Origin: Niastella koreensis GR20-10
Lineage (GTDB): Bacteria; Bacteroidota; Bacteroidia; Chitinophagales; Chitinophagaceae
Assembly: GCF_000246855.1 (NCBI RefSeq)
Contig: NC_016609.1
Span: forward strand, 8,196,744 to 8,260,743
Direction of reading: 5' to 3'
DNA: 64,000 bases
The notes under the pieces were generated by a model. It had not been told where the DNA came from, ran no database searches, and was given only the letters and a program-made list of their open reading frames with translations. This document shows, one piece after another, positions 1 through 64,000 of this stretch. How positions within the stretch are numbered: the stretch's first letter is position 1; each line of letters opens with the position of its first letter. A program made the translations under genes and the position numbers.

Positions 1-63
1 GCTGTATTGCTTGCGGCTTGCAGCCCAAACTTAAAACCACGAAGTTACTTTTATAACAAGAAT

Positions 64-753
64 ATGATATTAAGCATAGATACAGCTACCGATCAGGCGA
101 GTGTAACCATAGCAGAAAATGGCGAAGTAATAGGTACATTTACCAATGATAATCAGAAAGATCATGCAGCCTGGGTACAGGTGGCGATAAACGATTTATT
201 ACAGCAAAAAGGTGTGAGCATGCAGCAGCTGCAAGCCATCGCTATAACTGCAGGCCCCGGCTCTTATACAGGCTTGCGTGTAGGTATGGCAACAGCCAAA
301 GGCTTATGCTTTGCACTACAAATACCGCTCATAACAATTAATACCCTGCAGGTAATGGCTTATGCAGCCATCGATCAACTGGGTAGTGATGTATTAAATA
401 TGGAGCCGCCGCTGTGTTATTGCCCAATGATAGATGCACGCCGTATGGAAGTGTTCACTGCAGTGTATGATGATAAATTGGAGGAGATCATATCCCCTAA
501 AGCGGTGATACTTGAAGAATTAAGTTTTAAAGATGAGTTAAATAACCGATCGTTGGTATGCTTTGGAAATGGCAGTCTAAAGTGGAAAAATGTGAGCAGG
601 TATCCTAACGTTCTATTTATAGAGGAAAAAATTGATATTGCTAAATCCCTTGCTAAACTCGCGACCAGCTTACATTTGAAGCAGAATTTTGCCAACTTGG
701 CGTACACTGAGCCCGTTTATCTAAAAGAATTTTACACTTATATCAAAAAATGA
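64..753 (+). CDS. tsaB: tRNA threonylcarbamoyladenosine biosynthesis protein TsaB
   Basis: TsaB is the TsaD-binding partner needed to make the t6A37 modification of tRNAs that read ANN codons. The protein has the ASKHA-type N-terminus (MILSIDTATD) and the family hallmark GPGSYTGLRVG at about residues 62-72. From this ATG it is 230 residues, the usual TsaB length. The open frame extends upstream to position 7, but those 19 residues (cysteine- and proline-containing, unlike TsaB) precede the conserved first strand, so the ATG at 64 is preferred. It is cytoplasmic. It is followed by 99 bases before the ArsR gene and is probably transcribed separately from it. The family call is secure. Confidence 0.93.
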   Translation: MILSIDTATDQASVTIAENGEVIGTFTNDNQKDHAAWVQVAINDLLQQKGVSMQQLQAIAITAGPGSYTGLRVGMATAKGLCFALQIPLITINTLQVMAYAAIDQLGSDVLNMEPPLCYCPMIDARRMEVFTAVYDDKLEEIISPKAVILEELSFKDELNNRSLVCFGNGSLKWKNVSRYPNVLFIEEKIDIAKSLAKLATSLHLKQNFANLAYTEPVYLKEFYTYIKK

Positions 754-776
754 CCAAATGAAACTTTTATCCGCCT

Positions 777-811
777 TTGCTCCCTAGCATATATTTTTTC
801 TTGTAAATTTG
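777..811 (+). promoter_or_regulatory. Bacteroidetes-type promoter for the ArsR gene
   Basis: The -7 box TAAATTTG at 804-811 matches TAnnTTTG exactly. A TTG lies at 777-779, 24 bases upstream, which is slightly longer than the usual 17-23 spacing. The box is 42-48 bases before the ArsR start codon. Confidence 0.5.
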
Positions 812-858
812 ATCTTTAGCGTTATCCTATTAAATATCTTAAAAGCTCTGATGTGCAC

Positions 859-1206
859 ATGAACGTAACAACCAATTACTCCATGGTCTTAAATGCAGAT
901 GGTGGGGATGGTGAATCGGTAAAAGTTGACTTCCTGAACCTGAAAAAGGCGGCGATGATACTTCGGGCCTTGAACCACAAGCTGCGTCAACAGATCGTTA
1001 AACTGATCGATGAGAACAAGCGTCTTACCGTGACGGAGATCTATGTACGTCTGCGGTTGGAACAGTCCGTTGCTTCCCAGCACCTCGCCATTTTACGTAG
1101 AGCAGGAATCGTGAAAACTGACCGGGATGGTAAATTCATTTACTATTCTGTTAACAGCTCACGGGTTGCTCATATCATGAAATGCGTGGACGACCTCAAC
1201 ATCTGA
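859..1206 (+). CDS. ArsR-family winged-helix transcriptional regulator
   Basis: This is a small (about 115 residues) winged-helix DNA-binding protein of the ArsR/SmtB class. It shows the helix ILRALNHKLRQQIVKLI, the recognition-helix region with SVASQHLAILRRAGIV, and the wing DGKFIYYSV. Such proteins usually repress a neighbouring gene until a metal or thiol/sulfide ligand binds. No CxC metal site is visible in the recognition helix, and the only cysteine is near the C-terminus (MKCVDD). The next gene on the same strand is a sulfur-handling MBL/rhodanese protein, so a role in sulfide or persulfide sensing is plausible but inferred. A GTG six bases upstream (853) is an alternative start. Confidence 0.85.
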   Translation: MNVTTNYSMVLNADGGDGESVKVDFLNLKKAAMILRALNHKLRQQIVKLIDENKRLTVTEIYVRLRLEQSVASQHLAILRRAGIVKTDRDGKFIYYSVNSSRVAHIMKCVDDLNI

Positions 1207-1232
1207 TAAGACGGAGACATCAAATTTGTAAA

Positions 1233-1245
1233 ACAGGTAACCTGT
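1233..1245. promoter_or_regulatory. Palindromic site, possible ArsR operator
   Basis: ACAGGTAACCTGT is a perfect 6+1+6 palindrome between the ArsR gene and the MBL/rhodanese gene, 34 bases upstream of the presumed -7 box of the latter. ArsR proteins bind such short dyads, but the assignment is inference. Confidence 0.35.
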
Positions 1246-1279
1246 AGCTCAAAAGGCTACGGGTTAACTTGTTATGGTA

Positions 1280-1287
1280 TACCTTTG
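1280..1287 (+). promoter_or_regulatory. -7 promoter box of the MBL/rhodanese gene
   Basis: TACCTTTG matches the Bacteroidetes -7 consensus TAnnTTTG and ends 17 bases before the start codon. No TTG was found at the expected upstream distance, so activator dependence or a weak promoter is possible. Confidence 0.4.
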
Positions 1288-1304
1288 CACCAAAATAAGA
1301 CTAC

Positions 1305-2711
1305 ATGTTTATTAAGCAACTGTATACCGGCTGTTTGAGTGAAGCAGCCTATTACATTGAAAGTGATGGCGTTGCGGCCATTGTTGACCCCCTCAGGGAC
1401 ATTGACAGTTATCTTCAGCTTGCCCGGGAACGGAATGCTGAGATCAAATACATTTTTGAAACCCATTTTCACGCCGACTTTGTAAGCGGCCACCTCGATC
1501 TGCAAAAAGCAACCGGTGCGCCCATTGTTTACGGTCCTAAAACCGAGACCAATTTTCCCATTCACCTGGCAAAAGACGGTGAAAGCTTTCCTTTAGGCAA
1601 GGCTTCCATTGAGGTACTGCATACCCCCGGCCATACGGTGGAAAGCACCTGTTACCTGTTACGTGATGAGAACGGGAAAGCCCATGCCGTATTTACCGGT
1701 GATACTTTATTTGTAGGCGAAGTAGGCCGGCCCGACCTGAGCAGCGGTAATCTGGATAAGTACGAACTGGCATCCATGCTGTTCGATTCCTTAACGCAAA
1801 AGATTGCCACCCTGCCCGATGATGTAGTGGTATACCCGGCCCATGGACCTGGCAGCAACTGCGGCAAAAACCTGGGCCCCGCCACTACAAGCACCATCGG
1901 CGAAGAAAAGCAAAACAACTATGCCCTGCAGCCCCAAACGATGGATGAGTTCATAAAGGCCGTATTAGCCGATTTACCGGCCGCTCCATTGTACTTTCCC
2001 ATCAATGCGAAAATCAATAAAGAGGGCTATGACAGCCTCGAGAAGATACTGGAGACGGCGCTAACTCCTTTGAGCGTGGCCGATCTTAAGAAATGGCTGG
2101 CAAATGAAGATAACATTCTGCTCGATACCCGCAGCGCCGGCGAATTTACCAAAGGTTTTGTGCCCGGTTCAATAAGCATTGGTTTGGAAGGCCGCTTTGC
2201 AGAATGGGCCGGTAGTTTATTACCGTTTGATAAACCTATTGTACTGGTAACAGATGAAGGCATGGAAAGAGAAAGCGTGGTGCGCCTGGCACGGGTTGGT
2301 TTTTCGCAAATAAATGGTTACCTGGCCGGTGGGGTAGAAGCCTGGCGTAATGCGGGCGAAGATGTTGACCTGATCATCGATGTGGAAGTTGATGAACTGG
2401 CGATGGACCTGCCATACGACGATCACCTGGTAGCGATCGACGTACGTCGCGAAACCGAATTTGCAGATGGGCATATCCGCGGCGCCGTAAACATTCCTTT
2501 AAACGATCTTATCGATCCTGGTTCCATGGCCAATATTGAGGAGAACCAGAACTTATATCTCTACTGCGGTAGTGGTTACCGTAGTGTAATAGCCGCATCG
2601 CTCATGAAACGTCAGGGGATACACAACCTGCGGAATGTATTGGGTGGTTTTAACGCAATTCGTTTACAGCAAGGTATTGAGATCGTGAAAGACAACAGTG
2701 TCTTAAACTAA
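1305..2711 (+). CDS. MBL-fold hydrolase with two rhodanese domains (persulfide dioxygenase-like)
   Basis: The 468-residue protein joins an N-terminal metallo-beta-lactamase domain to two rhodanese domains. The metal motif HFHADFVSGH is at about residues 53-62, and HTPGHT and GDTLFVGEVGRPDL follow, as in ETHE1/CstB-type glutathione or CoA persulfide dioxygenases. The last rhodanese has an active-site loop CGSGYRS with cysteine. The first has VTDEGMERES at the equivalent place and no cysteine, so it is probably inactive. Expected role: oxidising low-molecular-weight persulfides and moving sulfane sulfur in the cytoplasm. It lies downstream of an ArsR regulator and has its own -7 box. Confidence 0.88.
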   Translation: MFIKQLYTGCLSEAAYYIESDGVAAIVDPLRDIDSYLQLARERNAEIKYIFETHFHADFVSGHLDLQKATGAPIVYGPKTETNFPIHLAKDGESFPLGKASIEVLHTPGHTVESTCYLLRDENGKAHAVFTGDTLFVGEVGRPDLSSGNLDKYELASMLFDSLTQKIATLPDDVVVYPAHGPGSNCGKNLGPATTSTIGEEKQNNYALQPQTMDEFIKAVLADLPAAPLYFPINAKINKEGYDSLEKILETALTPLSVADLKKWLANEDNILLDTRSAGEFTKGFVPGSISIGLEGRFAEWAGSLLPFDKPIVLVTDEGMERESVVRLARVGFSQINGYLAGGVEAWRNAGEDVDLIIDVEVDELAMDLPYDDHLVAIDVRRETEFADGHIRGAVNIPLNDLIDPGSMANIEENQNLYLYCGSGYRSVIAASLMKRQGIHNLRNVLGGFNAIRLQQGIEIVKDNSVLN

Positions 2712-2733
2712 TCAAATAAATTATTCAGTATAA

Positions 2734-2775
2734 AAAGTCAAATGAGTCAACCCTACTACTGACTCATTTGACTTT
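2734..2775. terminator. Bidirectional terminator hairpin between convergent genes
   Basis: A perfect 16-base inverted repeat (2734-2749 and 2760-2775) with a 10-base loop separates the MBL gene (+) from the convergent response regulator (-). The same word, TGACTT/GACTCATTT, recurs up to 2820. It belongs to the word-repeat tracts described in the findings. Confidence 0.7.
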
Positions 2776-2821
2776 CCAGGTTAAACATGACTTGCTGATT
2801 TACTGACTTATCTGACTTCAT

Positions 2822-3484
2822 TTATATGGTCACGATATTATTCTTAATAGCAAACAATACCAATCCAACCCTGCTCTTGACATTCAACTTTTCAAATAAA
2901 TTGTCGCGATAGCCATCTATCGTGCGGGCGCTCAGGTACATTTTTTCAGCAATCTCCTTGTAGGTCATTTCTGAGCAAACCAACTTCAGGAAATCAATTT
3001 CCCGCGCGTTCAGTGAAACAATACTTTTTAGTGCCTCTTCCGATTCATCTAATTGACTAACAGCATGAATTAATTTACCAGAGATCAATTCCGAGTAGTG
3101 AAAACCTTTTCGCATAAGTGAATCAAGCGCCCTGCGGAATTGCAAAGGGTCAATATCTTTCAGAATATAACCTTTGCTGCCATTTTTCATCATTCGAATA
3201 ATCGAATGCTCGTTATCGTATTGCGATAAAGCAAGGATCTTGATACCCGGGTAATTACGTTTAAGCCAAAGGGCAGTTTCGTAACCATCTCTTTCCGGCG
3301 TATTGATGTCCTGTAATACAATGTCCGGTAAGTACCTGGGCTGTAGATGTTTGATAAAATCTTTTCCGTTGTTTGCCTCAAAAAGGATAGCGTAGGTTTC
3401 GAGGCCGCGGATAAGATTGGCGAGTCCGTTGCGTAGCAGAATGTGGTCATTTACAATAGCCACGCTGGCATTAGTCTTAAGCAT
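2822..3484 (-). CDS. LuxR/NarL-family response regulator, orphan
   Basis: The protein (220 residues) has a receiver domain (residues about 5-125, phospho-acceptor D59 in IVLQDINTPERDG) and a C-terminal LuxR-type helix-turn-helix (LNAREIDFLKLV, YKEIAEKMYLSARTIDGYRDNLFEKLNV). The acidic pocket reads VNDH where DDH is usual, so one of the two aspartates is asparagine. No histidine kinase is adjacent. It resembles the regulator at 61.6 kb in layout. The target genes are unknown. Confidence 0.9.
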   Translation of the reverse strand: MLKTNASVAIVNDHILLRNGLANLIRGLETYAILFEANNGKDFIKHLQPRYLPDIVLQDINTPERDGYETALWLKRNYPGIKILALSQYDNEHSIIRMMKNGSKGYILKDIDPLQFRRALDSLMRKGFHYSELISGKLIHAVSQLDESEEALKSIVSLNAREIDFLKLVCSEMTYKEIAEKMYLSARTIDGYRDNLFEKLNVKSRVGLVLFAIKNNIVTI

Positions 3485-3819
3485 AATGGTTAAGGGTTTA
3501 ATGTGAGGAAAAGGGTAGGGAAGAGTGACTGTAGTTACTATTGATGGGATACTGGTAGGGCTGATGATGTGTGCACTGACTAATCAGGCCCGGTTCTGCT
3601 TACCGGGACCTTAACCAAAAGTAATATATTCATGGCTATCCTCCAATGTTAAATCTGCCTGTTTGCCCTATTCGTTACAGTTATTGACAGTAGCCTAAAG
3701 AGAAATTGATCAGGATTAAGAGTCCGATTGCACCAGCTGATGTAAAACAGTGCTGGTAAACGTTGTAACGTGCGGTTTTTATTAAGTCAAAAGTGTGTAA
3801 TCAATTAGAAATGCTGATC
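3485..3819. other. Gene-free stretch between response regulator and acyltransferase
   Basis: These 335 bases hold the promoter of the leftward response regulator (see next entry). The remainder shows no convincing ORF, hairpin or RNA gene. Confidence 0.5.
3616..3646 (-). promoter_or_regulatory. Promoter of the orphan response regulator
   Basis: On the minus strand TTG (3644-3646) is followed after 20 bases by TACTTTTG (3616-3623), a full match to the Bacteroidetes promoter. It implies a leader of about 120 bases before the start codon at 3484. Confidence 0.65.
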
Positions 3820-4713
3820 TTAATCATGAACCACCAGCTTGCTGTATTCTTCCTTCCATTCCCGTTTCCAGCGACGGTGGCTCCACAACCACATATCGGG
3901 TTGTTGGCGGATCACATTTTCAAGGTAACGGGCGTATCGCAGTGTGAGTTGTCCTTTGGAGAGGCTGGCGGGTTGATCTTCGGCCAGTGTTAATACAACT
4001 TTGTAATGGCCACGGCGTGGTTTTTCAATATTGGCAAATACAACGGGAATGTTACCGGCATGTGCTCCGGTTTCGGGACCGTTAACAAACGGGGTGATCT
4101 TTCCGAAAAAGTTCAGCCAGAAACATTTGTCGGGGTTTGATGGTGCCTGGTCTGCCACCAGTCCAATGCAATATTGCTGATGCCGCCACTGTATCATGTT
4201 TTTGCGCATTTCTGTGGCGGGTATCAAAACAGAGCCTGATTTTGCCCGGAGCTTTTTAAACAGGCGATCAAACGCCTGATTCTTAATGGGCATATACACA
4301 CCCAAAAAAGTATAGTTCATTGCTTTAGCGCCCACCAGGTTGGCCCATTCCCAGTTAAAGGTGTGGCCCAGATGGATCTGGCAGCTGCGCCCGGTTTTGT
4401 ACAGGTCATTCAACAGTTCCCAGTTCCCGCTTACCCGTTTGGCAATATAACTGTCGCTGGCCGAAACCATTTTGATGGTTTCAATAAAGGAGTCAATAAA
4501 ATTGTGGTAGAATTTCTTTGCTATCTTTTTGCGTTCAGCCTGCGTTTTCTCAGGAAATACCAGTTGCAGGTTATCCATTACCACCTGGCGGCGGTAACCA
4601 AACACGTGGTACACCAAAACATATAATCCATCAGACAGAATATATAATACACGCAGGGGTAACAACGACAACAGGTACAATAAACCGTAGACTAAGTAAT
4701 ACATGGGCTGCAA
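3820..4713 (-). CDS. Lysophospholipid / lipid A acyltransferase family protein
   Basis: The protein (297 residues) belongs to the LpxL/HtrB-like acyltransferases of the inner membrane, which move an acyl chain onto lipid A or an aminolipid. It begins with a hydrophobic anchor (YLVYGLLYLLSLLPL). It carries the catalytic HX4E motif in GHTFNWEW at about residue 117 and the family blocks VADQAP and FFGKITPFVNGPE. It is preceded on the same strand by the kinase/RapZ fusion, with a 109-base repeat-rich gap, so it may or may not be co-transcribed. The exact acceptor is not known. Confidence 0.85.
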   Translation of the reverse strand: MQPMYYLVYGLLYLLSLLPLRVLYILSDGLYVLVYHVFGYRRQVVMDNLQLVFPEKTQAERKKIAKKFYHNFIDSFIETIKMVSASDSYIAKRVSGNWELLNDLYKTGRSCQIHLGHTFNWEWANLVGAKAMNYTFLGVYMPIKNQAFDRLFKKLRAKSGSVLIPATEMRKNMIQWRHQQYCIGLVADQAPSNPDKCFWLNFFGKITPFVNGPETGAHAGNIPVVFANIEKPRRGHYKVVLTLAEDQPASLSKGQLTLRYARYLENVIRQQPDMWLWSHRRWKREWKEEYSKLVVHD

Positions 4714-4730
4714 AGATACAATTACAGGTG

Positions 4731-4822
4731 TAAGCTTAAAGCTAAAAGCCTAAAGCAAATACAGTTAACATGTGTAATGGGTATTTTGTTTGCGCTTTTT
4801 GCTTTCAGCTTTGGGCTTTAGG
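4731..4822. repeat. Word-repeat tract (AAGC/GCTTT words in both orientations)
   Basis: The gap between two leftward genes consists of AAGCTTAAAGCTAAAAGCC-like words followed by their reverse complement (GCTTTCAGCTTTGGGCTTTAGGC). AGCCTAAAGC and GCTTTAGGCT are a perfect pair. It may act as a terminator or processing hairpin. Confidence 0.6.
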
Positions 4823-6274
4823 CTATCCATTCACCCAGTTTTTTGCTTCCTGCTCCACATGCTTCAATTCAACTTTTACCTTGAACTTATTGCGCAGATG
4901 GCGGGCCAGGGCGTCGGCTGCGTATACACTACGGTGCTGGCCCCCGGTACAGCCAAAGTTTACGCTAAGGCTTTCAAAACCACGGCGAATGTAGTCTTCC
5001 ACCGAAATGTCAACAATGTCGAATACGCTGTTCAGAAACTCCGTCATGCGGGTTTGCTGTTCCAGGTAATCCTTTACGCCTTTATCGCGACCCGTTTGGG
5101 ATTTGAATTGTTCTATACGTCCGGGATTTAAAATACCACGGCAGTCGAATACATAGCCACCACCGTTGCCGGAGGAATCCTGTGGAATGCCTTTCTTGTA
5201 GGAAAAACTATGCACTTTCACCACCAGCGGGGTTTCTTCATCCGCTACCAGTGGGGTGAACCTGTCTATGATCTCGTCACTTACACACATCTGTAACACT
5301 TTGCTGAATTCCGGAACGGCAATGCCCAGGCTTTGGTCGTTGATAAACGAGCGCAGGTTTTTTAACGCCTGTGGTATGCTGGTAAGGAATTGTGCTTTGC
5401 GTTCAAATAACCCTCTGAAACCATAGGCACCCAATACCTGTAACAGCCTGATGAGTACATATCCATTATACTGGCTTTTGAACAGATCGCGGTTAACCTG
5501 CTCATTTACTATTTGTTCAAAGGAGTCGATGTAATCGTTCAGCAGACTGTCTTTCCAGTCATCAGGAAGGTTGGCGCGCGCCTGCCAGATCATACTGGCC
5601 ACGTCATATTGCGGGGCGCCCTGCATGCCGCCCTGGTAATCGATAAAGTGTACCGCATCACCGGGCGACACCAGGATGTTGCGGCTTTGAAAGTCGCGGA
5701 ACATGAAGTATTTATATTCGGTGTGCGTGAGGTAAGTGCTCAACGCTTCAAAATCGTCGATCAGCTTTTGCTTGTCGTATGGCTTACGCAATGCGTCCAG
5801 AAAATAGTATTTGAAGTACAGCAGGTCGGCCATAATAGCCTGTTTACCAAATTCCTGGTTGGTAAGGCAGCGGGTATAATCGAGCCCCTGATGGCCTTTT
5901 ATCTGTAACAGGGCCAGCTGATGCAGGCTTTTTTTGAAAAGATCATATATGTTTTCGGTAAAACCTTCGGCCTCGAGGCGGTTCAATAACGACACATCGC
6001 CAAGGTCCTGCTGCAGGTAGATGGTTTTATCTTCGCCCAGGGCATAAATCTCCGGTACCGGAAGCTGCTGGTTATAAAAGTGTTGGGAGAAATACAGGAA
6101 GGTTTCGTTTTCGGGAATGTTGTGGCCATGGGTGGCAATGGCAGTCCCTTTGGAGGCATGGATACGAAAATAGCGCCTGTCTGAGCCGGATTGAGGTAAA
6201 ATTTCTATACGATCACAGGCTGCGCCGCTCCACTCACTGTAGAGCTTATTGATTCCGTCGATTATTGATTGCAT
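4823..6274 (-). CDS. Aminoglycoside-phosphotransferase-fold sugar kinase fused to RapZ C-terminal domain
   Basis: The N-terminal ~320 residues are an APH/choline-kinase-fold enzyme like AmgK, the anhydro-MurNAc/GlcNAc kinase: SGSDRRYFRI near the start, the catalytic loop FRDFQSRNIL, and the metal motif FIDYQGG. The C-terminal ~140 residues match the C-terminal domain of RapZ (FDCRGILNPGR, TGRDKGV, CTGGQHRSVY), which in E. coli binds glucosamine-6-phosphate. The RapZ ATPase N-domain is absent. A MurU-like uridylyltransferase lies 2.7 kb upstream on the same strand, so cell-wall amino-sugar recycling is the likely pathway. The RapZ part may sense its product, which is inferred. Confidence 0.85.
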   Translation of the reverse strand: MQSIIDGINKLYSEWSGAACDRIEILPQSGSDRRYFRIHASKGTAIATHGHNIPENETFLYFSQHFYNQQLPVPEIYALGEDKTIYLQQDLGDVSLLNRLEAEGFTENIYDLFKKSLHQLALLQIKGHQGLDYTRCLTNQEFGKQAIMADLLYFKYYFLDALRKPYDKQKLIDDFEALSTYLTHTEYKYFMFRDFQSRNILVSPGDAVHFIDYQGGMQGAPQYDVASMIWQARANLPDDWKDSLLNDYIDSFEQIVNEQVNRDLFKSQYNGYVLIRLLQVLGAYGFRGLFERKAQFLTSIPQALKNLRSFINDQSLGIAVPEFSKVLQMCVSDEIIDRFTPLVADEETPLVVKVHSFSYKKGIPQDSSGNGGGYVFDCRGILNPGRIEQFKSQTGRDKGVKDYLEQQTRMTEFLNSVFDIVDISVEDYIRRGFESLSVNFGCTGGQHRSVYAADALARHLRNKFKVKVELKHVEQEAKNWVNG

Positions 6275-6367
6275 AGTGTTATTAGGTCAGTAAAAATAAC
6301 GTAATAACTTCTGGCCGGGCGCATAAAAACGCAGTTAAATTTTCCCCAAAAGGAAATGAGAAATGAA

Positions 6368-6394
6368 AAAGGGAATACATGGTGTATTCCCTTT
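6368..6394 (-). terminator. Intrinsic terminator after the phosphoesterase gene
   Basis: A perfect 12-base stem (6368-6379 with 6383-6394) with a 3-base loop is followed on the minus strand by a run of five T. It lies 22 bases past the stop codon of the leftward phosphoesterase. Confidence 0.8.
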
Positions 6395-6415
6395 ACCTAT
6401 TGAGTGTTCAATTAA

Positions 6416-8863
6416 TTAATCGTCATCATCTTCAGCCTCTTTAGTCAGCTTTACAAAAGCCGCCCGTTTGGGACCGGGAAAAGGAGTATTGTCGCCTTTG
6501 AGGCCATGCCATAATACAATATTGAATTCCAGGTCGGGTACGGCATCTTCCTTTTTCAGGTTAAATGCTTCAGATTTTTGCTGCCATTTATTTTGGGCCA
6601 CGTTTTTCTCGTTCAGGTCAATATTGGCGGGCAATGACTGAAACGGGGTCAGGTTGGCTGTGGTGGTAAAACAACGGAACATTGGCGTGGCGGCCGCATC
6701 GTACTGGCTCATCGGCGGGATGCCCAGGATCAGCTCCATAGTGCGTAACATGGACGAGGTAGAATACATGGTATGGTCAATATAGCGGCGTTTTACCAAA
6801 CCACCCGCCACATAAGCGGTACTGCGATGCGCATCCACATGGTCGGCGCCATTTTGTGCATCGTCTTCAATTACAAATACGGCGCACTCTTTCCAGATGG
6901 GGCTTTTGCTCAGGTATTCTATAAACATGCCAACTGCCAGGTCGTTATCGGCCACATGGGCATAGGGAGAAGGCCGGCCTTTGCGTAAGCCTTCGGTATG
7001 GTCGTTACCAAAACGAACCGTATTAAAGTGGGGCAGTTGATTATTGGTTAAGAGGGAATCAAAATCTTTTTTCCATTGGTAAAAGCGAACGGTATCGCGG
7101 GTAGCCAGGTCCCAACCGGTATAAGAGGTACATAAATGATCTTTTAAAACCGGGATGTTGGGTTTATAATTATCGGCAAATTCACCATAGGTACGATAGC
7201 TTACGCCGGCGCGGTTGCAATGGTCCCAAAAAAAGCCTTTTTTATTATTGGCAATCTCGCGGTTGCCCTCAGCCGAATAAGTACCACCGCGGCCGCCATA
7301 GCTGGTAGGCCAGGTTTTTTCCAGGTAGTCGGTTGCATAACCACCCATGGTCCAGTTGTGGCCGTCGGCGCTTACTTCACCATCAACATAAAAATTATCC
7401 AGCAACACAAACTCTTTTGCAAGGGCATGCAGGTTGGGAGTTACTTTTTCACCAAACAAAACCAGTTTGGGATCGCCATTGCCGGTGGTGATATCGCCCA
7501 GCACCTGGTCGTAGGTGCGGTTTTCCTTAATTACGTAAAAGACATATTTAATGGGAGAGGCGTCACCTGTTTTCATGGGAATGGGGTTGCCCGGTTCGCC
7601 CAGTGTTGTCAGTTCTTTTTCTTTATTGTAAGGCGTATTGTCGTACACCATTTTTGAATAGCTGCTCATTTGTTGTTCTGTGGGCTCGTCAATAATGCTC
7701 AACGTGCCTTTGAACAAACCGGCAATGTATTGTACTGCGGTGGGCTTTTTGCTATCGCCCTGTTGATAGTTCACTTCTTCCTGTGTTTTAACCGGCTTGG
7801 GACCATCGGGGTTGGCAAAAGAAGAAAAGCCTTTGCCATTGGCCACATATATTTTTTTGCCAATCACTTTTACATTGGTAGGATACCAGCCGGTAGGGAT
7901 AAATCCTTTTGACGAACTGGCAACTGGTTTGCTTACATCAAATACTGCCAAGCAGTTATTATCGGCATTGGCGATGTACAATGTTTTTTCATTGGCGCTT
8001 AATGCCAGGCCATTGGTGGTTGAACCATTGGGTGCATTGGGATATAAGGCTGTGTTGAAAGTTTCAATTACTTTACGTTGTGCTACATCGATCACCGATA
8101 CCGAGTTGTCGTTGGCATTGGCAACAAACAGCCGTTTCCCGTTTTTGGTAAGACATAATTCGTTGGGATTGTCGCCCACCGTTATAGAGTCGGTAATTGA
8201 CTTGTTAGTGGTGTTGAACACAACCACTTTATCGCCACCCCACAGGGAGATGTACAGTTCGTTTTTATTGGGCGATAACTGGCAGGTATAGGCCTCGGCT
8301 GATAATGGTATCCGTTGTACTACTTTCTTTGTAGCCAGGTCAACTATATAAAGGCTATTATCTTCACGGGTAACCACGTACATCAGTTTCTTTGCATCGT
8401 CGATTTCAATGCCCGCAGGTGCAATTTTCGTTGGCCATTTGTCGCCCAGCCTGATGCTGTCAGCAGCTACCAGTTTTTTACCGGTGATGGCATATTGCAT
8501 GATCCAGTTGTCGTTGCCACCCGATGCATACAGGTATTTTTCATCGGCAGAAAACTTCAAACCATACCAGCTTTTGGGAATTACTTCGCTGTGCAGTACC
8601 TGTTCGGTTTTTGCATCGATGAGTTGGATCGATTGCACGCTTTGGCCATTGTTGGTAACTGCTAAATATTTTTTTGAAGGAGAAACAACCAGGTTCAGGG
8701 GCAGATCGCCCAGCGGTAACGACCGTCCGGCAGGGCTTAAATGCCACCCGTTGGAAAGTGTAACCCGTTCATGCGTATTGGCATTATAGGGAGTTGGTTG
8801 TGCGATTGCTACAGAGGCGCTAACCAGCGAAATAAAAAGTGCTGCGAAAGGGATTTTGCTCAT
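6416..8863 (-). CDS. Secreted YVTN beta-propeller / alkaline-phosphatase-fold phosphoesterase
   Basis: An 815-residue exported protein with signal peptide (FAALFISLVSASVAIAQ). Residues about 40-390 form a YncE-like propeller with repeated blades (KYLYASGGNDNW, KRLFVANANDNSVSVID, KTLYIANADNNCLAVFD). Residues about 430-770 are a phosphoesterase of the AcpA type (ENRTYDQVLGD, RFGNDHTEG, FVIEDDAQNGADHVDAHRS). The acidic C-terminus ends in EDDDD. The likely location is periplasm or outer surface. Substrate is unknown; phosphatase or phospholipase C activity is possible. It sits between the kinase/RapZ fusion and the MurU-like gene and has its own terminator. Confidence 0.88.
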   Translation of the reverse strand: MSKIPFAALFISLVSASVAIAQPTPYNANTHERVTLSNGWHLSPAGRSLPLGDLPLNLVVSPSKKYLAVTNNGQSVQSIQLIDAKTEQVLHSEVIPKSWYGLKFSADEKYLYASGGNDNWIMQYAITGKKLVAADSIRLGDKWPTKIAPAGIEIDDAKKLMYVVTREDNSLYIVDLATKKVVQRIPLSAEAYTCQLSPNKNELYISLWGGDKVVVFNTTNKSITDSITVGDNPNELCLTKNGKRLFVANANDNSVSVIDVAQRKVIETFNTALYPNAPNGSTTNGLALSANEKTLYIANADNNCLAVFDVSKPVASSSKGFIPTGWYPTNVKVIGKKIYVANGKGFSSFANPDGPKPVKTQEEVNYQQGDSKKPTAVQYIAGLFKGTLSIIDEPTEQQMSSYSKMVYDNTPYNKEKELTTLGEPGNPIPMKTGDASPIKYVFYVIKENRTYDQVLGDITTGNGDPKLVLFGEKVTPNLHALAKEFVLLDNFYVDGEVSADGHNWTMGGYATDYLEKTWPTSYGGRGGTYSAEGNREIANNKKGFFWDHCNRAGVSYRTYGEFADNYKPNIPVLKDHLCTSYTGWDLATRDTVRFYQWKKDFDSLLTNNQLPHFNTVRFGNDHTEGLRKGRPSPYAHVADNDLAVGMFIEYLSKSPIWKECAVFVIEDDAQNGADHVDAHRSTAYVAGGLVKRRYIDHTMYSTSSMLRTMELILGIPPMSQYDAAATPMFRCFTTTANLTPFQSLPANIDLNEKNVAQNKWQQKSEAFNLKKEDAVPDLEFNIVLWHGLKGDNTPFPGPKRAAFVKLTKEAEDDDD

Positions 8864-8946
8864 GTTCAGTATCTAAGGCGATAAAGATACTGTATTGCAC
8901 CCGTGCGGGGCCTGCTTAATAATTTTTTAATATAATATGACGGTGC

Positions 8947-8958
8947 GCAAACGTTTGC
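8947..8958. promoter_or_regulatory. LacI-type palindrome
   Basis: GCAAACGTTTGC is a perfect 12-base palindrome resembling LacI/GalR-family operators. It lies 84 bases upstream of the phosphoesterase start, in the gap after the MurU-like gene. No LacI-family regulator is present in the window. Confidence 0.3.
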
Positions 8959-8964
8959 ATCGGA

Positions 8965-9690
8965 TTATTTACTGAATAACATTTCCGCCTGTGCTACCGA
9001 ATCGGGTTTGCCTACATCTATAAACCGCGAGCCGCTGTGATCGAAGCCTTTTATGCTATGGGTTCTGGCAAGATCGAGGTATACATCAACCATGGAGAAT
9101 TTTCCTTGGCGTTCAATCAACGATAACAATTGTTTGCTGATGACATGAATACCGCTGAATGCTTTGGGGATGTACGTTGCAGTTGGACGGGCAATTTTTT
9201 CTTCGCCGGTTTTGGTATTGCGCCAGCCACACAGGGTGTTGGCTTCATCGAACAGGAAATAACGGGAAGTAGTTCTGCTGGTAACTGCCAGTGTTGAAAC
9301 CGGGTGTTCCTGCTGGTGAAAGGCAATCATTTTCTCCAGGTCAAGATCGGTTAAGATATCTACGTTGATAATAACAATGGTATCTGCAGTAAATAAGTGC
9401 GCTGCTTTTTTGATGCCGCCACCGGTTTCCAGCACTTCCTCCGTTTCATCGCTGATGGTAATGGTGCTGCCCCAGCCTTTGTTTTTGTCAAGGGCTTCAA
9501 CAATCTGGTTGGCAAAATGATGCACATTCACCACTACATTGGAAATGCCGTATTGTTGCAGGTATTCAATATTGTGTTGCAACAGGCTTTTACCATGCAC
9601 CAGCGCCAATGCCTTGGGATGTTTGTCGGTCCAGGGTTTGAACCGGGTACCCAAACCGGCAGCGAAGATCATACCTTGCAGATTGTCCAT
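8965..9690 (-). CDS. Nucleotidyltransferase, MurU-like (sugar-1-phosphate uridylyltransferase)
   Basis: A 241-residue protein of the NTP_transferase family. It has the nucleotide-binding signature FAAGLGTRFKPWTDKHPKAL at the N-terminus and the metal aspartate in IINVDILTD. Length and layout fit MurU, which makes UDP-MurNAc from MurNAc-1-phosphate; other sugar-1-phosphate transferases remain possible. It is 11 bases downstream of nadB on the same strand and probably co-transcribed with it. Together with the AmgK-like kinase further down it suggests muropeptide sugar salvage. Confidence 0.82.
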   Translation of the reverse strand: MDNLQGMIFAAGLGTRFKPWTDKHPKALALVHGKSLLQHNIEYLQQYGISNVVVNVHHFANQIVEALDKNKGWGSTITISDETEEVLETGGGIKKAAHLFTADTIVIINVDILTDLDLEKMIAFHQQEHPVSTLAVTSRTTSRYFLFDEANTLCGWRNTKTGEEKIARPTATYIPKAFSGIHVISKQLLSLIERQGKFSMVDVYLDLARTHSIKGFDHSGSRFIDVGKPDSVAQAEMLFSK

Positions 9691-9701
9691 TCGGCGGATT
9701 T

Positions 9702-11309
9702 TTATAAAACAATATTCTGTACCAGCGTACTCTTGTACGGATAGTCAGTATTAAAATGCAATCCACGGCTTTCTTTGCGGAACTGGGCGCATTTTACGAT
9801 CAGGTAACCAACGGTGATCATATTACGCAGTTCGCACAACTGGGGCGACAGGGCGGTTGTTTGATACAGGGATTCTGTTTCTTCCCACAACAGGTCGAGG
9901 CGTTTGGCCGCCCGTTCCAACCTGATGTTGGTGCGCACAATACCTACATAATCACTCATTACCTGCTGCAGTTCTTTCAAACTTTGGGTAATAAGGATCA
10001 TTTCCTTTGGCTGTGTAGTGCCGGTTGCTTTCCAATCTGGGATTGATTGGGCGTCAGTGGACACTTCCATTGATTTTATTTTCTCAGCCGCATCTACAAA
10101 GCTGCGATGGGCAAATACCATCGCTTCCAGCAAAGAGTTACTCGCCAACCGGTTGGCGCCGTGTAAACCGGTGCTGGCGCATTCGCCGGCGGCGTATAAA
10201 TTTTTAATGGAAGTGCGGCCCCATTCATCGGTCTTGATGCCGCCACAGCTATAGTGTGCGGCAGGCGCCACGGGTATGTATTGTTTAGCTACATCGATGC
10301 CAATAGACCGGCATTTCTCATAAATGTTAGGGAAATGCTCAATGAATTTATCGGTGGGGATATGGGTAACGTCGAGGTACACATACTCGGTACCGCTGAT
10401 CTTCATTTCACTATCTATGGCGCGGGCTACAATATCGCGGGGCGCCAGGTCTTTTCGCGGATCATAGCGCTCCATAAAGGCTTCGCCATTCTTATTACGC
10501 AAAATACCGCCATCGCCACGAACGGCTTCTGAGATCAGAAATGACTGTCCGGTTACTCCTAATTCATACAAAGCAGTAGGATGAAACTGGATGAATTCCA
10601 TGTTCTCGATGCGGCCTTTGGCGCGGTATACCATGGCAATGCCATCGCCGGTTGCAATGCCGGGGTTGGTGGTGGAGCGATAAACCTGTCCGTTGCCGCC
10701 ACTGGCCAAAACTGTGATGTTGGCCAGGATCTTTTCCATCTGGTTTGTTTTCAGGTTCAGCACATACACACCATAACATTCAATATGGGGAGTTGATTTG
10801 GTGATCAGGTAACCCAGGTGGTGTTGGGTAAGCAGATCAACCACGTAGCAATGATTTACGATCCTGATATTGGGCTGGTTCTGGGCGGCTTCCAACATGG
10901 CCCGTTCCATTTCCCTGCCCGTAACATCTTTATGATGCAGTACGCGAAATTCGCTGTGACCGCCTTCTTTACCTAGTTTATAATCGCCATCAGATTCTTT
11001 ATCGAACCGGGCGCCCCAGTCAATCAGTTCCTGAATGCGATCAACGCCTTCCTTCACTACAATTTCAACCACCTGTTTATTACACAGGCCGTCACCGGAA
11101 ATAAGCGTGTCTTCAATATGTTTGTCGAAGCTGTCTTTTTCAAAATCCCATACACCGGCAATACCACCCTGTGCGTATTTGGTATTGGTTTCATCTGCCT
11201 GTGTTTTGGTAATCACAAGCACCTTTTTATCAGGGAAACGTTGAGCCGCCTTTAGTGCGAAGGTCAATCCGGCTATACCGGAGCCGATAACAAGAAAATC
11301 AGTTTGCAT
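9702..11309 (-). CDS. nadB: L-aspartate oxidase
   Basis: NadB oxidises L-aspartate to iminoaspartate with FAD, the first step of de novo NAD synthesis. The 535-residue protein shows the FAD-binding GSGIAGL at residues 8-14, the TKYAQGGIAG segment, the HHKDVTGREME block, the substrate-domain EFIQFHPTALY, and ECASTGLHGANRLASNSLLE. It is full length. No nadA or nadC is in this window. It is cytoplasmic. The downstream MurU-like gene begins 11 bases after its stop. Confidence 0.95.
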   Translation of the reverse strand: MQTDFLVIGSGIAGLTFALKAAQRFPDKKVLVITKTQADETNTKYAQGGIAGVWDFEKDSFDKHIEDTLISGDGLCNKQVVEIVVKEGVDRIQELIDWGARFDKESDGDYKLGKEGGHSEFRVLHHKDVTGREMERAMLEAAQNQPNIRIVNHCYVVDLLTQHHLGYLITKSTPHIECYGVYVLNLKTNQMEKILANITVLASGGNGQVYRSTTNPGIATGDGIAMVYRAKGRIENMEFIQFHPTALYELGVTGQSFLISEAVRGDGGILRNKNGEAFMERYDPRKDLAPRDIVARAIDSEMKISGTEYVYLDVTHIPTDKFIEHFPNIYEKCRSIGIDVAKQYIPVAPAAHYSCGGIKTDEWGRTSIKNLYAAGECASTGLHGANRLASNSLLEAMVFAHRSFVDAAEKIKSMEVSTDAQSIPDWKATGTTQPKEMILITQSLKELQQVMSDYVGIVRTNIRLERAAKRLDLLWEETESLYQTTALSPQLCELRNMITVGYLIVKCAQFRKESRGLHFNTDYPYKSTLVQNIVL

Positions 11310-11371
11310 AGTATTTCCGAAACCTCAAACCTAGTTAAAAATGCGTATTAATCCAATGTTATACCCACGGC

Positions 11372-12151
11372 CTAATAGTTAATGGTATAAGCAAATTTTG
11401 CAGGGTTATCCAGTAACTCAAGCAGGTTGTATTTCATGGTTACTGTTTTTTTATCATCAGACAATGTGAGCAGCGGGTTCTCGGGTTTTTTAGCAGGGCG
11501 GGGCAGCTTGATGGTAGTAGTGTACAGGATCTCCATACCGTTCGTGTTCAATTGTTTCAATTGTCCCATTTCAGGCCGGCTCATCAATGCTTTGTATTTT
11601 TCTTCGTTTACCTTTTTTGTTATGATCCCGTTTTTCACAGTAACATCAAATATGGCTGCAAAGTCGCTCATATCCGGTCCGCCGGGAGTTGGCGTTGTTT
11701 GTTCGTCGCCCTTGCCAAACATACTTTTGAAAGCGTTGGCTAAACCCTGGCCGCCGGTAGCTTTTCCACTCATTAATTGCTGCAGGTTGTTCAGGTTTTT
11801 GTAAGGGAAATCCAAATTCATTTTGAACACCTTTTCCTTGATGTTCATCTGCAGGTTCATTTTCCCGTCTTTCAGTAATTCCTTTTGATCGGCCGTTATA
11901 TCTTTCGCTGTATCTACCAGGCTTTTCCAGTAAATGGTAGTGTCAACCACTCTGTCCAATCCATCTTTTTTTATTTCTTCGTCACCGGCAAATGTCTGCA
12001 TCAGATCAATCAACTGCCCCATATCCATTTTAGTAACGTAGGTGCCGCTGCCATCGGCTTTGATCTCGATCTCTTCATTTACCTCGTAGCAGCTAGCGAA
12101 AAACACACAGATCGCTACGGTTAGGACATATTTCAAAAACTTATTCTTCAT
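11372..12151 (-). CDS. Hypothetical lipoprotein
   Basis: A 259-residue protein with a lipoprotein signal (ICVFFASC at about residues 14-21). It is predicted to be attached to the periplasmic side or the outer membrane. The body has EEIEIKADGSGTY near the start and repeated polar segments. I do not recognise the family. It lies between nadB and the galM-like gene, with the latter ending 22 bases before its start, so it may be transcribed with that gene. Confidence 0.75.
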   Translation of the reverse strand: MKNKFLKYVLTVAICVFFASCYEVNEEIEIKADGSGTYVTKMDMGQLIDLMQTFAGDEEIKKDGLDRVVDTTIYWKSLVDTAKDITADQKELLKDGKMNLQMNIKEKVFKMNLDFPYKNLNNLQQLMSGKATGGQGLANAFKSMFGKGDEQTTPTPGGPDMSDFAAIFDVTVKNGIITKKVNEEKYKALMSRPEMGQLKQLNTNGMEILYTTTIKLPRPAKKPENPLLTLSDDKKTVTMKYNLLELLDNPAKFAYTINY

Positions 12152-12173
12152 TTAGTGGTTATTTATGGGCAAG

Positions 12174-13136
12174 TTAATCGTTTTCAGCCACTCCGGCCTG
12201 ATACCAAACCGTAAATGTTTGTGAACGGCTGGGCGTAAGCATTTGCAATCCCAGCCCGTTATTAAAGCAATCGGGCGCTGCACTGAGGTTTTCGATGGCA
12301 ATGCTTTTGCGGTGCGGCGGAGTATAAATCTGGATGTACGGATATTTGGTATTGGTGAAAAATGAAACAAACACGGCGTTGTCTGGATTGTACAGCACGG
12401 CAATGGGTCCCTGGGCAACCGGTTTCACAACAAAACAATTGTCGAACTGCTGGTTGCCGATCAAAATTCCTTCTGCCAGTGTTGTATTGGGGATGAGTGT
12501 GGCGGTAGGAATTAATTTGTTATCGAACTCGAGCATTGAATCGGTGCTTACGGACAGTTCATGATTGTCGATGAGGCCGCCCAATGCAAAATAAGGATGC
12601 CAGCCATCTGCCAGGGGAATGGATAAGCTATCGAGGTTTAGCACAATAGTTTCCAGCTGCAGAATGCTGCGGGGCAGCAAGGTGTATCGTACTTCACAAT
12701 TGAATTCGTAAGGATAACCAGGGTCTTCGCGTTTAAATTGATACCTGAGCGTTACACTTGCCTGGCTTTCGTCGGCAAATTCATTTATGACCCTGAATGG
12801 TCTGTTATACAACAACCCATGAATGGCATTGCCATCGGTAAATTTATTGGCGAACTCGAAGTCCTCTTCTTCAAGCGTATATTTTCCATCACGTACGCGG
12901 CAAACAAATGGCGATAACTTGCTGCTTTTAAAGGAATCGTCCAGCTCCAGCTCCACCTGTTCGCGACTGGTATAGCTGTCGATAATATTCAGGTGCCGGC
13001 CGTTAACCGGAATTTGAAAACTGTGAAGCAATGCGCCATATTCAGGTAGAATAGTGATGATTGTATTTGTTGCATTATCTTGCAGCTTAACCAATGAAAA
13101 CCCGTTTTCGGTAACACGGGAAACGCTGAAACTCAT
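12174..13136 (-). CDS. Aldose 1-epimerase family protein (GalM-like)
   Basis: A 320-residue beta-sandwich sugar mutarotase. It shows the substrate-site block ADGWHPYFALGG (catalytic-type histidine) and the C-terminal IENLSAAPDCFNNG that contributes the catalytic glutamate. It interconverts anomers of galactose or a related hexose. It is divergently transcribed from galK with only 65 bases between the starts, which supports a joint role in galactose use. A GalM/YeaD-type assignment is safe; the precise sugar is inferred. Confidence 0.85.
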   Translation of the reverse strand: MSFSVSRVTENGFSLVKLQDNATNTIITILPEYGALLHSFQIPVNGRHLNIIDSYTSREQVELELDDSFKSSKLSPFVCRVRDGKYTLEEEDFEFANKFTDGNAIHGLLYNRPFRVINEFADESQASVTLRYQFKREDPGYPYEFNCEVRYTLLPRSILQLETIVLNLDSLSIPLADGWHPYFALGGLIDNHELSVSTDSMLEFDNKLIPTATLIPNTTLAEGILIGNQQFDNCFVVKPVAQGPIAVLYNPDNAVFVSFFTNTKYPYIQIYTPPHRKSIAIENLSAAPDCFNNGLGLQMLTPSRSQTFTVWYQAGVAEND

Positions 13137-13201
13137 GGGAATCTATTTAGGTACTACGGAAAATTTTTTAAAATTAATAATTCATCTAACGATATAGTAG
13201 C

Positions 13202-14359
13202 ATGTTTAAAAAAATACAGCAGGCCTTTCGCGAACGATTTAATAAAGAACCACTTGTCATTGGAGCCCCGGGCAGAGTAAACCTCATTGGCGAACACACC
13301 GATTATAATTATGGTTTTGTGTTACCCGGCGCAGTTGACAAAAGAATTTACGTTGCCATTGCACCCAATGAAACCAATACGGTAAATGTATTTGCCAGTC
13401 AGTTTAACGAATCATATTCATTTTCTTTAGATATAACAGGCCCGCAAAAGGGCTGGATGAACTATTTGCTGGGAGTAAGCTATCATATTCAGCAACAGGG
13501 AAAAAAGATCGGCGGGGTTGACCTGGTGATCGATGGCGATATTCCGGTTGGAGCAGGTATGAGCTCTTCCGCAGCTTTATGCTCGGCTTATGGTTTTGCG
13601 CTCAATGAATTGTTTCAGCTGGGGCTGAGCCGGATGGACCTCGCGTTCATTGGTCAAAAAACCGAACATACGTTCGTGGGCGTTAAATGTGGCATCATGG
13701 ACCAGTTTGCCAGCCTGCATGGAAAAAAAGGCCATGTAATGAAGCTCGATTGCCGCAGCCTGGAATATGAATACATTCCGTTTGATTTTCCGGCTTACAA
13801 GATCGTACTGGTAAACAGTATGGTGAGCCATTCGCTGGCCGGTAGTGAATACAATGTACGCCGTCAGCAGTGTGAAGAGGGCGTGGCTATTTTACAAAAG
13901 CATTTTCCTGAAATAAAATCATTGCGCGATGTGGCGCCCGCGATGTTGCTGCAACACCAGGATGAATTGCCGCCTGTAGTATTTGATCGTTGCTCATTCA
14001 TTGTGTATGAAAAAGAAAGATTGCTGGCAGGTTGTGATGCATTAAAGAAAAACGACCTCACTACTTTTGGTAAACTGATGTTTGCCACGCACGAAGGGTT
14101 GAGTAAAAAATATTCAGTGAGCTGTACAGAGCTGGATTTTCTGGCTGAATGCGCGCAGCATATCACCGGCGTGGCCGGCGCCCGCATGATGGGCGGTGGG
14201 TTTGGTGGCTGTACCATCAATATCGTGCAGGCAGATGCAGTAGATACCTTCACGCAAAGGATCCAGTCTGCGTTTAATGGTTTATTTAAGATTATACCGG
14301 AGGTGTATGTTACTCAAATAGAGGATGGAACTAAAGTATTAAATATGCAAAACGCTTAA
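13202..14359 (+). CDS. galK: Galactokinase
   Basis: GalK phosphorylates galactose at C1, entering the Leloir pathway. The 385-residue GHMP kinase carries the galactokinase signature GRVNLIGEHTDYNYGF at about residues 24-39, the phosphate loop PVGAGMSSSAAL, and the C-terminal GGGFGGCTI. It is full length. No galT or galE is adjacent. It is divergent from the GalM-like gene. The gene is followed by a strong bidirectional terminator. Confidence 0.95.
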   Translation: MFKKIQQAFRERFNKEPLVIGAPGRVNLIGEHTDYNYGFVLPGAVDKRIYVAIAPNETNTVNVFASQFNESYSFSLDITGPQKGWMNYLLGVSYHIQQQGKKIGGVDLVIDGDIPVGAGMSSSAALCSAYGFALNELFQLGLSRMDLAFIGQKTEHTFVGVKCGIMDQFASLHGKKGHVMKLDCRSLEYEYIPFDFPAYKIVLVNSMVSHSLAGSEYNVRRQQCEEGVAILQKHFPEIKSLRDVAPAMLLQHQDELPPVVFDRCSFIVYEKERLLAGCDALKKNDLTTFGKLMFATHEGLSKKYSVSCTELDFLAECAQHITGVAGARMMGGGFGGCTINIVQADAVDTFTQRIQSAFNGLFKIIPEVYVTQIEDGTKVLNMQNA

Positions 14360-14376
14360 TGCGCAACGCATAAAAA

Positions 14377-14411
14377 CAGAACGCCTGATGCTTTTAGCGT
14401 CAGGCGTTCTG
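14377..14411. terminator. Bidirectional terminator between galK and the GyrI-like gene
   Basis: A 12-base perfect stem (14377-14388 with 14400-14411) with an 11-base loop separates convergent genes. A run of five T follows on the minus strand and a weak T-rich stretch on the plus strand. Confidence 0.75.
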
Positions 14412-14415
14412 CGTT

Positions 14416-14916
14416 TTAAATGTATACCGGCAGAAGCCGCTTTTGGGCACCTGGCCGGTTTTGTGTTTTTCCTGGCGATACCCCTATTTGAATCTCGGTC
14501 ATATTCTTTTCCGGTTCTGCAAAATTGATGTTCAGAAATACTTCCCGGCACTCGTTGGTAACCGGTATATGGTGTTCTGCCAGCCGTTCCATGATCTGGG
14601 CATGACTGCCGGGTAATTGTTCCCAGGGCCCTTCATGCGGAAAGGTGATGGCTTTGAAAAAATCAAGTTCCTTTACCTGAAACCTGGCGGAATGAAATGC
14701 CTTTCTTATTGGAATAGCTATTTCAAGTGTAAACGTAGTGTCCGGATTTCCATCCATTCCATAATAGATCCAATGCAGCGGTCCATTGATAAAGCTTTTG
14801 CGGCCTGCTTCTGCATAGAGTTCAGCCATAACCGGACCAAACTCATGAATTTGAGATATGGTAGTTTGATGTATACTGCTTAATACCGTTAATGGCGGAT
14901 AAGTTTTTATATGCAT
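14416..14916 (-). CDS. GyrI-like small-molecule-binding domain protein
   Basis: The protein resembles the GyrI/AraC-effector-binding fold: an early beta strand with YPPLTVLSS, the aromatic segment INGPLHWIYYG, and a C-terminal EVFLNIN. It has no DNA-binding domain. Such stand-alone domains bind small amphipathic compounds. The open frame begins at 14991, but the upstream 25 residues look non-native, so the ATG at 14916 (MHIKTYPP) is chosen; 167 residues fits the family better. Its neighbour upstream is a DinB protein, followed by a WYL regulator. Confidence 0.7.
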   Translation of the reverse strand: MHIKTYPPLTVLSSIHQTTISQIHEFGPVMAELYAEAGRKSFINGPLHWIYYGMDGNPDTTFTLEIAIPIRKAFHSARFQVKELDFFKAITFPHEGPWEQLPGSHAQIMERLAEHHIPVTNECREVFLNINFAEPEKNMTEIQIGVSPGKTQNRPGAQKRLLPVYI

Positions 14917-15048
14917 ACAAATTACTTTTAAAATGAGTGAATAACCACGCTGCACTGTATAATAACGATTGGCACCGGATGAATTGGACATGTTTTAACT
15001 GAAAAAGGATATCAGCGGTACAAAGCATGAAATATGACGTATGAATCT

Positions 15049-15537
15049 TTAAGCCAATGCCTCTTTACCCCATGCAATCCATTCTTCTTTGCTTGGTCCG
15101 TATACGCCTGGCACTTTTAATCCGGCCATGCGCATCAGCACCGTCATCTGGCCACGGTGATGCGCCTGATGGGTTAACAGCACCCACAGCGAAAAGCCGT
15201 TTTTCCACGACGCGCCATACATGTTTTGTTCTTCATCCAGTGTTTCATCTGTCCAGTAGCTGATAATTGCGGCTACCAGTTGGTCAGCGTATTTTTTATA
15301 ATGTGTTACCAGTTCTTCAACAGTATCATAGGCAACGTATTCTTCCCTGATGGGTAAATTCAGGTTGTGCGGCATTTCAGTGACTGTTTCAACAATATGA
15401 TTCGCCAGCCGTCCCAGGGTGCGCCCGCCGGGAATAACAACCTGCAACGATTCATCGGTAAGGTTGCGGAAGATCTTCAGGGTTGCTTCGGTTTCTTCTT
15501 TCCAGCGGTCGAGAAAGTCATGAATAGTGCGTATCAT
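15049..15537 (-). CDS. DinB family protein
   Basis: A 163-residue four-helix-bundle protein of the DinB/YfiT metal-binding superfamily. Histidines at the expected metal positions are seen in LANHIVET and LTHQAHHRGQM. Members act as thiol-dependent transferases or have unknown functions. The open frame starts at 15588, but MIRTIHDFLDRW at 15537 is the family-like N-terminus. It lies downstream of a WYL-type regulator, a common arrangement. Confidence 0.85.
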   Translation of the reverse strand: MIRTIHDFLDRWKEETEATLKIFRNLTDESLQVVIPGGRTLGRLANHIVETVTEMPHNLNLPIREEYVAYDTVEELVTHYKKYADQLVAAIISYWTDETLDEEQNMYGASWKNGFSLWVLLTHQAHHRGQMTVLMRMAGLKVPGVYGPSKEEWIAWGKEALA

Positions 15538-15726
15538 TTGAATAATATTTAAAGTGTGAAGGTTATAAAACCAAAATAACACCCACACTGTGACAACAGT
15601 ATGTCAGTAGCACCTACAAAAGTTTGAGATATTTTTTGAAAGGCTGCTAAAGGCGGAACGCAGAATGCCGGCCTGGTCTGGTATTCGGAATGTTTGAGTT
15701 TGTTCGGGCAGACAGCCATTTCGGAG

Positions 15727-15760
15727 CGTAGCGTTAAGCCTTAAGCGTTCAGCGTTAAGC
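15727..15760. repeat. Short word-repeat tract
   Basis: The sequence after the WYL gene is made of the word GCGTTAAGC in both orientations (GCGTTAAGCCTTAAGCGTTCAGCG...). It overlaps the last codons of the WYL reading frame. Confidence 0.5.
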
Positions 15761-16708
15761 ATTTATGGGGAGGTAATGCAGGCGGATCTCTTCGGTGAGG
15801 TCTTTCATTACATTATGCAGGGCTTCAGGCGATTCAATAAACACATGATGGGTGTACGTCAGCAGCCAGCGGCCAAAATACTCCAGCGAAGAGGTGACAT
15901 AATACATGAGCACGTAATCGTCTTTCGCTTCTTCCCGCACATAGCCATAGTAATATTTTTGATTACCAATGTGGCGGGCAGCCTGGCGGGAGAACCGTAC
16001 GCACACTTCCTGCAGCTCGGAATGATTGATCATCGTTTGCATGTATTCCCGCAGGGAAGGGTGTGATTCCGGATCAAACGTATGATCGAGGATTTGTAAT
16101 TGCTGAATGCGGCTTACCCTGAAATCGCGGTAACCATTGCGCAGCTTGCACCAGCCTATCAGGTGCCAGGCCTGGCCATAGTGACACAGACCAATGGGTT
16201 CCAGGTTCCTTTCTGTCACGGCATCTTCGCCGGATTGGTACCGGATGCGGATCTCTTTTTTATCACCCAGTGCTTTTTGCAGTTCCGTAAGATAGCGGCC
16301 TGCTGAATCATCGGCCGGCATACGCGAGAAAACCGCAATGTTATCATTCAGCTGGTCCATATGCTCCTTGTCGGAAGTGCGGAGCACAGCTTTTATTTTA
16401 TATAAGGCAGCGTTGAAATGCTTCTTTATCGATTCATCTGTAAGATGCTCCGTGAGTTTGGAACCTAACAGCAGGGCCGAGGCTTCTTCCTGGGTAAACA
16501 TAACGGGCGGCAGGCGATAGCCTTCCATAATGGTATAACCACTTCCTGCTTCGCCGATCACCGGCACGCCGCTTTCTTCCAATGCTTTAACATCGCGGTA
16601 CACCGTACGTAAGCTGATGTTAAAACGATCGGCCACTTCCTGCGCAGTAACCCTTTTTTTACTTTGCAGGTGAGTAAGAATGGCATGTAAGCGATCAATC
16701 CGGTTCAA
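15755..16708 (-). CDS. YafY-type transcriptional regulator (HTH_11 + WYL)
   Basis: A 317-residue regulator. The N-terminal DeoR-like helix-turn-helix reads VTAQEVADRFNISLRTVYRDVKAL, followed by the typical GEAGSGYTI and YRLPPVMFT. The middle WYL domain has IGLCHYGQAWHLIGWC. WYL domains sense nucleic acids or nucleotide-like ligands. It probably controls the DinB and GyrI-like genes just downstream; this is inferred from position only. Confidence 0.88.
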   Translation of the reverse strand: MNRIDRLHAILTHLQSKKRVTAQEVADRFNISLRTVYRDVKALEESGVPVIGEAGSGYTIMEGYRLPPVMFTQEEASALLLGSKLTEHLTDESIKKHFNAALYKIKAVLRTSDKEHMDQLNDNIAVFSRMPADDSAGRYLTELQKALGDKKEIRIRYQSGEDAVTERNLEPIGLCHYGQAWHLIGWCKLRNGYRDFRVSRIQQLQILDHTFDPESHPSLREYMQTMINHSELQEVCVRFSRQAARHIGNQKYYYGYVREEAKDDYVLMYYVTSSLEYFGRWLLTYTHHVFIESPEALHNVMKDLTEEIRLHYLPINA

Positions 16709-16745
16709 TGAAGCTTTAGTTGTAAGTTTTGAATTTACGATACCT

Positions 16746-16826
16746 AAAATGCAGGCTATAAGCTGTAAGCTTTAAGCCGTAAGCCTTTGATTCGCGGTTT
16801 TTGCTTACAGCTTATGGCTTATAGCT
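16746..16826. repeat. Word-repeat hairpin between ispG and the WYL regulator
   Basis: GCTATAAGCTGTAAGC near 16753 pairs with GCTTACAGCTTATGGC near 16803 (15 of 16 positions). The intervening bases repeat AAGCTTTAAGCCGTAAGCC words. It lies just past the 3' end of ispG (minus strand). Confidence 0.6.
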
Positions 16827-18824
16827 TTAAGCTGTCTTCTCTACCCAGGCATTATTTTCCTTCAACAAATTAATCAATTCTTCCACAGCAATGGCGCTAT
16901 CTACGTTGCGTTTTACAATTTCTTTTCCTTTATATAAAGTGATCTTGCCTACACCACTGCCTACGTAGCCAAAGTCAGCATCGGCCATTTCGCCAGGACC
17001 ATTCACAATACAACCCATGATAGCGATCTTAACGCCTTTCAGGTGATGGGTCACCGAACGGATCTTCGCAGTGGTTTCCTGCAGGTCGAACAGGGTACGG
17101 CCGCAGGAAGGACAGGAAATATATTCGGTTTTGGAAATGCGGGTACGCGTGGCCTGTAAAATGGAGAAAGAGGTGTTATTGATGAACTGGTGATTGCTTT
17201 TTGTTTCCAGGTAAGTACGGCCACTTACTTTCTGGTTCCGGATCTTTTCCGGTTCATTCATCAGCCAAATGCCATCGCCCATGCCATCGAGCAGCAGGGC
17301 GCCGCTATCGGTTGAAAAATGGATCAGTTGTTCATCGATCGTAGTATCATTACTTTCTACCGAAAGAATAATGGGACAGGTAATGCCCTGGTTCATCAGT
17401 TCAATAATGTAGCGCCGTACCGATGGCATGGTGTGCGCGTTTGATGAATACAAACACAATACTACCGTGTAATCTTTGCGAATTTTTTGTAACAGTTCCT
17501 GGCAGTTGGTTTGGTTTACATCAACTGCCACAAAATTCAGCTTGCCTGAATGATCGGTGCTTTTCAGGTATTCGGTTGATTGAAATAACGGATAATACTT
17601 CTCCTTGTCCGGGGCGTTTAACCAGGTAGCATGATCGCAAATTACTTTCAATGTACCGGGTAATGCAAAGTCAGGTAACTTTTTACCGGTATACAGGTAA
17701 TCTGCTGCGGCGTCGGCAATGATGAATTTATCCGTTTCGGTGTTATAGGTATAGCCAATGGCCTGTAAGTCTTCATGACGAATAGAAGCGGCTTTCATGA
17801 AGTCGGCCACTACTACGGGTACGTGTTTACCACCGATGTTCGATACGGTATCGGTGCTTCTTCTTGTATATTCAAACGGAGAGTAGGGCACTTTTGTAAT
17901 TGCCGGTATTCCAGTTTGTTTATTGCCTGTTACCAATTGCCTGTTGGTATATCGATTGACCAGGTCGCGGCAAACCGGGATCTCAAACTCCGGATCTTCC
18001 GTTAATGAAACGCGGATGGTATCACCGAGTCCATCTTCGAGCAGGGTGCCAATACCAATGGCTGATTTTATTCTTCCATCTTCGCCATCGCCGGCTTCTG
18101 TTACCCCCAGGTGTAAAGGATAAGCCTCGCCAAATTCATCCATCATTACGTTTACCAGCAGCCGGTAGGCCTGAACCATTACCTGGGGATTACTGGCTTT
18201 CATGCTCAGGATAATATTGTGATAGCTTTCATTACGGGCAATGCGCAGGAATTCCATAGCGCTTTCTACCATGCCCATGGGCGTATCGCCATAGCGGCTC
18301 ATGATGCGGTCGCTGAGGGAACCGTGATTGGTGCCAATGCGCATGGCGGTGCCATATTCTTTACAGATCTTCACCAGAGGCGTAAAGCGTTCGCGAATGC
18401 GATCAATTTCCTCTGCGTATTCTGCATCGGTATAATCTATTTGTTCAAATTTCTTTTTATCAACGTAGTTGCCCGGGTTTACCCGTACTTTTTCAATAAT
18501 GCGGGCCGCAATTTCGGCAGCGTTGGGCGTGAAGTGAATATCGGCTATCAGCGGGGTTTTATACCCTCTTTTGTGCAGCTCGTTCTTTATATTCAGCAGG
18601 TTCTCCGCTTCTTTTTTACTGGGGGCGGTAATGCGCACCATTTCTGCACCGGCTTCGATACAGCGGATACTTTGCTCAACAGTAGCAATGGTATCCATGG
18701 TATCGGTGGTGGTCATGGTTTGAACACGGATAGGGTTAAAGTTGCCCAGCAGCAAATCTCCAATTCGTACTTCACGGGTTGCCAGGCGTTTATATTCGGT
18801 CAATGAGTCGCAGTAAAGCTGCAT
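16827..18824 (-). CDS. ispG: 4-hydroxy-3-methylbut-2-enyl diphosphate synthase (long, three-domain type)
   Basis: IspG (GcpE) is the [4Fe-4S] enzyme of the MEP isoprenoid pathway. The 665-residue length includes the extra central domain found in Bacteroidetes, Chlamydiae and plants; the usual proteobacterial form is about 370 residues. The TIM-barrel part starts with TREVRIGDLLLG. The C-terminal iron-sulfur ligands are in ISCPSCGRTLFD and GCIVNGPGEMADADFGYVG. It appears intact and cytoplasmic. It is preceded by a short gap and followed by a word-repeat hairpin. Confidence 0.94.
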   Translation of the reverse strand: MQLYCDSLTEYKRLATREVRIGDLLLGNFNPIRVQTMTTTDTMDTIATVEQSIRCIEAGAEMVRITAPSKKEAENLLNIKNELHKRGYKTPLIADIHFTPNAAEIAARIIEKVRVNPGNYVDKKKFEQIDYTDAEYAEEIDRIRERFTPLVKICKEYGTAMRIGTNHGSLSDRIMSRYGDTPMGMVESAMEFLRIARNESYHNIILSMKASNPQVMVQAYRLLVNVMMDEFGEAYPLHLGVTEAGDGEDGRIKSAIGIGTLLEDGLGDTIRVSLTEDPEFEIPVCRDLVNRYTNRQLVTGNKQTGIPAITKVPYSPFEYTRRSTDTVSNIGGKHVPVVVADFMKAASIRHEDLQAIGYTYNTETDKFIIADAAADYLYTGKKLPDFALPGTLKVICDHATWLNAPDKEKYYPLFQSTEYLKSTDHSGKLNFVAVDVNQTNCQELLQKIRKDYTVVLCLYSSNAHTMPSVRRYIIELMNQGITCPIILSVESNDTTIDEQLIHFSTDSGALLLDGMGDGIWLMNEPEKIRNQKVSGRTYLETKSNHQFINNTSFSILQATRTRISKTEYISCPSCGRTLFDLQETTAKIRSVTHHLKGVKIAIMGCIVNGPGEMADADFGYVGSGVGKITLYKGKEIVKRNVDSAIAVEELINLLKENNAWVEKTA

Positions 18825-18914
18825 TTTTATTATTATAATTTAAGTTATTGCCAGTTGATTACGGGCAAATTGACTGCGAATTTACGACAAAGTGGGAAGG
18901 TTGAAAAGTTAACT

Positions 18915-19009
18915 GGTTGACGGGGTTGACAAGTTAACAGGTTGATAAGATTGAAAATAACGAATGGCTGGTTAACACGTTAACAGGTTAACTTGTCAAC
19001 TCGTCAACC
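18915..19009. repeat. Long inverted word-repeat (GTTGAC/GTTAAC words)
   Basis: The 24-base arm at 18915-18938 pairs almost perfectly with 18987-19009. The interior repeats AGTTAACAGGTTGA words. The 206-base gap between BatC-like and ispG genes holds little else, apart from a GC-rich palindrome at about 19008-19030. Confidence 0.65.
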
Positions 19010-19030
19010 GGGCGCCGCCTGCGGCGCGCC

Positions 19031-19657
19031 CTACCAGTCTTTTTCGGGCTGTGTTACCGAGCGGGCGCGGTTTTGCTGCATTTTTCGCTGAACATCCTGT
19101 TCTTTTTGTTCAAGCGACTTCAGGTACTGTTCGATCTTTCTTTTATCGAGTTTATTGTTCTCGGGCTTTTGCTTTTGTTTCTGCGGCTGTTGTTTTTGCT
19201 GCTTTTGTTGCGACTGGTTTTGTTTCTTCTGTTCTGTTAAGGCTTTTTGCAGGTTAAAGCGGGCGTCTTCGTCTTTAGGATCTAGTTTTAACGCATCCTT
19301 GTAAGCATCGATGCTTTCCTGCAGCTTTTGTTGTTTGGTTAAGGTAACGCCTTTGTTGTAATACCCTTTTTCCTTGTATTTATCTTCGGTAGTATTATCA
19401 ATCAGATCATCATATGCTTTTTCCGCATCAGGCATATTACCGGTGCGAAAACGGGCATTGGCGAGGTTATAGCGGGCAGTTAAATTTTTAGGGTTCTCTG
19501 CTATCGCTTTTTGATAAGCAGGCATTGCTTTATCAAACTGCCGGTTGTGATACAATTTATTTCCTTCCCGGATGGCGCCATTTTCTTCCTGCGCTTTTAC
19601 CAGTACCGGCAAAAACAGGAGCAATGGCATCAACGATATATAGAATAAGTTTTTCAA
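19031..19657 (-). CDS. TPR protein, BatC-like
   Basis: A 208-residue exported protein with a signal peptide (LLLFLPVLVKAQ) and three to four tetratricopeptide repeats (ENPKNLTARYNLANARFRTGN, KDEDARFNLQKAL). A Lys/Gln-rich low-complexity tail follows (QKQQPQKQKQKPE). It overlaps the preceding VWA gene by four bases, a tight coupling. The pair matches BatB-BatC of the Bacteroides aerotolerance (Bat) operon, but moxR and batA are not adjacent. Function is unknown beyond a periplasmic scaffold role. Confidence 0.8.
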   Translation of the reverse strand: MKNLFYISLMPLLLFLPVLVKAQEENGAIREGNKLYHNRQFDKAMPAYQKAIAENPKNLTARYNLANARFRTGNMPDAEKAYDDLIDNTTEDKYKEKGYYNKGVTLTKQQKLQESIDAYKDALKLDPKDEDARFNLQKALTEQKKQNQSQQKQQKQQPQKQKQKPENNKLDKRKIEQYLKSLEQKEQDVQRKMQQNRARSVTQPEKDW

Positions 19658-20703
19658 GCTGCTTTTAATTTCCGTTCAGGTAAAAAGAATTCTATTATCA
19701 GGAACACAAGGGCAATGGCGAGGAACCATTGAAAATAACTTTTATAATCCCTGAATGCATTATCATCCAGAATATTTGATTCAATAGTACCTAATTGTTT
19801 GGTAATGGCGTTTACTGCGGCATCCACATCATCCAGTTTCACATACACGCCTTTGGTAGCCCCGGCCAGTTGTTGCAATTCACCTTCATTCAATTTTGTA
19901 ACAACGGTATTGCCGTTTTCATCTTTTTTGTAGGCATTGGTGGCAGGGTCCATAATAGGCGCGCCTTCGGCAGAACCAATACCAACAGTATTGATCATTA
20001 CACCATCCTGTTCCAGTTGTTGTGCCAGGGGAACAGCCTGCGGATCGTGGTCTTCACCATCGGTGATCAATACTATTGATTTAAATTTTCTTTCCTTGCT
20101 ATTGAATGCCGAGTTACTGGCGCGTAAAGCTTCAGAGATTACTGTGCCCTGGGTAGGCACTACATCAGGACCGGCCTGTTGAATGTACATATGGGCAGCG
20201 CTATGATCGGTGGTCAATGGCATTTGCAAATAAGCCCTTCCGGCAAACAGCACCAGGCCTACCCGGTCGTTGGGTAACTGGTCCATTAGTTTATAAACGA
20301 GCTGGCGGGCCCTTTCCAGGCGATTGGGTTTTATATCTTCAGCCAGCATACTTTTACTTACATCCAACGCAATCACTACATCTACCCCTTTGCGTTGTAC
20401 ATCTTCCATGGCGCCTGGCTTTTGCAGGTTGGCAGCTGCTGCAATTACAGCGGCCAGTGCGAGGGCGAAGAACAGGAACTTCAGTAAAAAATTAGTGGGC
20501 GAATAATTGGCAATGAGCGACTGTACCAGGTTGTGGTCCCCGATTTTTTTGATGGTATTCTTTTTCCAGTATAATAACTGAAAATACAATGCTACCAGCA
20601 GCGGGATGGTGGCCAGGGCGATGAGGTATTCGATATGTTGAAAACGGTAATCCAATGTGATAATGTGATAATTTGCTAATGAGATAATGGAAAACCAATA
20701 CAA
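19654..20703 (-). CDS. VWA domain membrane protein, BatB-like
   Basis: The protein has an N-terminal membrane pair (YLIALATIPLLVALYFQLLYW; LLKFLFFALALAAVIAAAANL), a von Willebrand A domain with an intact MIDAS motif (ALDVSKSM, ITDGEDHD), and a C-terminal membrane helix (WFLAIALVFLIIEFFL). This is the BatA/BatB layout. Codons 2-16 are encoded by an ANY/GCTAAT word repeat, so the true start may be the TTG at 20655 (giving LDYRFQHIEY, closer to the family N-terminus). It overlaps the TPR gene by four bases. Confidence 0.85.
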   Translation of the reverse strand: MYWFSIISLANYHIITLDYRFQHIEYLIALATIPLLVALYFQLLYWKKNTIKKIGDHNLVQSLIANYSPTNFLLKFLFFALALAAVIAAAANLQKPGAMEDVQRKGVDVVIALDVSKSMLAEDIKPNRLERARQLVYKLMDQLPNDRVGLVLFAGRAYLQMPLTTDHSAAHMYIQQAGPDVVPTQGTVISEALRASNSAFNSKERKFKSIVLITDGEDHDPQAVPLAQQLEQDGVMINTVGIGSAEGAPIMDPATNAYKKDENGNTVVTKLNEGELQQLAGATKGVYVKLDDVDAAVNAITKQLGTIESNILDDNAFRDYKSYFQWFLAIALVFLIIEFFLPERKLKAA

Positions 20704-20828
20704 TGAGCGCCTAGTAAATGCAAGATTTAGACCAAATTAGTATTCTTTTAAATTTAAGTATTAGTGCTCTAAAATGTTAGTTAAAGTACTTCGTATTATT
20801 AACAAAATCAAATAATTATATAAAAAAG

Positions 20829-20859
20829 AAGCCCGCATGAGCTTGCACGCAGCGGGCTT
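20829..20859 (-). terminator. Terminator after the class D beta-lactamase
   Basis: AAGCCCGC pairs with GCGGGCTT over a 15-base loop. On the minus strand it is followed by CTTTTTT. It ends the leftward beta-lactamase transcript and insulates the BatB gene. Confidence 0.75.
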
Positions 20860-20877
20860 TAATGTTTTAAGGCAGAT

Positions 20878-20962
20878 TAGCTAATAATAAGACTGGCCAA
20901 ACCTGAACCATTAGCACATTGTCTAATTAGCACATTATCTAATTAGCACATTAGCTAATTAG
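20878..20962. repeat. GCTAATTAG/AGCACATT word-repeat tract
   Basis: Tandem copies of CTAATTAGCACATTA-like words fill the stretch beyond the beta-lactamase stop. Related words (GATAATGTGATAATTTGCTAATGAG) occur at 20644-20690 at the BatB start, and others at 21826-21862 upstream of the beta-lactamase. Confidence 0.6.
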
Positions 20963-20969
20963 TTATTGG

Positions 20970-21809
20970 CTATTTCTTTCCTTCGAAGAATCCATATTCC
21001 TTAAGGATCTGTTTCAGCAGGCCTATCCTGATAGTTTTAAAATCTATATTGGGATCCGGTGATTCAACCTGCAGGGCAAAAAAGTAGGGATGTTTGTTTT
21101 CTTCTATCCAGCCCACGATCCAGCCCAGCTGGGTGCCTTTAGGCGTAGTGTTCCAACCGGTTTTATAACTCAGTTTGTAATTGGAATTGTTTTCCCACAA
21201 CATCATGCTGCGTACAATGCGTTGCGATCTTTTTTGAAAAGGCAGTTGGTCGAAGTATAATTTCTTTACCAGTCCTAACTCTTCATCGGCGGTTACTTTG
21301 GCCGAGTTATCGAGCCAGAAGGTATCGAGGTTGTTCTTTATTTTAAAGGTATCGTAGCGGCGGGCATACCCCAGGGTATCTAACCAGTGTTGCATTTTGG
21401 GTTGGCCAATGCGGCGGGCCAGTTCCTGGTACCATGGTGGGCACGAAATGCGGAAGGCATCCCACATGGTCATATCGCGGTTGCATTCGGTGCGGGGGCG
21501 GTTAACGCTGTCCCATTTGAAAACGGTATTGGTATCTGCCACAATCCCTTCTTCCAAACCAATAAGGGAGTTAACTATCTTGAAGGTAGACGCAGGTGTA
21601 TATACGCTGTCGCTAAAGCGGGGCAGATTGTAAATGGTAAAATGTCCCTGTCCATTATCGAAAAGGCCAAAGCAGCCGGTAACTTTATTTTGGTCGAAAT
21701 ATTTTTTCAGGCTGTTATCAACAGTAACATTATTAGGTGAGCAGGCAGCCAAGGTAACTATAAAGAGAGCCCCTGTGATCCATTTAAGCATATGAGAAAT
21801 TTGGGGCAA
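20970..21809 (-). CDS. Class D (OXA-type) beta-lactamase, lipoprotein
   Basis: A 279-residue serine beta-lactamase of class D with a lipobox (VTLAAC). The catalytic STFK motif is in TPASTFKIVNSLIGLEEG and the KTG motif in LSYKTGWNTT. IKNNLDTFWLD matches the OXA omega-region block. The usual Y/F-G-N triad upstream of that block is not seen; the corresponding segment reads RRYDTFKI. The protein may hydrolyse penicillins or may be a divergent penicillin-binding sensor. It has its own terminator and stands alone. Confidence 0.88.
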   Translation of the reverse strand: MPQISHMLKWITGALFIVTLAACSPNNVTVDNSLKKYFDQNKVTGCFGLFDNGQGHFTIYNLPRFSDSVYTPASTFKIVNSLIGLEEGIVADTNTVFKWDSVNRPRTECNRDMTMWDAFRISCPPWYQELARRIGQPKMQHWLDTLGYARRYDTFKIKNNLDTFWLDNSAKVTADEELGLVKKLYFDQLPFQKRSQRIVRSMMLWENNSNYKLSYKTGWNTTPKGTQLGWIVGWIEENKHPYFFALQVESPDPNIDFKTIRIGLLKQILKEYGFFEGKK

Positions 21810-21865
21810 AAGTAAGGCAAACGGCGAATGTGCTAATGTGCTAATTTGATAATATGCTAATGGAA

Positions 21866-21958
21866 GACCGTTACAGGTTTCAGGTTACAGGGAAAACGAG
21901 CCCTGGAACCTGTAACCTGCAACCCTGGAACTTGCAACTTGAAACCTGGAACCTGGAA
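21866..21958. repeat. CAGGTT/AACCTG word-repeat tract
   Basis: The stretch downstream of the trehalase consists of CAGGTTTCAGGTTACAGGG followed by CCTGGAACCTGTAACCTGC and further AACCTGGAACCTGG words, giving an imperfect hairpin. A related tract occurs at 46683-46760. Confidence 0.6.
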
Positions 21959-23533
21959 TTATTTCGGCATACCATACTTATTAATCAACGCCAGTAGTAC
22001 TCCATTGGTCCACCCGAATCCATCCTGGGAGGGATATTCGCCACCGCCGGCTTCGAGGTTCAGGTCAACCACATTGTATTTTTCCATCATTTTACCGGTT
22101 CTTTTAAATACATCTACGTTTAATTTAATCCAGCGTTCGGCAATGTCCCGGGCCAGTTCACGCTGACCGCAACGATCGAGGCCCCAGATGGTCATCCATT
22201 CCAGCGGCGCCCAGCCATTGGGGGCATCCCATTGCTGACCGGTGGTATTGGGCGATGCCGTTACGCCACCAGGCTGTAAGAGTTTTGTTTTCACCTGTTC
22301 GGCGGCCTGACGGGCCAGCAGGCTCATATAATCCAGGTTTTTGGTGTACACACAGAAGGGATACATTCCGGCAGGGGTAACCACATCCGAGACCTTATGC
22401 GTTCTGAAATTATAATCGGTATAGTATTTCAGGGTTTTATTCCAGCAATATTTATCAATAGCTACTCTTCTTCTTTCGGCTTTGCGCGCATAATCGGCAG
22501 AAGCTTTGGCATCGTGGGCCATGAATTTGCATTTGGCCAGCACAATTTCAAGCTCATATAACAAACTGTTCAGGTCAACGGGCGCCATATCGGTGACCAT
22601 GATGGTGGTGAGGTTCTTTTTGTCTTTGAACCAGCGGCTGCTGAAGTCGATACCGCTTTCGGCGCCGGCGCGCAGGTGCGTGTACATTTCTTTTTTATCA
22701 CGGCCCGATTTCTCCGCAATTTCCACATCTTCCTTATATCCTTCCTGGCGGGGAAAGGGATAATCGTCCCAATAGCGGTTCAACACCAGGGTGTCGTTTA
22801 ATTTAACCACCCTTCTATACGCCTGTCCGGTTTTTAGTTTGGCGGCGCCATCCATCCAGAATTCGTATTCCTTTTCCAAAGCAGGCATAAACGTTAGGTA
22901 GGTGCTGTCGCTTTTAAGATTGCCCAGCAGGTCAACCATCAACGCAAAGAAAGGTGGTTGGGAGCGGCTTAGGTAATACGATCTGTTGCCATTGGGAATA
23001 TGGCCATAGATGTCAATCATCCAGGCAAAATTCTTTACCATGTTCTCCGCCATTTCGCCTTCACCACTGGCCATAAGACCCAGCATGGTAAAATAGCTGT
23101 CCCAGTAATACACTTCCCGGAAGCGGCCACCGGGTACAATGTATGGATTGGGTAATGCCAGTAAGGAACTGCCGATTACAACGGTATCGGGGTCACGGCG
23201 CAATACCCCCCAGAGGTTTTTAATGTGCATAACCACATCTTTTTCCTGGGTTATATAATTGAGTTGCGGCGTACGCGGCAACTCAAAATTGTTTTCTACA
23301 AACTGTTTCAGATCGAATTTGGGCGTGCCTTTTTGTTGATTATATTCAGCAACTATATTCTTTGGATTTTTCTTTGGCACACAGTCAACAAAAGTTTTCC
23401 CATCGGGAAATACTTTACTCATTTGCACATCGCGGAAAAGATCGCCATAAATTTTATCGGGGGTGGCTGGCGGTTGTGCAATCGTATTGACGAACTGCCA
23501 GCTGATGAGCAGGCACAGAAACAGTTTTTTCAT
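21959..23533 (-). CDS. Trehalase, glycoside hydrolase family 37
   Basis: A 524-residue periplasmic trehalase splitting alpha,alpha-trehalose to glucose. Signal peptide: CLLISWQFVNTIAQ. Both GH37 signatures are present: PGGRFREVYYWDSYF (about residue 136) and QWDAPNGWAPLEW (about residue 447). The catalytic Asp/Glu regions are intact (AGAESGIDFSSRW). The C-terminal glycine-rich GGGEYPSQDGFGWTNG is typical. It is separated from the upstream PAP2 gene by a terminator, so it is a separate unit. Confidence 0.94.
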   Translation of the reverse strand: MKKLFLCLLISWQFVNTIAQPPATPDKIYGDLFRDVQMSKVFPDGKTFVDCVPKKNPKNIVAEYNQQKGTPKFDLKQFVENNFELPRTPQLNYITQEKDVVMHIKNLWGVLRRDPDTVVIGSSLLALPNPYIVPGGRFREVYYWDSYFTMLGLMASGEGEMAENMVKNFAWMIDIYGHIPNGNRSYYLSRSQPPFFALMVDLLGNLKSDSTYLTFMPALEKEYEFWMDGAAKLKTGQAYRRVVKLNDTLVLNRYWDDYPFPRQEGYKEDVEIAEKSGRDKKEMYTHLRAGAESGIDFSSRWFKDKKNLTTIMVTDMAPVDLNSLLYELEIVLAKCKFMAHDAKASADYARKAERRRVAIDKYCWNKTLKYYTDYNFRTHKVSDVVTPAGMYPFCVYTKNLDYMSLLARQAAEQVKTKLLQPGGVTASPNTTGQQWDAPNGWAPLEWMTIWGLDRCGQRELARDIAERWIKLNVDVFKRTGKMMEKYNVVDLNLEAGGGEYPSQDGFGWTNGVLLALINKYGMPK

Positions 23534-23564
23534 CCTGAGGGCGTTTTATTACCAATTCCTTTAT

Positions 23565-23572
23565 CAAATGTA
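23565..23572 (-). promoter_or_regulatory. -7 promoter box of the trehalase gene
   Basis: TACATTTG on the minus strand matches TAnnTTTG and lies 32-39 bases before the start codon. No TTG at the right upstream spacing was found; the terminator hairpin occupies that position. Confidence 0.4.
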
Positions 23573-23584
23573 GGAAATAAAAAA

Positions 23585-23606
23585 CCGTTCCGAAGAATCG
23601 GAACGG
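23585..23606 (-). terminator. Terminator of the PAP2/outer-membrane operon
   Basis: A perfect 9-base stem (CCGTTCCGA/TCGGAACGG) with an AGAA loop is followed on the minus strand by TTTTTTATTT. It lies about 170 bases beyond the last operon gene. Confidence 0.8.
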
Positions 23607-23663
23607 TGACGTTTGACTTCTATTTATGCTTCTCAAAAAGATTGGTCTGGTTTATTGTGTTTC

Positions 23664-23726
23664 CGCACTTCGACTACGCTCAGTGCGTTTGCTTCCATCC
23701 TTCAACACTTCGGCTCCGCTCAGTGC
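23664..23726. repeat. Two copies of the CACTTCGRCTMCGCTCAGTGC repeat
   Basis: Copies at 23664-23687 and 23705-23726 share CACTTCG(A/G)CT(A/C)CGCTCAGTGC, with a partial third copy (CCGCTCAGGATGCGCTCAG) just after. Each has short terminal complementarity (GCAC...GTGC). This is a dispersed REP-like repeat familiar from Bacteroidetes genomes. Confidence 0.6.
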
Positions 23727-23772
23727 AGGCCCGCTCAGGATGCGCTCAGAATCGGCTGATTGGTCATTTAAT

Positions 23773-25329
23773 TTAATTACCGGCGCCATCAGCTTTGCCA
23801 CGGTCTACTGCATAATTGCCCACTTTTTTACCGGTTTCCAATCCTACTTCACAATCGGCCCGGAAATGGATGCCCGCCAGCATTCTGGACAGGGAAGCTT
23901 CCCGCGCCAGATCGTCGTATGCAGTGGCGCGATCGGGGATTATGTATGAAAGAACGGTAGACGCGGCTCCACTGAAAGTAGAGTGGCCGGAGACGTATGC
24001 CGGGAAATTAGGAACCCCGGTTAAGGTTTTTATTGCAGGATTCATTTGGCAGGGCCGGGGATTGAAATAAAAATACTTGGTATCCCAACACACAATAGCG
24101 GCATCCATCAACGACATATTCAGTAAAGCCATGTTACGCGCCCAGCGCACCTCGCTGTAATTCTTTTTTATAAAATCTTCGGCAGCAATGGCATCCCAGT
24201 GACCAGATGGGGTAGAAGTACCTGCTCCATCGGCCCAATAGTGAACAATACGGTAATGATCGCGCGTATCGTTTTTTGTCAAACTCAGGATCTCATCGGT
24301 TTCGTCTGACATTTTTTTACTGGCAGTAAGTGGAGGTGGCCCAGGCCGTAAAGAAATTGCTGTGAGCGAATCGAACAGGAATGCTTTTACCTTTCCAAAC
24401 AAGGGGAGCATGGGTGGACGTTTAGGATTTTCCAGACTGTACCAGGGTGTTTCACCACGGGCAATACAATCGGTTTCCAGTTTGGCCCAATCGGCAGGCG
24501 TACCTACAGCGGCGCCGGCCCTATCGCCACGGGCGCGGGTTGCAAACTTTTGCGCAACAGCTTTGCCTAATGCTTCGCCGGCCTCTATATCGCTGCGCAC
24601 ATTGGCGCCTGAAATAATGCGGGCATGTTTGTGCTCTTCGGCTTTTTGTTGAATGTATTGCTGGTCGCCGGGGAATAATAACTTCATCATTTCAACGGCT
24701 GCGCCTTCAACAACGGCATCTTCCGATGGATAAGAAGGCAGGTCAGATTGTGGTACCAGTACATTGATGGTGGCATCCACTTTATAAGGCGCCGGGCGGT
24801 TGTATAATTTTTTATAATAGTAAGCAGCAACCAGTGCGTCGTATTGCGCGGCACTAACATAGGCATAGGCCCTTGCTGCATACGGTGGGTTTGCAAACGG
24901 GAACTGCGGATACGCCAATGGGTTATTGGCATTGGGAATGGGATAAGTACCATCGTCGTTCTGGTATGGGGGAAGGTTGTGTTTGGCTACCAGTTCCCGC
25001 AGGATCTCATTCCAGCGAAGTACAGCACCAGCGCTCCAGTATTTAACAATGTTCTTTTCATTTTCTGTTATGGATGCCTGCCAGCTTTTGATTTCGCTCA
25101 GCTGGGCAATATAGTCAGGTGTATTAGTGGCTATGGGCGCCGAAACCGAAAACTCGTTTGCCGAGGCAAGCAGAATGGGTTTCCAGCCGCCCGCATCTAT
25201 ATCGGTTTTATCTGGTTGCAATGCCGGCAAATCATCGGTGCGGCCTTTCTCTGTTTTTGTACAGGCGAAAGGAACAATAACGGCAGCGGCAATCAACAGC
25301 GGCAGTATATAGTATAAGATCTTTTTCAT
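23773..25329 (-). CDS. PAP2 / vanadium haloperoxidase-like lipoprotein
   Basis: A 518-residue lipoprotein (lipobox VIVPFAC). The C-terminal half carries the PAP2/vanadium-dependent haloperoxidase phosphate-binding motifs: PSGHWDAIA, the core SGHSTFSGAASTVL, and GIHFRADCEVGLETGKKVG. Members act as acid phosphatases or haloperoxidases; the activity here cannot be told. It overlaps the preceding barrel gene by four bases and is the last gene of a four- or five-gene operon that starts with another protein of the same superfamily. Confidence 0.82.
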   Translation of the reverse strand: MKKILYYILPLLIAAAVIVPFACTKTEKGRTDDLPALQPDKTDIDAGGWKPILLASANEFSVSAPIATNTPDYIAQLSEIKSWQASITENEKNIVKYWSAGAVLRWNEILRELVAKHNLPPYQNDDGTYPIPNANNPLAYPQFPFANPPYAARAYAYVSAAQYDALVAAYYYKKLYNRPAPYKVDATINVLVPQSDLPSYPSEDAVVEGAAVEMMKLLFPGDQQYIQQKAEEHKHARIISGANVRSDIEAGEALGKAVAQKFATRARGDRAGAAVGTPADWAKLETDCIARGETPWYSLENPKRPPMLPLFGKVKAFLFDSLTAISLRPGPPPLTASKKMSDETDEILSLTKNDTRDHYRIVHYWADGAGTSTPSGHWDAIAAEDFIKKNYSEVRWARNMALLNMSLMDAAIVCWDTKYFYFNPRPCQMNPAIKTLTGVPNFPAYVSGHSTFSGAASTVLSYIIPDRATAYDDLAREASLSRMLAGIHFRADCEVGLETGKKVGNYAVDRGKADGAGN

Positions 25330-26297
25330 GGTTGTACTTTTTTGGGGGTTGATGCAGGCGCCTGCTTTTTTGCAAAGTTGAGGATGAAGAACAGTCCGGT
25401 GCTGATACTGGTACTCTGGCCTACATTACGACCTGCAATAACATGGCTTCCGTTTACCACCAGTTGAACCCATTTCAGGTTCTTTAAATGGTATTTTGCA
25501 TTTACGCCCAGGCGCGTTGCATTCATTTTGTTACTGGGGAAAGGCATATTGTTGCGGGTTATATCAAAACCACCCAGGGTGGTCCAGTTGTCGAGAAAAG
25601 CCTCCCCAATAATATCATTGTACCGGTAACCTGCCCGGAAGTTGAACGACATAGCATCGGGCATGTCTACCTTATTCGTGTAATGCATTTCGGTAGTATA
25701 ATAGGCATCGCGGTCAATTTTTATATTGTCGCGAAACACATAGGTGCCAGACAGGGTGGCAAACCATTTTCCTGCCTGGTAATCGGCCATCGCTCTCAGC
25801 GAAAGCGTTTTACTGCGCAACCCCAATGAAAGGGGCAGGTAGTCGGCTACATAATTACTCATGGGGGCTGATGCGCCTGCAAGGCCGTACACACTCAGAT
25901 CACCTTTGCCTACCTTTTTATCAAAGGGCATATATTTTACCCAAATCGATGCATCCTGAAAACCCTTCATGCCGTGTAAGGTGCCTGCAGATGCTTTGGT
26001 AGTTACATAAGGCGCGCCGAACAAAATATTTACTTTGTCAGTTACGCCGTAAGCCCCCATTACACTATACATTTGTGAAGAAACGGTACCTAAATTCAGG
26101 TTCTCTCTTTTAAGGGTGCCCTCCCAGTAATTTTTCCAGCTGCTATATCCGTACACCGGGCCAATACAAAGATTTTTTCTGGTCATCATAATACCATCTA
26201 TGTCTGTTTGGGCCACTGCAGATTGCAGGCCTGCTGCCAATAAAAAAAGCAAGCTGCAATACCGTAGGTTGGTCTTCCTGGATTGTTTCATAAACAA
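25326..26297 (-). CDS. Outer-membrane beta-barrel protein, function unknown
   Basis: A 323-residue protein with a signal peptide (LLFLLAAGLQSAVAQ) and alternating amphipathic strands typical of a transporter-like barrel (KVNILFGAPYVTTKAS, FNFRAGYRYNDIIGEAFLDN). An ATG two codons later (MKQSRK) is an alternative start. It is tightly packed (12-base gap upstream, four-base overlap downstream) with another barrel and the PAP2 lipoprotein. No specific family was recognised. Confidence 0.7.
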   Translation of the reverse strand: MFMKQSRKTNLRYCSLLFLLAAGLQSAVAQTDIDGIMMTRKNLCIGPVYGYSSWKNYWEGTLKRENLNLGTVSSQMYSVMGAYGVTDKVNILFGAPYVTTKASAGTLHGMKGFQDASIWVKYMPFDKKVGKGDLSVYGLAGASAPMSNYVADYLPLSLGLRSKTLSLRAMADYQAGKWFATLSGTYVFRDNIKIDRDAYYTTEMHYTNKVDMPDAMSFNFRAGYRYNDIIGEAFLDNWTTLGGFDITRNNMPFPSNKMNATRLGVNAKYHLKNLKWVQLVVNGSHVIAGRNVGQSTSISTGLFFILNFAKKQAPASTPKKVQP

Positions 26298-26308
26298 TTA
26301 GTATATGG

Positions 26309-27397
26309 TTAAAATTTAAAAGAAGCGCCAATGTTTACCAGGTAATCCGCAAAGGCAGCATCGCCCTGTGTATATACCCCGGTGTCTGCAGTTTTTAATT
26401 TGTCGGCAACGCTTTGGGTGCGATTGCGTTTAACCGCAAATGGCACATAAGCATATACCGTTGCTTTTTTGAATTGGTAGTTCACACCTGGTTCAATGGA
26501 AATGATATAACCCGGGCGGCGGAAACCCATGCTGCCACCGATCACATCTTTGGAGGGTTCGCACTCATCGCGCACCCCGGCAGAGAACGTGAATTTCTTA
26601 AAGGAGGCGCTGGCGCCGGCACGGATCATCATTTGATCGGGCACGCTCATTACACTGGTGCCGTATTTAATAGCGTCGGCAGAAACGGCACCGCCACGGG
26701 CAGTAGATACGCCATTTTGTTCCCGGGGATTGAACAGGTAATAAAAGTTACCATACACCCCAAAATTTTCGGTGAAGTTATAATAGGCATTTATTTCGGT
26801 AGTGAACCCGGTTCCCCCATCACCTAACTGTATTGATTGATCGACAGGCCCGAGTACCCTGGTGGAATCATTCTTGATAAAGAAATCCTGGTAGCGGTAA
26901 TCGCCGGTTGGCAGTTTTAGCCCGAGCCCTGCCTGGATGTTTCCTTTAGGCATGGTTGTTTGGTCAAACAGCCATTTATATACTGCGAAGCGAATATCGC
27001 CAACACCGAATGCATGCGTGGAGTGGCGGGCGTTTTTAACGCCATTGCCGCCATGCTCATACATAGAAGAGCGGACGTTGGCAATAACAGGCACATCCAG
27101 CCCTATAGACCAGCCATTTTTCAAATTGCGAAAAAGCGCCAGGTCAAGCGTATAAGCGTGATTGATTACCTGGGTCCCCTGTTCTATCCGTTGCTTTTGT
27201 TCTTCAGTTCCTACAAAATGGCGGAATGATTTAAAATAACGATTGCTTACAGATAGCAGCCATTTGGTTGAATCGTGGCTGAGCGCCTGGTCGCGCGTGC
27301 AGAAACCACCTGTGCTGCGTATGGCTACGCAACCCTGGGACCGGGCATGAAGGGTTAGCAATAAACAGGCAATCGATAAAATGGCAAGCTTTTTCAT
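26309..27397 (-). CDS. Outer-membrane beta-barrel protein, function unknown
   Basis: A 362-residue exported protein (signal ILSIACLLLTLHARSQG) with barrel-like strands through the body (GWSIGLDVPVIANVRS, FGVYGNFYYLFNPREQNG) and a C-terminal aromatic residue (IGASFKF), as is usual for outer-membrane barrels. It is the second gene of the PAP2 operon. It may transport or present the substrate of the PAP2 proteins; this is inference from context only. Confidence 0.7.
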   Translation of the reverse strand: MKKLAILSIACLLLTLHARSQGCVAIRSTGGFCTRDQALSHDSTKWLLSVSNRYFKSFRHFVGTEEQKQRIEQGTQVINHAYTLDLALFRNLKNGWSIGLDVPVIANVRSSMYEHGGNGVKNARHSTHAFGVGDIRFAVYKWLFDQTTMPKGNIQAGLGLKLPTGDYRYQDFFIKNDSTRVLGPVDQSIQLGDGGTGFTTEINAYYNFTENFGVYGNFYYLFNPREQNGVSTARGGAVSADAIKYGTSVMSVPDQMMIRAGASASFKKFTFSAGVRDECEPSKDVIGGSMGFRRPGYIISIEPGVNYQFKKATVYAYVPFAVKRNRTQSVADKLKTADTGVYTQGDAAFADYLVNIGASFKF

Positions 27398-27426
27398 AAA
27401 CAGTTATTTTGGTAGTGTTGGTTGTG

Positions 27427-28764
27427 TTATTTACTGGCCAGCTGTTCTTTTCTCATAGATAATTTTGTGAGTACATAATTACCTACTTTCTCGCCCTGGT
27501 CGCGCGCTACAATTACAGAAGGGCGATAATGAATGCCACCATAAAAGCGGCTTATACCTGCTTCATCTGCCGCCTCGCGGGGTGTTTTAAAGCTCCGGTC
27601 GGGAAACCCCCATGGGCGTTCGGTGCTGTCGCGGAAAGGCGTTTGTGCCCCATAGATATGTTCCAGTACAGTAGCGGCGGCAGTTGATATAATAGAGTGA
27701 CCGCTGGTATATTCAGGAAACGGCGGGGTTTGCAAAAAGGGTTTCCAGTTTGCATCGATGTATTTGTTGATCACCGTTTCGGGGCGAACGAGATTAAAGG
27801 TGTATTTGGCATCCCAGCAGGCAATAAAGGCATCCATTAAAGCAAATGATACAGTAGTATAGGTGTACACCGTTTTTTCAAAATTGGCTTTTTGGTTCTC
27901 GCAGATAATCCCGGTAATGCCCATCCAGTGGCCGCCGGGCGTCATGGCCTTGGTGGCATACATGGTGTGACCAACCACGTTTAATTTAAAACCATTACAA
28001 TCCCAGAAACTGGAGATGGCTTTTTGTTCATCGGTAAGCAAATTAACGGTATCAAGTACCTGTTTGGCCATTTTATAGAAGGCGCAGCCTGAATCTTTGC
28101 CAAACCTGCACGGAAGTGGCGGCGCAAACTGGTTACAGCTGTCCATGGCAATGGTGCGAATGGTACGCCATTGTGGTTCTACTGCCTGAAAATATCCTGG
28201 CGGCGTGGGGATCCATTTGCCTTCATCGTTTGGCACCGTGTATTTGGCGGCAGAGCGGGTTTGTGCATAGTTGTCTTTCTTGCTCCAGGCCAGCACCGCT
28301 TTGGCAACAGATACGCCATATTCTTCAGAATTCTTTTTCATGTCGGCAGGCATGCCATTGGTTTCGGCCAGCATTTTTAAACTGTCAACTATCTGATCGG
28401 TCTGGTCTTTTGAAAAAGTGAGGGTTTTGCCCACTTCCATAAAAGCCATCAGCGCCGCATAGGGATAATCGACCACTTTGCCGGAGTCAGGGGGAAGCAC
28501 ATAATCGAACCCTTTTAACTGACCTTTCAGGGAGGTATAGGTGCTGTCGCCATGTACCATTACTTCATAGGCGGCCAAATGGGCATAGGCATAAATACGA
28601 CTGGCCACCGGCGGGGTAAAGATGTCGTAAGTAATAACATCAGTCAGCTCACCGGTTATTTTACTGTACAGAACGGGGTTGTGCAATACTTTTTGATAAT
28701 CAGCAGCACGTTGTTTGCAGGAGGTAACTCCTGCCAATAGAAGGGCAAACAAAAATAAACGCAT
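27427..28764 (-). CDS. PAP2 / vanadium haloperoxidase-like lipoprotein
   Basis: A 445-residue lipoprotein (lipobox AGVTSC near residue 16) and a paralogue of the PAP2 protein at 23.8 kb. It has YTSGHSIISTAAATVL, GISRFYGGIHYRPSV and DQGEKVGNYV, in the order expected of vanadium-type phosphate-binding proteins. It is the first or second gene of the operon, 29 bases ahead of a barrel gene. The paired organisation suggests a common surface pathway. Confidence 0.82.
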   Translation of the reverse strand: MRLFLFALLLAGVTSCKQRAADYQKVLHNPVLYSKITGELTDVITYDIFTPPVASRIYAYAHLAAYEVMVHGDSTYTSLKGQLKGFDYVLPPDSGKVVDYPYAALMAFMEVGKTLTFSKDQTDQIVDSLKMLAETNGMPADMKKNSEEYGVSVAKAVLAWSKKDNYAQTRSAAKYTVPNDEGKWIPTPPGYFQAVEPQWRTIRTIAMDSCNQFAPPLPCRFGKDSGCAFYKMAKQVLDTVNLLTDEQKAISSFWDCNGFKLNVVGHTMYATKAMTPGGHWMGITGIICENQKANFEKTVYTYTTVSFALMDAFIACWDAKYTFNLVRPETVINKYIDANWKPFLQTPPFPEYTSGHSIISTAAATVLEHIYGAQTPFRDSTERPWGFPDRSFKTPREAADEAGISRFYGGIHYRPSVIVARDQGEKVGNYVLTKLSMRKEQLASK

Positions 28765-28839
28765 GATATAGCAATTAGTAATAAATCAGACTTGTAACCT
28801 GGCTATAACTTTCCCAATAAAAAGGCGATGATAAAACCA

Positions 28840-29391
28840 TTAGCACTCGGGAGGTTGTGCTGGTGTGGTAAGCAAAGGAAATGAAGGAATGACGTTGGTA
28901 TAGCCTGTGTATTGATGACTTTGGGCTGCCAGGGTTTGCACCTGCCAATTGTTTTGTTGGTCCCAGTATTCAGTTACCGGGCTTTTGATGGAAATTCCCG
29001 GGGTGGAATTTTTACTTTGAGAATTATGTTGCAGGTCATTCACCAGTTTGAAAAATTCGTCGCGGGCGTTTTGTAAACGCATCCGGTTCTCATTGGGCAA
29101 ACATAACAGCACGAGTTCGCCGTTCTCTACTTTGCGTTTTACATATTTATAGTGTATACCGTTGAATTCGATTTCGCCATCGTAACGTTCAAAATTGGAG
29201 GAAATACTTTGGTAAGGCATGTTGAGCGGAACGCGGATCTCTATGAGGCTGGCTTCATTGTATTGTTGCCGATCCAGTTGGGCTTCCAAACGGGTATCGG
29301 CCCGGTGTTGCAGATAATCGGACAGAAACCGATATCCAAACCAGTTAAACAAGAAGATGAGAAGCAGCAATATGGCAGCAGCTCGTTTCAT
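28840..29391 (-). CDS. Hypothetical membrane-anchored protein
   Basis: A 183-residue protein with one N-terminal hydrophobic segment (AAAILLLLIFLFNWFGYRFL) and a polar periplasmic body. It has the segments IEIRVPLNMPYQS and NGIHYKYVKRKVENGELVLLC. The C-terminus is proline-rich. The family was not recognised. It lies 75 bases upstream of the first PAP2 gene on the same strand and probably heads that operon. Confidence 0.65.
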   Translation of the reverse strand: MKRAAAILLLLIFLFNWFGYRFLSDYLQHRADTRLEAQLDRQQYNEASLIEIRVPLNMPYQSISSNFERYDGEIEFNGIHYKYVKRKVENGELVLLCLPNENRMRLQNARDEFFKLVNDLQHNSQSKNSTPGISIKSPVTEYWDQQNNWQVQTLAAQSHQYTGYTNVIPSFPLLTTPAQPPEC

Positions 29392-29571
29392 CCGTGGTAC
29401 AATAGCTTTGAGTTACTACAAAATAAGACAATTTGGGGTACGAAAACGCTGTAGGGCAAAATATTTTAGTGGGTGTGGGTTGCTAAATATTGCAGAAAAA
29501 TATTATTTGACGTGGGTGTTGCTGTGTCATGGTTCAGCTTTTCGGCGGTTTCATTATGGTGAAGGATGTGT

Positions 29572-29664
29572 GAACCATGTGTGATCCTTGTGTCAACCAT
29601 GTGTCAAATAGCACCCTTCACCAATGGATGACACATGTTTCACACATGGTTCACACATGGTTTA
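29572..29664. repeat. CCATGTGTGA/CCATGTGTCA word-repeat tract with inverted arms
   Basis: At least three copies of ACCATGTGTGA or ACCATGTGTCA on the left are mirrored by three reverse-complement copies (TGACACATG, TCACACATGG, TTCACACATGG) on the right. This can fold into several alternative hairpins. Confidence 0.65.
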
Positions 29665-29710
29665 TGCTATTCATCCCGGATTTTGATGTGTCCCGTACCA
29701 GGTTTGTTCG

Positions 29711-29740
29711 AAGCCCGTCCCATTTTCCAAAAACGGGCTT
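29711..29740. terminator. Hairpin downstream of the fucose operon
   Basis: AAGCCCGT pairs with ACGGGCTT over a 14-base loop. It lies about 90 bases beyond the last gene of the leftward fucose operon. The T-run is weak on both strands, so termination is uncertain. Confidence 0.4.
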
Positions 29741-29826
29741 TAGTGTTTGGTATCTTTGTGGTGTTGGAAATAAAAAAAGCACCCCAATTAGTCAGGACGC
29801 TTTATATCGTATTGATCTGTTATTTC

Positions 29827-30597
29827 TTAGTTGTTCAGCTTGGTAAAACCTCCATCGATTGGATAATCGCAGCCGGTAATGAAGGACGCTTCATTAGAGC
29901 AGAGGTATAATGCCAGGTAACCGATCTCTTCAGGTTTACCCATGCGGCCAATTGGCTGGGTTTTGGACAGCTTTTCAAACATCTCAACTTCTTTGCCAGG
30001 ATAGTTCTTTGACAGGAATCCATCTACAAACGGCGTATGTACGCGGGCCGGTGAAATACAGTTGCAGCGGATATTGTATTTCAAATAATCCTTGGCAACA
30101 GATAACGTCATGCCAACGACAGCACCTTTGGTCATGGAGTAGGCAAAACGGTCGGGTATGCCCACCAGTGAGGCAATGGAAGCCATATTAAGAATGGAAC
30201 CGCCATTTTGTTTCATGTGCGGAATAACGGCGTGTAAACAGTTGTATACGCCTTTTACATTCACACTTACCAGGCGGTCGAAGTCGGCTTCGGGTGTAGT
30301 ATCGGCAGTACCAATGTGGGCAATACCGGCATTGTTGATGAGGATGTCGATAGCGCCATTGGCTGCAATTCCATCCACGATCTGTTTTACATCGGCTTGT
30401 TTGGATACATCACATTTGTAAAACTGGCCTTTGCCGCCGGCCGCTGAAATTTCTTTCACCACGTTGGTAGCGCCCTGTTCATCCATATCAAGAATATGAA
30501 CGCTGGCTCCCTGTTGGGCAAATACAGTAGCAATGGCTTTACCTATACCACTTCCGCCACCGGTAATGATGGCTGTTTTATTGTCGAGTCGAAACAT
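29827..30597 (-). CDS. SDR-family oxidoreductase, probable 2-keto-3-deoxy-L-fuconate dehydrogenase
   Basis: A 256-residue short-chain dehydrogenase. It has the NAD-binding GGGSGIGKAIA, the NNAG motif, the catalytic Ser in SIASLVGIP and YSMTKGAVVG (YxxxK). The sequence and its place in the fucose operon suit the step oxidising 2-keto-3-deoxy-L-fuconate to the diketo acid. That substrate is inferred from context, since SDR specificity cannot be read directly. It is the last gene of the operon. Confidence 0.8.
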   Translation of the reverse strand: MFRLDNKTAIITGGGSGIGKAIATVFAQQGASVHILDMDEQGATNVVKEISAAGGKGQFYKCDVSKQADVKQIVDGIAANGAIDILINNAGIAHIGTADTTPEADFDRLVSVNVKGVYNCLHAVIPHMKQNGGSILNMASIASLVGIPDRFAYSMTKGAVVGMTLSVAKDYLKYNIRCNCISPARVHTPFVDGFLSKNYPGKEVEMFEKLSKTQPIGRMGKPEEIGYLALYLCSNEASFITGCDYPIDGGFTKLNN

Positions 30598-30628
30598 GGG
30601 TGCGAAATTAGTTGATATGTTGATACGT

Positions 30629-30656
30629 TGAAAAGTTAACCCGTTAACTTTTCAAT
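30629..30656. repeat. Perfect GTTAAC hairpin between fucP and SDR genes
   Basis: TTGAAAAGTTAAC pairs perfectly (13 bases) with GTTAACTTTTCAA across a two-base centre, followed on the plus strand by TTTTT. It uses the same GTTAAC word as the tract at 18.9-19.0 kb. Confidence 0.65.
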
Positions 30657-30658
30657 TT

Positions 30659-31945
30659 TTATACTGTTGCTGTTTTAGGTTTATAGCCTTTCCAACCGAA
30701 ATACAGGATCACAATAAAGCAGACGAGCGGAATGATGTACCCGTTCTGAATATTGTGCGTGATATCGGCAATGCGGCCCATCGCAAGCGGAATTAATGCG
30801 CCACCTACAATTGACATAATGATAAGACTGGAGCCAATTTTGGTATCTGCTCCTAGCCCTTTTATGCCCAATGCGAAAATGGTGGGGAACATGATCGACA
30901 TAAAAAATCCAACCCCAATCAACGCATATACTGTTACCATTCCGGTGCTGACAATGGCAATGGCAGATAAAACAATATTAATTACCGAATATAGAACCAG
31001 TAATTTATTAGGGCTGATGTATCTCATAAAGAAAGTGCCTACGAACCGGCCACCCATGAAGGCAATACCATATCCCAAAGACAGGTATTTTGAAGCCATC
31101 TTTTCATCGATATGGGCTGCTTTCACGGCTATATTAATAAAGAAGCTGGTAACACAAACCTGTGCGCCTACATAAAAGAATTGCGCTATCACTGCCCATA
31201 CTAAATGTTTATGGCGGGTTGCATTGGCGAAACTTGATTTCTTCGTTTCTTCTGCTTCTTTTATTTCAGGCAGCTTGGTGAAAATAAAGATCAGGGCTAC
31301 GGCAAGAATAATAACCCCAAGGATCAAATAAGGCCCTTTTACTGTAGCTGCTTCACCGGCCAGGTAGGTATTCAGGGCCCCGGGCGACATGGCCGCTTTT
31401 TGCGCATCGGTTAAATTATTCTTTGATAAAATAAATTCCCCTCCGATCAGCGGCGCCAATACAGTTGCCAGTCCGTTAAATGACTGTGACAGGTTTAACC
31501 GTTGGGTAGCTGTCTCCTTCGGGCCTAATAAGGAAGCATAAGGGTTGGCGGCGGTTTCTAAAAACGTGAGTCCGCTGGCAATAATAAACAGCGCTCCCAG
31601 GAAATAAACATATTCTCTTGTATTAGCGGCAGGAATGAATAACAGGGAGCCGGTACCAAACAGCAATAGCCCTAAAATAATTCCAGATTTATAACCATAC
31701 TTTCTCATTACAAATCCCGCGGGTAATGCCATCGCAAAATAGGCTATGAATACGGCTGAGTCTACTAATGAGGATTGCAAATAGCTAAGGCTAAAAGCCT
31801 TTCGCAGGTGTGGGATCAATATAGGATCGAGGTTATGTACAAAGCCCCAAAAGAAAAACAAACTGGTTACTAAGATGAATGGGAATAGATATCCCTTACG
31901 CTGTTCTTGATTCAGGGAGGCACTGGATGATGATGGAAGGGCCAT
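30659..31945 (-). CDS. fucP: L-fucose:H+ symporter
   Basis: A 428-residue, 12-helix MFS transporter of the FucP family, in the inner membrane. It shows the family N-terminus (FFFWGFVHNLDPILIPHLRKAF region, residues about 30-52), FLETAANPYASLLGP and LNLSQSFNGLATVLAPLIGG. Membership is clear, and the surrounding fucose-catabolic genes point to L-fucose as the substrate. There are 61 bases to the next gene downstream and 114 to the one upstream, both with inverted repeats. Confidence 0.88.
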   Translation of the reverse strand: MALPSSSSASLNQEQRKGYLFPFILVTSLFFFWGFVHNLDPILIPHLRKAFSLSYLQSSLVDSAVFIAYFAMALPAGFVMRKYGYKSGIILGLLLFGTGSLLFIPAANTREYVYFLGALFIIASGLTFLETAANPYASLLGPKETATQRLNLSQSFNGLATVLAPLIGGEFILSKNNLTDAQKAAMSPGALNTYLAGEAATVKGPYLILGVIILAVALIFIFTKLPEIKEAEETKKSSFANATRHKHLVWAVIAQFFYVGAQVCVTSFFINIAVKAAHIDEKMASKYLSLGYGIAFMGGRFVGTFFMRYISPNKLLVLYSVINIVLSAIAIVSTGMVTVYALIGVGFFMSIMFPTIFALGIKGLGADTKIGSSLIIMSIVGGALIPLAMGRIADITHNIQNGYIIPLVCFIVILYFGWKGYKPKTATV

Positions 31946-31987
31946 GCAATCGGGAATTTTAAGTTGGATTTATAAGTGAATTAAGGT

Positions 31988-32049
31988 GACCTGTCAGGTA
32001 GATGGCTTTAGTCTGAATGCTCAGCATGCCTAAGTTTACCTGACAGGTC
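31988..32049. repeat. Inverted repeat GACCTGTCAGGTA / TACCTGACAGGTC
   Basis: Thirteen bases at 31988-32000 are perfectly complementary to 32037-32049, in the gap between the fucose dehydrogenase and fucP. This ACCTGTCAGGT motif is familiar as a dispersed intergenic hairpin in Bacteroidetes. Confidence 0.6.
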
Positions 32050-32059
32050 TGCCTGCGCT

Positions 32060-32842
32060 TTAGGTCAATGAACGATCGAGATGCGTGTACCCACCATCCA
32101 CATAAATGATCTGTCCGGTGGTGTGGCTGGAGCGGTCACTGATCAGGAATACCGTCATATCGGCAATCTCTTCTGAAGTAGTGAAGCGCTTTTCCAATGG
32201 GATCTTGGAAACGATCTGCGCCAGTTTCTCTTTCGGATTGGGCAGGGTTTGGATCCATTTATCATACAACGGCGTCCATACCTCGGCAGGGATCACAGTG
32301 TTTACGCGGATGGAGTAAGGCAACAATTCAACAGCCCACTCACGCGTCAATGCATTGATACCGCCTTTAGATGCTGCATAACCAGAGGTATTACCCTGGC
32401 CGGTGTCAGCAACCTTTGAGCCGATATTTGTGATGGTGCCTTTTGTTTCTTTCAGATAAGGCAATGCATAATGCGCCAGGTTATAAATATGACTGAGGTT
32501 GATCTGCAGCGATTTCATGAATTTTTCAGGTGAACCGCTTTCCAGTCCGCAACCATCGTTCATACCGGCATTATTAATAAGGCCATCGATGCGGCCAAAT
32601 TCTTTCACGGTAAAATCTATCACAGCTTTACATGCAGCAGGGTCAGCCAGCTCTGCTTCAATGCTGGTGGCTTTCCCTTTTGCCTTTATAATTTCATCAA
32701 CTTTAGCCTGGTTATCAGCTTTATTTCTTCCGGCAATTACTACAATACCACCTTCAGCAGCCAATGAACTGCTGATAGCAGCACCAATTCCTTTGGCACC
32801 CCCGGTAACAATAAATACTTTGTTGGTGAGATGTAAATCCAT
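32060..32842 (-). CDS. SDR-family oxidoreductase, probable L-fucose dehydrogenase
   Basis: A 260-residue short-chain dehydrogenase with GGAKGIGAAI (nucleotide site), INNAGMND and YAASKGG (catalytic YxxxK). In non-phosphorylating fucose catabolism the first enzyme oxidises L-fucose to L-fuconolactone. The gene is five bases downstream of a lactonase-type amidohydrolase, so this is the more likely of the two SDRs for that step. Specificity is inferred. Confidence 0.8.
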   Translation of the reverse strand: MDLHLTNKVFIVTGGAKGIGAAISSSLAAEGGIVVIAGRNKADNQAKVDEIIKAKGKATSIEAELADPAACKAVIDFTVKEFGRIDGLINNAGMNDGCGLESGSPEKFMKSLQINLSHIYNLAHYALPYLKETKGTITNIGSKVADTGQGNTSGYAASKGGINALTREWAVELLPYSIRVNTVIPAEVWTPLYDKWIQTLPNPKEKLAQIVSKIPLEKRFTTSEEIADMTVFLISDRSSHTTGQIIYVDGGYTHLDRSLT

Positions 32843-32847
32843 ATTAG

Positions 32848-33744
32848 TTATAAATTATAAAATTGAATGGCATTGCTGCCAAATACTTTTTCCCTGTCTT
32901 CTGCCGAAAAGCTCTCCATATATTTCTCCAGCAAACTTTTCCATTGTACATAAATACCGCTGAGCAACATAACCGGCCAGTCGCTGCCGAACAGCAGTCT
33001 GTCGGTACCGAATGCTTCAAACACCACATCGAGGTAGGGGAAGAAATCGGCTGCGCTCCATTCTTTCCAGTTGGTTTCGGTAAACAAACCAGATAGTTTG
33101 CAGCACACGTTCGGAAATTTGGCTATTTCCTGCATGCCTGCGCGCCAGTCGTCTATCTGTTTATGACGAATGTCGGGTTTGGCGCAATGATCTACCACAA
33201 ATGGCTGATCGGGAAAAGCCTGGACAAAATCAATAGCTGGTTGCAATTGATTATGGAAGATGAGAATATCGTACGTATAGTTGTATGCCTTTAAAGCTGC
33301 CACGCCACGGCGGAAATTTGGCCGGGCCAGAAAATCGAGTGGTTCGCCCTGCACTACGTGGCGGTATCCTTTAATGAAGGGATACTGCGAAAAGTATTGC
33401 AAACGCTCTGCGATGTTATCGGCCTGTAAGTCGATCCAGCCTACCACGCCTTTGATAATGGAATGTGTTTTGGCCAGTTCAACCAGGAAATGGGTTTCCA
33501 TTTCAGTTTGCGTTGCCTGTACGGCTACCACGCCATCCACATTATTTCTTTTTGAAACCAGCGCCAAGTGTTCCGGAAGATAATCCTGCTGAAGGGTCTT
33601 CATGGAATTATCTATCCAGTCGTAGGTTTTTTTATCGTATTTCCAGAAGTGAACGTGGGAGTCGATAACGATCCCGGCCCCCTCCCGTCCTCCCCCGGTG
33701 GGGGAGGGATTGGCAGCATCGTAATATTTTTTGAGAAGTGTCAT
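32848..33744 (-). CDS. Amidohydrolase (L-fuconolactonase-like) with repeat-derived N-terminal insert
   Basis: A 298-residue TIM-barrel hydrolase of the amidohydrolase_2 / L-fuconolactonase family. It starts functionally at VIDSHVHFWKYD (HxH metal motif), with VVDHCAKPDI and LLFGSDWPVM further on. It would open L-fuconolactone to L-fuconate. Residues 12-25 ([13 protein letters not shown]) are encoded by palindromic repeat copy A inserted between the start codon and the first barrel strand; family proteins normally start directly at the HxH strand. The following SDR begins five bases after its stop. Confidence 0.85.
   Translation of the reverse strand: MTLLKKYYDAANPSPTGGGREGAGIVIDSHVHFWKYDKKTYDWIDNSMKTLQQDYLPEHLALVSKRNNVDGVVAVQATQTEMETHFLVELAKTHSIIKGVVGWIDLQADNIAERLQYFSQYPFIKGYRHVVQGEPLDFLARPNFRRGVAALKAYNYTYDILIFHNQLQPAIDFVQAFPDQPFVVDHCAKPDIRHKQIDDWRAGMQEIAKFPNVCCKLSGLFTETNWKEWSAADFFPYLDVVFEAFGTDRLLFGSDWPVMLLSGIYVQWKSLLEKYMESFSAEDREKVFGSNAIQFYNL
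33673..33709 (-). repeat. GC-rich palindromic repeat, copy A (in-frame in amidohydrolase)
   Basis: GGCCCCCTCCCGTCC followed by an 8-base perfect stem CCTCCCCC-GGT-GGGGGAGG. It is translated in the leftward amidohydrolase as [11 protein letters not shown]. Confidence 0.8.
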
Positions 33745-33763
33745 TTTCTAAATTTCAATAGCG

Positions 33764-34159
33764 TTAGCAATATATTATCCCTGCAAATGATCGGAGTGTT
33801 TTCAATCTCCCCCTCCACCGGAGGGGGCCGGGGGGGAGGCCGAATATTTTCTCCATGAGGATCCATTTTTCACCAGGCTTTGCCCAGGGAAGCGCCTGTT
33901 GGTACTTCCACATCAGGCTTTCCCATTCCTGAACCCTGGGGTTGGCGGCATCGGCCTTTGCCTTTTCAGCAAAGGTAAACTGCTCATTGGCCTCGATGAT
34001 CATAAACAACCGGTTACCCGTGCGATAGATGTCGAGCACGTCAATGCCAGCCGATTGAATGCTTTGCACTATCTCGGGCCATATTTCATCGTGATGGCGC
34101 TCGTAATCGGCAATCATTGCCGCATCATCTACCAGGTCCAGGGCAAGACAATACCTCAT
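33764..34159 (-). CDS. L-fucose/L-rhamnose mutarotase family protein with repeat-derived C-terminal tail
   Basis: A small (about 105 core residues) mutarotase of the RhaM/FucM-like family that interconverts sugar anomers. The family blocks YERHHDEIWPEI, YRTGNRLFMI and EKWILMEKIF are seen. The family normally ends at about this last block. Here 25 more residues follow, and the first dozen ([12 protein letters not shown]) come from palindromic repeat copy B, so the native stop has been lost by insertion. The gene lies between the fuconate-pathway hydrolases. Confidence 0.85.
   Translation of the reverse strand: MRYCLALDLVDDAAMIADYERHHDEIWPEIVQSIQSAGIDVLDIYRTGNRLFMIIEANEQFTFAEKAKADAANPRVQEWESLMWKYQQALPWAKPGEKWILMEKIFGLPPGPLRWRGRLKTLRSFAGIIYC
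33806..33842 (+). repeat. GC-rich palindromic repeat, copy B (at the mutarotase C-terminus)
   Basis: The stem CCCCCTCC-ACC-GGAGGGGG is followed by CCGGGGGGGAGGCC. It is in opposite orientation to copy A, 96 bases away. It replaces the end of the mutarotase reading frame. Confidence 0.8.
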
Positions 34160-34205
34160 GCTTGTAGTTTGATGTTTATGGTTTGTAGCTCAAACCACAA
34201 ACTGT

Positions 34206-35063
34206 TTATTTATATGCAACAGCCACTTGTTTACTTGTGCCCAGTCCATCGATACCCAATTCAATAACATCCCCGGCTTTTATATAAAACGGTTCGGGCT
34301 TTTGACCTAAACCTACGCCAGCTGGTGTACCGGTGCTAATGATATCGCCAGGGAGCAGGGTCATAAACTGGCTTACGTAAGAGATCAGGAACGGAATATT
34401 GAAGATGAGGTTGCTGGTATTGCCATCCTGCATCATTTTTCCGTTTACAGAAAGCCACAGGCGTACGTTATGAATGTCTTTTATTTCATCGGGTGTTGCC
34501 ATAAAGGGGCCTAAAGGTGCAAACGTATCGCAGCTTTTACCTTTTACCCACTGACCATTGCGCTCCAACTGAAAAGCACGCTCGCTGTAATCGTTGTGCA
34601 GCATGTAACCGGCAATGTAATCATTGGCGTCTTTCGCGTCAACATAGCTCGCTTTTTTACCTATTACTACAGCCAGCTCTACTTCCCAATCGGTTTTGGT
34701 ACTGTTCTTCGGGATCATCAGGGCGTCATTAGGACCTACCATAGCGGTGGTAGACTTAAAGAATATGATTGGCTCAGCCGGGATCGCCGCATTGGTTTCT
34801 TTGGCATGGTCAACGTAGTTCAGTCCAATGCACACGATCTTTGAAGGACGGGCCAGGGGGGCGCCCAAACGCTCACTGGCATCAACTACCGGGCAGGCAG
34901 ATTGATTTGTTTTTAACCACTCTGCCAAACGGCCAAGACCATTATTCGTTAAGAATTGCTCGTTATAATCTTCACCAAAAGCGCTGGTGTCAATTCTTTT
35001 TCCATCGGGTAATTCAACCCCAGGCTTTTCCTGCCCTGATTTTCCAAAACGTATAAGCTTCAT
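34206..35063 (-). CDS. Fumarylacetoacetate hydrolase family protein (2,4-diketo-3-deoxy-L-fuconate hydrolase-like)
   Basis: A 285-residue FAH-fold hydrolase. It shows the metal and active-site blocks GLNYVDHAKETNAAIP, DWEVELAVVIGKKA and the C-terminal ISTGTPAGVGLG. In the non-phosphorylating fucose route this type of enzyme splits 2,4-diketo-3-deoxy-L-fuconate to pyruvate and lactate. It heads the leftward fucose operon and is divergent from the icmF pieces. The substrate is inferred from the operon. Confidence 0.85.
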   Translation of the reverse strand: MKLIRFGKSGQEKPGVELPDGKRIDTSAFGEDYNEQFLTNNGLGRLAEWLKTNQSACPVVDASERLGAPLARPSKIVCIGLNYVDHAKETNAAIPAEPIIFFKSTTAMVGPNDALMIPKNSTKTDWEVELAVVIGKKASYVDAKDANDYIAGYMLHNDYSERAFQLERNGQWVKGKSCDTFAPLGPFMATPDEIKDIHNVRLWLSVNGKMMQDGNTSNLIFNIPFLISYVSQFMTLLPGDIISTGTPAGVGLGQKPEPFYIKAGDVIELGIDGLGTSKQVAVAYK

Positions 35064-35088
35064 GTTACCAGTATAATTTTTTGTTGGC

Positions 35089-35118
35089 CGAAACTATCTC
35101 ATTTTCACTGCAAACCAA
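35089..35118 (-). promoter_or_regulatory. Putative promoter of the fucose operon
   Basis: On the minus strand TTG (35116-35118) precedes TAGTTTCG (35089-35096) by 19 bases. The box matches the Bacteroidetes -7 consensus at 7 of 8 positions and lies about 30 bases before the FAH gene start. Confidence 0.45.
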
Positions 35119-35234
35119 ACGAAAATTTCCGGTATCGTTCCCGGAAGTTTTGCTTTTTCTTATCTGTTTTATGCAAGAAAAGTGTATACTAACGATCATT
35201 AGCTTTTTTGACCTAACTTTAGGTGGATTTTGTA

Positions 35235-35792
35235 ATGCATGCTAATATGAGTTATACACCAATTAATAAAGTCAGAATAGTTACTGCTGCCTCCCTTTTT
35301 GATGGTCACGATGCTGCTATTAATATTATGCGGCGCATTTTACAGTCAAAAGGCGCTGAGATCATTCACCTGGGTCATAACCGGTCTGTAGCGGAGATCG
35401 TGGAATGCGCCATAGAAGAAGATGCCCAGGGCATTGCCATCACCAGCTACCAGGGTGGCCATGTGGAGTTCTTCAAATACATGAAAGACCTGCTGGATGA
35501 GAATGGCTGCGGCCATATAAAGATCTTCGGCGGCGGCGGCGGCACCATTCTGCCCCAGGAGATTACTGAGTTGCATAATTATGGGATCACGAGGATCTAT
35601 AGTCCGGATGATGGAAGAAGGTTAGGGTTGGAAGGGATGATTGAGGAGGTGATACAACAATGCAATCCAACGCCGACCGGCCCCCTCCCGGCCTCCCCCG
35701 GTGGGGGAGGAGAAGGGCATCACTCCGACTATTGGGAAGCTCCTAAAAAAATGGAACGGGAAGTTACCGTTGGGAGAAAAAAGAGACATTAG
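35235..35792 (+). CDS. icmF: B12-binding domain of an IcmF-type acyl-CoA mutase (split-off N-terminal fragment)
   Basis: This frame encodes the cobalamin-binding Rossmann domain normally at the N-terminus of Icm[15 protein letters not shown] (B12-ligating histidine), [15 protein letters not shown] and [11 protein letters not shown]. The domain is about 145 residues and is followed by repeat copy C (translated [12 protein letters not shown]) and about 24 unrelated-looking residues. It overlaps the G-domain/mutase frame, which is offset by one base. The two frames meet near an A7 run at 35745-35751. It may work in trans as a small subunit, or the gene may be damaged. The frame opens with a GTG at 35223; ATG at 35235 or 35247 is preferred. 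Confidence 0.8.
35677..35710 (-). repeat. GC-rich palindromic repeat, copy C (inside icmF linker)
   Basis: The order GGCCCCCTCCCGGCCTCCCC-CGGTG-GGGGAGG matches copy A, with the same CCTCCCCC-GGT-GGGGGAGG stem. It sits exactly where the B12-domain frame ends its family similarity and the second frame begins (GTG at 35701 is inside it). Confidence 0.8.
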
Positions 35793-38700
35793 AAGAATAG
35801 CCAGGGCTATAACGCTTGCTGAAAATAAAATGGAAAGTGAGCAATTGTATGATGGCTCATCTGTAACGATCAATCAGTTGAAAGCAGATCCTTTACTATA
35901 TCAAAGGCTTAAGGAATTCGCTTTATCACATAGAAAAGAGGCTACCATGGCTGAAGAAATACTATGGGATAAGCTAAAGAGTAAAAGAGAAGGATATAAA
36001 TTCAGAAGGCAGCATATAATAGGAAATTTTATTGCTGACTTCGCCTGTTTAAAGAAAGGATTGGTTATTGAAGTAGATGGTAATTATCATCAATTGCCTG
36101 AGATGCAAATCAGCGATGAAGAAAGAACAAAAGCTTTAAACAAATTGGGATTTGATGTTTTAAGGTTTACCAACGATGAAATCACCTACGAAATTGAAAA
36201 AGTACTAAACAAGGTACAAAACACGCTCTCTCAACTTCCCGATAAAGAGTTAGACGATATTAATAGCGAAGCTTCCAACTCCCCCTCCACCGGAGGGGGC
36301 CGGGGGGAGGCCGGAGGTTTGGAGGCTTGTGTTCTCGGCATCACCGGCACCGGAGGCGCCGGAAAATCATCAGTTACCGATGAAATAGTCAGGCGGTACC
36401 TGAATGCTTTTGCGGAGAAAACAATTGCGGTTATTTCTGTTGACCCCTCCAAAAAGAAAACCGGTGGCGCCCTGCTGGGCGACCGTATCCGGATGAACAG
36501 CATCCATTCTCCCCGGGCTTATATGCGTTCCCTGGCTACCCGCGACAGCGACGTGGCCCTGAGCGAACACGTGCAGGAAGCCATCGATGTGTGTAAAGAA
36601 GCCGCCTTTGATCTTATTATCCTGGAATCTGCCGGGGTGGGGCAAAGCGATGTGAGCATCCTCGACTACTGCGATGTAAGCCTGTATGTAATGACGCCTG
36701 AATATGGCGCGGCTTCGCAATTGGAGAAGATCAATATGCTCGATTACGCCGATGTGATCGCCATTAATAAATTCGATAAAAGCGGCGCACTGGATGCGCT
36801 GCACGATGTGCGCAAACAGTTCAAACGTAACCATGGTTTATGGTCGGCCAAAGATGAGGAGCTTCCGGTAATTGGCACCATTGCCGCCCAGTTTAACGAC
36901 GCCGGTATAAATGAGTTGTTTAAAAAACTGATGGGTATCATCAAAACAAAAACCGGTACCGAATTTGGTGCTTTTGAAGCGTCTCCGCCAGCTGGCAGAG
37001 GAGGTTTAGAGGGGGTTACTACCACCAAATCGCAGATCATTCCACCCAAACGCGTTCGCTATCTCTCAGAAATTGCCGATGCCAATCGGGGTTATGATGT
37101 ATGGGTGAAAGAACAGGGGGCGCTGGCAACACAGCTGTATCAAATAACCGGAACCCTGAATGCGGTTAATAGTTTATCTGCTGCCGTAAAAGATGAACTG
37201 ACCACGCTTAAAAATAAACTGTCGGCACAATTACATCCCGAATGTAAAAAGCTGGTGGAGCAATGGCCTGCACTCGTAACCAAATATAAAGCTGACTTTT
37301 TTGAATACCAGGTGCGCGATAAAGTGATTAAACAATCAATGATTACCAAATCGCTCAGTGGCACCCGCATACCAAAAGTGGTATTGCCCAAGTACAACGA
37401 CTGGGGTGATATATTAAAATGGCAATTACAGGAAAACATTCCGGGTGAATATCCCTTTACTGCCGGCGTGTTCCCGCTGAAACGCGAAGGCGAAGACCCC
37501 ACCCGCATGTTTGCCGGTGAGGGCGGCCCCGAGCGCACCAATAAACGTTTTCACTATGTATCGTACGATCAGCCTGCGCGGCGGTTGTCTACAGCGTTTG
37601 ACAGTGTAACGCTGTATGGCGAGGATCCTGCTCATCGTCCGGATATTTATGGTAAGGTTGGTAACAGCGGCGTGAGCATTGCCACAGTAGATGATGCCAA
37701 AAAATTATACAGCGGTTTTGATCTGTGCGATCCCAAAACATCGGTGAGTATGACCATTAACGGTCCGGCGCCGATCATACTCGCGTTCTTTATGAATGCA
37801 GCTATCGATCAGTTGTGTGAAAAATGGATAGAAGAAAACGGACAATGGCCAAAGGTGAATGGTGAGTTAGATCAAAGATTCAAACAACTTCCTAAACCAG
37901 CTTATTACAACCCTTCGGCGCCGGAGCGCTTACCGGAAGGCAATAATGGATTGGGGTTAGCATTATTGGGTGTATCTGGCGAAGACGTATTGCCTAAAGA
38001 AGTATATGCCAAAATAAAAGCGGAGGCGCTGGCCCAGGTACGCGGTACCGTGCAGGCAGACATCCTGAAAGAAGACCAGGCGCAGAACACCTGTATCTTC
38101 AGCACTGAATTTGCCCTGAAACTGATGGGTGATGTGCAGGAATATTTCATTCAGCAAAAGGTGCGCAACTTTTACAGCGTAAGTATCAGCGGTTATCATA
38201 TTGCAGAAGCAGGCGCCAACCCTATTACACAATTGGCCTTTACCCTGGCGAATGGTTTTACATATGTAGAATACTACCTGAGCCGCGGCATGCATATAGA
38301 TGAGTTTGCTCCTAACCTCTCATTCTTCTTTAGTAATGGGATGGATCCTGAGTACAGCGTGATAGGCCGTGTGGCCCGACGCATCTGGGCCAAGGCCATG
38401 AAGTATAAATACAAAGGCAACGACCGCAGTCAAAAGCTGAAATACCATATTCAAACATCGGGTAGAAGCCTGCATGCGCAGGAGATCGATTTCAATGATA
38501 TAAGAACCACCCTGCAGGCATTGTACGCCATTTACGATAACTGTAACAGCCTGCATACAAATGCGTATGATGAAGCCATTACCACACCTACCGAAGAAAG
38601 CGTGCGGCGGGCGATGGCTATTCAGCTCATTATTAACCGCGAACTGGGCAGCGCCAAAACCGAGAACTTTATTCAGGGCTCTTTCCTGATTGAAGAAATG

Positions 38701-39141
38701 ACCGACCTGGTGGAAGAAGCTGTGCTGACAGAGTTCGACCGCATCACTGAACGGGGTGGCGTGCTGGGCGCTATGGAGCGTATGTATCAGCGCAACAAGA
38801 TCCAGGAAGAAAGTTTGTATTACGAAAGTTTAAAACACAATGGTGAATTGCCCATCATTGGCGTGAATACTTTTTTGAATAAAAAAGGAAGCCCTACCAT
38901 CTTGCCTACCGAAGTAATTCGCAGTACTACCGAGGAAAAAGAACAACAGATCCGGAACCTGCAGGCCTTCTGGAAACGGAATGAACAAAGATCGGCCGAC
39001 ATGTTAAACCGCCTGAAGAAAGTGGCCATCAACAATGGAAACCTTTTTGAAGAACTGATGGAAACCGTGAAGTATTGTTCGCTGGGGCAAATAACCCATG
39101 CCTTGTTTGAAGTAGGGGGACAGTATAGAAGAAATATGTAA
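35701..39141 (+). CDS. icmF: IcmF-type fused GTPase/acyl-CoA mutase carrying an inserted DUF559 endonuclease domain
   Basis: IcmF couples a MeaI-type GTPase chaperone to a coenzyme-B12 isobutyryl-CoA mutase. Here residues about 20-45 ([15 protein letters not shown]) look like the native linker. Residues about 64-176 are a foreign DUF559 domain, residues 194-206 are repeat copy D, and then come the GTPase ([12 protein letters not shown] at 213-224) and the mutase barrel to the C-terminus. Residues about 427-440 come from repeat copy F. Frame start GTG 35701 lies within repeat C; ATG 35830 is another option. The B12 domain is in the preceding frame. The GTPase and mutase motifs look intact, so activity with the separate B12 protein is possible but unproven. 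Confidence 0.8.
35890..36228 (+). other. DUF559 (Vsr-like PD-(D/E)XK) endonuclease domain inside icmF
   Basis: The encoded segment has the full DUF559 pattern: [44 protein letters not shown] and [14 protein letters not shown]. The candidate catalytic residues are D113 and E124-x-D126 (numbered from 35701). DUF559 proteins are small predicted nucleases related to the very-short-patch-repair fold. Its N-terminus ([16 protein letters not shown]) resembles the start of free-standing family members, so a whole gene seems to have landed in frame. It is bracketed by inverted repeat copies C and D. Confidence 0.8.
36279..36314 (+). repeat. GC-rich palindromic repeat, copy D (in-frame in icmF)
   Basis: The stem CCCCCTCC-ACC-GGAGGGGG is followed by CCGGGGGGAGGCCGG, nearly identical to copy B and inverted relative to copy C. 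It is translated as [13 protein letters not shown], immediately before the GTPase P-loop. Confidence 0.8.
36980..37020 (+). repeat. Variant palindromic repeat, copy F (in-frame in icmF)
   Basis: CTCCGCCAGCTGGCAGAGGAGG shares the CCGCCAGCTGGC palindrome with copy E. It is translated as [12 protein letters not shown], between the GTPase and mutase domains, where a linker would be expected. Confidence 0.6.
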
Positions 39142-39195
39142 GTGGGATTTGGCTTTTAATGTAGAATTAATTCCTCATTAAAATAAGATTAAATC

Positions 39196-39231
39196 ATGCC
39201 ATACCGGCCTTATGTAAGGCTGGTGTGGCAT
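39196..39231 (+). terminator. Intrinsic terminator of icmF
   Basis: Seventeen consecutive pairs (two G-T) join 39196-39212 to 39215-39231 with a two-base loop, followed by TTTAATTT. It lies 55 bases past the stop codon. Confidence 0.8.
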
Positions 39232-39262
39232 TTTAATTTACCACTATTAGTTGAGAGGAATA

Positions 39263-39305
39263 CGACTCCTCTCCGCCAGCTGGCGGAAGGCCGGGAGGGG
39301 GCCGG
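39263..39305 (+). repeat. Palindromic repeat, copy E (intergenic)
   Basis: CTCTCCGCCAGCTGGCGGAAGG is followed by CCGGGAGGGGGCCGGG. The GC-rich tail matches copies B and D and the CCGCCAGCTGGCGG centre matches copy F, tying the two repeat variants together. Confidence 0.7.
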
Positions 39306-39411
39306 GATAAAGAATTTGTTAAGCTGTTGGTAAACCTTTTAATTAACCGCTGGAAATGTTTTCTAAACACTTCAAATAGCAGTACCCAATTCTGCATTAA
39401 ATATAAAAGGT

Positions 39412-40743
39412 ATGTTGAAATATTTTTTACTAATAGCCGGGCTTTTACCGGGCCTCTTTACTCCTCTTCTTGCACAGGATACCACAGCAGGGCCGTTGAA
39501 ATGGGACCTGCAAACCTGTTTGGATTATGCCAAAAAGAACAACATCACCATCAATAACCTGCGTTGGGGTGCGCGTTCCAGTGAGCAGGATCTTTTACAG
39601 GCAAGAGCCGCTAAATTGCCTAGCGTATCGGCTACCCTTACCCAATCGCTTGTAAATAGTAACAATGCCAACCCGGTGGTAGGCGGGTTTCAAACCCAGG
39701 CTACTGCATCGGGTAACTATGGGGTAACCTCCAACTGGGTGGTTTATAATGGCGGTTTTCTGAATAACGATATCAGGCAGAAAACCATCCTGCTGGAAAG
39801 CGCCCAGTTAAACGTACAGGCGGCCCAAAATGATATTACCCTGCAGATAACCCAGGCGTATCTGAATATTCTTTTACAAAAGGAAAACATCGCTTACCTG
39901 CAGGAGCTGGTAACTTCATCAGAGTCGCAGTTAACCCTGGGCAAGCAACGGTTTGATGCGGGTAGTTTATCACGCAAGGATTATTTGCAGCTGGAAGCTA
40001 CGCTGGCCAATGATAAATACAACCTTACCACCGCTATCAATGCCCATCGTACCGACCTGGTAAATCTGAAACAAATATTGCAACTCCCTTCCTCGGTCAC
40101 TTTCGATGTTATACAACCCGATACGCTGGTTACCAACCAGGTGGTTACGTCGCTGCCGGAAGCTGAAAACGCGGCAGTAAATTCAAGACCCGAAGTAAAG
40201 GTGGGCGAACTGAATGTAAAATCGGCAGAAGTAGGATTGGAGAAATCCAGGGCAGGCCGGTTGCCGGTTATAAGTTTAGGAGCTGGTTTATCGAGCGGTT
40301 ATTCAGATAACAACGATCTCAAGTACTTCAACCAGGTAAACAACAACTTCTATCAAAGAATAGGGGCAACGGTGTCAATACCCATTTTTGCCAACCGCGT
40401 TAATAAAAGCAATATAGAGCGATCGAAAATACAGATAGAACAGGCGAAGTTATCGTTACAGGGCACAAAGACCACGCTCGACCAGGCTGTTGAGCAGGCT
40501 TATATCGCTGTGTTGAATTCACAGGCGCAACTGGAGGCAGCAGAATCATCGTGGAAAACCAACCAGGAGAGTTTCCATATTACCAATGAGCAGATGCGCC
40601 TGGGAGCCTTCAATACTATTGACCTGCTTACACAAAAGAACCTGTATGTGCAGGCCCTGCAGGCATATGTACAAGCCAAGTATAATACTATTCTTAACAA
40701 GAAGATCTACGAATTCTATACAGGTGTGCCTGTAACCCTATAA
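39412..40743 (+). CDS. TolC-family outer-membrane efflux channel
   Basis: A 443-residue outer-membrane factor with a signal peptide (LLIAGLLPGLFTPLLAQ). Two OEP repeats with long coiled-coil helices are visible (for example LNVQAAQNDITLQITQAYLN and LDQAVEQAYIAVLNSQAQLE), plus the conserved RPEVKVGELNVKSAEVGLEKS. It forms the exit duct of a tripartite pump. It is first in an operon with an adaptor, an ABC ATPase and an ABC permease (26-base gap to the adaptor). Confidence 0.92.
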   Translation: MLKYFLLIAGLLPGLFTPLLAQDTTAGPLKWDLQTCLDYAKKNNITINNLRWGARSSEQDLLQARAAKLPSVSATLTQSLVNSNNANPVVGGFQTQATASGNYGVTSNWVVYNGGFLNNDIRQKTILLESAQLNVQAAQNDITLQITQAYLNILLQKENIAYLQELVTSSESQLTLGKQRFDAGSLSRKDYLQLEATLANDKYNLTTAINAHRTDLVNLKQILQLPSSVTFDVIQPDTLVTNQVVTSLPEAENAAVNSRPEVKVGELNVKSAEVGLEKSRAGRLPVISLGAGLSSGYSDNNDLKYFNQVNNNFYQRIGATVSIPIFANRVNKSNIERSKIQIEQAKLSLQGTKTTLDQAVEQAYIAVLNSQAQLEAAESSWKTNQESFHITNEQMRLGAFNTIDLLTQKNLYVQALQAYVQAKYNTILNKKIYEFYTGVPVTL

Positions 40744-40769
40744 TATCTATAACAATAAACGGATATAAC

Positions 40770-42077
40770 ATGAAAAAGAAGAAATATAAATGGGTCATTT
40801 GGGTGCTTCTCCTCGTTGCTGCCGGTGCAGGCACCTGGTTTTGGAAGTTCCGGGAAAAAGAAAAACCTGTTGTACTGGAAACCGAGCAGCCGCACTATGG
40901 TCCTATTGCCACCAGTGTTACAGCTACCGGTACCATTCAACCGGTGGATACTGTGTCGGTAGGTACCCAGGTGTCCGGAACCATTAGCAAGGTATATGTT
41001 GATTTCAATGATAAAGTAAGGAAAGGGCAGCTGATAGCTGAAATCGACAAAACCATCTTAACAGCCCAGCGCGATCAGATCAGTGCCAACCTGCGACAGG
41101 CAAGGGCCAACCAGGATTATCAAAAAGGAAACTACGAACGGCAAAAGCAATTGCTCGATGTGGGCGCTATCAGCAAGGCAGATTATGAGATCGCGTTAAA
41201 TACCTATAACGCCGCCAATGACAATGTAAACGCCATTGCTGCCCAATTAAAGGCAGCCCAACAAAATTTATACTATGCAAATATTTACTCGCCCATAGAT
41301 GGAACTGTGTTAACCCGGAATGTGAGTGTGGGCCAAACAGTAGCATCCAGTTTAAACACGCCTACCTTGTTTGTGATTGCCAAAGACCTTACCAAAATGC
41401 AGGTAATGGCTGCGGTAGATGAAGCCGATATTGGTAATGTAAAGAATGGACAACGGGTAACCTTTACGGTAGATGCCTTCCCCGATAATGTATTTGAAGG
41501 CCACGTTAATGAAGTGCGGTTGCGCCCGAGCGTATCATCAAACGTGGTAACCTATTCTACCATTGTAGATGCACCCAATGATGACCTGAAACTAAAACCG
41601 GGTATGACGGCCAACATCACCGTGTTCACCCAGGAAATACCAAACGCCTTACTCGTTTCTGCAAAGGCAACGCGCTTCCGGCCCGATTCAAGCCTGTATA
41701 AGAAATATACGATTGAAGGAGGCAAATTTAAGGACGGCCAGGGTAAAGGAGGCATGCGTATAGGCAGTGCGCCCAAAGATAGCAGTGGTATGAATAAGAG
41801 TGGAAAACGCGATGCTTCGGAAACAGTGGAAACCGGAAAATCAGCTATTGTTTGGGTGAAGAAAGACAGCACCCTTACCCGCCGTAAAATAAAAATTGGC
41901 CTTACTGATGATACCAATGTTCAGGTGTTATCAGGCTTAACAACTGACGATGTGGTAGTATCCGGTTCGCACCAGGAAGAAACGGGAGCGAAGGGCGGAA
42001 GCGGTACGCCAAGAAGTCCGTTTATGCCACAACGTAGAGGTGGTGGCAGTGGCGGAGGCGGTAACCGTAGAAATTAG
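40770..42077 (+). CDS. Periplasmic adaptor (MacA/HlyD family)
   Basis: A 435-residue membrane-fusion protein. N-terminal anchor: WVIWVLLLVAAGAGTWFW. The biotinyl-lipoyl domain has VSVGTQVSGTISKVYVDFND, and the helical hairpin region has ARANQDYQKGNYERQKQLL. The C-terminus is glycine/arginine-rich (RRGGGSGGGG). It links the ABC permease to the TolC channel for export of macrolides, peptides or lipids; the cargo is unknown. Confidence 0.92.
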   Translation: MKKKKYKWVIWVLLLVAAGAGTWFWKFREKEKPVVLETEQPHYGPIATSVTATGTIQPVDTVSVGTQVSGTISKVYVDFNDKVRKGQLIAEIDKTILTAQRDQISANLRQARANQDYQKGNYERQKQLLDVGAISKADYEIALNTYNAANDNVNAIAAQLKAAQQNLYYANIYSPIDGTVLTRNVSVGQTVASSLNTPTLFVIAKDLTKMQVMAAVDEADIGNVKNGQRVTFTVDAFPDNVFEGHVNEVRLRPSVSSNVVTYSTIVDAPNDDLKLKPGMTANITVFTQEIPNALLVSAKATRFRPDSSLYKKYTIEGGKFKDGQGKGGMRIGSAPKDSSGMNKSGKRDASETVETGKSAIVWVKKDSTLTRRKIKIGLTDDTNVQVLSGLTTDDVVVSGSHQEETGAKGGSGTPRSPFMPQRRGGGSGGGGNRRN

Positions 42078-42116
42078 AAATGAGAAATTAAAAATTAGAA
42101 ATGAAAAAGGGAAAAC

Positions 42117-42866
42117 ATGTCTAACAAGATAGTATCCATACATGACCTGAAACGCGAATTTAAAATGGGGGTGGAGATTGTGCGGGCATTAAAAGGCGTT
42201 TCATTCGATGTGGAACCGGGTGAATTCGTAACTATCATGGGTAGTAGCGGTTCCGGTAAAACCACCATGCTGAATATATTGGGTTGTTTGGATAAACCCA
42301 GTGACGGCACTTATTTACTCGATGGTGTTGATATAGGTAAGCAATCGCGGAATGAACTGGCTGTATTGCGCAACCATAAAATAGGATTTGTGTTTCAGTC
42401 TTATAACCTGCTGGCGCGTACCTCGGCCCTGGAAAATGTTGAGTTGCCTTTGTTTTATAATTCAAGCATTTCATCCAAACTAAGGCATGAGCGGGCCGTG
42501 AAAGCGCTGGAAGCCGTTAAGCTGGGCGACAGGATCGATCACTTGCCCAATCAGTTATCGGGCGGTCAACAACAACGCGTGGCCATTGCCCGCGCCCTGG
42601 TAAATGAACCGGTAATGATCCTGGCCGATGAAGCAACCGGTAACCTGGATACCCGTACCTCCTATGAAATTATGGCCCTGTTCCAGGAGCTGAATCAGCA
42701 ACAGGGTAAAACGATCGTGTTTGTTACGCACGAACCGGATATTGCTGCCTTCAGCAGCAGAACAATCACCTTAAAAGATGGCAAGGTGGTAAAGGACAGT
42801 AAGAACACCCAGGTGCGTTCTGCCAAAGAAATGCTGGCAGCATTACCCGTAGCAGCAGATTACTAA
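42117..42866 (+). CDS. ABC transporter ATP-binding protein (MacB/LolD type)
   Basis: A 249-residue ATPase with Walker [10 protein letters not shown], signature [15 protein letters not shown], Walker [13 protein letters not shown] and H-loop FVTHEPD. Unlike E. coli MacB, the ATPase is separate from its permease, as usual in Bacteroidetes. The short gap to the adaptor gene (42078-42116) is made of AGAAATTAAAAATTAG words. It powers the efflux complex from the cytoplasmic side. Confidence 0.94.
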
Positions 42867-42881
42867 CTGATACTTATTACA

Positions 42882-44108
42882 ATGAAACTTTTTAACCTCA
42901 TACGAATCGCATTAAGAGCGCTGCAGCGTAATAAACTGCGTGCATTCTTAACCATGCTCGGTATCATCATAGGCGTGGCCTCGGTGATTGCTATGGTGGC
43001 CATTGGACAGGGCTCCAAACAAAGCATCCAGGACCAGTTAAGCAGTATGGGATCCAATATGATCACCATCAGGCCCAACAGCAATCAAACCGTAGGTGGC
43101 GGCGGGGCCAGGCTCGATGCAACGGGCCTGCAATCCCTTACGCTCGATGATATAAAAGCTATTCAAAAACAGGCTACCTACATTTCAGCCGTATCGCCTG
43201 CTGTACAATCGAAAGGGCAGGCCATCAACGGCGCCCTAAACTGGCCTACCACCATTCAGGGAGTAAGCCCGGATTATTTAACCATTCGCAACTGGCCATT
43301 GAAAGATGGGATTGCGTTTACGAACGATAATGTAAATAAAGCCGATAAAGTTTGTTTGATTGGCCAAACCGTAGTGGAAAGTATCTTTGGCTCAGAAGAC
43401 CCGGTAGGCAAGATCATCCGTTTCAATAAGATCCCATTTAAGGTAATTGGTGTATTGGCTGAAAAGGGCGAGAACGCCTTTGGCCAGGACCAGGATGATA
43501 TCATTATTGCGCCTTATACTACCGTGCAAAAGAGAATTCTGGCCATTCCTTACATTCAGAATATTTACGCCTCAGCGCTTAATGAAGGCAGCAGTGCGCA
43601 GGCAACAGCCGAGATCACCGATATTCTGCGTACTTCCCATAAATTAAAAGCAACCGATGACGATGATTTCCTGGTTCGTACCCAGGCAGAGCTCATCAAT
43701 ACCTTTAGCTCAACCAGCCAGTTGTTAACTGTATTACTAACGGCTATAGCCGGTATTTCGCTGGTTGTAGGTGGAATAGGCATCATGAACATTATGTATG
43801 TATCGGTAACGGAGCGTACAAAAGAGATCGGGTTGCGGATGAGTATCGGTGCACAGGGTGCCGACATCCTGTTCCAGTTTTTAATTGAGGCGATCTTAAT
43901 TAGCATTACAGGCGGTATCCTGGGAGTAATTCTTGGCATTACAGCCTCGCGGTTGGTGACGTTGTTTTTATCGTGGCCAACCCTGGTATCGCAATCATCC
44001 ATCATGTTATCGTTTATTGTATGCGCCATTACCGGCGTATTCTTTGGGTATTACCCGGCGCAAAAAGCCTCGCGGCTCGATCCTATTGAAGCGTTGCGGT
44101 ATGAGTAG
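42882..44108 (+). CDS. ABC transporter permease (MacB type)
   Basis: A 408-residue permease. First helix: AFLTMLGIIIGVASVIAMVAIGQG. The MacB periplasmic core domain follows, then a C-terminal FtsX domain with three helices (LLTAIAGISLVVGGIGIMNIMYVSVTERTKEIGLRMSIG region, ending QKASRLDPIEALRYE). It is the last gene of the tolC-macA-macB-like operon. Full length. Confidence 0.93.
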   Translation: MKLFNLIRIALRALQRNKLRAFLTMLGIIIGVASVIAMVAIGQGSKQSIQDQLSSMGSNMITIRPNSNQTVGGGGARLDATGLQSLTLDDIKAIQKQATYISAVSPAVQSKGQAINGALNWPTTIQGVSPDYLTIRNWPLKDGIAFTNDNVNKADKVCLIGQTVVESIFGSEDPVGKIIRFNKIPFKVIGVLAEKGENAFGQDQDDIIIAPYTTVQKRILAIPYIQNIYASALNEGSSAQATAEITDILRTSHKLKATDDDDFLVRTQAELINTFSSTSQLLTVLLTAIAGISLVVGGIGIMNIMYVSVTERTKEIGLRMSIGAQGADILFQFLIEAILISITGGILGVILGITASRLVTLFLSWPTLVSQSSIMLSFIVCAITGVFFGYYPAQKASRLDPIEALRYE

Positions 44109-44150
44109 ATACGCTGAATGCTTAACGCAAAACGCTTAAAGCTGAATACA
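44108..44150. repeat. Word-repeat tract (CGCTTAA words)
   Basis: ACGCTGAATGCTTAACGCAAAACGCTTAAAGCTG sits immediately past the permease stop, between convergent genes. It is built from the same word family as 15.7 and 52.3 kb. Confidence 0.45.
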
Positions 44151-44167
44151 GAGCCCGGAAAATTAAC

Positions 44168-44992
44168 TTATGAAGTTGGTTTACGGGCTTTCTTTTTTGC
44201 GGTAAGATTTTCACCTTTGGTTTTTTGCCTAGAGCGTTCCGTGCTTAGCGTTGTGCGTTCGGCATATAACTCCTGGCAGTTCTCGCAATAAAAGGTGCGG
44301 CGCCCGGTTTTACCCAGGTATTTTTTAATGAGCGGAATAACACACCGGGGGCAGATCTGTTTCGTATGTACCAGCCAGTGTTTTCTTAATACGAATGCTT
44401 TCTTCCATTCCAGAAAATCAAAGCTGTAATTACGGGCTTCCCGGATGAGGGCAGTGAGTTTGCGTGGAGGTAACAATTTGATAATACTTTCGGGGTGAAC
44501 CTGAATGCGGAACAGTACTTCATTTTTGATAATATTTCCTACCCCGGCAAAAATGTTTTGGTCCAGCAGGGCATCACAAACCAGCAGATCGGGCCGGGCT
44601 TTCAGTTTCTTCCTGGCTTTGCTTTCATTCCAGGCATCATTAAGCACGTCACCGCTCCAATCGTACACCTGGTCAAGGTCTTCATCTATTACTTTTATTG
44701 AACAACTGTAGAGGTACAGATCACCATTGTTAAAATGCAAATGAAGGCGGATGTTCTTTTTTAAGGGTTCATTAACACTGTACGAACCCCACAGCATGAA
44801 GTGAACACGCAAGGTGAATTTTGGTAAACAGATCAGAAAATGTTTACCCCAGCTTTTGAAGCCGATAATTTTCTGATTTACCAGTGCGTCCAATTCTATA
44901 GCGTGTGTATTACCGGATGCAGACAGGATCTTCCTGCCTTTGAATTGCTGTACGGCTTCTTTGAGAATGATAATACTGGGCCCTTCTGGCAT
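44168..44992 (-). CDS. Fpg/Nei-family DNA glycosylase/AP lyase
   Basis: A 274-residue base-excision-repair enzyme. The N-terminal MPEGPS supplies the catalytic proline-2 and glutamate-3. The H2TH region (LDQNIFAGVGNIIKNEVLF) and a C-terminal zinc finger (ICPRC...YCENC) are present. A basic tail (TAKKKARKP) follows. It resembles endonuclease VIII-like members in Bacteroidetes; the precise damaged-base preference is not clear. Confidence 0.9.
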   Translation of the reverse strand: MPEGPSIIILKEAVQQFKGRKILSASGNTHAIELDALVNQKIIGFKSWGKHFLICLPKFTLRVHFMLWGSYSVNEPLKKNIRLHLHFNNGDLYLYSCSIKVIDEDLDQVYDWSGDVLNDAWNESKARKKLKARPDLLVCDALLDQNIFAGVGNIIKNEVLFRIQVHPESIIKLLPPRKLTALIREARNYSFDFLEWKKAFVLRKHWLVHTKQICPRCVIPLIKKYLGKTGRRTFYCENCQELYAERTTLSTERSRQKTKGENLTAKKKARKPTS

Positions 44993-45092
44993 AGGCTATT
45001 CGGCTATTGATGGGTTTATAATGCGCTGGAAGAGAGGTGGTAGCCGAATTATGAAAAAGCAACAATCATTGAGTATTGAATTCCACATACTA

Positions 45093-45287
45093 CTAGGTTG
45101 CTCTATCGCGGGTATTGCGGATGAGGCCAACCCCCGCAAAGAAAAAGATGGCGCCCAGTACTCCATACATAATGATTTGCTTAATGTTATGCGTATTGGT
45201 GCCCCCATTCATAAAGTTCACGCCGGCCAGTATAAGTCCCACAACACCAACCAGTGCGAGTATAATGCCCAAGACTCGTTTTTCCAT
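45093..45287 (-). CDS. DUF3185 small membrane protein
   Basis: A 64-residue protein with two hydrophobic helices (VLGIILALVGVVGLILAGV and QIIMYGVLGAIFFFAGVGLI), matching the DUF3185 family layout. It sits in the inner membrane; function is unknown. It lies between the DNA glycosylase and the divergent helicase. Confidence 0.75.
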   Translation of the reverse strand: MEKRVLGIILALVGVVGLILAGVNFMNGGTNTHNIKQIIMYGVLGAIFFFAGVGLIRNTRDRAT

Positions 45288-45345
45288 AATACTACTTTTA
45301 TGTAATATGGCAAAGGATGTGCCCGGTGGAACTTGTTCTACTTTG

Positions 45346-45377
45346 TTGATTTACATGACCAAATTCCATTATATTTG
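45346..45377 (+). promoter_or_regulatory. Promoter of the DEAD-box helicase gene
   Basis: TTG (45346-45348), 21 bases, then TATATTTG (45370-45377): a full Bacteroidetes consensus match, with about 50 bases of leader before the start codon. Long leaders are common on cold-induced helicase genes. Confidence 0.7.
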
Positions 45378-45434
45378 CTTGTATAATATTAAATGCAGGA
45401 CCATGCTCCGCAAACACCTAAATAAATTGACATC

Positions 45435-46652
45435 TTGCGCTTTACTGAATTTGGCTTTCACCCTGACTTATTAGAAGGCATTGAAGCCTCCAACTACGAA
45501 AATGCTACCCCTGTTCAGGAACAGGTTATACCACCCATTTTGGCAGGCAGAGATATAATCGCTTCCGCCCAAACCGGTACCGGTAAAACAGCGGCCTTTT
45601 TGCTGCCGGTTATCAATCGCCTGCTTACCCATCGCATCGATGGACAGGTTGGTGCATTGGTAATTGTGCCTACCCGTGAGTTGGCCATCCAGATTGCCCA
45701 GCACCTGGAAGGACTTTCTTACTTTACCAATCTTAGTTCCATTGCCGTATATGGCGGTAACGACGGCAGCAACTTTGTTGCTGAAAAGAAGGCTTTGCAA
45801 ACCGGCACTGACATTGTCGTTTGTACGCCTGGCCGCATGATCGCCCACCTGAATATGGGTTATGTACAATTTAAACAATTGCAGTTCCTGGTGCTGGATG
45901 AGGCTGACCGCATGCTGGATATGGGTTTTTCTGATGATCTCAACAAGATCCTTGGAACGCTGCCTACGCAACGGCAAACATTAATGTTTTCGGCTACCAT
46001 GCCCGACAAGATCAGGCAGCTGGCAAGAAAGATCCTGACCAACCCGGCCGAGATCAACATTGCTATCTCAAAGCCACCAGAGAAAATAGTACAGAAAGCT
46101 TTTGTAGTGTATGAACCACAAAAACTGCCCTTACTAAAACATATCTTAACTAACGTTCCCTTTAAAAGCGCGCTCATTTTTTGCAGCCGTAAGCAAAGTG
46201 TAAAATTATTGGTGCGGGATATGGAGCGTGCCAAGTTCAAGATTGCAGAGATCCACAGCGACCTGGAGCAGTCTCAACGGGAAAATGTGTTGAATGGTTT
46301 TACCAGCGGACGTATACCCATACTCTGCGCTACGGATATATTAAGCCGTGGTATCGACATCGATACGATTGACCTGGTGATTAATTATGATGTGCCGCGC
46401 GATGCCGAAGATTATGTACATCGTATTGGAAGAACGGCCCGCGCAGAAGCAGATGGGATGGCCTTTACGTTAGTAAGCGAAGCCGAGCAGAACAAATTTG
46501 CCATTATTGAAAAGCTGATCGGCAAAGAAGTTGAAAAGGCTGTTGTACCCGAAGAATTAGGTAGTACACCTGCGTATCAACCAAGGCTTCGTTCAAAAAG
46601 TGGTGGTAATAAAAGAAGATATCATCATCAGGGTAAACCGAGGAGGAAATAA
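45435..46652 (+). CDS. DEAD-box ATP-dependent RNA helicase (RhlE-like)
   Basis: A 405-residue helicase with all core motifs: Q-motif (NATPVQEQ), SAQTGTGKTA, PTRELA, DEAD, SAT and HRIGRTARA. The short basic tail (KRRYHHQGKPRRK) is typical of RhlE-type proteins in ribosome assembly and RNA turnover. The start is a TTG: the in-frame stop TAA at 45423 rules out an upstream ATG, and RFTEFGFHP at codon 2 is the expected N-terminus. Confidence 0.92.
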   Translation: MRFTEFGFHPDLLEGIEASNYENATPVQEQVIPPILAGRDIIASAQTGTGKTAAFLLPVINRLLTHRIDGQVGALVIVPTRELAIQIAQHLEGLSYFTNLSSIAVYGGNDGSNFVAEKKALQTGTDIVVCTPGRMIAHLNMGYVQFKQLQFLVLDEADRMLDMGFSDDLNKILGTLPTQRQTLMFSATMPDKIRQLARKILTNPAEINIAISKPPEKIVQKAFVVYEPQKLPLLKHILTNVPFKSALIFCSRKQSVKLLVRDMERAKFKIAEIHSDLEQSQRENVLNGFTSGRIPILCATDILSRGIDIDTIDLVINYDVPRDAEDYVHRIGRTARAEADGMAFTLVSEAEQNKFAIIEKLIGKEVEKAVVPEELGSTPAYQPRLRSKSGGNKRRYHHQGKPRRK

Positions 46653-46682
46653 AGACAATAGACAATAAGCGATTGGCAATTT

Positions 46683-46760
46683 ACAATCCGTTTCATGTTA
46701 CAGGTTTCAGGGGATTGAATACAAAGGGTCCTGTGACTTGAAGCCTGGAATCTGGAACAG
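46683..46760. repeat. CAGGTT/CCTGTGA word-repeat tract
   Basis: ATGTTACAGGTTTCAGGGG and later GTCCTGTGACTTGAAGCCTGGAATCTGG form an imperfect hairpin between the convergent helicase and DUF763 genes. It is similar in wording to 21.9 kb. Confidence 0.5.
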
Positions 46761-46769
46761 CACTTTATT

Positions 46770-47987
46770 TTAAAAGAGCCTCAACTGTACTCCCTTTGAT
46801 CTTTTTGACGGTGGCTTTTCTTTACCAAATACCGTTTGGCCGCCATAACGCCAGGATTCATTGCGTTCCTTTTCTATGAGTTGCTCAAAGTTATTATTGG
46901 GAATAAAATTCTCTTCGGCTTTTTGAGCCAGCTCGGTAAGCTTCTTTATTGCCTGCAGTTTATCGCTTTGACCAATCTTTGCTTTTTCAACTGCTTTATG
47001 TAGAACATTGATGGTTTCGTCATATACTTTGGTGGGAACCGGGAACGGATGCCCATCCTTTCCTCCATGGGCAAACGCAAACCGGGCCGGATCTTTAAAC
47101 CGGGTGTTGGTGCCATGGATCACTTCGCTCACCAGGGCCAGTGACTGCAAGGTGCGGGGACCCATTCCTTCCAGCAATAACAACTCTTCAAAATCGGCAG
47201 GTTTTTTTTCATGGGTCAGCCATAACATAGCGCCCAGTCTTTTCAGGTCTACATCTTTTTCCCGTACGTCATGATGGGCGGGCATGTTCAGGTGCTGTAT
47301 TTCAACCAACAGATCGTTGGGCGATTCATTATTTGATAAGGTGAGAATGCCTGAGCGGGTAGGCGCTGCCTCATTATCAACCAGGTTCAGAATATTGCCT
47401 GCCTGTAAACCACAGATGGCAGTATGCGGCTCATTAACGAATGACTGCAATGGCTGAGAGTGCCAGTGATAACGCCGGGCTGTACCGGTAGCATCATTCA
47501 GGCCTTGTTGAATAACAGTCCATTCTCCTTCGCTGCTAACAATAAAACTATGCAGGTACAGTTGAAATCCATCCTGAACCGCGGTATTATCAACCTTGGC
47601 GCTCAGCTTGCTGCAGCGAACAAGTTGTTGTGCATTCAACCCGGTTTGTTCGCCAATGGCTAACAGTTCATTGGGTACCTGGCGGGAATGGTTTCCTTTA
47701 CCGCCGCAGATATAAATGCCCAGTTCTTTTGATAATGGATTGATGGCTTTTTTTAATGCCCCTAATACAGAAGTGGTAATGCCCGAAGAGTGCCAGTCCA
47801 TACCCATTACTGCACCCAGGCTCTGGAACCAGCAGGGTTCACTAAGCCGGCGAATGTAATCGGCTTTTCCATATTCCATCAGGATCACCTCGGTTATGGC
47901 CCGGCCCAGTTTGGCCATGCGTTCGGCCAGCCAGGGCGGAACAGCGCCATAGTGTAAAGGAAGATCGGCAGTGCCTGAGCGTTTCAT
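46770..47987 (-). CDS. DUF763 family protein
   Basis: A 405-residue protein of the DUF763 family (KRSGTADLPLHYGAVPPWLA at the start; ICGGKGNHSRQVPNELL; LLLEGMGPRTLQSLALVSEVIHG; FAFAHGGKDGHPFPVP). The LEGMGPRTLQSLAL segment resembles a helix-hairpin-helix. The family is shared by archaea and scattered bacteria and has no established function; a nucleic-acid role is a guess from the hairpin motif. It lies opposite the DEAD-box helicase. Confidence 0.85.
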   Translation of the reverse strand: MKRSGTADLPLHYGAVPPWLAERMAKLGRAITEVILMEYGKADYIRRLSEPCWFQSLGAVMGMDWHSSGITTSVLGALKKAINPLSKELGIYICGGKGNHSRQVPNELLAIGEQTGLNAQQLVRCSKLSAKVDNTAVQDGFQLYLHSFIVSSEGEWTVIQQGLNDATGTARRYHWHSQPLQSFVNEPHTAICGLQAGNILNLVDNEAAPTRSGILTLSNNESPNDLLVEIQHLNMPAHHDVREKDVDLKRLGAMLWLTHEKKPADFEELLLLEGMGPRTLQSLALVSEVIHGTNTRFKDPARFAFAHGGKDGHPFPVPTKVYDETINVLHKAVEKAKIGQSDKLQAIKKLTELAQKAEENFIPNNNFEQLIEKERNESWRYGGQTVFGKEKPPSKRSKGVQLRLF

Positions 47988-48085
47988 GTGCTAACAAAGT
48001 TAGTAATTATTTGCTAAAAAAAGGCAGAAGGCAGCAGGTAGGGATTAACTTCAAAATTCGCGAGCCCATTCACTACTCACCACTC

Positions 48086-48106
48086 ACAAAAAAGTCCCGC
48101 CGAAGC
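48086..48106 (-). terminator. Leftward intrinsic terminator with TTCG tetraloop
   Basis: On the minus strand AGTCCTGC-TTCG-GCGGGACT is followed by TTTTT. No annotated leftward gene lies just upstream, so it implies an unannotated transcript or a leader of the DUF763 gene. Confidence 0.65.
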
Positions 48107-48777
48107 AGGACTATATGGAACCCCGTTTATGATGAACTTACTCTATTAAGATTTAAGTGTTTAATGAAATTAATGAGAGAGCGCAGGGGAGTGACCAGCC
48201 CAGTCACTCCATGCTGTAATAATTTTCCAGATGCTTGTGGTTCAGATAGAGGGCCTCATTCATTTTTCCGGTTTGGGTTTTTCAACAGCATACAGGTACG
48301 TTCGCTAATGATGCACGGCGAACGACTGTATCCAACTAAGGATATTTACTCCGGGGGCTCCTGCAGCAATACGGATCCATTACCAGCAATGCTCCTGCGC
48401 ATCCTATTGAAGGTGAATGAATACAATTTCATTAAACAAAGAACAAGGTACGATCAGCCAGAACCCAAAAATAACAGGAAGCTTTTTAAGATAGTTATCA
48501 ATGTGTGTGAACTGCTGATTTATGCGTGTGAAAGTAAAGAATACTGTGGTGAACTGCTAAAGTTATCTACTGAACCTATTAAGTAATACTACGCAATGAA
48601 GCATACGAACAATTGTAAGCAGCTTTGGTCTGCTCAGTGATTAAACATTCATTATGCTGTATGATGAATATAAATATTACATCAAAATAATTATGCTGCA
48701 TTTGGGTTACAACATAGCCGTTAATGGTATTTATTTACCGTTTGTGTATACGAAGTAATAAGACTGTAACACACAGA

Positions 48778-48785
48778 TACTTTTG
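48778..48785 (+). promoter_or_regulatory. -7 promoter box of the outer-membrane barrel gene
   Basis: TACTTTTG matches TAnnTTTG and ends 28 bases before the start codon. No TTG was found at the usual spacing. Confidence 0.4.
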
Positions 48786-48813
48786 TCGACTAAAACTGCA
48801 AATATTTTAATTC

Positions 48814-51291
48814 ATGAAAAAGCTCTTATTGATAATGTTGCCTTTGTTGTTTTGTATTGCCGCCACACAGGCGCAGCAAATAACGGGTAATGTTAAAGAT
48901 GATCAAGGAAAGGCTTTATCCGGGGCAACAGTAACACTTAAAAAAGTAAAAGACTCCGCTCTGGTTAAGCTGGCAGCTACCAATGCAACCGGCCAGTACA
49001 CATTCACCGGTATCAATGCAGGTAGCTATTTTGTAGCGGTTACCTTTACCGGTCATACACCCAAAACTTCTGCAGCATTTGAAGTGAGTGGAACCGGTGA
49101 TGTAACAGTGCCTGAGGTTGGATTAACCAAAACTACCGGAAACCTGAAAGAGGTGGTAGTAGCCGCCCGTAAACCTATGGTAGAAGTTAAGGCCGATAAA
49201 ACTATTTTGAATGTAGAAGGAACTATTAACTCCGTAGGTCAGGATGCACTTGAGCTGTTGCGTAAATCGCCGGGCGTTATGGTTGATAAGGACGATAACC
49301 TGACTGTTAGCGGCAAGAACGGCGTACAGGTGTATGTAGATGGACGTCCTACACCGTTTACCGGAAAGGACCTGTCGGACTACCTTAAAACCATTCAGTC
49401 TTCTTCTATTGAAGCCATCGAGATCATTACCAACCCTTCTGCCAAATATGAAGCGGCCGGTAATGCCGGTATCATCAACATCAGACTGAAGAAGAACAAA
49501 AGCTATGGTACAAATGGAACTGTAAATGCTGGTTATAATATAGGTATTACGCCAAAATACAATGCCGGTTTTTCCCTCAACAATCGCAACAAGTATGTAA
49601 ACGTATTTGGCAACTATAACTATAATGACAACCCCAACCAAGCCAATGTGAACCTGCACAGAGAGGCATCAGACACCTTGTTTGATGGCAAAACAAAGAT
49701 CGATGTAGGGAACAAGAGCCATAACTTTAAAGCGGGGGTGGATTATTTCCTTAATAAAAGAAGTACCATCGGTATTATGGCCAATGGCGCCTTTACCGAT
49801 CAGGACATCAACAACTACGCCCGTACACCTATTTCTTATATACCTACCGGGGTTGTTGACCGCGTATTGATTGCCAATAACACCAGTAAGAATAAGAAGA
49901 ACAACATCAACGGAAACCTGAACTACCGGTATGCTGATTCTTCGGGCCATGAGTTGAACATCGATGCGGATTATGGCGCTTACCGTAACAGAAGCGATCA
50001 GTATCAACCCAACGATTATTACAACCCGGCCGACGAAAGCAAGCCGCTCTACAGCCGCATATACTTTATGAATGCGCCTACTAACATTGACCTATATAGC
50101 GCCAAGGTGGATTATGAGCAGAACTTTAAAAAAGGCCGTTTAGGTTTGGGTGGCAAGGTATCATATGTTGAAAGCAACAATGATTTCAGGCGGTATAATG
50201 TTGATGATGTTGACAGAAAAACGACTTATTATGATTCTTCGCGTAGCAACACTTTTGTATACAAGGAAAATATAAGAGCCGGTTACATCAATTACAACAG
50301 GCAATTCAAAGGCTTTATGATCCAGGCTGGTGTACGGGTTGAAAATACCCATGCTACCGGGCGGTCACAGGGTTATGTATGGGGCGGAACCGGGTATGTT
50401 CCATATGATTCCACTTTTACCCGCGATTATACGAACCTTTTCCCCAGTGCGGCCATTACGCTTAATAAAAAGCCCATGAGCCAGTATAGTTTGACTTTTA
50501 GCCGGCGTATTGACAGGCCCAATTACCAGGACCTGAACCCATTTGAATTTAAAATTGATGAGTATACGTTCAAAAAAGGTAATACCAGCTTAAGGCCCCA
50601 GTATACCAACAGCGTGGGCATTACCCATACCTATAAATACCGGTTAAACACTACGTTGAACTATAGCCATGTAAAAGATATCTTCTCGCAATTGGTTGAT
50701 ACCACAGAAAAATCAAAAGCGTTCATCACCCAGAAGAACCTGGCCACACAGGATATTGTGAGCCTGAACATCAGCTATCCGTTCCAGTACAAATGGTATA
50801 GTATTTTTGGTAATCTGAACACCTATTACACAAAATACAAAGCTGATAACGGCCCCGGCAAGAAAATTGACCTGGATGTATTTGCCCTTAACTTCTTTGC
50901 GCAACAAACATTTAAGTTAGGCAAAGGCTGGACGGGTGAAATGAGCGGCTTTTATACTTCTCCATCCATCTGGCAGGGTACTATTAAGAGCAGTTACATC
51001 TGGAGCGTAGATGGTGGTTTTCAGAAAACCGTATTAAAGGGTGCTGGAAATATCAAAGCATCGGTAAGTGATATCTTCCATACTCTGAAATGGAAAGGCA
51101 CCAGCAATTATGCCGGACAGCACACGGTGGCAAGCGGTAACTTTGAAAGCCGTCAGTTTAAACTGAACTTTACTTACCGGTTTGGTAACAGCCAGGTGAA
51201 AGCAGCCCGCCAACGTAAAACAGGCGCTGAAGACGAAAATAAGCGTGCCAATGACAGCGGTGGTGGATTAGGTGGTGGTTCTCCTAAATAA
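48814..51291 (+). CDS. TonB-receptor-like outer-membrane beta-barrel family protein
   Basis: An 825-residue exported protein (signal LLIMLPLLFCIAATQAQ). Residues about 22-110 are a carboxypeptidase-regulatory-like domain (ITGNVKDDQGKALSGATVTL). A plug-like domain follows (NSVGQDALELLRKSPGVMV; VYVDGRPTPFTGKDL). The rest is a barrel of the OMP_b-brl_3 type (DRPNYQDLNPFEFKIDEYTF) ending in a Gly/Asp/Asn-rich tail. Such proteins act in surface uptake or assembly; the ligand is unknown. It is not paired with a SusD-like gene. Confidence 0.85.
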   Translation: MKKLLLIMLPLLFCIAATQAQQITGNVKDDQGKALSGATVTLKKVKDSALVKLAATNATGQYTFTGINAGSYFVAVTFTGHTPKTSAAFEVSGTGDVTVPEVGLTKTTGNLKEVVVAARKPMVEVKADKTILNVEGTINSVGQDALELLRKSPGVMVDKDDNLTVSGKNGVQVYVDGRPTPFTGKDLSDYLKTIQSSSIEAIEIITNPSAKYEAAGNAGIINIRLKKNKSYGTNGTVNAGYNIGITPKYNAGFSLNNRNKYVNVFGNYNYNDNPNQANVNLHREASDTLFDGKTKIDVGNKSHNFKAGVDYFLNKRSTIGIMANGAFTDQDINNYARTPISYIPTGVVDRVLIANNTSKNKKNNINGNLNYRYADSSGHELNIDADYGAYRNRSDQYQPNDYYNPADESKPLYSRIYFMNAPTNIDLYSAKVDYEQNFKKGRLGLGGKVSYVESNNDFRRYNVDDVDRKTTYYDSSRSNTFVYKENIRAGYINYNRQFKGFMIQAGVRVENTHATGRSQGYVWGGTGYVPYDSTFTRDYTNLFPSAAITLNKKPMSQYSLTFSRRIDRPNYQDLNPFEFKIDEYTFKKGNTSLRPQYTNSVGITHTYKYRLNTTLNYSHVKDIFSQLVDTTEKSKAFITQKNLATQDIVSLNISYPFQYKWYSIFGNLNTYYTKYKADNGPGKKIDLDVFALNFFAQQTFKLGKGWTGEMSGFYTSPSIWQGTIKSSYIWSVDGGFQKTVLKGAGNIKASVSDIFHTLKWKGTSNYAGQHTVASGNFESRQFKLNFTYRFGNSQVKAARQRKTGAEDENKRANDSGGGLGGGSPK

Positions 51292-51313
51292 CAAGCAGGG
51301 ATATCGATAGAAG

Positions 51314-51378
51314 AAAATCCTCCTCTTACTACGCTTTCGCAAAGCTTCAGCGAAGCGCAGCCGGGGAGGATTTTTTTT
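51314..51378 (+). terminator. Intrinsic terminator of the barrel gene
   Basis: AAAATCCTCC (51314-51323) pairs with GGAGGATTTT (51365-51374), with an inner CGCTTTCGC/GCGAAGCG hairpin, followed by more T residues. Confidence 0.75.
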
Positions 51379-51431
51379 GCTTAACATTTATCTTCCCTAC
51401 TTTGCATAGGTTGTAAAAAAAACCGTTCACT

Positions 51432-52262
51432 ATGCGTGTATTTGCTGGAAGTTTGTTTTTTGCAATCGTAATTTCGGCCCTGGTTTACAGTTGTGCGCAT
51501 AATCCATATGCCAAAACCAACAGATTTTATAAAAAGCAGGCGAAGCAGTTAGCCAATAATTTAAAACCTGTTCCCAATAAGCTGCTGCTCGATTCGGCCA
51601 TTATGCCGGTTTATGCGGTTGCCACCACCAACTTCGATTTGCGCAAGCCCAATTTTGTAATCATCCACCATACGGCGCAGAATTCCTGCGAGCAAACATT
51701 AAAAACATTTACCCTGCAACGCACCAAGGTGAGTGCACATTATGTTATTTGTAAGGATGGCACCATTCACCATATGTTGAACGATTACCTGCGTGCCTGG
51801 CAGGCGGGCGTAAGCAAGTGGGGTAATTTTACCGACATCAATTCAAGCAGTATTGGTATTGAGCTGGATAATAACGGCAATGAAACATTCCCCGAGGCGC
51901 AGATAACCAGTTTGATGAAATTGCTGGACACTCTGAAGAGTCATTATTCAATACCCGCTGCCAATTTTATTGGTCATGCCGATGTAGCGCCGGGCCGCAA
52001 AAATGATCCCAGCCATTACTTCCCCTGGCAGGCTTTGTCGCAACGGGGTTTTGGATTGTGGTATGATACTACGGCCGTAGTGGTGCCTGAATATTTTAAT
52101 ACAACACAGGCATTACGTATTATAGGTTATAATGTAAAAGATACCCTGGCGGCTATCCGGTCGTTTAAAATACATTTTGTGCCGCAGGATACAGTATTGA
52201 TTAAGACTTTAACGGATGATGATAGAAAGATCCTGTTCGATCTGGAGCGCAGATATCAGTAG
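51432..52262 (+). CDS. N-acetylmuramoyl-L-alanine amidase (Amidase_2), lipoprotein
   Basis: A 276-residue lipoprotein (lipobox SALVYSC). The amidase_2 zinc site is formed by IIHHTAQ, SAHYVI and FIGHADVAPGRKNDP, the last with the catalytic-type Lys. It cleaves the MurNAc-alanine bond of peptidoglycan or muropeptides at the cell envelope and could feed the amino-sugar salvage genes elsewhere in the window. It has a standard length and is monocistronic. Confidence 0.9.
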   Translation: MRVFAGSLFFAIVISALVYSCAHNPYAKTNRFYKKQAKQLANNLKPVPNKLLLDSAIMPVYAVATTNFDLRKPNFVIIHHTAQNSCEQTLKTFTLQRTKVSAHYVICKDGTIHHMLNDYLRAWQAGVSKWGNFTDINSSSIGIELDNNGNETFPEAQITSLMKLLDTLKSHYSIPAANFIGHADVAPGRKNDPSHYFPWQALSQRGFGLWYDTTAVVVPEYFNTTQALRIIGYNVKDTLAAIRSFKIHFVPQDTVLIKTLTDDDRKILFDLERRYQ

Positions 52263-52351
52263 GCTTAATGCTAAATGCTTAACGCGAATACCCTTTTATG
52301 CTGGCCTCGCGGCCTTGAGCTTTCAGCTTTCAGCGTTTTGCCTTTTGCGTT
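52263..52351. repeat. Word-repeat tract (AAGCGTTT/GCTTTCAGCG words)
   Basis: TTAATGCTAAATGCTTAACGCG on the left is mirrored by GCTTTCAGCTTTCAGCGTTTTGCC on the right, with an inner GGCCTCGCGGCC palindrome. It separates convergent genes and probably serves as a terminator. Confidence 0.55.
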
Positions 52352-52564
52352 TTATTGCAGCTCTTCACAAAAGTAACCCGCCTGTTGCAGGGTTGCTTCA
52401 ACAGAGCGGGGACTAAGATCAATGGATTCGATCCGAAGTATTTTGTCGGTATCATCGAGGTCAACATTCCAGCGGGCAATACCCTGCAGGTTGTTTATAT
52501 GAGGTGTTACCGCATTGATGTGCTTTTTAAAGCGGAGGTTGGTTTTAAATACAAGCACTTCCAT
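52352..52564 (-). CDS. Heavy-metal-associated-like fold protein without CxxC
   Basis: A 70-residue protein whose strand-helix pattern (EVLVFKTNLRFKKHINAVTPHINNL; IARWNVDLDDTDKILRIES; SVEATLQQAGYFCEEL) follows the HMA/copper-chaperone fold. The metal-binding CxxC loop is replaced by RFKKH and the only cysteine is near the C-terminus, so metal binding in the usual way is unlikely. It lies 29 bases downstream of the membrane protein in the sigma-factor operon. Confidence 0.65.
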   Translation of the reverse strand: MEVLVFKTNLRFKKHINAVTPHINNLQGIARWNVDLDDTDKILRIESIDLSPRSVEATLQQAGYFCEELQ

Positions 52565-52593
52565 TACCTATAAGCTTTATTAAAAAAGCGGGT

Positions 52594-52983
52594 TTATTTG
52601 TTCTCAGCTTCGGGTTCATGAGTGGGGAAATCGCGGTCGTTAAAGGGACCACCACGCCAGCCACCCCTGCAACGGGTTTTCCATTCGTCTTTAAACTGTT
52701 GTTTTTCTTCGGGGGTCATTTTCTCCCATTTGGCGATCATTTTTTGGCGGAAGCGGTTCCTGAATTGTTCTTTTTTATGGGCGAAGCCACCAAAGCCACT
52801 GAATAATATTTTTGATAATACCAGTATGCCCAGCGCCTGCCAGAAGGTGATTTGTTTTACACCCAGTACATCGGGCAGAATGCCGTTCCACAAGCTCATT
52901 ACTATGAAGCTGAACAACATGATAAAAGCTGTACAGAATACCAGGATCATAACAGCTTTGCCAAACCAGAATCTACGTTTCAT
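52594..52983 (-). CDS. Small two-helix membrane protein in a sigma-factor operon
   Basis: A 129-residue protein with two hydrophobic segments (AVMILVFCTAFIMLFSFIVMSL; FWQALGILVLSKILFSG) and a charged C-terminal region (RNRFRQKMIAKWEKMTPEEKQQF). Such helical tails resemble proteins near ECF sigma genes. It starts 12 bases after the sigma gene ends, so it could be the anti-sigma or target membrane factor; no family was recognised. Confidence 0.65.
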   Translation of the reverse strand: MKRRFWFGKAVMILVFCTAFIMLFSFIVMSLWNGILPDVLGVKQITFWQALGILVLSKILFSGFGGFAHKKEQFRNRFRQKMIAKWEKMTPEEKQQFKDEWKTRCRGGWRGGPFNDRDFPTHEPEAENK

Positions 52984-52995
52984 GTTACACGTTGT

Positions 52996-53577
52996 TTAAT
53001 AATTTAATAATTCATCTTTCAACACACTTAGCCGGTTACGCAGGTGAAGTACTGCATAGCGTTTCCGGCTAAGCAGGGTGTTCACTGTTTCACCGGTTCG
53101 TTCGGCAATTTCCTTAAATGGTACTCCTTCCAGTTCATTTAATATGAATACCTGTCTTTGTTCTTCGGGCAATTCACTGAGTGCATTGTTCAGTTCTTCC
53201 CAAAAGAGGGTACGCAGGTAATCTTTCTCGGGGTTGTCGCTGGCATCAAATAAAAACTCCGACCAGTTAAGCCCGCCTTCTTCATTCTCCTCTTCCCCAA
53301 ACAGGTCTTCCAGGGCTTCAGGTTTCTTTTTGCGCTGCCGGTCGATTATTTTATTACGGGCTACCGTAAACAGCCAGGCGGTCATTTGCTCAATAGGCTG
53401 CGTGTTACCAACAAATTGGTAAAACACATCCTGCAATATATCTTCTGCGTCGGCTTCATTGTTTACCCGTTTGCGGATAAAGCCCATGAGGCGTTTGCTA
53501 TAGTCGGTAATGACCTGCGTTATATTGCGTTTCCTGTCTGCTGTCATGCCAGGTGCTATCGTAAGCGTGTCCTTCAT
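52996..53577 (-). CDS. ECF-type RNA polymerase sigma factor
   Basis: A 193-residue sigma-70 family member. Region 2 reads LMGFIRKRVNNEADAEDILQ with MTAWLFTVARNKIIDRQRK. Region 4 has LSELPEEQRQVFILNELEGVPFKEIAERTGETVNTLLSRKRYAVLHLR. It would direct an envelope or stress regulon. It heads a three-gene leftward operon and is divergent from the DUF72 gene. Confidence 0.93.
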   Translation of the reverse strand: MKDTLTIAPGMTADRKRNITQVITDYSKRLMGFIRKRVNNEADAEDILQDVFYQFVGNTQPIEQMTAWLFTVARNKIIDRQRKKKPEALEDLFGEEENEEGGLNWSEFLFDASDNPEKDYLRTLFWEELNNALSELPEEQRQVFILNELEGVPFKEIAERTGETVNTLLSRKRYAVLHLRNRLSVLKDELLNY

Positions 53578-53660
53578 GTATTATACCTGAATAGACGGCT
53601 AGCAGATAGCGATATTTTAAAGATGGTAAAAAAAGTTGAAAGGTTGGTGTAAATTGTAAT

Positions 53661-54593
53661 ATGAAATTTGGAAAACTGCCTGTAAGTGAATTAGATACAG
53701 TGGATTTTACACTTCCACCTGAGCCAGCCGGCAATAAAAAGATCCTGGGTGGAGTGAAAAAGCCCATCGTAAATATCCGGATCGGGTGTCCGCAATGGGG
53801 CGTACCAGGCTGGCTGGGCAAAATTTACCCGGCCAGGGCAAAGGAGAAAGATTTCTTAAGCAACTATGTACAACATTATAATTGCATTGAACTGAATGCC
53901 ACGCATTATAAAATATACGACCAGGCGGCTATCACCAAATGGGCCGATAAAGCCAATGGCCGGGATTTTACTTTTTGTCCCAAACTGTACCAGGGTGTAA
54001 CGCATCTGGGTGGCTTAAGAGGGAAGGAAAGTATGATAAATGAATTTTTACAGGGCGTAAAAGCATTTAAAGAACACCTGGGGCCATTGTTTATACAACT
54101 GAGCGATTCGTTTGGCCCTAACCGAAAAGATGAGTTGTTTGCATTTTTAAAAGCGTTACCCGGCGACGTGGCCTTCTTTCTGGAAGTGCGTCATCCCGAT
54201 TGGTTTGCCCAGGAAGCTATCAGAAAAGAATACTTCAATACTTTGTATTTGCTGAAGAAAGGAGCGGTTATAACCGATACCGCAGGCCGCAGGGATTGCG
54301 CCCATATGCACCTGACCATACCAAAAGCATTTGTTCGGTTTGTGGCCAATAGCATGCACCCGACAGACTATTCCCGGCTGGATGCCTGGATTGACCGCAT
54401 CATTAACTGGATGGAACAAGGGTTAGAGGAACTGTATTTCTTTGTGCATATGGAAGATGAATTGTATTCGCCCGAATTGATCATTTACCTCACCGATAAA
54501 CTCAATGCCGCCTGTGGCTTGCAGCTGGCTCAGCCGCATTTTATAGAACCCGAAGGACAGGCAGCAGGTACGCAGATAACGTTTTTTGATTGA
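53661..54593 (+). CDS. DUF72 family protein
   Basis: A 310-residue TIM-barrel-like protein of the DUF72 (YecE) family: GCPQWGVPGWLGKIYP at the start, CIELNATHYKI, LGPLFIQLSDSF and FFLEVRHPDWF. The function is not established. It is divergent from the sigma-factor operon and lies next to the damage-type cluster. Confidence 0.88.
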   Translation: MKFGKLPVSELDTVDFTLPPEPAGNKKILGGVKKPIVNIRIGCPQWGVPGWLGKIYPARAKEKDFLSNYVQHYNCIELNATHYKIYDQAAITKWADKANGRDFTFCPKLYQGVTHLGGLRGKESMINEFLQGVKAFKEHLGPLFIQLSDSFGPNRKDELFAFLKALPGDVAFFLEVRHPDWFAQEAIRKEYFNTLYLLKKGAVITDTAGRRDCAHMHLTIPKAFVRFVANSMHPTDYSRLDAWIDRIINWMEQGLEELYFFVHMEDELYSPELIIYLTDKLNAACGLQLAQPHFIEPEGQAAGTQITFFD

Positions 54594-54694
54594 GAAAGGA
54601 TTGAGGAGACACCTGGGTGGTACCTACATTTATAAAACCTTATACAAAGTTTCAAATTAAAAGAGTGTTTCAACCCAGTAATTGATATTGATCA

Positions 54695-55978
54695 CTAGCT
54701 TACTTCGTATAATTCTTCCCAACGCGTAGTGTATCGTTTACTGCGTAATTCCTGCCGCATTTTCCAGTCACGGGTAAGCCCCGAGGCCGCGAATTTCAGC
54801 ACATCATCTCGCATGCTGAAGTTGATATTATCCATCATGCTCATCAAAAGCCGGTTATACTTCTGTGGCTCTAGTAAAAATAAATTACCCTGAATAGATT
54901 CATCCGGTTCAAGGCCCGTCAGCATAACACCTGCTTTTTTATACACCTTACCCTGTTCGTACAATGATTCTACCAATTGTACCGCGGGTTTTATTAACTC
55001 GTTGGTACAACTGGTGGCAGTTGGTAAAGTAACATGCGAGCTTACCGTAGCACCGCGGCGAAAATTTACCTCATAGTTCTGTTCGCGGGGAACAATAAAA
55101 ACACTGATAACCCGGGCCGCGCTGTGCTGTCGCCGTAATTTTTCGGCTGCCCTGGATGTATAAGTAGCAATAGCTTCTTTAATATCATTAATGTTGGTTA
55201 CCGGCTGACCAAACATGCGGGTAGTGGCGATCATTTTTTTATTGACCAGCGGCTTTTCCATTTCGCATGATGGCAGTCCGTTTAATTCCCTGACAAGGCG
55301 GGCGCCGGTAACACCTCCCAAATTGGAAGAGGCCCATTCCTCAGACATGGTGCATAATTCCCAGGCGCTGGTAATTCCCAGGTTAATGAGTTTTTGGGCA
55401 TAGGCCCAGCCAACGCCCCATACATTACCCACGCGGGTTTGTTGCATGGCAGTTACCTGTTGTTGCCTGTTGGCCAGTACATACACACATTGCGTAGCCG
55501 CTTTGTTTTTCTTGGCCAGGTAGTTGGCCAGCTTGGCCAGGGTTTTGGTTGGCGCCACCCCAATGGATACGGAAATGCCGGTCCATTGTTCAACCGTTTG
55601 GCGGATGTGCATGGCTGTTTCATACAGTTTTTCCTCCTGTACATAGCCAAGATCAATAAAGGCTTCGTCAACCGAATATACTTCTACCTTGCCGGCATCG
55701 CCCAATAACATGCGTAAAGTTTCCATAACCCGCCAGCTGAGATCGCCATATAAATTGTAGTTGGATGAAAATACTGAAATGTTGTGTTGTTGAATAAGCG
55801 GTTTCGCTTCAAAATAAGGAGCAGCCATCCCCACACCAGCGGCTTTGGCTTCATCGCTGCGGGAAACAATGCACCCGTCGTTGTTGCTTAATACTACCAC
55901 CGGTTTGTGTTGCAGATCGGGCCTGAACAGGCGTTCGGCTGAACAATAGAAGCTGTTGCAATCAACAATTGCTTTCAT
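54695..55978 (-). CDS. umuC: DNA polymerase V catalytic subunit UmuC
   Basis: A 427-residue Y-family translesion polymerase. It has IVDCNSFYCSAERLF (first metal-binding Asp), VVLSNNDGCIVSRS and the catalytic YSVDEAFIDLGY. The C-terminal SKRYTTRWEELYEV matches the UmuC tail domain. It is full length and appears active. The UmuD gene lies 105 bases upstream on the same strand. Together with UmuD it would copy past damaged bases. Confidence 0.94.
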   Translation of the reverse strand: MKAIVDCNSFYCSAERLFRPDLQHKPVVVLSNNDGCIVSRSDEAKAAGVGMAAPYFEAKPLIQQHNISVFSSNYNLYGDLSWRVMETLRMLLGDAGKVEVYSVDEAFIDLGYVQEEKLYETAMHIRQTVEQWTGISVSIGVAPTKTLAKLANYLAKKNKAATQCVYVLANRQQQVTAMQQTRVGNVWGVGWAYAQKLINLGITSAWELCTMSEEWASSNLGGVTGARLVRELNGLPSCEMEKPLVNKKMIATTRMFGQPVTNINDIKEAIATYTSRAAEKLRRQHSAARVISVFIVPREQNYEVNFRRGATVSSHVTLPTATSCTNELIKPAVQLVESLYEQGKVYKKAGVMLTGLEPDESIQGNLFLLEPQKYNRLLMSMMDNINFSMRDDVLKFAASGLTRDWKMRQELRSKRYTTRWEELYEVS

Positions 55979-56083
55979 AACAATCTATTTGCTGTTGAGT
56001 TTGGGAGCCGCCCCGCAAACCGGAGCGGCTCAATGTACGCATAGGATGGCTTAATGGAATGGTTTAATTATGTTGTTTAATGT

Positions 56084-56518
56084 TTAAACCTGATGGATAC
56101 TGTATGTTACAACGCCCCAGATCCCCAGTTCATCGCACGATGCATCTACCTCAATGGTTGCATGCTTTTTGTCTTCGGACAACAGCCGTACTTTATTGAA
56201 TGTTTTTTCCAGCCGGCGAATGAACATTTCTCCATTTAATATGGCTACTACCACTTTACCACTCTCGGCTTTTATACTACGATCGACAATAATTGTGTCC
56301 CCATCATAAATGCCGGCGCCTGTCATAGCGTCGCCGCGTACACGCATAAAAAAGGTGGCAGGTTTATTACGGATCAATTGTTCATTCAGGTCAATACCGC
56401 GTTCCATGTAATCATCCGCCGCAGCGCCAAAGCCAGTGGCATCAGCTGTTTTAACATCCTGTTGCGAGAACTTTTTTGTTCCCCGGTACGATGTTTCGTT
56501 AAAAAATTCCCCCTCCAT
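56084..56518 (-). CDS. umuD: UmuD-like S24 protein lacking the catalytic serine and lysine
   Basis: A 144-residue LexA/UmuD-fold (S24) protein: FGAAADDYMERGIDLNEQLI, FFMRVRGDAMTGAGIYDGDTIIVDR and NGEMFIRRLEK. In active UmuD the GDSM motif holds the nucleophile and the later VKKL/VKRL motif the catalytic lysine. Here they read GDAM (codon GCT) and FIRR (CGC), so self-cleavage should be impossible. The site expected to be cut also lacks cysteine (ADATGFG). It probably remains a full-length UmuD partner for UmuC. The operator region is described below. Confidence 0.88.
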   Translation of the reverse strand: MEGEFFNETSYRGTKKFSQQDVKTADATGFGAAADDYMERGIDLNEQLIRNKPATFFMRVRGDAMTGAGIYDGDTIIVDRSIKAESGKVVVAILNGEMFIRRLEKTFNKVRLLSEDKKHATIEVDASCDELGIWGVVTYSIHQV

Positions 56519-56530
56519 ATAATTTAATTT

Positions 56531-56560
56531 TTGGGTGTACTAAATTATTTAGTAAATTTA
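56531..56560 (+). promoter_or_regulatory. Promoter with overlapping palindromic operator between umuD and 2H genes
   Basis: For the rightward gene, TTG (56531-56533), 19 bases, TAAATTTA (56553-56560). The 17-base palindrome TACTAAAT-T-ATTTAGTA (56538-56554) fills the space between the two boxes. A leftward TTG...TAAATTTA promoter overlaps the same block for umuD. A repressor bound here could shut both directions. Confidence 0.55.
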
Positions 56561-56592
56561 TGCTAAATTGTTGATCCAATAAAAAATGATTT

Positions 56593-57207
56593 ATGAATAC
56601 CGGGTTAGTAAAAAACGCCCCATTTGCCTGGAATGGGAGCGGACAACGGGAGTATAAACTGGTTATATATCCTGATGCCGTTGTGTATGAAAAGATTATG
56701 GCAGAAAAGCAGCGTTTCTTTATGAATTATGGCGTGGAAAATGTGACAAAAACATTTCCATATATAATGGTGGCTGGTTTTTATGCAGGCGAAGGTATGG
56801 AGGAAACGCTGATCCGGTGGATACAACGCATTTGCAGCCAGCACAATAGTTTTGATGTAACACTTAATAATTATAGTGGCTTTCCGCAGCATAACATTTA
56901 CCTGCGTATTCAAAATCCCCAACCCTTGCAACAACTGGCCGGTCAATTAAAAATGCTCGACAATCATGTGCATGCCATGCCCGGTAGTATTATTGACCGC
57001 ATACCACATATTTCGCTGGCCTGTGAATTACCTGAACCCATTTACCATAAAGCCCTGCCTGTGTATTCGCGTAAAACATTCAGGGCGCATTTTATGGCAA
57101 TAGAACTGGTTTTACTAGGGCGTGACCATCCCTTCGCTACCGCTAAAACCATAAACGTATTTCGTTTTTTGCCTGCTAACCATAAAACCTACAGTGAAGT
57201 GGCCTGA
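56593..57207 (+). CDS. 2H-phosphoesterase-like protein, first paralogue
   Basis: A 204-residue protein of the 2'-5' RNA ligase-like (2H) superfamily. The second histidine motif is intact (IPHISLACEL). The position of the first reads FPYIMVAGF, with tyrosine for histidine. SFDVTLNNYSGFPQHNIYLRI is a typical strand-loop block. It is the first gene to the right of the shared umuD operator and 31 bases upstream of a second paralogue. Confidence 0.75.
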   Translation: MNTGLVKNAPFAWNGSGQREYKLVIYPDAVVYEKIMAEKQRFFMNYGVENVTKTFPYIMVAGFYAGEGMEETLIRWIQRICSQHNSFDVTLNNYSGFPQHNIYLRIQNPQPLQQLAGQLKMLDNHVHAMPGSIIDRIPHISLACELPEPIYHKALPVYSRKTFRAHFMAIELVLLGRDHPFATAKTINVFRFLPANHKTYSEVA

Positions 57208-57238
57208 CATATTATTTCATCCTTAAAAAAATTCAATT

Positions 57239-57850
57239 ATGAAAATCAATATTCAGTCTATACCCGGATGCAGAATTAATGAATACATGCTGGTGTTGAA
57301 CCCGCATGAAGAGTTGCGCAATAAAATTGCGAAGGTTAGAAATGAGTTCAGCGAAACATATAAGAATTCGGCTGCACTTATAAGTAAGCCGCATCTTGCC
57401 CTGGTACGGTTTACTCAATTGGAGATGATGGAAGAACGGCTTGTAAACCGCCTGAAACTAATAGGCATGGGTTTTCAACCATTTAAAGTATCGCTGAAAG
57501 ATTATGGAAGTTTTCCATCGCATACCATCTTTATAAATGTTACTACCAAAATACCGGTTCAAAACCTGGTGCGTGAAATAAAGGAAGCGCAGCGCCTGAT
57601 GAAACTGGATAATGAACACAAGCCACATTTTATTGATGAACCGTTTATTGCCATCGGTCGCCGGCTGGTACCCTGGCAATATGAAAAAGGATGGCTTGAG
57701 TTTTCGCACCGGCAATTTACCGGGTCGTTTATAGCAGATAATATGTTATTCCTGAAACGCCGCCTGGGCGACAGATCATGGCAAATAGCACAACGTTTTG
57801 AATTTATGAATTTACCCGTTACGACAAAACAAGGGGAGTTATTTGTATAG
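57239..57850 (+). CDS. 2H-phosphoesterase-like protein, second paralogue
   Basis: A 203-residue paralogue of the preceding protein. It has the first motif (KPHLALVRF) with its histidine, while the second reads EPFIAIGRRL with phenylalanine for histidine. PFKVSLKDYGSFPSHTIFINV aligns with the block in its neighbour. Each protein therefore keeps one half of the usual two-histidine site. The pair may act as a heterodimer or as binding proteins. Confidence 0.75.
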   Translation: MKINIQSIPGCRINEYMLVLNPHEELRNKIAKVRNEFSETYKNSAALISKPHLALVRFTQLEMMEERLVNRLKLIGMGFQPFKVSLKDYGSFPSHTIFINVTTKIPVQNLVREIKEAQRLMKLDNEHKPHFIDEPFIAIGRRLVPWQYEKGWLEFSHRQFTGSFIADNMLFLKRRLGDRSWQIAQRFEFMNLPVTTKQGELFV

Positions 57851-57903
57851 TCATGCTTGTAGTGGTATTGTTTAAGCTTTCAAATTTAAAAAATGGGGAC
57901 CAC

Positions 57904-57931
57904 CTCCTGTCCCGATTTATCGGGATGGGAG
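57904..57931. repeat. TCCCGATTTATCGGGA palindromic repeat
   Basis: Thirteen pairs (two G-T) link 57904-57916 and 57919-57931 across a two-base loop. It lies between the second 2H gene and the radical SAM gene. A similar core (TCCCGACTTGTCGGGA) occurs inside the last tRNA-like gene. Confidence 0.6.
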
Positions 57932-58009
57932 CGTCGTACGGGTCTGCAGTAATACAGGCAACCTTATCTATGAAGCAGTTTGGCTATGTGATATTTAAAA
58001 AGGTACAAT

Positions 58010-59119
58010 ATGAAAGAAAAAAAGCAGGACAGTTACCGGGTTACCCCGAAGAAGATGGACGAGCCTGATAATTATAAAAAAGGCCGGGGTGCCCAGATCA
58101 ATACAAAAAACCGTTTTCTGAAAGACCAGCATGTGCGCGAACATGTAGAGGGCATTGACGACTGGACAGAAAAGCAGGAACCCACCCAATACCTGGAGCA
58201 GGAAGCCAAGAGCCTGGTAAATAAAGTGACCAGTCCCGATGTGGGCATGTGGTACAGCATGAACCCTTATATGGGTTGCGAACATGGTTGTATCTATTGT
58301 TATGCCCGCAATGCACATGAGTACTGGGGTTATAGCGCGGGGCTTGATTTTGAAAGAAAGATCATTGTAAAAATGAATGCCCCGCAACTGCTGCGTAAGT
58401 ATTTAATGCATCCCAAATGGGAGGGTGTGCCTATTAGTTTAAGTGGTAATACCGATTGTTATCAGCCAGCCGAACAAAAATACCGGTTAACCAGGTCCTT
58501 ACTGGAAGTATGCAATTCCTTTAACCAGCCGGTAGGCATTATCAGTAAAAATGGCGGCATGGTGCGGGATAAAGATATTCTGAAAGAAATGGCCAATAAG
58601 AAACTGGCTTCGGTGATGGTTACTATTACCTCACTGAATGAAGACCTGCGGCGGGTAATGGAGCCACGCACTACCACCTCCATGCAACGCCTGCGGCTGA
58701 TAAAGGAGTTAAGCGAGGAAGGTATTCCGGTAGGCGTGATGATGGGCCCTATGATACCGGGGTTGAACGATCATGAGATGCAACGCATTATGCTTGCAGC
58801 GAAAGAGCATGGAGCCACTTCTGCTGCTTATACGTTTGTGCGATTGAATGGATCGGTTAAATTACTGTTTCACGACTGGTTATATAAAAACTTTCCCGAC
58901 CGGGCCGATAAGGTATGGCATATGATCGAGCAAAGCCACGGCGGTCAGGTAAATGATACCAGATTTGGTGTTAGGATGCGTGGGGAAGGCGATATTGCTG
59001 AGATCATCTCCCAACAATATCGCAAATATGGTAAACTGTATGGAATGAACGCTGAAGAACTTGATCTGGATACGACCACCTTCAGACGACCGGGCGCTCA
59101 GGGAAGGTTATTTGACTGA
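58010..59119 (+). CDS. Radical SAM protein (PA0069 family, spore-photoproduct-lyase-like)
   Basis: A 369-residue radical SAM protein. The iron-sulfur site is CEHGCIYCYAR (CxxxCxxC), with the family blocks NPYMGC, SLSGNTDCYQPAE and VRLNGSVKLLF. It is annotated in other bacteria as PA0069/Rv2578c family, related to spore photoproduct lyase; the substrate is unknown. It follows the 2H pair and closes the apparent damage-response cluster. Confidence 0.88.
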   Translation: MKEKKQDSYRVTPKKMDEPDNYKKGRGAQINTKNRFLKDQHVREHVEGIDDWTEKQEPTQYLEQEAKSLVNKVTSPDVGMWYSMNPYMGCEHGCIYCYARNAHEYWGYSAGLDFERKIIVKMNAPQLLRKYLMHPKWEGVPISLSGNTDCYQPAEQKYRLTRSLLEVCNSFNQPVGIISKNGGMVRDKDILKEMANKKLASVMVTITSLNEDLRRVMEPRTTTSMQRLRLIKELSEEGIPVGVMMGPMIPGLNDHEMQRIMLAAKEHGATSAAYTFVRLNGSVKLLFHDWLYKNFPDRADKVWHMIEQSHGGQVNDTRFGVRMRGEGDIAEIISQQYRKYGKLYGMNAEELDLDTTTFRRPGAQGRLFD

Positions 59120-59143
59120 GAAATTAATTGAGCTCCCGCCTTC

Positions 59144-59392
59144 TTATTTTGTCATGATCTTTTGTAGCATTTCCTTAGTACGAATTATTTCTTTACACAA
59201 ACCGGCAATTTCCCGTGCATTGTCCAGTAAGTTAAGTTGGGTAAGGGATTGTTCCAGATCCTGGATCTTTCCCTTGTAGAAATATTCCATTACTTCTACT
59301 GAGTCGGCCATGATAGGTTGAAAGAGATTGTGGGCAGTTTCATTTGGCGAAACAGAGTCTGATTTACTAATGGAGGAGTGTTGCTGTCTCAT
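59144..59392 (-). CDS. Small hypothetical protein
   Basis: An 82-residue, mostly helical protein (VEVMEYFYKGKIQDLEQSLTQL; AREIAGLCKEIIRTKEMLQKI) with no recognised family. It is convergent with the radical SAM gene. A TACTTTTG box on the minus strand at 59516-59523 could be its promoter, though no upstream TTG was found at the right distance. Confidence 0.5.
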   Translation of the reverse strand: MRQQHSSISKSDSVSPNETAHNLFQPIMADSVEVMEYFYKGKIQDLEQSLTQLNLLDNAREIAGLCKEIIRTKEMLQKIMTK

Positions 59393-59618
59393 GGAATTTA
59401 AATTAAAAGTTATAAAAGTTCAATTGGGCCTAAACTTTCACCTGTGACTCGGAACGGCTTGTCTGGTTGATCCAAAGTTCCTTTATATCGCATTGAGGAG
59501 CAAGCGTTAAAGTACCAAAAGTAAGAAGTAGTAGCTGTATTAAAATTGAGTAGTTCTACGGATTTTAGGGCAGGTATTTACAAATATCTTTAGCACCCGT
59601 TTAACCTAAATTTTTTTT

Positions 59619-60134
59619 ATGGCAACTAACATGAAGTCAAATTTGACTTACCCTTTTGTACTTTTTTTCTTTATGGGAGCATTGTTGATCAGCTCCTGTG
59701 GAGGAGGAGCCCCTCAACCTGGAAAAGATGAAGTTTGTGTCAAGAATCCGAAAGATACATCGGAGCTTGGTAGAAGAAACCATTTCATTCCTGTGATGAG
59801 CATAGATATTTATAAGAAGAACTTTGATCAGGCCCGTGACACCATCAGGCAAAGGCTTCCGGATATCATGGTCCCGGACTATGAGATCTTCAACAGAGCT
59901 TCGATAGTTGAATATTTAAAAGACAGCACCGTGGCCGGCTTTAAGTTTTACTATGGCATTAAGCCCGGTAGCGAGAAGAAAAGAGCATTGCGAATAATGA
60001 TCGTAGGTGTTGATAAAAACGGTAAAAATGTTTACTTAAAAGACTCGACTGGAAGGATAGGTGCCCAGGCAACTAATGATGATGGTGGTTTGGAATATGG
60101 CCAATGTACACCGCCTTGTGATATTGAGCCTTAA
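59619..60134 (+). CDS. Hypothetical lipoprotein
   Basis: A 171-residue lipoprotein (lipobox LLISSC) with a body of unknown family (FIPVMSIDIYKKNFDQARDT; GFKFYYGIKPGSEKKRALR). An ATG four codons later (MKSN) is an alternative start. It is followed after 47 bases by the membrane protein of the histidine-kinase unit and may be its extracytoplasmic partner. Confidence 0.7.
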   Translation: MATNMKSNLTYPFVLFFFMGALLISSCGGGAPQPGKDEVCVKNPKDTSELGRRNHFIPVMSIDIYKKNFDQARDTIRQRLPDIMVPDYEIFNRASIVEYLKDSTVAGFKFYYGIKPGSEKKRALRIMIVGVDKNGKNVYLKDSTGRIGAQATNDDGGLEYGQCTPPCDIEP

Positions 60135-60181
60135 AGGCTGGAAAAATTACCCTAATTCAATGACCGAGATTTACTCGTACA

Positions 60182-60850
60182 ATGGATAGTAGTACCGTAC
60201 GTTTTATTTTAAGTTTAAGCATCGGTTTTGCTGTAATAATCGGGATAGTAAGATTTCGAAGGATAGATCCATCTTACTATCCCTTCCTTTTTGTTTGTTT
60301 TGCAGCATTAGCAGTAGAATTACTGCACCGCACCCTAATGGAAAATGGGCTTCCAAAGTCGCTCTTTTTTCTGTTGAATATTTATTCTTATGTTGATTTC
60401 CTGCTCTTTTTATGGCTTTTCAGTAACTGGGGGCTTTTTAACAGAAAGAAATCGACGGTTATCGCCATTGCAGGAGCATTTTTCATAGCATGGGTGGTGA
60501 CCAATATAATATTTACGAGCTTTATCAATAAGGCTAATTTGTATTTTTTCATTCTGTATTCGTTTGCATTGATCTTTTTCAGTGTAAGTACTTTTAACAG
60601 AATGGTGGTGCATGAACGGAGCAGCATTTTCAGGAACCCAAAATTCTGGATTTGTCTGGGAGTTATAATTTTTTATTCATTCTTTATAGTATATTCATCA
60701 ACTGGCGTAACTTTCATGTACGTTCCAAGCAAAGAATTTCGACGTGGATTACAGGCGATAATGGTATATTCAAATTTATTGGTTAATCTTTTGTATGCAG
60801 TAGCAGTAATATGGATACCCAGGAAAAAGAACTTTACCAGTCTCTTCTGA
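60182..60850 (+). CDS. Hypothetical multi-pass membrane protein
   Basis: A 222-residue protein with about seven hydrophobic helices (for example FILSLSIGFAVIIGIV, YPFLFVCFAALAVELL and FWICLGVIIFYSFFIVY). It overlaps the start of the histidine kinase by 40 bases, so the two are translationally linked. It probably forms the membrane sensor part for the kinase, which itself has only one helix. The family was not recognised. Confidence 0.7.
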   Translation: MDSSTVRFILSLSIGFAVIIGIVRFRRIDPSYYPFLFVCFAALAVELLHRTLMENGLPKSLFFLLNIYSYVDFLLFLWLFSNWGLFNRKKSTVIAIAGAFFIAWVVTNIIFTSFINKANLYFFILYSFALIFFSVSTFNRMVVHERSSIFRNPKFWICLGVIIFYSFFIVYSSTGVTFMYVPSKEFRRGLQAIMVYSNLLVNLLYAVAVIWIPRKKNFTSLF

Positions 60851-61557
60851 TAGTAGTTAGTGTAGTGGGTATAACCTTGCTTTATTTTATTATCACTATC
60901 ATCCGCTATCAGCGTCGCAGCCTGAAACTGCATAAGGAAAAAATACAGGCTGAAATTGATACATTGGAAAAAGAACGCCGACGTATTGCCTCTGATCTTC
61001 ACGATGAATTGGGCCCCCTGCTGTCTGCCGTAAAACTTCAAATAAACAGTCTTAATACCACCGACCCCGACGATGAGGCCGTAATCAGTAAATCGAGTAC
61101 CCATTTGGATAGTATTATCCGTAAACTGCGGGAAATTTCCAATAACCTGATGCCGAATACCCTGGTTCGAAAGGGATTGCAGAAGGCCATTACCGAGTTT
61201 ATTGATAATAACCGCAATGTATACGGATTAGAAATTAGATTTATATGTGAGCAGGAGATTCACCTCAACCAATACAAAGAGGTCAATATCTACCGCATTA
61301 TCCAGGAAATTCTTCACAATACCATTAAACACGCCCAGGCAACCCTGTTGATTGTCAAAATTGTAACCGAGGGTAACCGCCTTTTACTCATGACCGCAGA
61401 TAATGGAAAAGGTTTTGATTATTTTACTAAAGTAAAAGACAATCCCGGCCTTGGACTTCGTAACTTGCAGAGTAGGACCGAAGTGATGGGCGGTGAACTT
61501 ACCTGTCATTCTGAACCTGGTAAGGGCACCACATATACAATTGAAATTCCTCTTTGA
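60811..61557 (+). CDS. Sensor histidine kinase (HisKA_3/NarX-like)
   Basis: A 248-residue kinase: one N-terminal helix (SLLIVVSVVGITLLYFIITI), a coiled-coil, the phospho-histidine block RRRIASDLHDELGPLL (about residues 52-67), then ATPase motifs (IIQEILHNTIKHA, DNGKGFD, GLGLRNLQSR, GKGTTYTIEIPL). It should phosphorylate the response regulator encoded 18 bases downstream. Confidence 0.92.
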   Translation: MDTQEKELYQSLLIVVSVVGITLLYFIITIIRYQRRSLKLHKEKIQAEIDTLEKERRRIASDLHDELGPLLSAVKLQINSLNTTDPDDEAVISKSSTHLDSIIRKLREISNNLMPNTLVRKGLQKAITEFIDNNRNVYGLEIRFICEQEIHLNQYKEVNIYRIIQEILHNTIKHAQATLLIVKIVTEGNRLLLMTADNGKGFDYFTKVKDNPGLGLRNLQSRTEVMGGELTCHSEPGKGTTYTIEIPL

Positions 61558-61575
61558 CCAGAACCAGGTGTTATT

Positions 61576-62247
61576 ATGAAAACATATGGCAATATAAAAG
61601 TTGCTATTGCTGACGATCATGAGATTTTTCGCGACGGGTTGCGGGCAATGTTACAAAAGCAGCAGGACATTTTATTGGTAGGCGAAGCCGCCAATGGCAA
61701 AGAATTGATTGAACAGGTAATATCGCAGGAACCTGATATTGTTATCAGCGATGTGAAAATGCCGGTAATGGATGGGGCTGCCGCTACCCGCCATTTGGCC
61801 GAGCATTACCCCCACGTTGGCATTATTGCCTTAACCATGTTCGATGAAGAGGACCTGATTATTGATATGCTGGAAGCGGGCGCCCGCGGTTATCTTTTAA
61901 AAAATGCCGATAAGAACGAGATAATAGAAGCCATCAAATCGGTTTACCAGCAACAACCCTATTATTGCCGGCATACCTCCAACAAACTGGCACAGATGGT
62001 GGCCAAAAGCAAGTTCAATCCATACAAACAAAAGCAGAAACCGGAGTTCAATGAACGGGAAATTGATATTGTTGCCGATATCTGTAATGGCCTTACCAGC
62101 AAGCAAATTGCTGAAAAGATCTTCCTGAGTGTACGTACAGTGGAAGGCTTGAGGTTAAAGATCATGGAAAAAATGGAAGTAAAGAACACCGCTGGTATTA
62201 TCATTTATGCCATCAAGAACAACCTGTACAAACCCGGAAACATCTAA
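61576..62247 (+). CDS. LuxR/NarL-family response regulator
   Basis: A 223-residue regulator. The receiver domain has IADDHEIFRDG and phospho-acceptor D59 in IVISDVKMPVMDG; the C-terminal LuxR-type HTH has FNEREIDIVADI and LTSKQIAEKIFLSVRTVEGLRLKIMEKM. It pairs with the histidine kinase just upstream. It resembles the orphan regulator at 2.8 kb. Confidence 0.93.
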   Translation: MKTYGNIKVAIADDHEIFRDGLRAMLQKQQDILLVGEAANGKELIEQVISQEPDIVISDVKMPVMDGAAATRHLAEHYPHVGIIALTMFDEEDLIIDMLEAGARGYLLKNADKNEIIEAIKSVYQQQPYYCRHTSNKLAQMVAKSKFNPYKQKQKPEFNEREIDIVADICNGLTSKQIAEKIFLSVRTVEGLRLKIMEKMEVKNTAGIIIYAIKNNLYKPGNI

Positions 62248-62375
62248 CGTTACTGCATAAGTTTTCCTGCTGACAACCACTTTGTTGTCTTAAATTAATG
62301 GATACGTATAGCCGAAGAAAGTAACGGGGCTGTATGTGACCAGAAAAATATTTTCAAAAAAACTTCACAAAATAT

Positions 62376-62407
62376 TTGGTGTAATTGAAAAATTATTGAC
62401 ACCTTTG
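62376..62407 (+). promoter_or_regulatory. Promoter of the first tiny ORF
   Basis: TTG (62376-62378), 21 bases, CACCTTTG (62400-62407, 7 of 8 matches to TAnnTTTG). The ATG of the tiny ORF is 22 bases further on. Confidence 0.55.
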
Positions 62408-62428
62408 CATAAACAAATCAACAAAAAC

Positions 62429-62518
62429 ATGTTACGCAAACAATCAAATATTGTGCTGAACGGCTGGAGTCCGATAGAGGACTTTACTGTTTGCGGGGCG
62501 TGTTACGCTGATGAATAG
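62429..62518 (+). CDS. 29-codon ORF (leader-peptide candidate)
   Basis: The encoded peptide begins MLRKQSNIVLNGW and ends VCGACYADE, with a CxxC pair. It has a good promoter just upstream and an intrinsic terminator 30 bases downstream, so the unit is about 160 bases. Nine bases within the ORF can pair with the left arm of that terminator, which is the design of an attenuator. No homologue is recognised. It could also be a small RNA rather than a peptide gene. Confidence 0.45.
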   Translation: MLRKQSNIVLNGWSPIEDFTVCGACYADE

Positions 62519-62548
62519 GTTGAACAAACTAATTCAATATAACACAGG

Positions 62549-62574
62549 CCCCGCAAGGAATTGCGGGGTTTTTT
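62549..62574 (+). terminator. Intrinsic terminator after the 29-codon ORF
   Basis: CCCCGCAA pairs with TTGCGGGG over a GGAA loop, followed by six T. A second copy of TTGCGGGGC (62491-62499) upstream can pair with the left arm (GCCCCGCAA, 62548-62556). Confidence 0.85.
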
Positions 62575-62767
62575 ATTTATCGGCTGTTTAATAAATGACA
62601 ACGAAAAGGAACCCTTATGACCAAAGGACCAGGTATGCTATTTTCATGTGTGTGCAGGCGTTAGAGGAAGTTGGAAGTAAACAAATAAATCGAAACAGCT
62701 TATGAAATTTATAAATAACAACATCTAAATAACTACATACAAATTGATGATACACTCATTGCGACAT

Positions 62768-62902
62768 ATGCAAAGTATGATGATGGATAATACGAGACGA
62801 TTTATCCAGTGGAACCCGTGTGTAATTGCGGTAGCAGTGATTTATTTCAATGGCGGCATAAGTGAGAAGGATTACATACCAATACGACCAGGTTGTGTTT
62901 AA
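62768..62902 (+). CDS. 44-codon ORF, unknown
   Basis: The peptide begins MQSMMMDNTRRF and has a short hydrophobic part (CVIAVAVIYF). No promoter consensus or homologue was recognised; a strong terminator follows 34 bases after the stop. The arrangement repeats that of the ORF before it. Coding status is uncertain. Confidence 0.3.
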   Translation: MQSMMMDNTRRFIQWNPCVIAVAVIYFNGGISEKDYIPIRPGCV

Positions 62903-62935
62903 CGAAACTGTAAATACAGGAATCGAATAACAAAG

Positions 62936-62968
62936 GCCCGGTCGATAAAACGACCGGGCTTTTTTTTT
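62936..62968 (+). terminator. Intrinsic terminator after the 44-codon ORF
   Basis: GCCCGGTCG pairs perfectly with CGACCGGGC over a six-base loop, followed by nine T. Confidence 0.88.
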
Positions 62969-63011
62969 GACCAAAACAAACTTCATGAAAGAAGAAAAAG
63001 GAGAGTAGACG

Positions 63012-63152
63012 ATGCAATTATTAGTAGCCGTATTTATGATCAGAGTGATCATTGCTTTAATCAGCGGCAAAACCGACAAAAGAAAAGATATCGGGCAGGT
63101 AAAAGATGAACCAGTTGATGCAAGACATCCTGCCGGGTTCCAGGTTCGATAA
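63012..63152 (+). CDS. 46-codon ORF, possible small membrane peptide
   Basis: The peptide starts MQLLVAVFMIRVIIALISG, a hydrophobic helix, followed by a charged tail (KTDKRKD...). A purine-rich GGAGAG lies at a Shine-Dalgarno distance before the ATG, which is unusual for this phylum. A terminator-like hairpin follows. No homologue was recognised. Confidence 0.4.
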   Translation: MQLLVAVFMIRVIIALISGKTDKRKDIGQVKDEPVDARHPAGFQVR

Positions 63153-63190
63153 AAGAGATTTAAGATACGTATTCAAAAGGAGGAAAAACA

Positions 63191-63214
63191 AGCGTCCGTC
63201 GAAAGGCGGATGCT
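63191..63214 (+). terminator. Terminator-like hairpin after the 46-codon ORF
   Basis: AGCGTCCG pairs with CGGATGCT (one G-T) over an eight-base loop, followed by TTT. It is weaker than the two preceding ones. Confidence 0.6.
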
Positions 63215-63299
63215 TTTCCAAAAACATTCATTGACCATTAAGCCTGACTAAAATAAACCTTATGAAAACAGGTAGCGGCTGCCATGACCGCTACAAAAT

Positions 63300-63372
63300 A
63301 TAGGAGTATTCCGGTTGGTCGGATACCCCGTTTGGATCGGGGAGGGTGTAGGTTCGAGTCCTGCCTCCTATA
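63300..63372 (+). tRNA. tRNA-Pro (UGG anticodon)
   Basis: The cloverleaf has acceptor ATAGGAG/CTCCTAT, anticodon stem CCCCG/CGGGG with loop TTTGGAT, and T-arm GTAGG-TTCGAGT-CCTGC. The D-stem has one mismatch (T-T). No CCA is encoded. The sequence is unlike typical chromosomal tRNA-Pro. Confidence 0.75.
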
Positions 63373-63378
63373 CAACAG

Positions 63379-63450
63379 GCAGTACAAGCGTTGATGGTTG
63401 CGCTCCTGACTTCCAATCAGGTGGATAGAGTTCGAATCTCTAGTGCTGCT
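63379..63450 (+). tRNA. tRNA-Gly (UCC anticodon)
   Basis: Acceptor GCAGTAC/GTGCTGC, anticodon stem CCTGA/TCAGG with loop CTTCCAA, T-arm TAGAG-TTCGAAT-CTCTA. Position 8 is A where U is usual. Six bases separate it from the preceding tRNA. Confidence 0.78.
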
Positions 63451-63454
63451 CACT

Positions 63455-63526
63455 GGTTCGTTAGTGTAAAGGCTAACACTCCTGATTGTCTATCAGGCAC
63501 TACGAGTTCGAGTCTCGTACGGACCG
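63455..63526 (+). tRNA. tRNA-Asp (GUC anticodon)
   Basis: Acceptor GGTTCGT/ACGGACC with discriminator G as expected for Asp. Anticodon stem CCTGA/TCAGG with loop TTGTCTA, T-arm ACGAG-TTCGAGT-CTCGT. Position 37 is U, unusual for Asp. Confidence 0.78.
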
Positions 63527-63532
63527 CAAAAT

Positions 63533-63606
63533 TATTGAGTGGTGTAATTGGTTAAGCATATCAGTCTTTGACACTGATGGTGTTGGTTCAAGCCCAGCCT
63601 CAATAA
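63533..63606 (+). tRNA. tRNA-Gln (UUG anticodon)
   Basis: Acceptor TATTGAG/CTCAATA, anticodon stem TCAGT/ACTGA with loop CTTTGAC, T-arm GTTGG-TTCAAGC-CCAGC. Weak first acceptor pair (U-A) is normal for tRNA-Gln. Confidence 0.78.
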
Positions 63607-63625
63607 CCCGGCTTATAACCCGAAA

Positions 63626-63696
63626 CGGCTTATAGTTCAATGGAAGAATGCTGTGCTACGAACGCAGAGATAGAAGTTCGAATCTTCTTAGGCCGT
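63626..63696 (+). tRNA. tRNA-Arg (ACG anticodon)
   Basis: Acceptor CGGCTTA/TAGGCCG, anticodon stem CTGTG/CGCAG with loop CTACGAA, T-arm AGAAG-TTCGAAT-CTTCT. A direct copy of CGGCTTATA occurs 17 bases upstream (63609). Confidence 0.78.
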
Positions 63697-63783
63697 CAAA
63701 AAAAATATTTTAAATACGCAATTATACTGCGCAGTTAGGTATGCATCTTTGTTGTATCAAAATATTTAGATGAGTTTAAAACA

Positions 63784-63791
63784 TAGTTTTG
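63784..63791 (+). promoter_or_regulatory. Possible -7 box before tRNA-Asn
   Basis: TAGTTTTG matches TAnnTTTG and lies 50 bases before tRNA-Asn in the only long gap of the array (63697-63840). The nearest TTG is 29 bases upstream, too far for the usual spacing. Confidence 0.3.
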
Positions 63792-63840
63792 ATTACGCAG
63801 ATATGTTGCGTAGGTGTGAATGAAAATATGTAAGGTCAAA

Positions 63841-63912
63841 GGATGAATAGCTCAATGGCAGAGCGTTCCCTTGTTAAGGGAAGGGTTACAGGTTCGAGCC
63901 CTGTTTCATCCG
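63841..63912 (+). tRNA. tRNA-Asn (GUU anticodon)
   Basis: Acceptor GGATGAA/TTCATCC, D-arm TAGCTCAATGGCAGAGC, anticodon stem TTCCC/GGGAA with loop TTGTTAA, T-arm ACAGG-TTCGAGC-CCTGT. It is the most canonical of the array. Confidence 0.85.
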
Positions 63913-63918
63913 CAAAAT

Positions 63919-63992
63919 GGTCTGTTCGCCTGGTTGGTTAACTGGCATCCCGACTTGTCGGGAGCGGATGAGTTCGATCCTCATACAGACTA
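63919..63992 (+). tRNA. tRNA-like gene with abnormal anticodon arm
   Basis: Acceptor GGTCTGT/ACAGACT (first pair G-T), D-stem GCC/GGC and T-arm ATGAG-TTCGATC-CTCAT are sound. The anticodon arm is TCCCG-ACTTGT-CGGGA, with a six-base loop, so no standard anticodon can be assigned. It may be a pseudogene or carry a repeat insertion. Confidence 0.5.
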
Positions 63993-64000
63993 CCAGGTGC

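Follow-up and report, generated by a model that had tools for sequence, protein, structure and literature searches.

A DUF559 nuclease domain within icmF of Niastella koreensis and its association with triplex-type repeats in bacteria

The icmF locus

In the window, i.e., the whole 64,000-nt stretch of the Niastella koreensis GR20-10 genome that was analysed, icmF occupies the region 35223-39141 on the forward strand and is split over two reading frames. The first carries the B12-binding domain (ORF at 35223..35792, + strand; Pfam PF02310, E 2.6e-14), while the second, which is open from 35653 and has its first start codon at 35701, runs to 39141 (35701..39141, + strand) and combines, according to Pfam, a DUF559 domain with a MeaB-like GTPase and a methylmalonyl-CoA mutase domain. 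The DUF559 (PF04480) nuclease domain lies at 35905..36228 (+ strand), between the IcmF linker and the GTPase P-loop; it is matched with an E-value of 1.1e-30 (106.1 bits against a curated cut-off of 20.6), retains the D..ExDG..H residues, supports an AlphaFold model (see below) and is the only DUF559 in the genome. Alignment with empty congeneric icmF genes delimits the insert to 35840..36327 (+ strand), with approximate edges. The two frames diverge near a run of seven A residues (35745..35751, + strand), as judged by aligning the locus with those of three carriers and of five congeners lacking the insert. This run is longer than its counterpart in the carrier relatives, and the frame break could be either genuine or an artefact of sequencing.

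Two repeat units in inverted orientation bracket the DUF559 domain. The left triplex-type unit (35681..35710, + strand) consists of the tag CCCCCTCC, a spacer, the stem arm CCTCCCCC, a loop and the stem arm GGGGGAGG, with an exact tag-stem mirror match at 8/8 positions; the right unit (36281..36310, − strand) has the tag CCTCCCCC and the stem CCCCCTCC, and likewise mirrors at 8/8 positions. The left unit is situated upstream of the insert edge, in the linker between the B12 and GTPase domains, and the DNA between it and the insert is IcmF linker related to that of the empty relatives. By eye, this linker departs further from the empty relatives than the remainder of icmF does. A second inverted pair of units (33678..33707, + strand, and 33809..33839, − strand) is devoid of DUF559 and flanks the start of an amidohydrolase gene on the reverse strand; the DNA between its units is host-like.

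A preliminary description of this DNA had posited a complete DUF559 domain in frame inside icmF, delimited by inverted GC-rich palindromes of which further copies occur nearby. The domain is indeed complete and in frame with the GTPase and mutase domains, whereas the B12 domain is in the other frame; the inverted pair around DUF559 and the further copies were both recovered, although the left unit lies outside the insert proper. Across the genome (9,033,684 bases), the right-hand hairpin occurs exactly in 22 places and the left-hand type in 10, making 32 exact copies as against one DUF559. With up to two mismatches the right-hand hairpin yields 45 matches, some sites being counted on both strands, and a reversed-pattern control yields 0. 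The tag is also present at 20 of the 22 exact right-hand copies (loci L192-L213, excepting L198 and L205).

Occupied and empty sites among relatives

Ten genomes of the genus were searched; nine yielded an icmF orthologue that spans the site, and in G386 the match stops short of it. DUF559 is present in four of the nine (the window, G365, G209 and G288) and absent from the other five (G317, G253, G342, G071 and G150); hence, not all close relatives carry it. The remaining three carriers have an uninterrupted frame from the B12 domain through DUF559 and the GTPase to the mutase (1281-1294 aa), as compared with 1124-1134 aa in the empty congeneric proteins. A strict scan detected 1, 2 and 1 units in these three carriers and none at the five empty icmF loci (5.8 kb each). 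In an aroC set from another genus, the same scan detected two units in each of two carriers, one each in L244 and L246 and none in the carrier L243; nor did it find any at two aroC loci lacking DUF559. The aroC of G260 displays an unrelated loop of about 30 aa at the insert position and, as seen in the alignments, the inserts sit where empty relatives vary. These comparisons indicate, at the level of sequence, that the putative cassette resides in frame inside conserved enzymes and is present or absent among congeners.

An insertion sequence was considered and rejected: Pfam finds no transposase domain in the icmF insert, and no target-site duplication is recognised at icmF or aroC, where the relatives are too diverged for base-exact edges. 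Nor did the icmF and aroC alignments furnish a nucleotide-precise empty site.

Hosts and sites of DUF559 inserts

A profile search of 394 genomes of the family found PF04480 in 208 of them, with a strong match in 172 and a weak one in 36 by our own division. The sample of loci comprised 91 from whole genomes and 80 named loci (the best 80 of 579), giving 172 distinct domains; all named loci are titled as Bacteroidota groups except L114, which is titled Nitrotoga. Since the named loci are the best-scoring and the family loci are the best-scoring places taken in order, with one skipped, the percentages hold for close DUF559 relatives rather than for the whole Pfam family.

In this sample, 111/172 domains lie in an open frame inside another protein (at least 120 codons before and at least 100 after), 41 are free-standing and 20 are joined on one side; these frame lengths are minima, with many loci ending 1.5 kb from the domain. 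Host proteins were identified by Pfam for 28 representatives and by NCBIfam for eight more frames. They include methionine synthase (MetH), the LeuS, IleS and MetG tRNA ligases, chorismate synthase (AroC), CinA and RecG; an Lhr-type helicase, UvrA, IcmF, tryptophan dioxygenase, adenine deaminase and HsdR; and a MiaB-like enzyme, poly-A polymerase, MazG and others. With slightly stricter lengths, 29 sites hold 108 in-frame inserts, and ten of these sites are used by at least four. An intein was rejected, since Pfam shows no splicing domain in the 28 host proteins at E 1e-8 or in eight at E 0.01. Protein or RNA splicing more generally was considered, as the sites are close to conserved motifs; it was set aside, without being disproved, because the inserts fall where empty relatives vary.

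The nuclease domain

The D..ExDG..H motif is kept in 163 of the 172 DUF559 domains. The AlphaFold model of the window domain (pLDDT 83.7) has as its closest structures 3hrl (E 1.6e-7), a putative Neisseria endonuclease (ngo0050), and 3r3p (E 2.0e-4), the homing endonuclease I-Bth0305I, while the Vsr structure 1vsr is matched only at E 0.63. The predicted fold is thus that of an EDxHD/Vsr-like nuclease, resembling those of I-Bth0305I and ngo0050. I-Bth0305I is intron-borne; no intron or intein was seen accompanying the DUF559 nuclease. Among the four icmF copies, pN is 0.04-0.11 as against a pS of 0.70-0.77, and the nuclease is under selection. In the excerpts available, one DUF559 gene has been assigned to the EDxHD family (PMC9403480), and the DUF559-bearing VsrA of Caulobacter has been proposed as a mismatch-repair enzyme (PMC12907096).

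Repeat units at DUF559 loci

Inverted repeats around DUF559 were scored by matching the upstream 400 nt to the reverse-complemented downstream 250 nt, four loci with short flanks being dropped. A score of at least 26 is reached at 119/168 DUF559 loci as opposed to 31/1166 shifted control placements, and a score of at least 30 at 97 loci as opposed to 6 controls. Many of the 49 loci below 26 (e.g., in RecG) have hairpins on both sides anyway, with differing sequences. Further, the strict scan gives unit densities within 100 nt of DUF559 of 5.34 per kb in the family set, 5.53 in the named set and 4.71 in a plasmid set, against 0.04, 0.05 and 0.06 per kb at 1.5-4.5 kb, a difference of about 80-130-fold. 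The plasmid set comprises 17 loci outside Bacteroidota (Pseudomonadota, Cyanobacteriota and Deinococcota), 17 of 39 records having been used, some of them chromosome-sized. At least one unit lies within 300 nt of DUF559 at 75/93 family, 54/74 named and 13/17 plasmid-set loci, with units on both sides at 55/93, 42/74 and 7/17, respectively; no strict unit was found within that distance at 38/167 loci of the Bacteroidota sets. Free-standing DUF559 genes are bracketed in the same manner.

The orientation of the tags is predominantly outward in the family (126 outward to 16 inward) and named (99:5) sets, and 17:15 in the plasmid set. In Sphingomonas (L234) and Pseudanabaena (L238) both DUF559 ends are themselves inverted pairs of units, as is one end in S. 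meliloti. With respect to controls, GIY-YIG nucleases of the family have units at 0/23 loci (7 of 30 having been dropped as short), and mutase paralogues have 1 unit in 41 kb. On sequence evidence, the units bracket DUF559 specifically, with outward tags in Bacteroidota, and gene-less hairpins lie scattered in N. koreensis.

This association extends to whole genomes, with the motif occurring in 112/172 genomes with a strong DUF559 match, 12/36 with a weak one and 32/186 with none (156 genomes in total), at mean counts of 5.5, 2.8 and 0.6, respectively. Fisher's test of strong DUF559 genomes against the rest, in which relatedness is ignored, gives an odds ratio of 7.6. At least five motifs were also counted in 15 family genomes that lack a strong DUF559 match; a weak match is present in six of these.

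A mirror tag obeying a triplex code

The units follow the order tag, 3 nt, C-rich arm, loop and G-rich arm, and the tag is the mirror image of the C-rich stem arm, not its complement. C-rich hairpins were present at 256 of 344 possible ends, and the 229 informative unique ends were scored for the mirror relation. The tag matches its stem at 0.837; exchanging equally long stems among ends lowers the match to 0.737 ± 0.0055 (z 18), whereas a direct-repeat control gives a z of 1.8. The best spacer is 3 nt at 155 of the 229 ends. When no more than one position is allowed to deviate from the triplex code, 162 of 247 unique ends fit at this spacer, as opposed to 60.7 in permutations (largest 74).

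In the 178 clear ends among these 247, a C in the stem interior is opposed by C in 97% of instances, while an interior T is opposed by T in 61%, A in 35.5%, C in 2.6% and G in 0.9%; T and A together account for 96.5%, and the split between them is the informative part, as these ends were selected for fitting. Read on the G-rich strand, the tag-stem pairs amount to G*G-C, A*A-T and T*A-T, and these are the triplets permitted in purine-motif triplexes. The permutations ignore descent, except in a comparison made within orthologous sites, where tags match their own stem at 0.927 (111 ends) and the swapped stem of another species at 0.815 (310 pairings), the own stem being better in 20 of 21 site-sides and equal in one. 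The brackets, which had initially been taken for palindromes, do form hairpins and yet are more than that: tag and stem covary according to the purine-triplex code. From their sequence, the repeats look able to fold into triple-stranded DNA and may form triplexes.

History of the inserts

A tree of 94 DUF559 inserts at sites used at least twice shows 30 changes of site label, as against 70.5 when labels are shuffled (minimum 64); for 59 of the 94 inserts, the closest DUF559 of a different genus occupies the same site, against 7.7 expected. Among pairs sharing a site, DUF559 exceeds the host flanks in similarity in 10 of 129 that span orders and in 23 of 229 within an order, and it is less similar in most. 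Horizontal spread, as judged by an excess of DUF559 similarity over the host, is hence unsupported in general. As DUF559 is usually less conserved than the host flanks, old co-inheritance with patchy loss explains much; much of the shared occupancy may thus be old, and these sequence comparisons do not prove homing.

Relationship to known systems

We know of no nuclease associated with the Rickettsia palindromic elements. These elements, which are mentioned in PMC3733652, resemble the present units as palindromes within genes of unrelated proteins. Another parallel is offered by RAYT/REP systems (REPtrons), in which a nuclease gene lies between tagged palindromes, with solitary copies elsewhere, some of them intragenic (Di Nocera et al. 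2013, PMC3733652). There, however, the enzyme is a tyrosine transposase and the tags are GTAG, in contrast to the EDxHD-type nuclease and mirror tags seen here. Membership in REP/RAYT was accordingly rejected, the bracketed protein being PF04480 and the tags C-rich mirrors. The parallel drawn in the preliminary description is therefore retained as an analogy only: the repeats are of the BoxC/PIT/triplex kind, and the best reading is of a cassette that is probably analogous to RAYT/REP and not a member of it.

The E. coli repeat known as BoxC, PIT or TMECO has the motif CCCTCNCCC-N3-6-GGGNGAGGG-N3-GGGNGAGGG (Holder et al. 2015, PMC4666352). Its excerpted description agrees with the units studied here in the C-rich arm, loop, G-rich arm, 3-nt spacer, G-rich third strand and inverted pairs, and the elements that define the BoxC/PIT/TM kind, namely a hairpin, a third strand compatible with purine triplets and a second loop of 3 nt, are all found here. 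The window units depart from the literal consensus, having 8-nt stems and another sequence. As far as the excerpt goes, the E. coli motif is without a known partner gene, unlike the Bacteroidota units, which vary in sequence, are often intragenic and bracket DUF559. The same excerpt states that a TMECO oligonucleotide forms a triplex in vitro while in vivo footprinting did not support a stable one, that transposase or integrase remnants were never found beside the motif in the 2015 survey, and that the motif is tied to genomic instability. A link between DUF559 and triplex repeats was not encountered among the open-licence papers listed, including the portions available of PMC12308824, PMC9403480, PMC12907096, PMC2267715, PMC12817139, PMC1189080, PMC3733652 and PMC4666352.

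A candidate selfish cassette and its alternatives

The above observations favour the interpretation, to which we assign a probability of roughly 0.6, that the window segment is a copy of a widespread selfish DUF559 (EDxHD/Vsr-like) cassette of about 480 nt, with inverted ends of the intrastrand-triplex type (the BoxC/PIT/TM design of tag, 3 nt and hairpin). The idea of a small mobile nuclease-repeat system that tolerates in-frame insertion, put forward in the preliminary description, thus gains support, movement of the cassette and action of the enzyme on the repeats being presumed. Neither of the two outcomes that this description had named as contrary to the idea was observed: the segment is missing from five of the nine congeneric icmF genes, and DUF559 genes are strongly associated with the repeats. 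The nuclease, presumably capable of cleaving DNA, could recognise the folded units and/or a host target and make a nick or break; repair would then copy the cassette in, without a transposase of known type, and the gene-less units would be its non-autonomous offspring. By residing unspliced where an indispensable enzyme has a tolerant loop, the cassette might gain free expression and a protected frame, because a frameshift or stop within it would harm the host enzyme.

Several points weigh against the cassette: no movement has been seen, duplications and precise empty sites are wanting, and the shared occupancy is possibly old; exact hairpins far outnumber DUF559 in N. koreensis, and there are the 15 motif-rich genomes, the 49 low-score loci and the 38 loci without a unit. 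The left unit off the insert edge, the pair around host DNA at 33678-33839, the near-even tags of the plasmid set, the proposed repair role of Caulobacter VsrA and the unsupportive in vivo triplex test, the last two as given in the excerpts cited above, belong here as well.

The recurrent sites, the site-tracking phylogeny and the patchy presence among congeners could also be accounted for by site-specific homing, whereby DUF559 would cut a conserved stretch of a host gene and be copied by homologous recombination, the units being flexible proline/glycine-coding linkers or recombination aids instead of substrates. The predicted fold close to that of I-Bth0305I and the diverged host linker beside the icmF insert, as co-conversion would produce, accord with such a process. 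However, it does not account for units that covary as structures, for solitary hairpins by the dozens in a genome or for the bracketing of free-standing DUF559 genes; further, occupying 29 sites in so many unrelated genes would call for a wide range of specificities, and DUF559 shows little excess similarity over the host. On balance, we consider homing unlikely.

It is less probable still that DUF559 is a passenger without a role in unit spread, with the triplex units constituting recombination-prone hotspots, as proposed for E. coli, that receive nuclease genes. The reported link of the motif to instability with no mobility gene adjoining in E. coli (excerpt of PMC4666352) speaks for this possibility, as does the replacement of the sapF-fabI interval carrying ycjD by an efflux operon in other strains. 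Hotspots of this kind are nevertheless hard to reconcile with the absence of units from the GIY-YIG nucleases of the family, with units that are sharply localised at both ends and outward in Bacteroidota, or with unit-free loci at the five empty icmF and two empty aroC genes. Finally, domestication, with DUF559 serving the host enzyme or being a Vsr-like repair nuclease kept for host benefit, can draw on the low pN/pS of the icmF copies, long retention at some sites and the excerpted account of Caulobacter VsrA (PMC12907096), but is the least probable alternative given that the host enzymes are unrelated, presence within the genus is patchy and the ends resemble those of mobile elements.

If the cassette interpretation is correct, it would reveal a selfish lifestyle in which a nuclease persists, in frame and unspliced, within hosts such as LeuS, MetH, IleS and RecG, where it can readily be mistaken for an unusual domain fusion. 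It would also offer a naturally occurring case of a possible biological function for triple-stranded DNA, as well as a candidate engine for an orphan repeat family that has been known from E. coli since the 1990s and that has been reported in 262 genomes of proteobacteria.

DUF559 and the triplex-type repeats of other bacteria

The results suggest DUF559 as the missing partner of the repeat family first seen in E. coli. A more sweeping proposition is that DUF559 proteins mobilise bacterial repeats of the BoxC/PIT/triplex kind as a whole, across several phyla, with ends that would be read as intrastrand triplexes and not as sequence, and an autonomous form that is an unspliced domain in essential enzymes; this we offer tentatively, its chances being slightly short of even. 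In E. coli, the DUF559 gene ycjD is matched in 3365 of 5426 genomes. Six strains lacking ycjD have MFS and efflux outer-membrane proteins after sapF, and no clean empty site was found among them at the ycjD position; exchange at the sapF-fabI ycjD interval with eefRABCD has been described (excerpt of PMC12817139). The strict scan found no BoxC-type unit after ycjD in L297, while such a unit lies downstream of ycjD in L300 and in JM109, where it lies 175 nt after the gene. By our reading, the E. coli unit that follows ycjD conforms to the TMECO consensus as printed in the excerpt, as compared to which the S. meliloti unit has a longer loop. At KE47 and H240, a unit is likewise located 210-238 nt from the DUF559 domain.

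Further repeats in the window and across the family

A pair of units, each consisting of a tag, 3 nt and a hairpin, brackets the beginning of an amidohydrolase gene (window 33678-33839), and the DNA that it encloses is host-like. In the alignment, similar units are present in two relatives (loci L248 and L249), with none in the six other relatives aligned. Additionally, the linker between the GTPase and mutase domains of IcmF contains a GC-rich partial palindrome (window 36980-37015; 11 residues in translation), which the strict scan does not recognise as a unit. At the level of whole genomes, motif counts revealed 28 copies in G039 and 11 in G189, two members of the family for which the PF04480 search returned no DUF559 match. 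These copies can be read either as orphan units or as the product of another mobiliser.

DUF559 in other hosts and loci

The type I restriction protein HsdR at L002 (genome G052, contig C9) combines GIY-YIG and DUF559 domains in a single 1380-aa frame. The LeuS frames at L010, L013 and L019 each harbor two DUF559 copies. In the LeuS gene of L006, unit-derived peptides form a tandem array of SPKERGNDIPN-like repeats upstream of DUF559; here the palindromes appear to have been amplified in situ. The MetH-DUF559 protein of L114, a record titled Candidatus Nitrotoga, clusters with its Bacteroidota counterparts, and this title probably reflects a binning error.

Further afield, a report on a Legionella pneumophila evolution experiment identifies transposase/DUF559 segments as recombination hotspots (PMC12308824). 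The sapF-fabI interval of E. coli (L289-L300) contains the DUF559 gene ycjD in some strains and an efflux operon in others, and a unit of the BoxC type accompanies ycjD in part of the strains.
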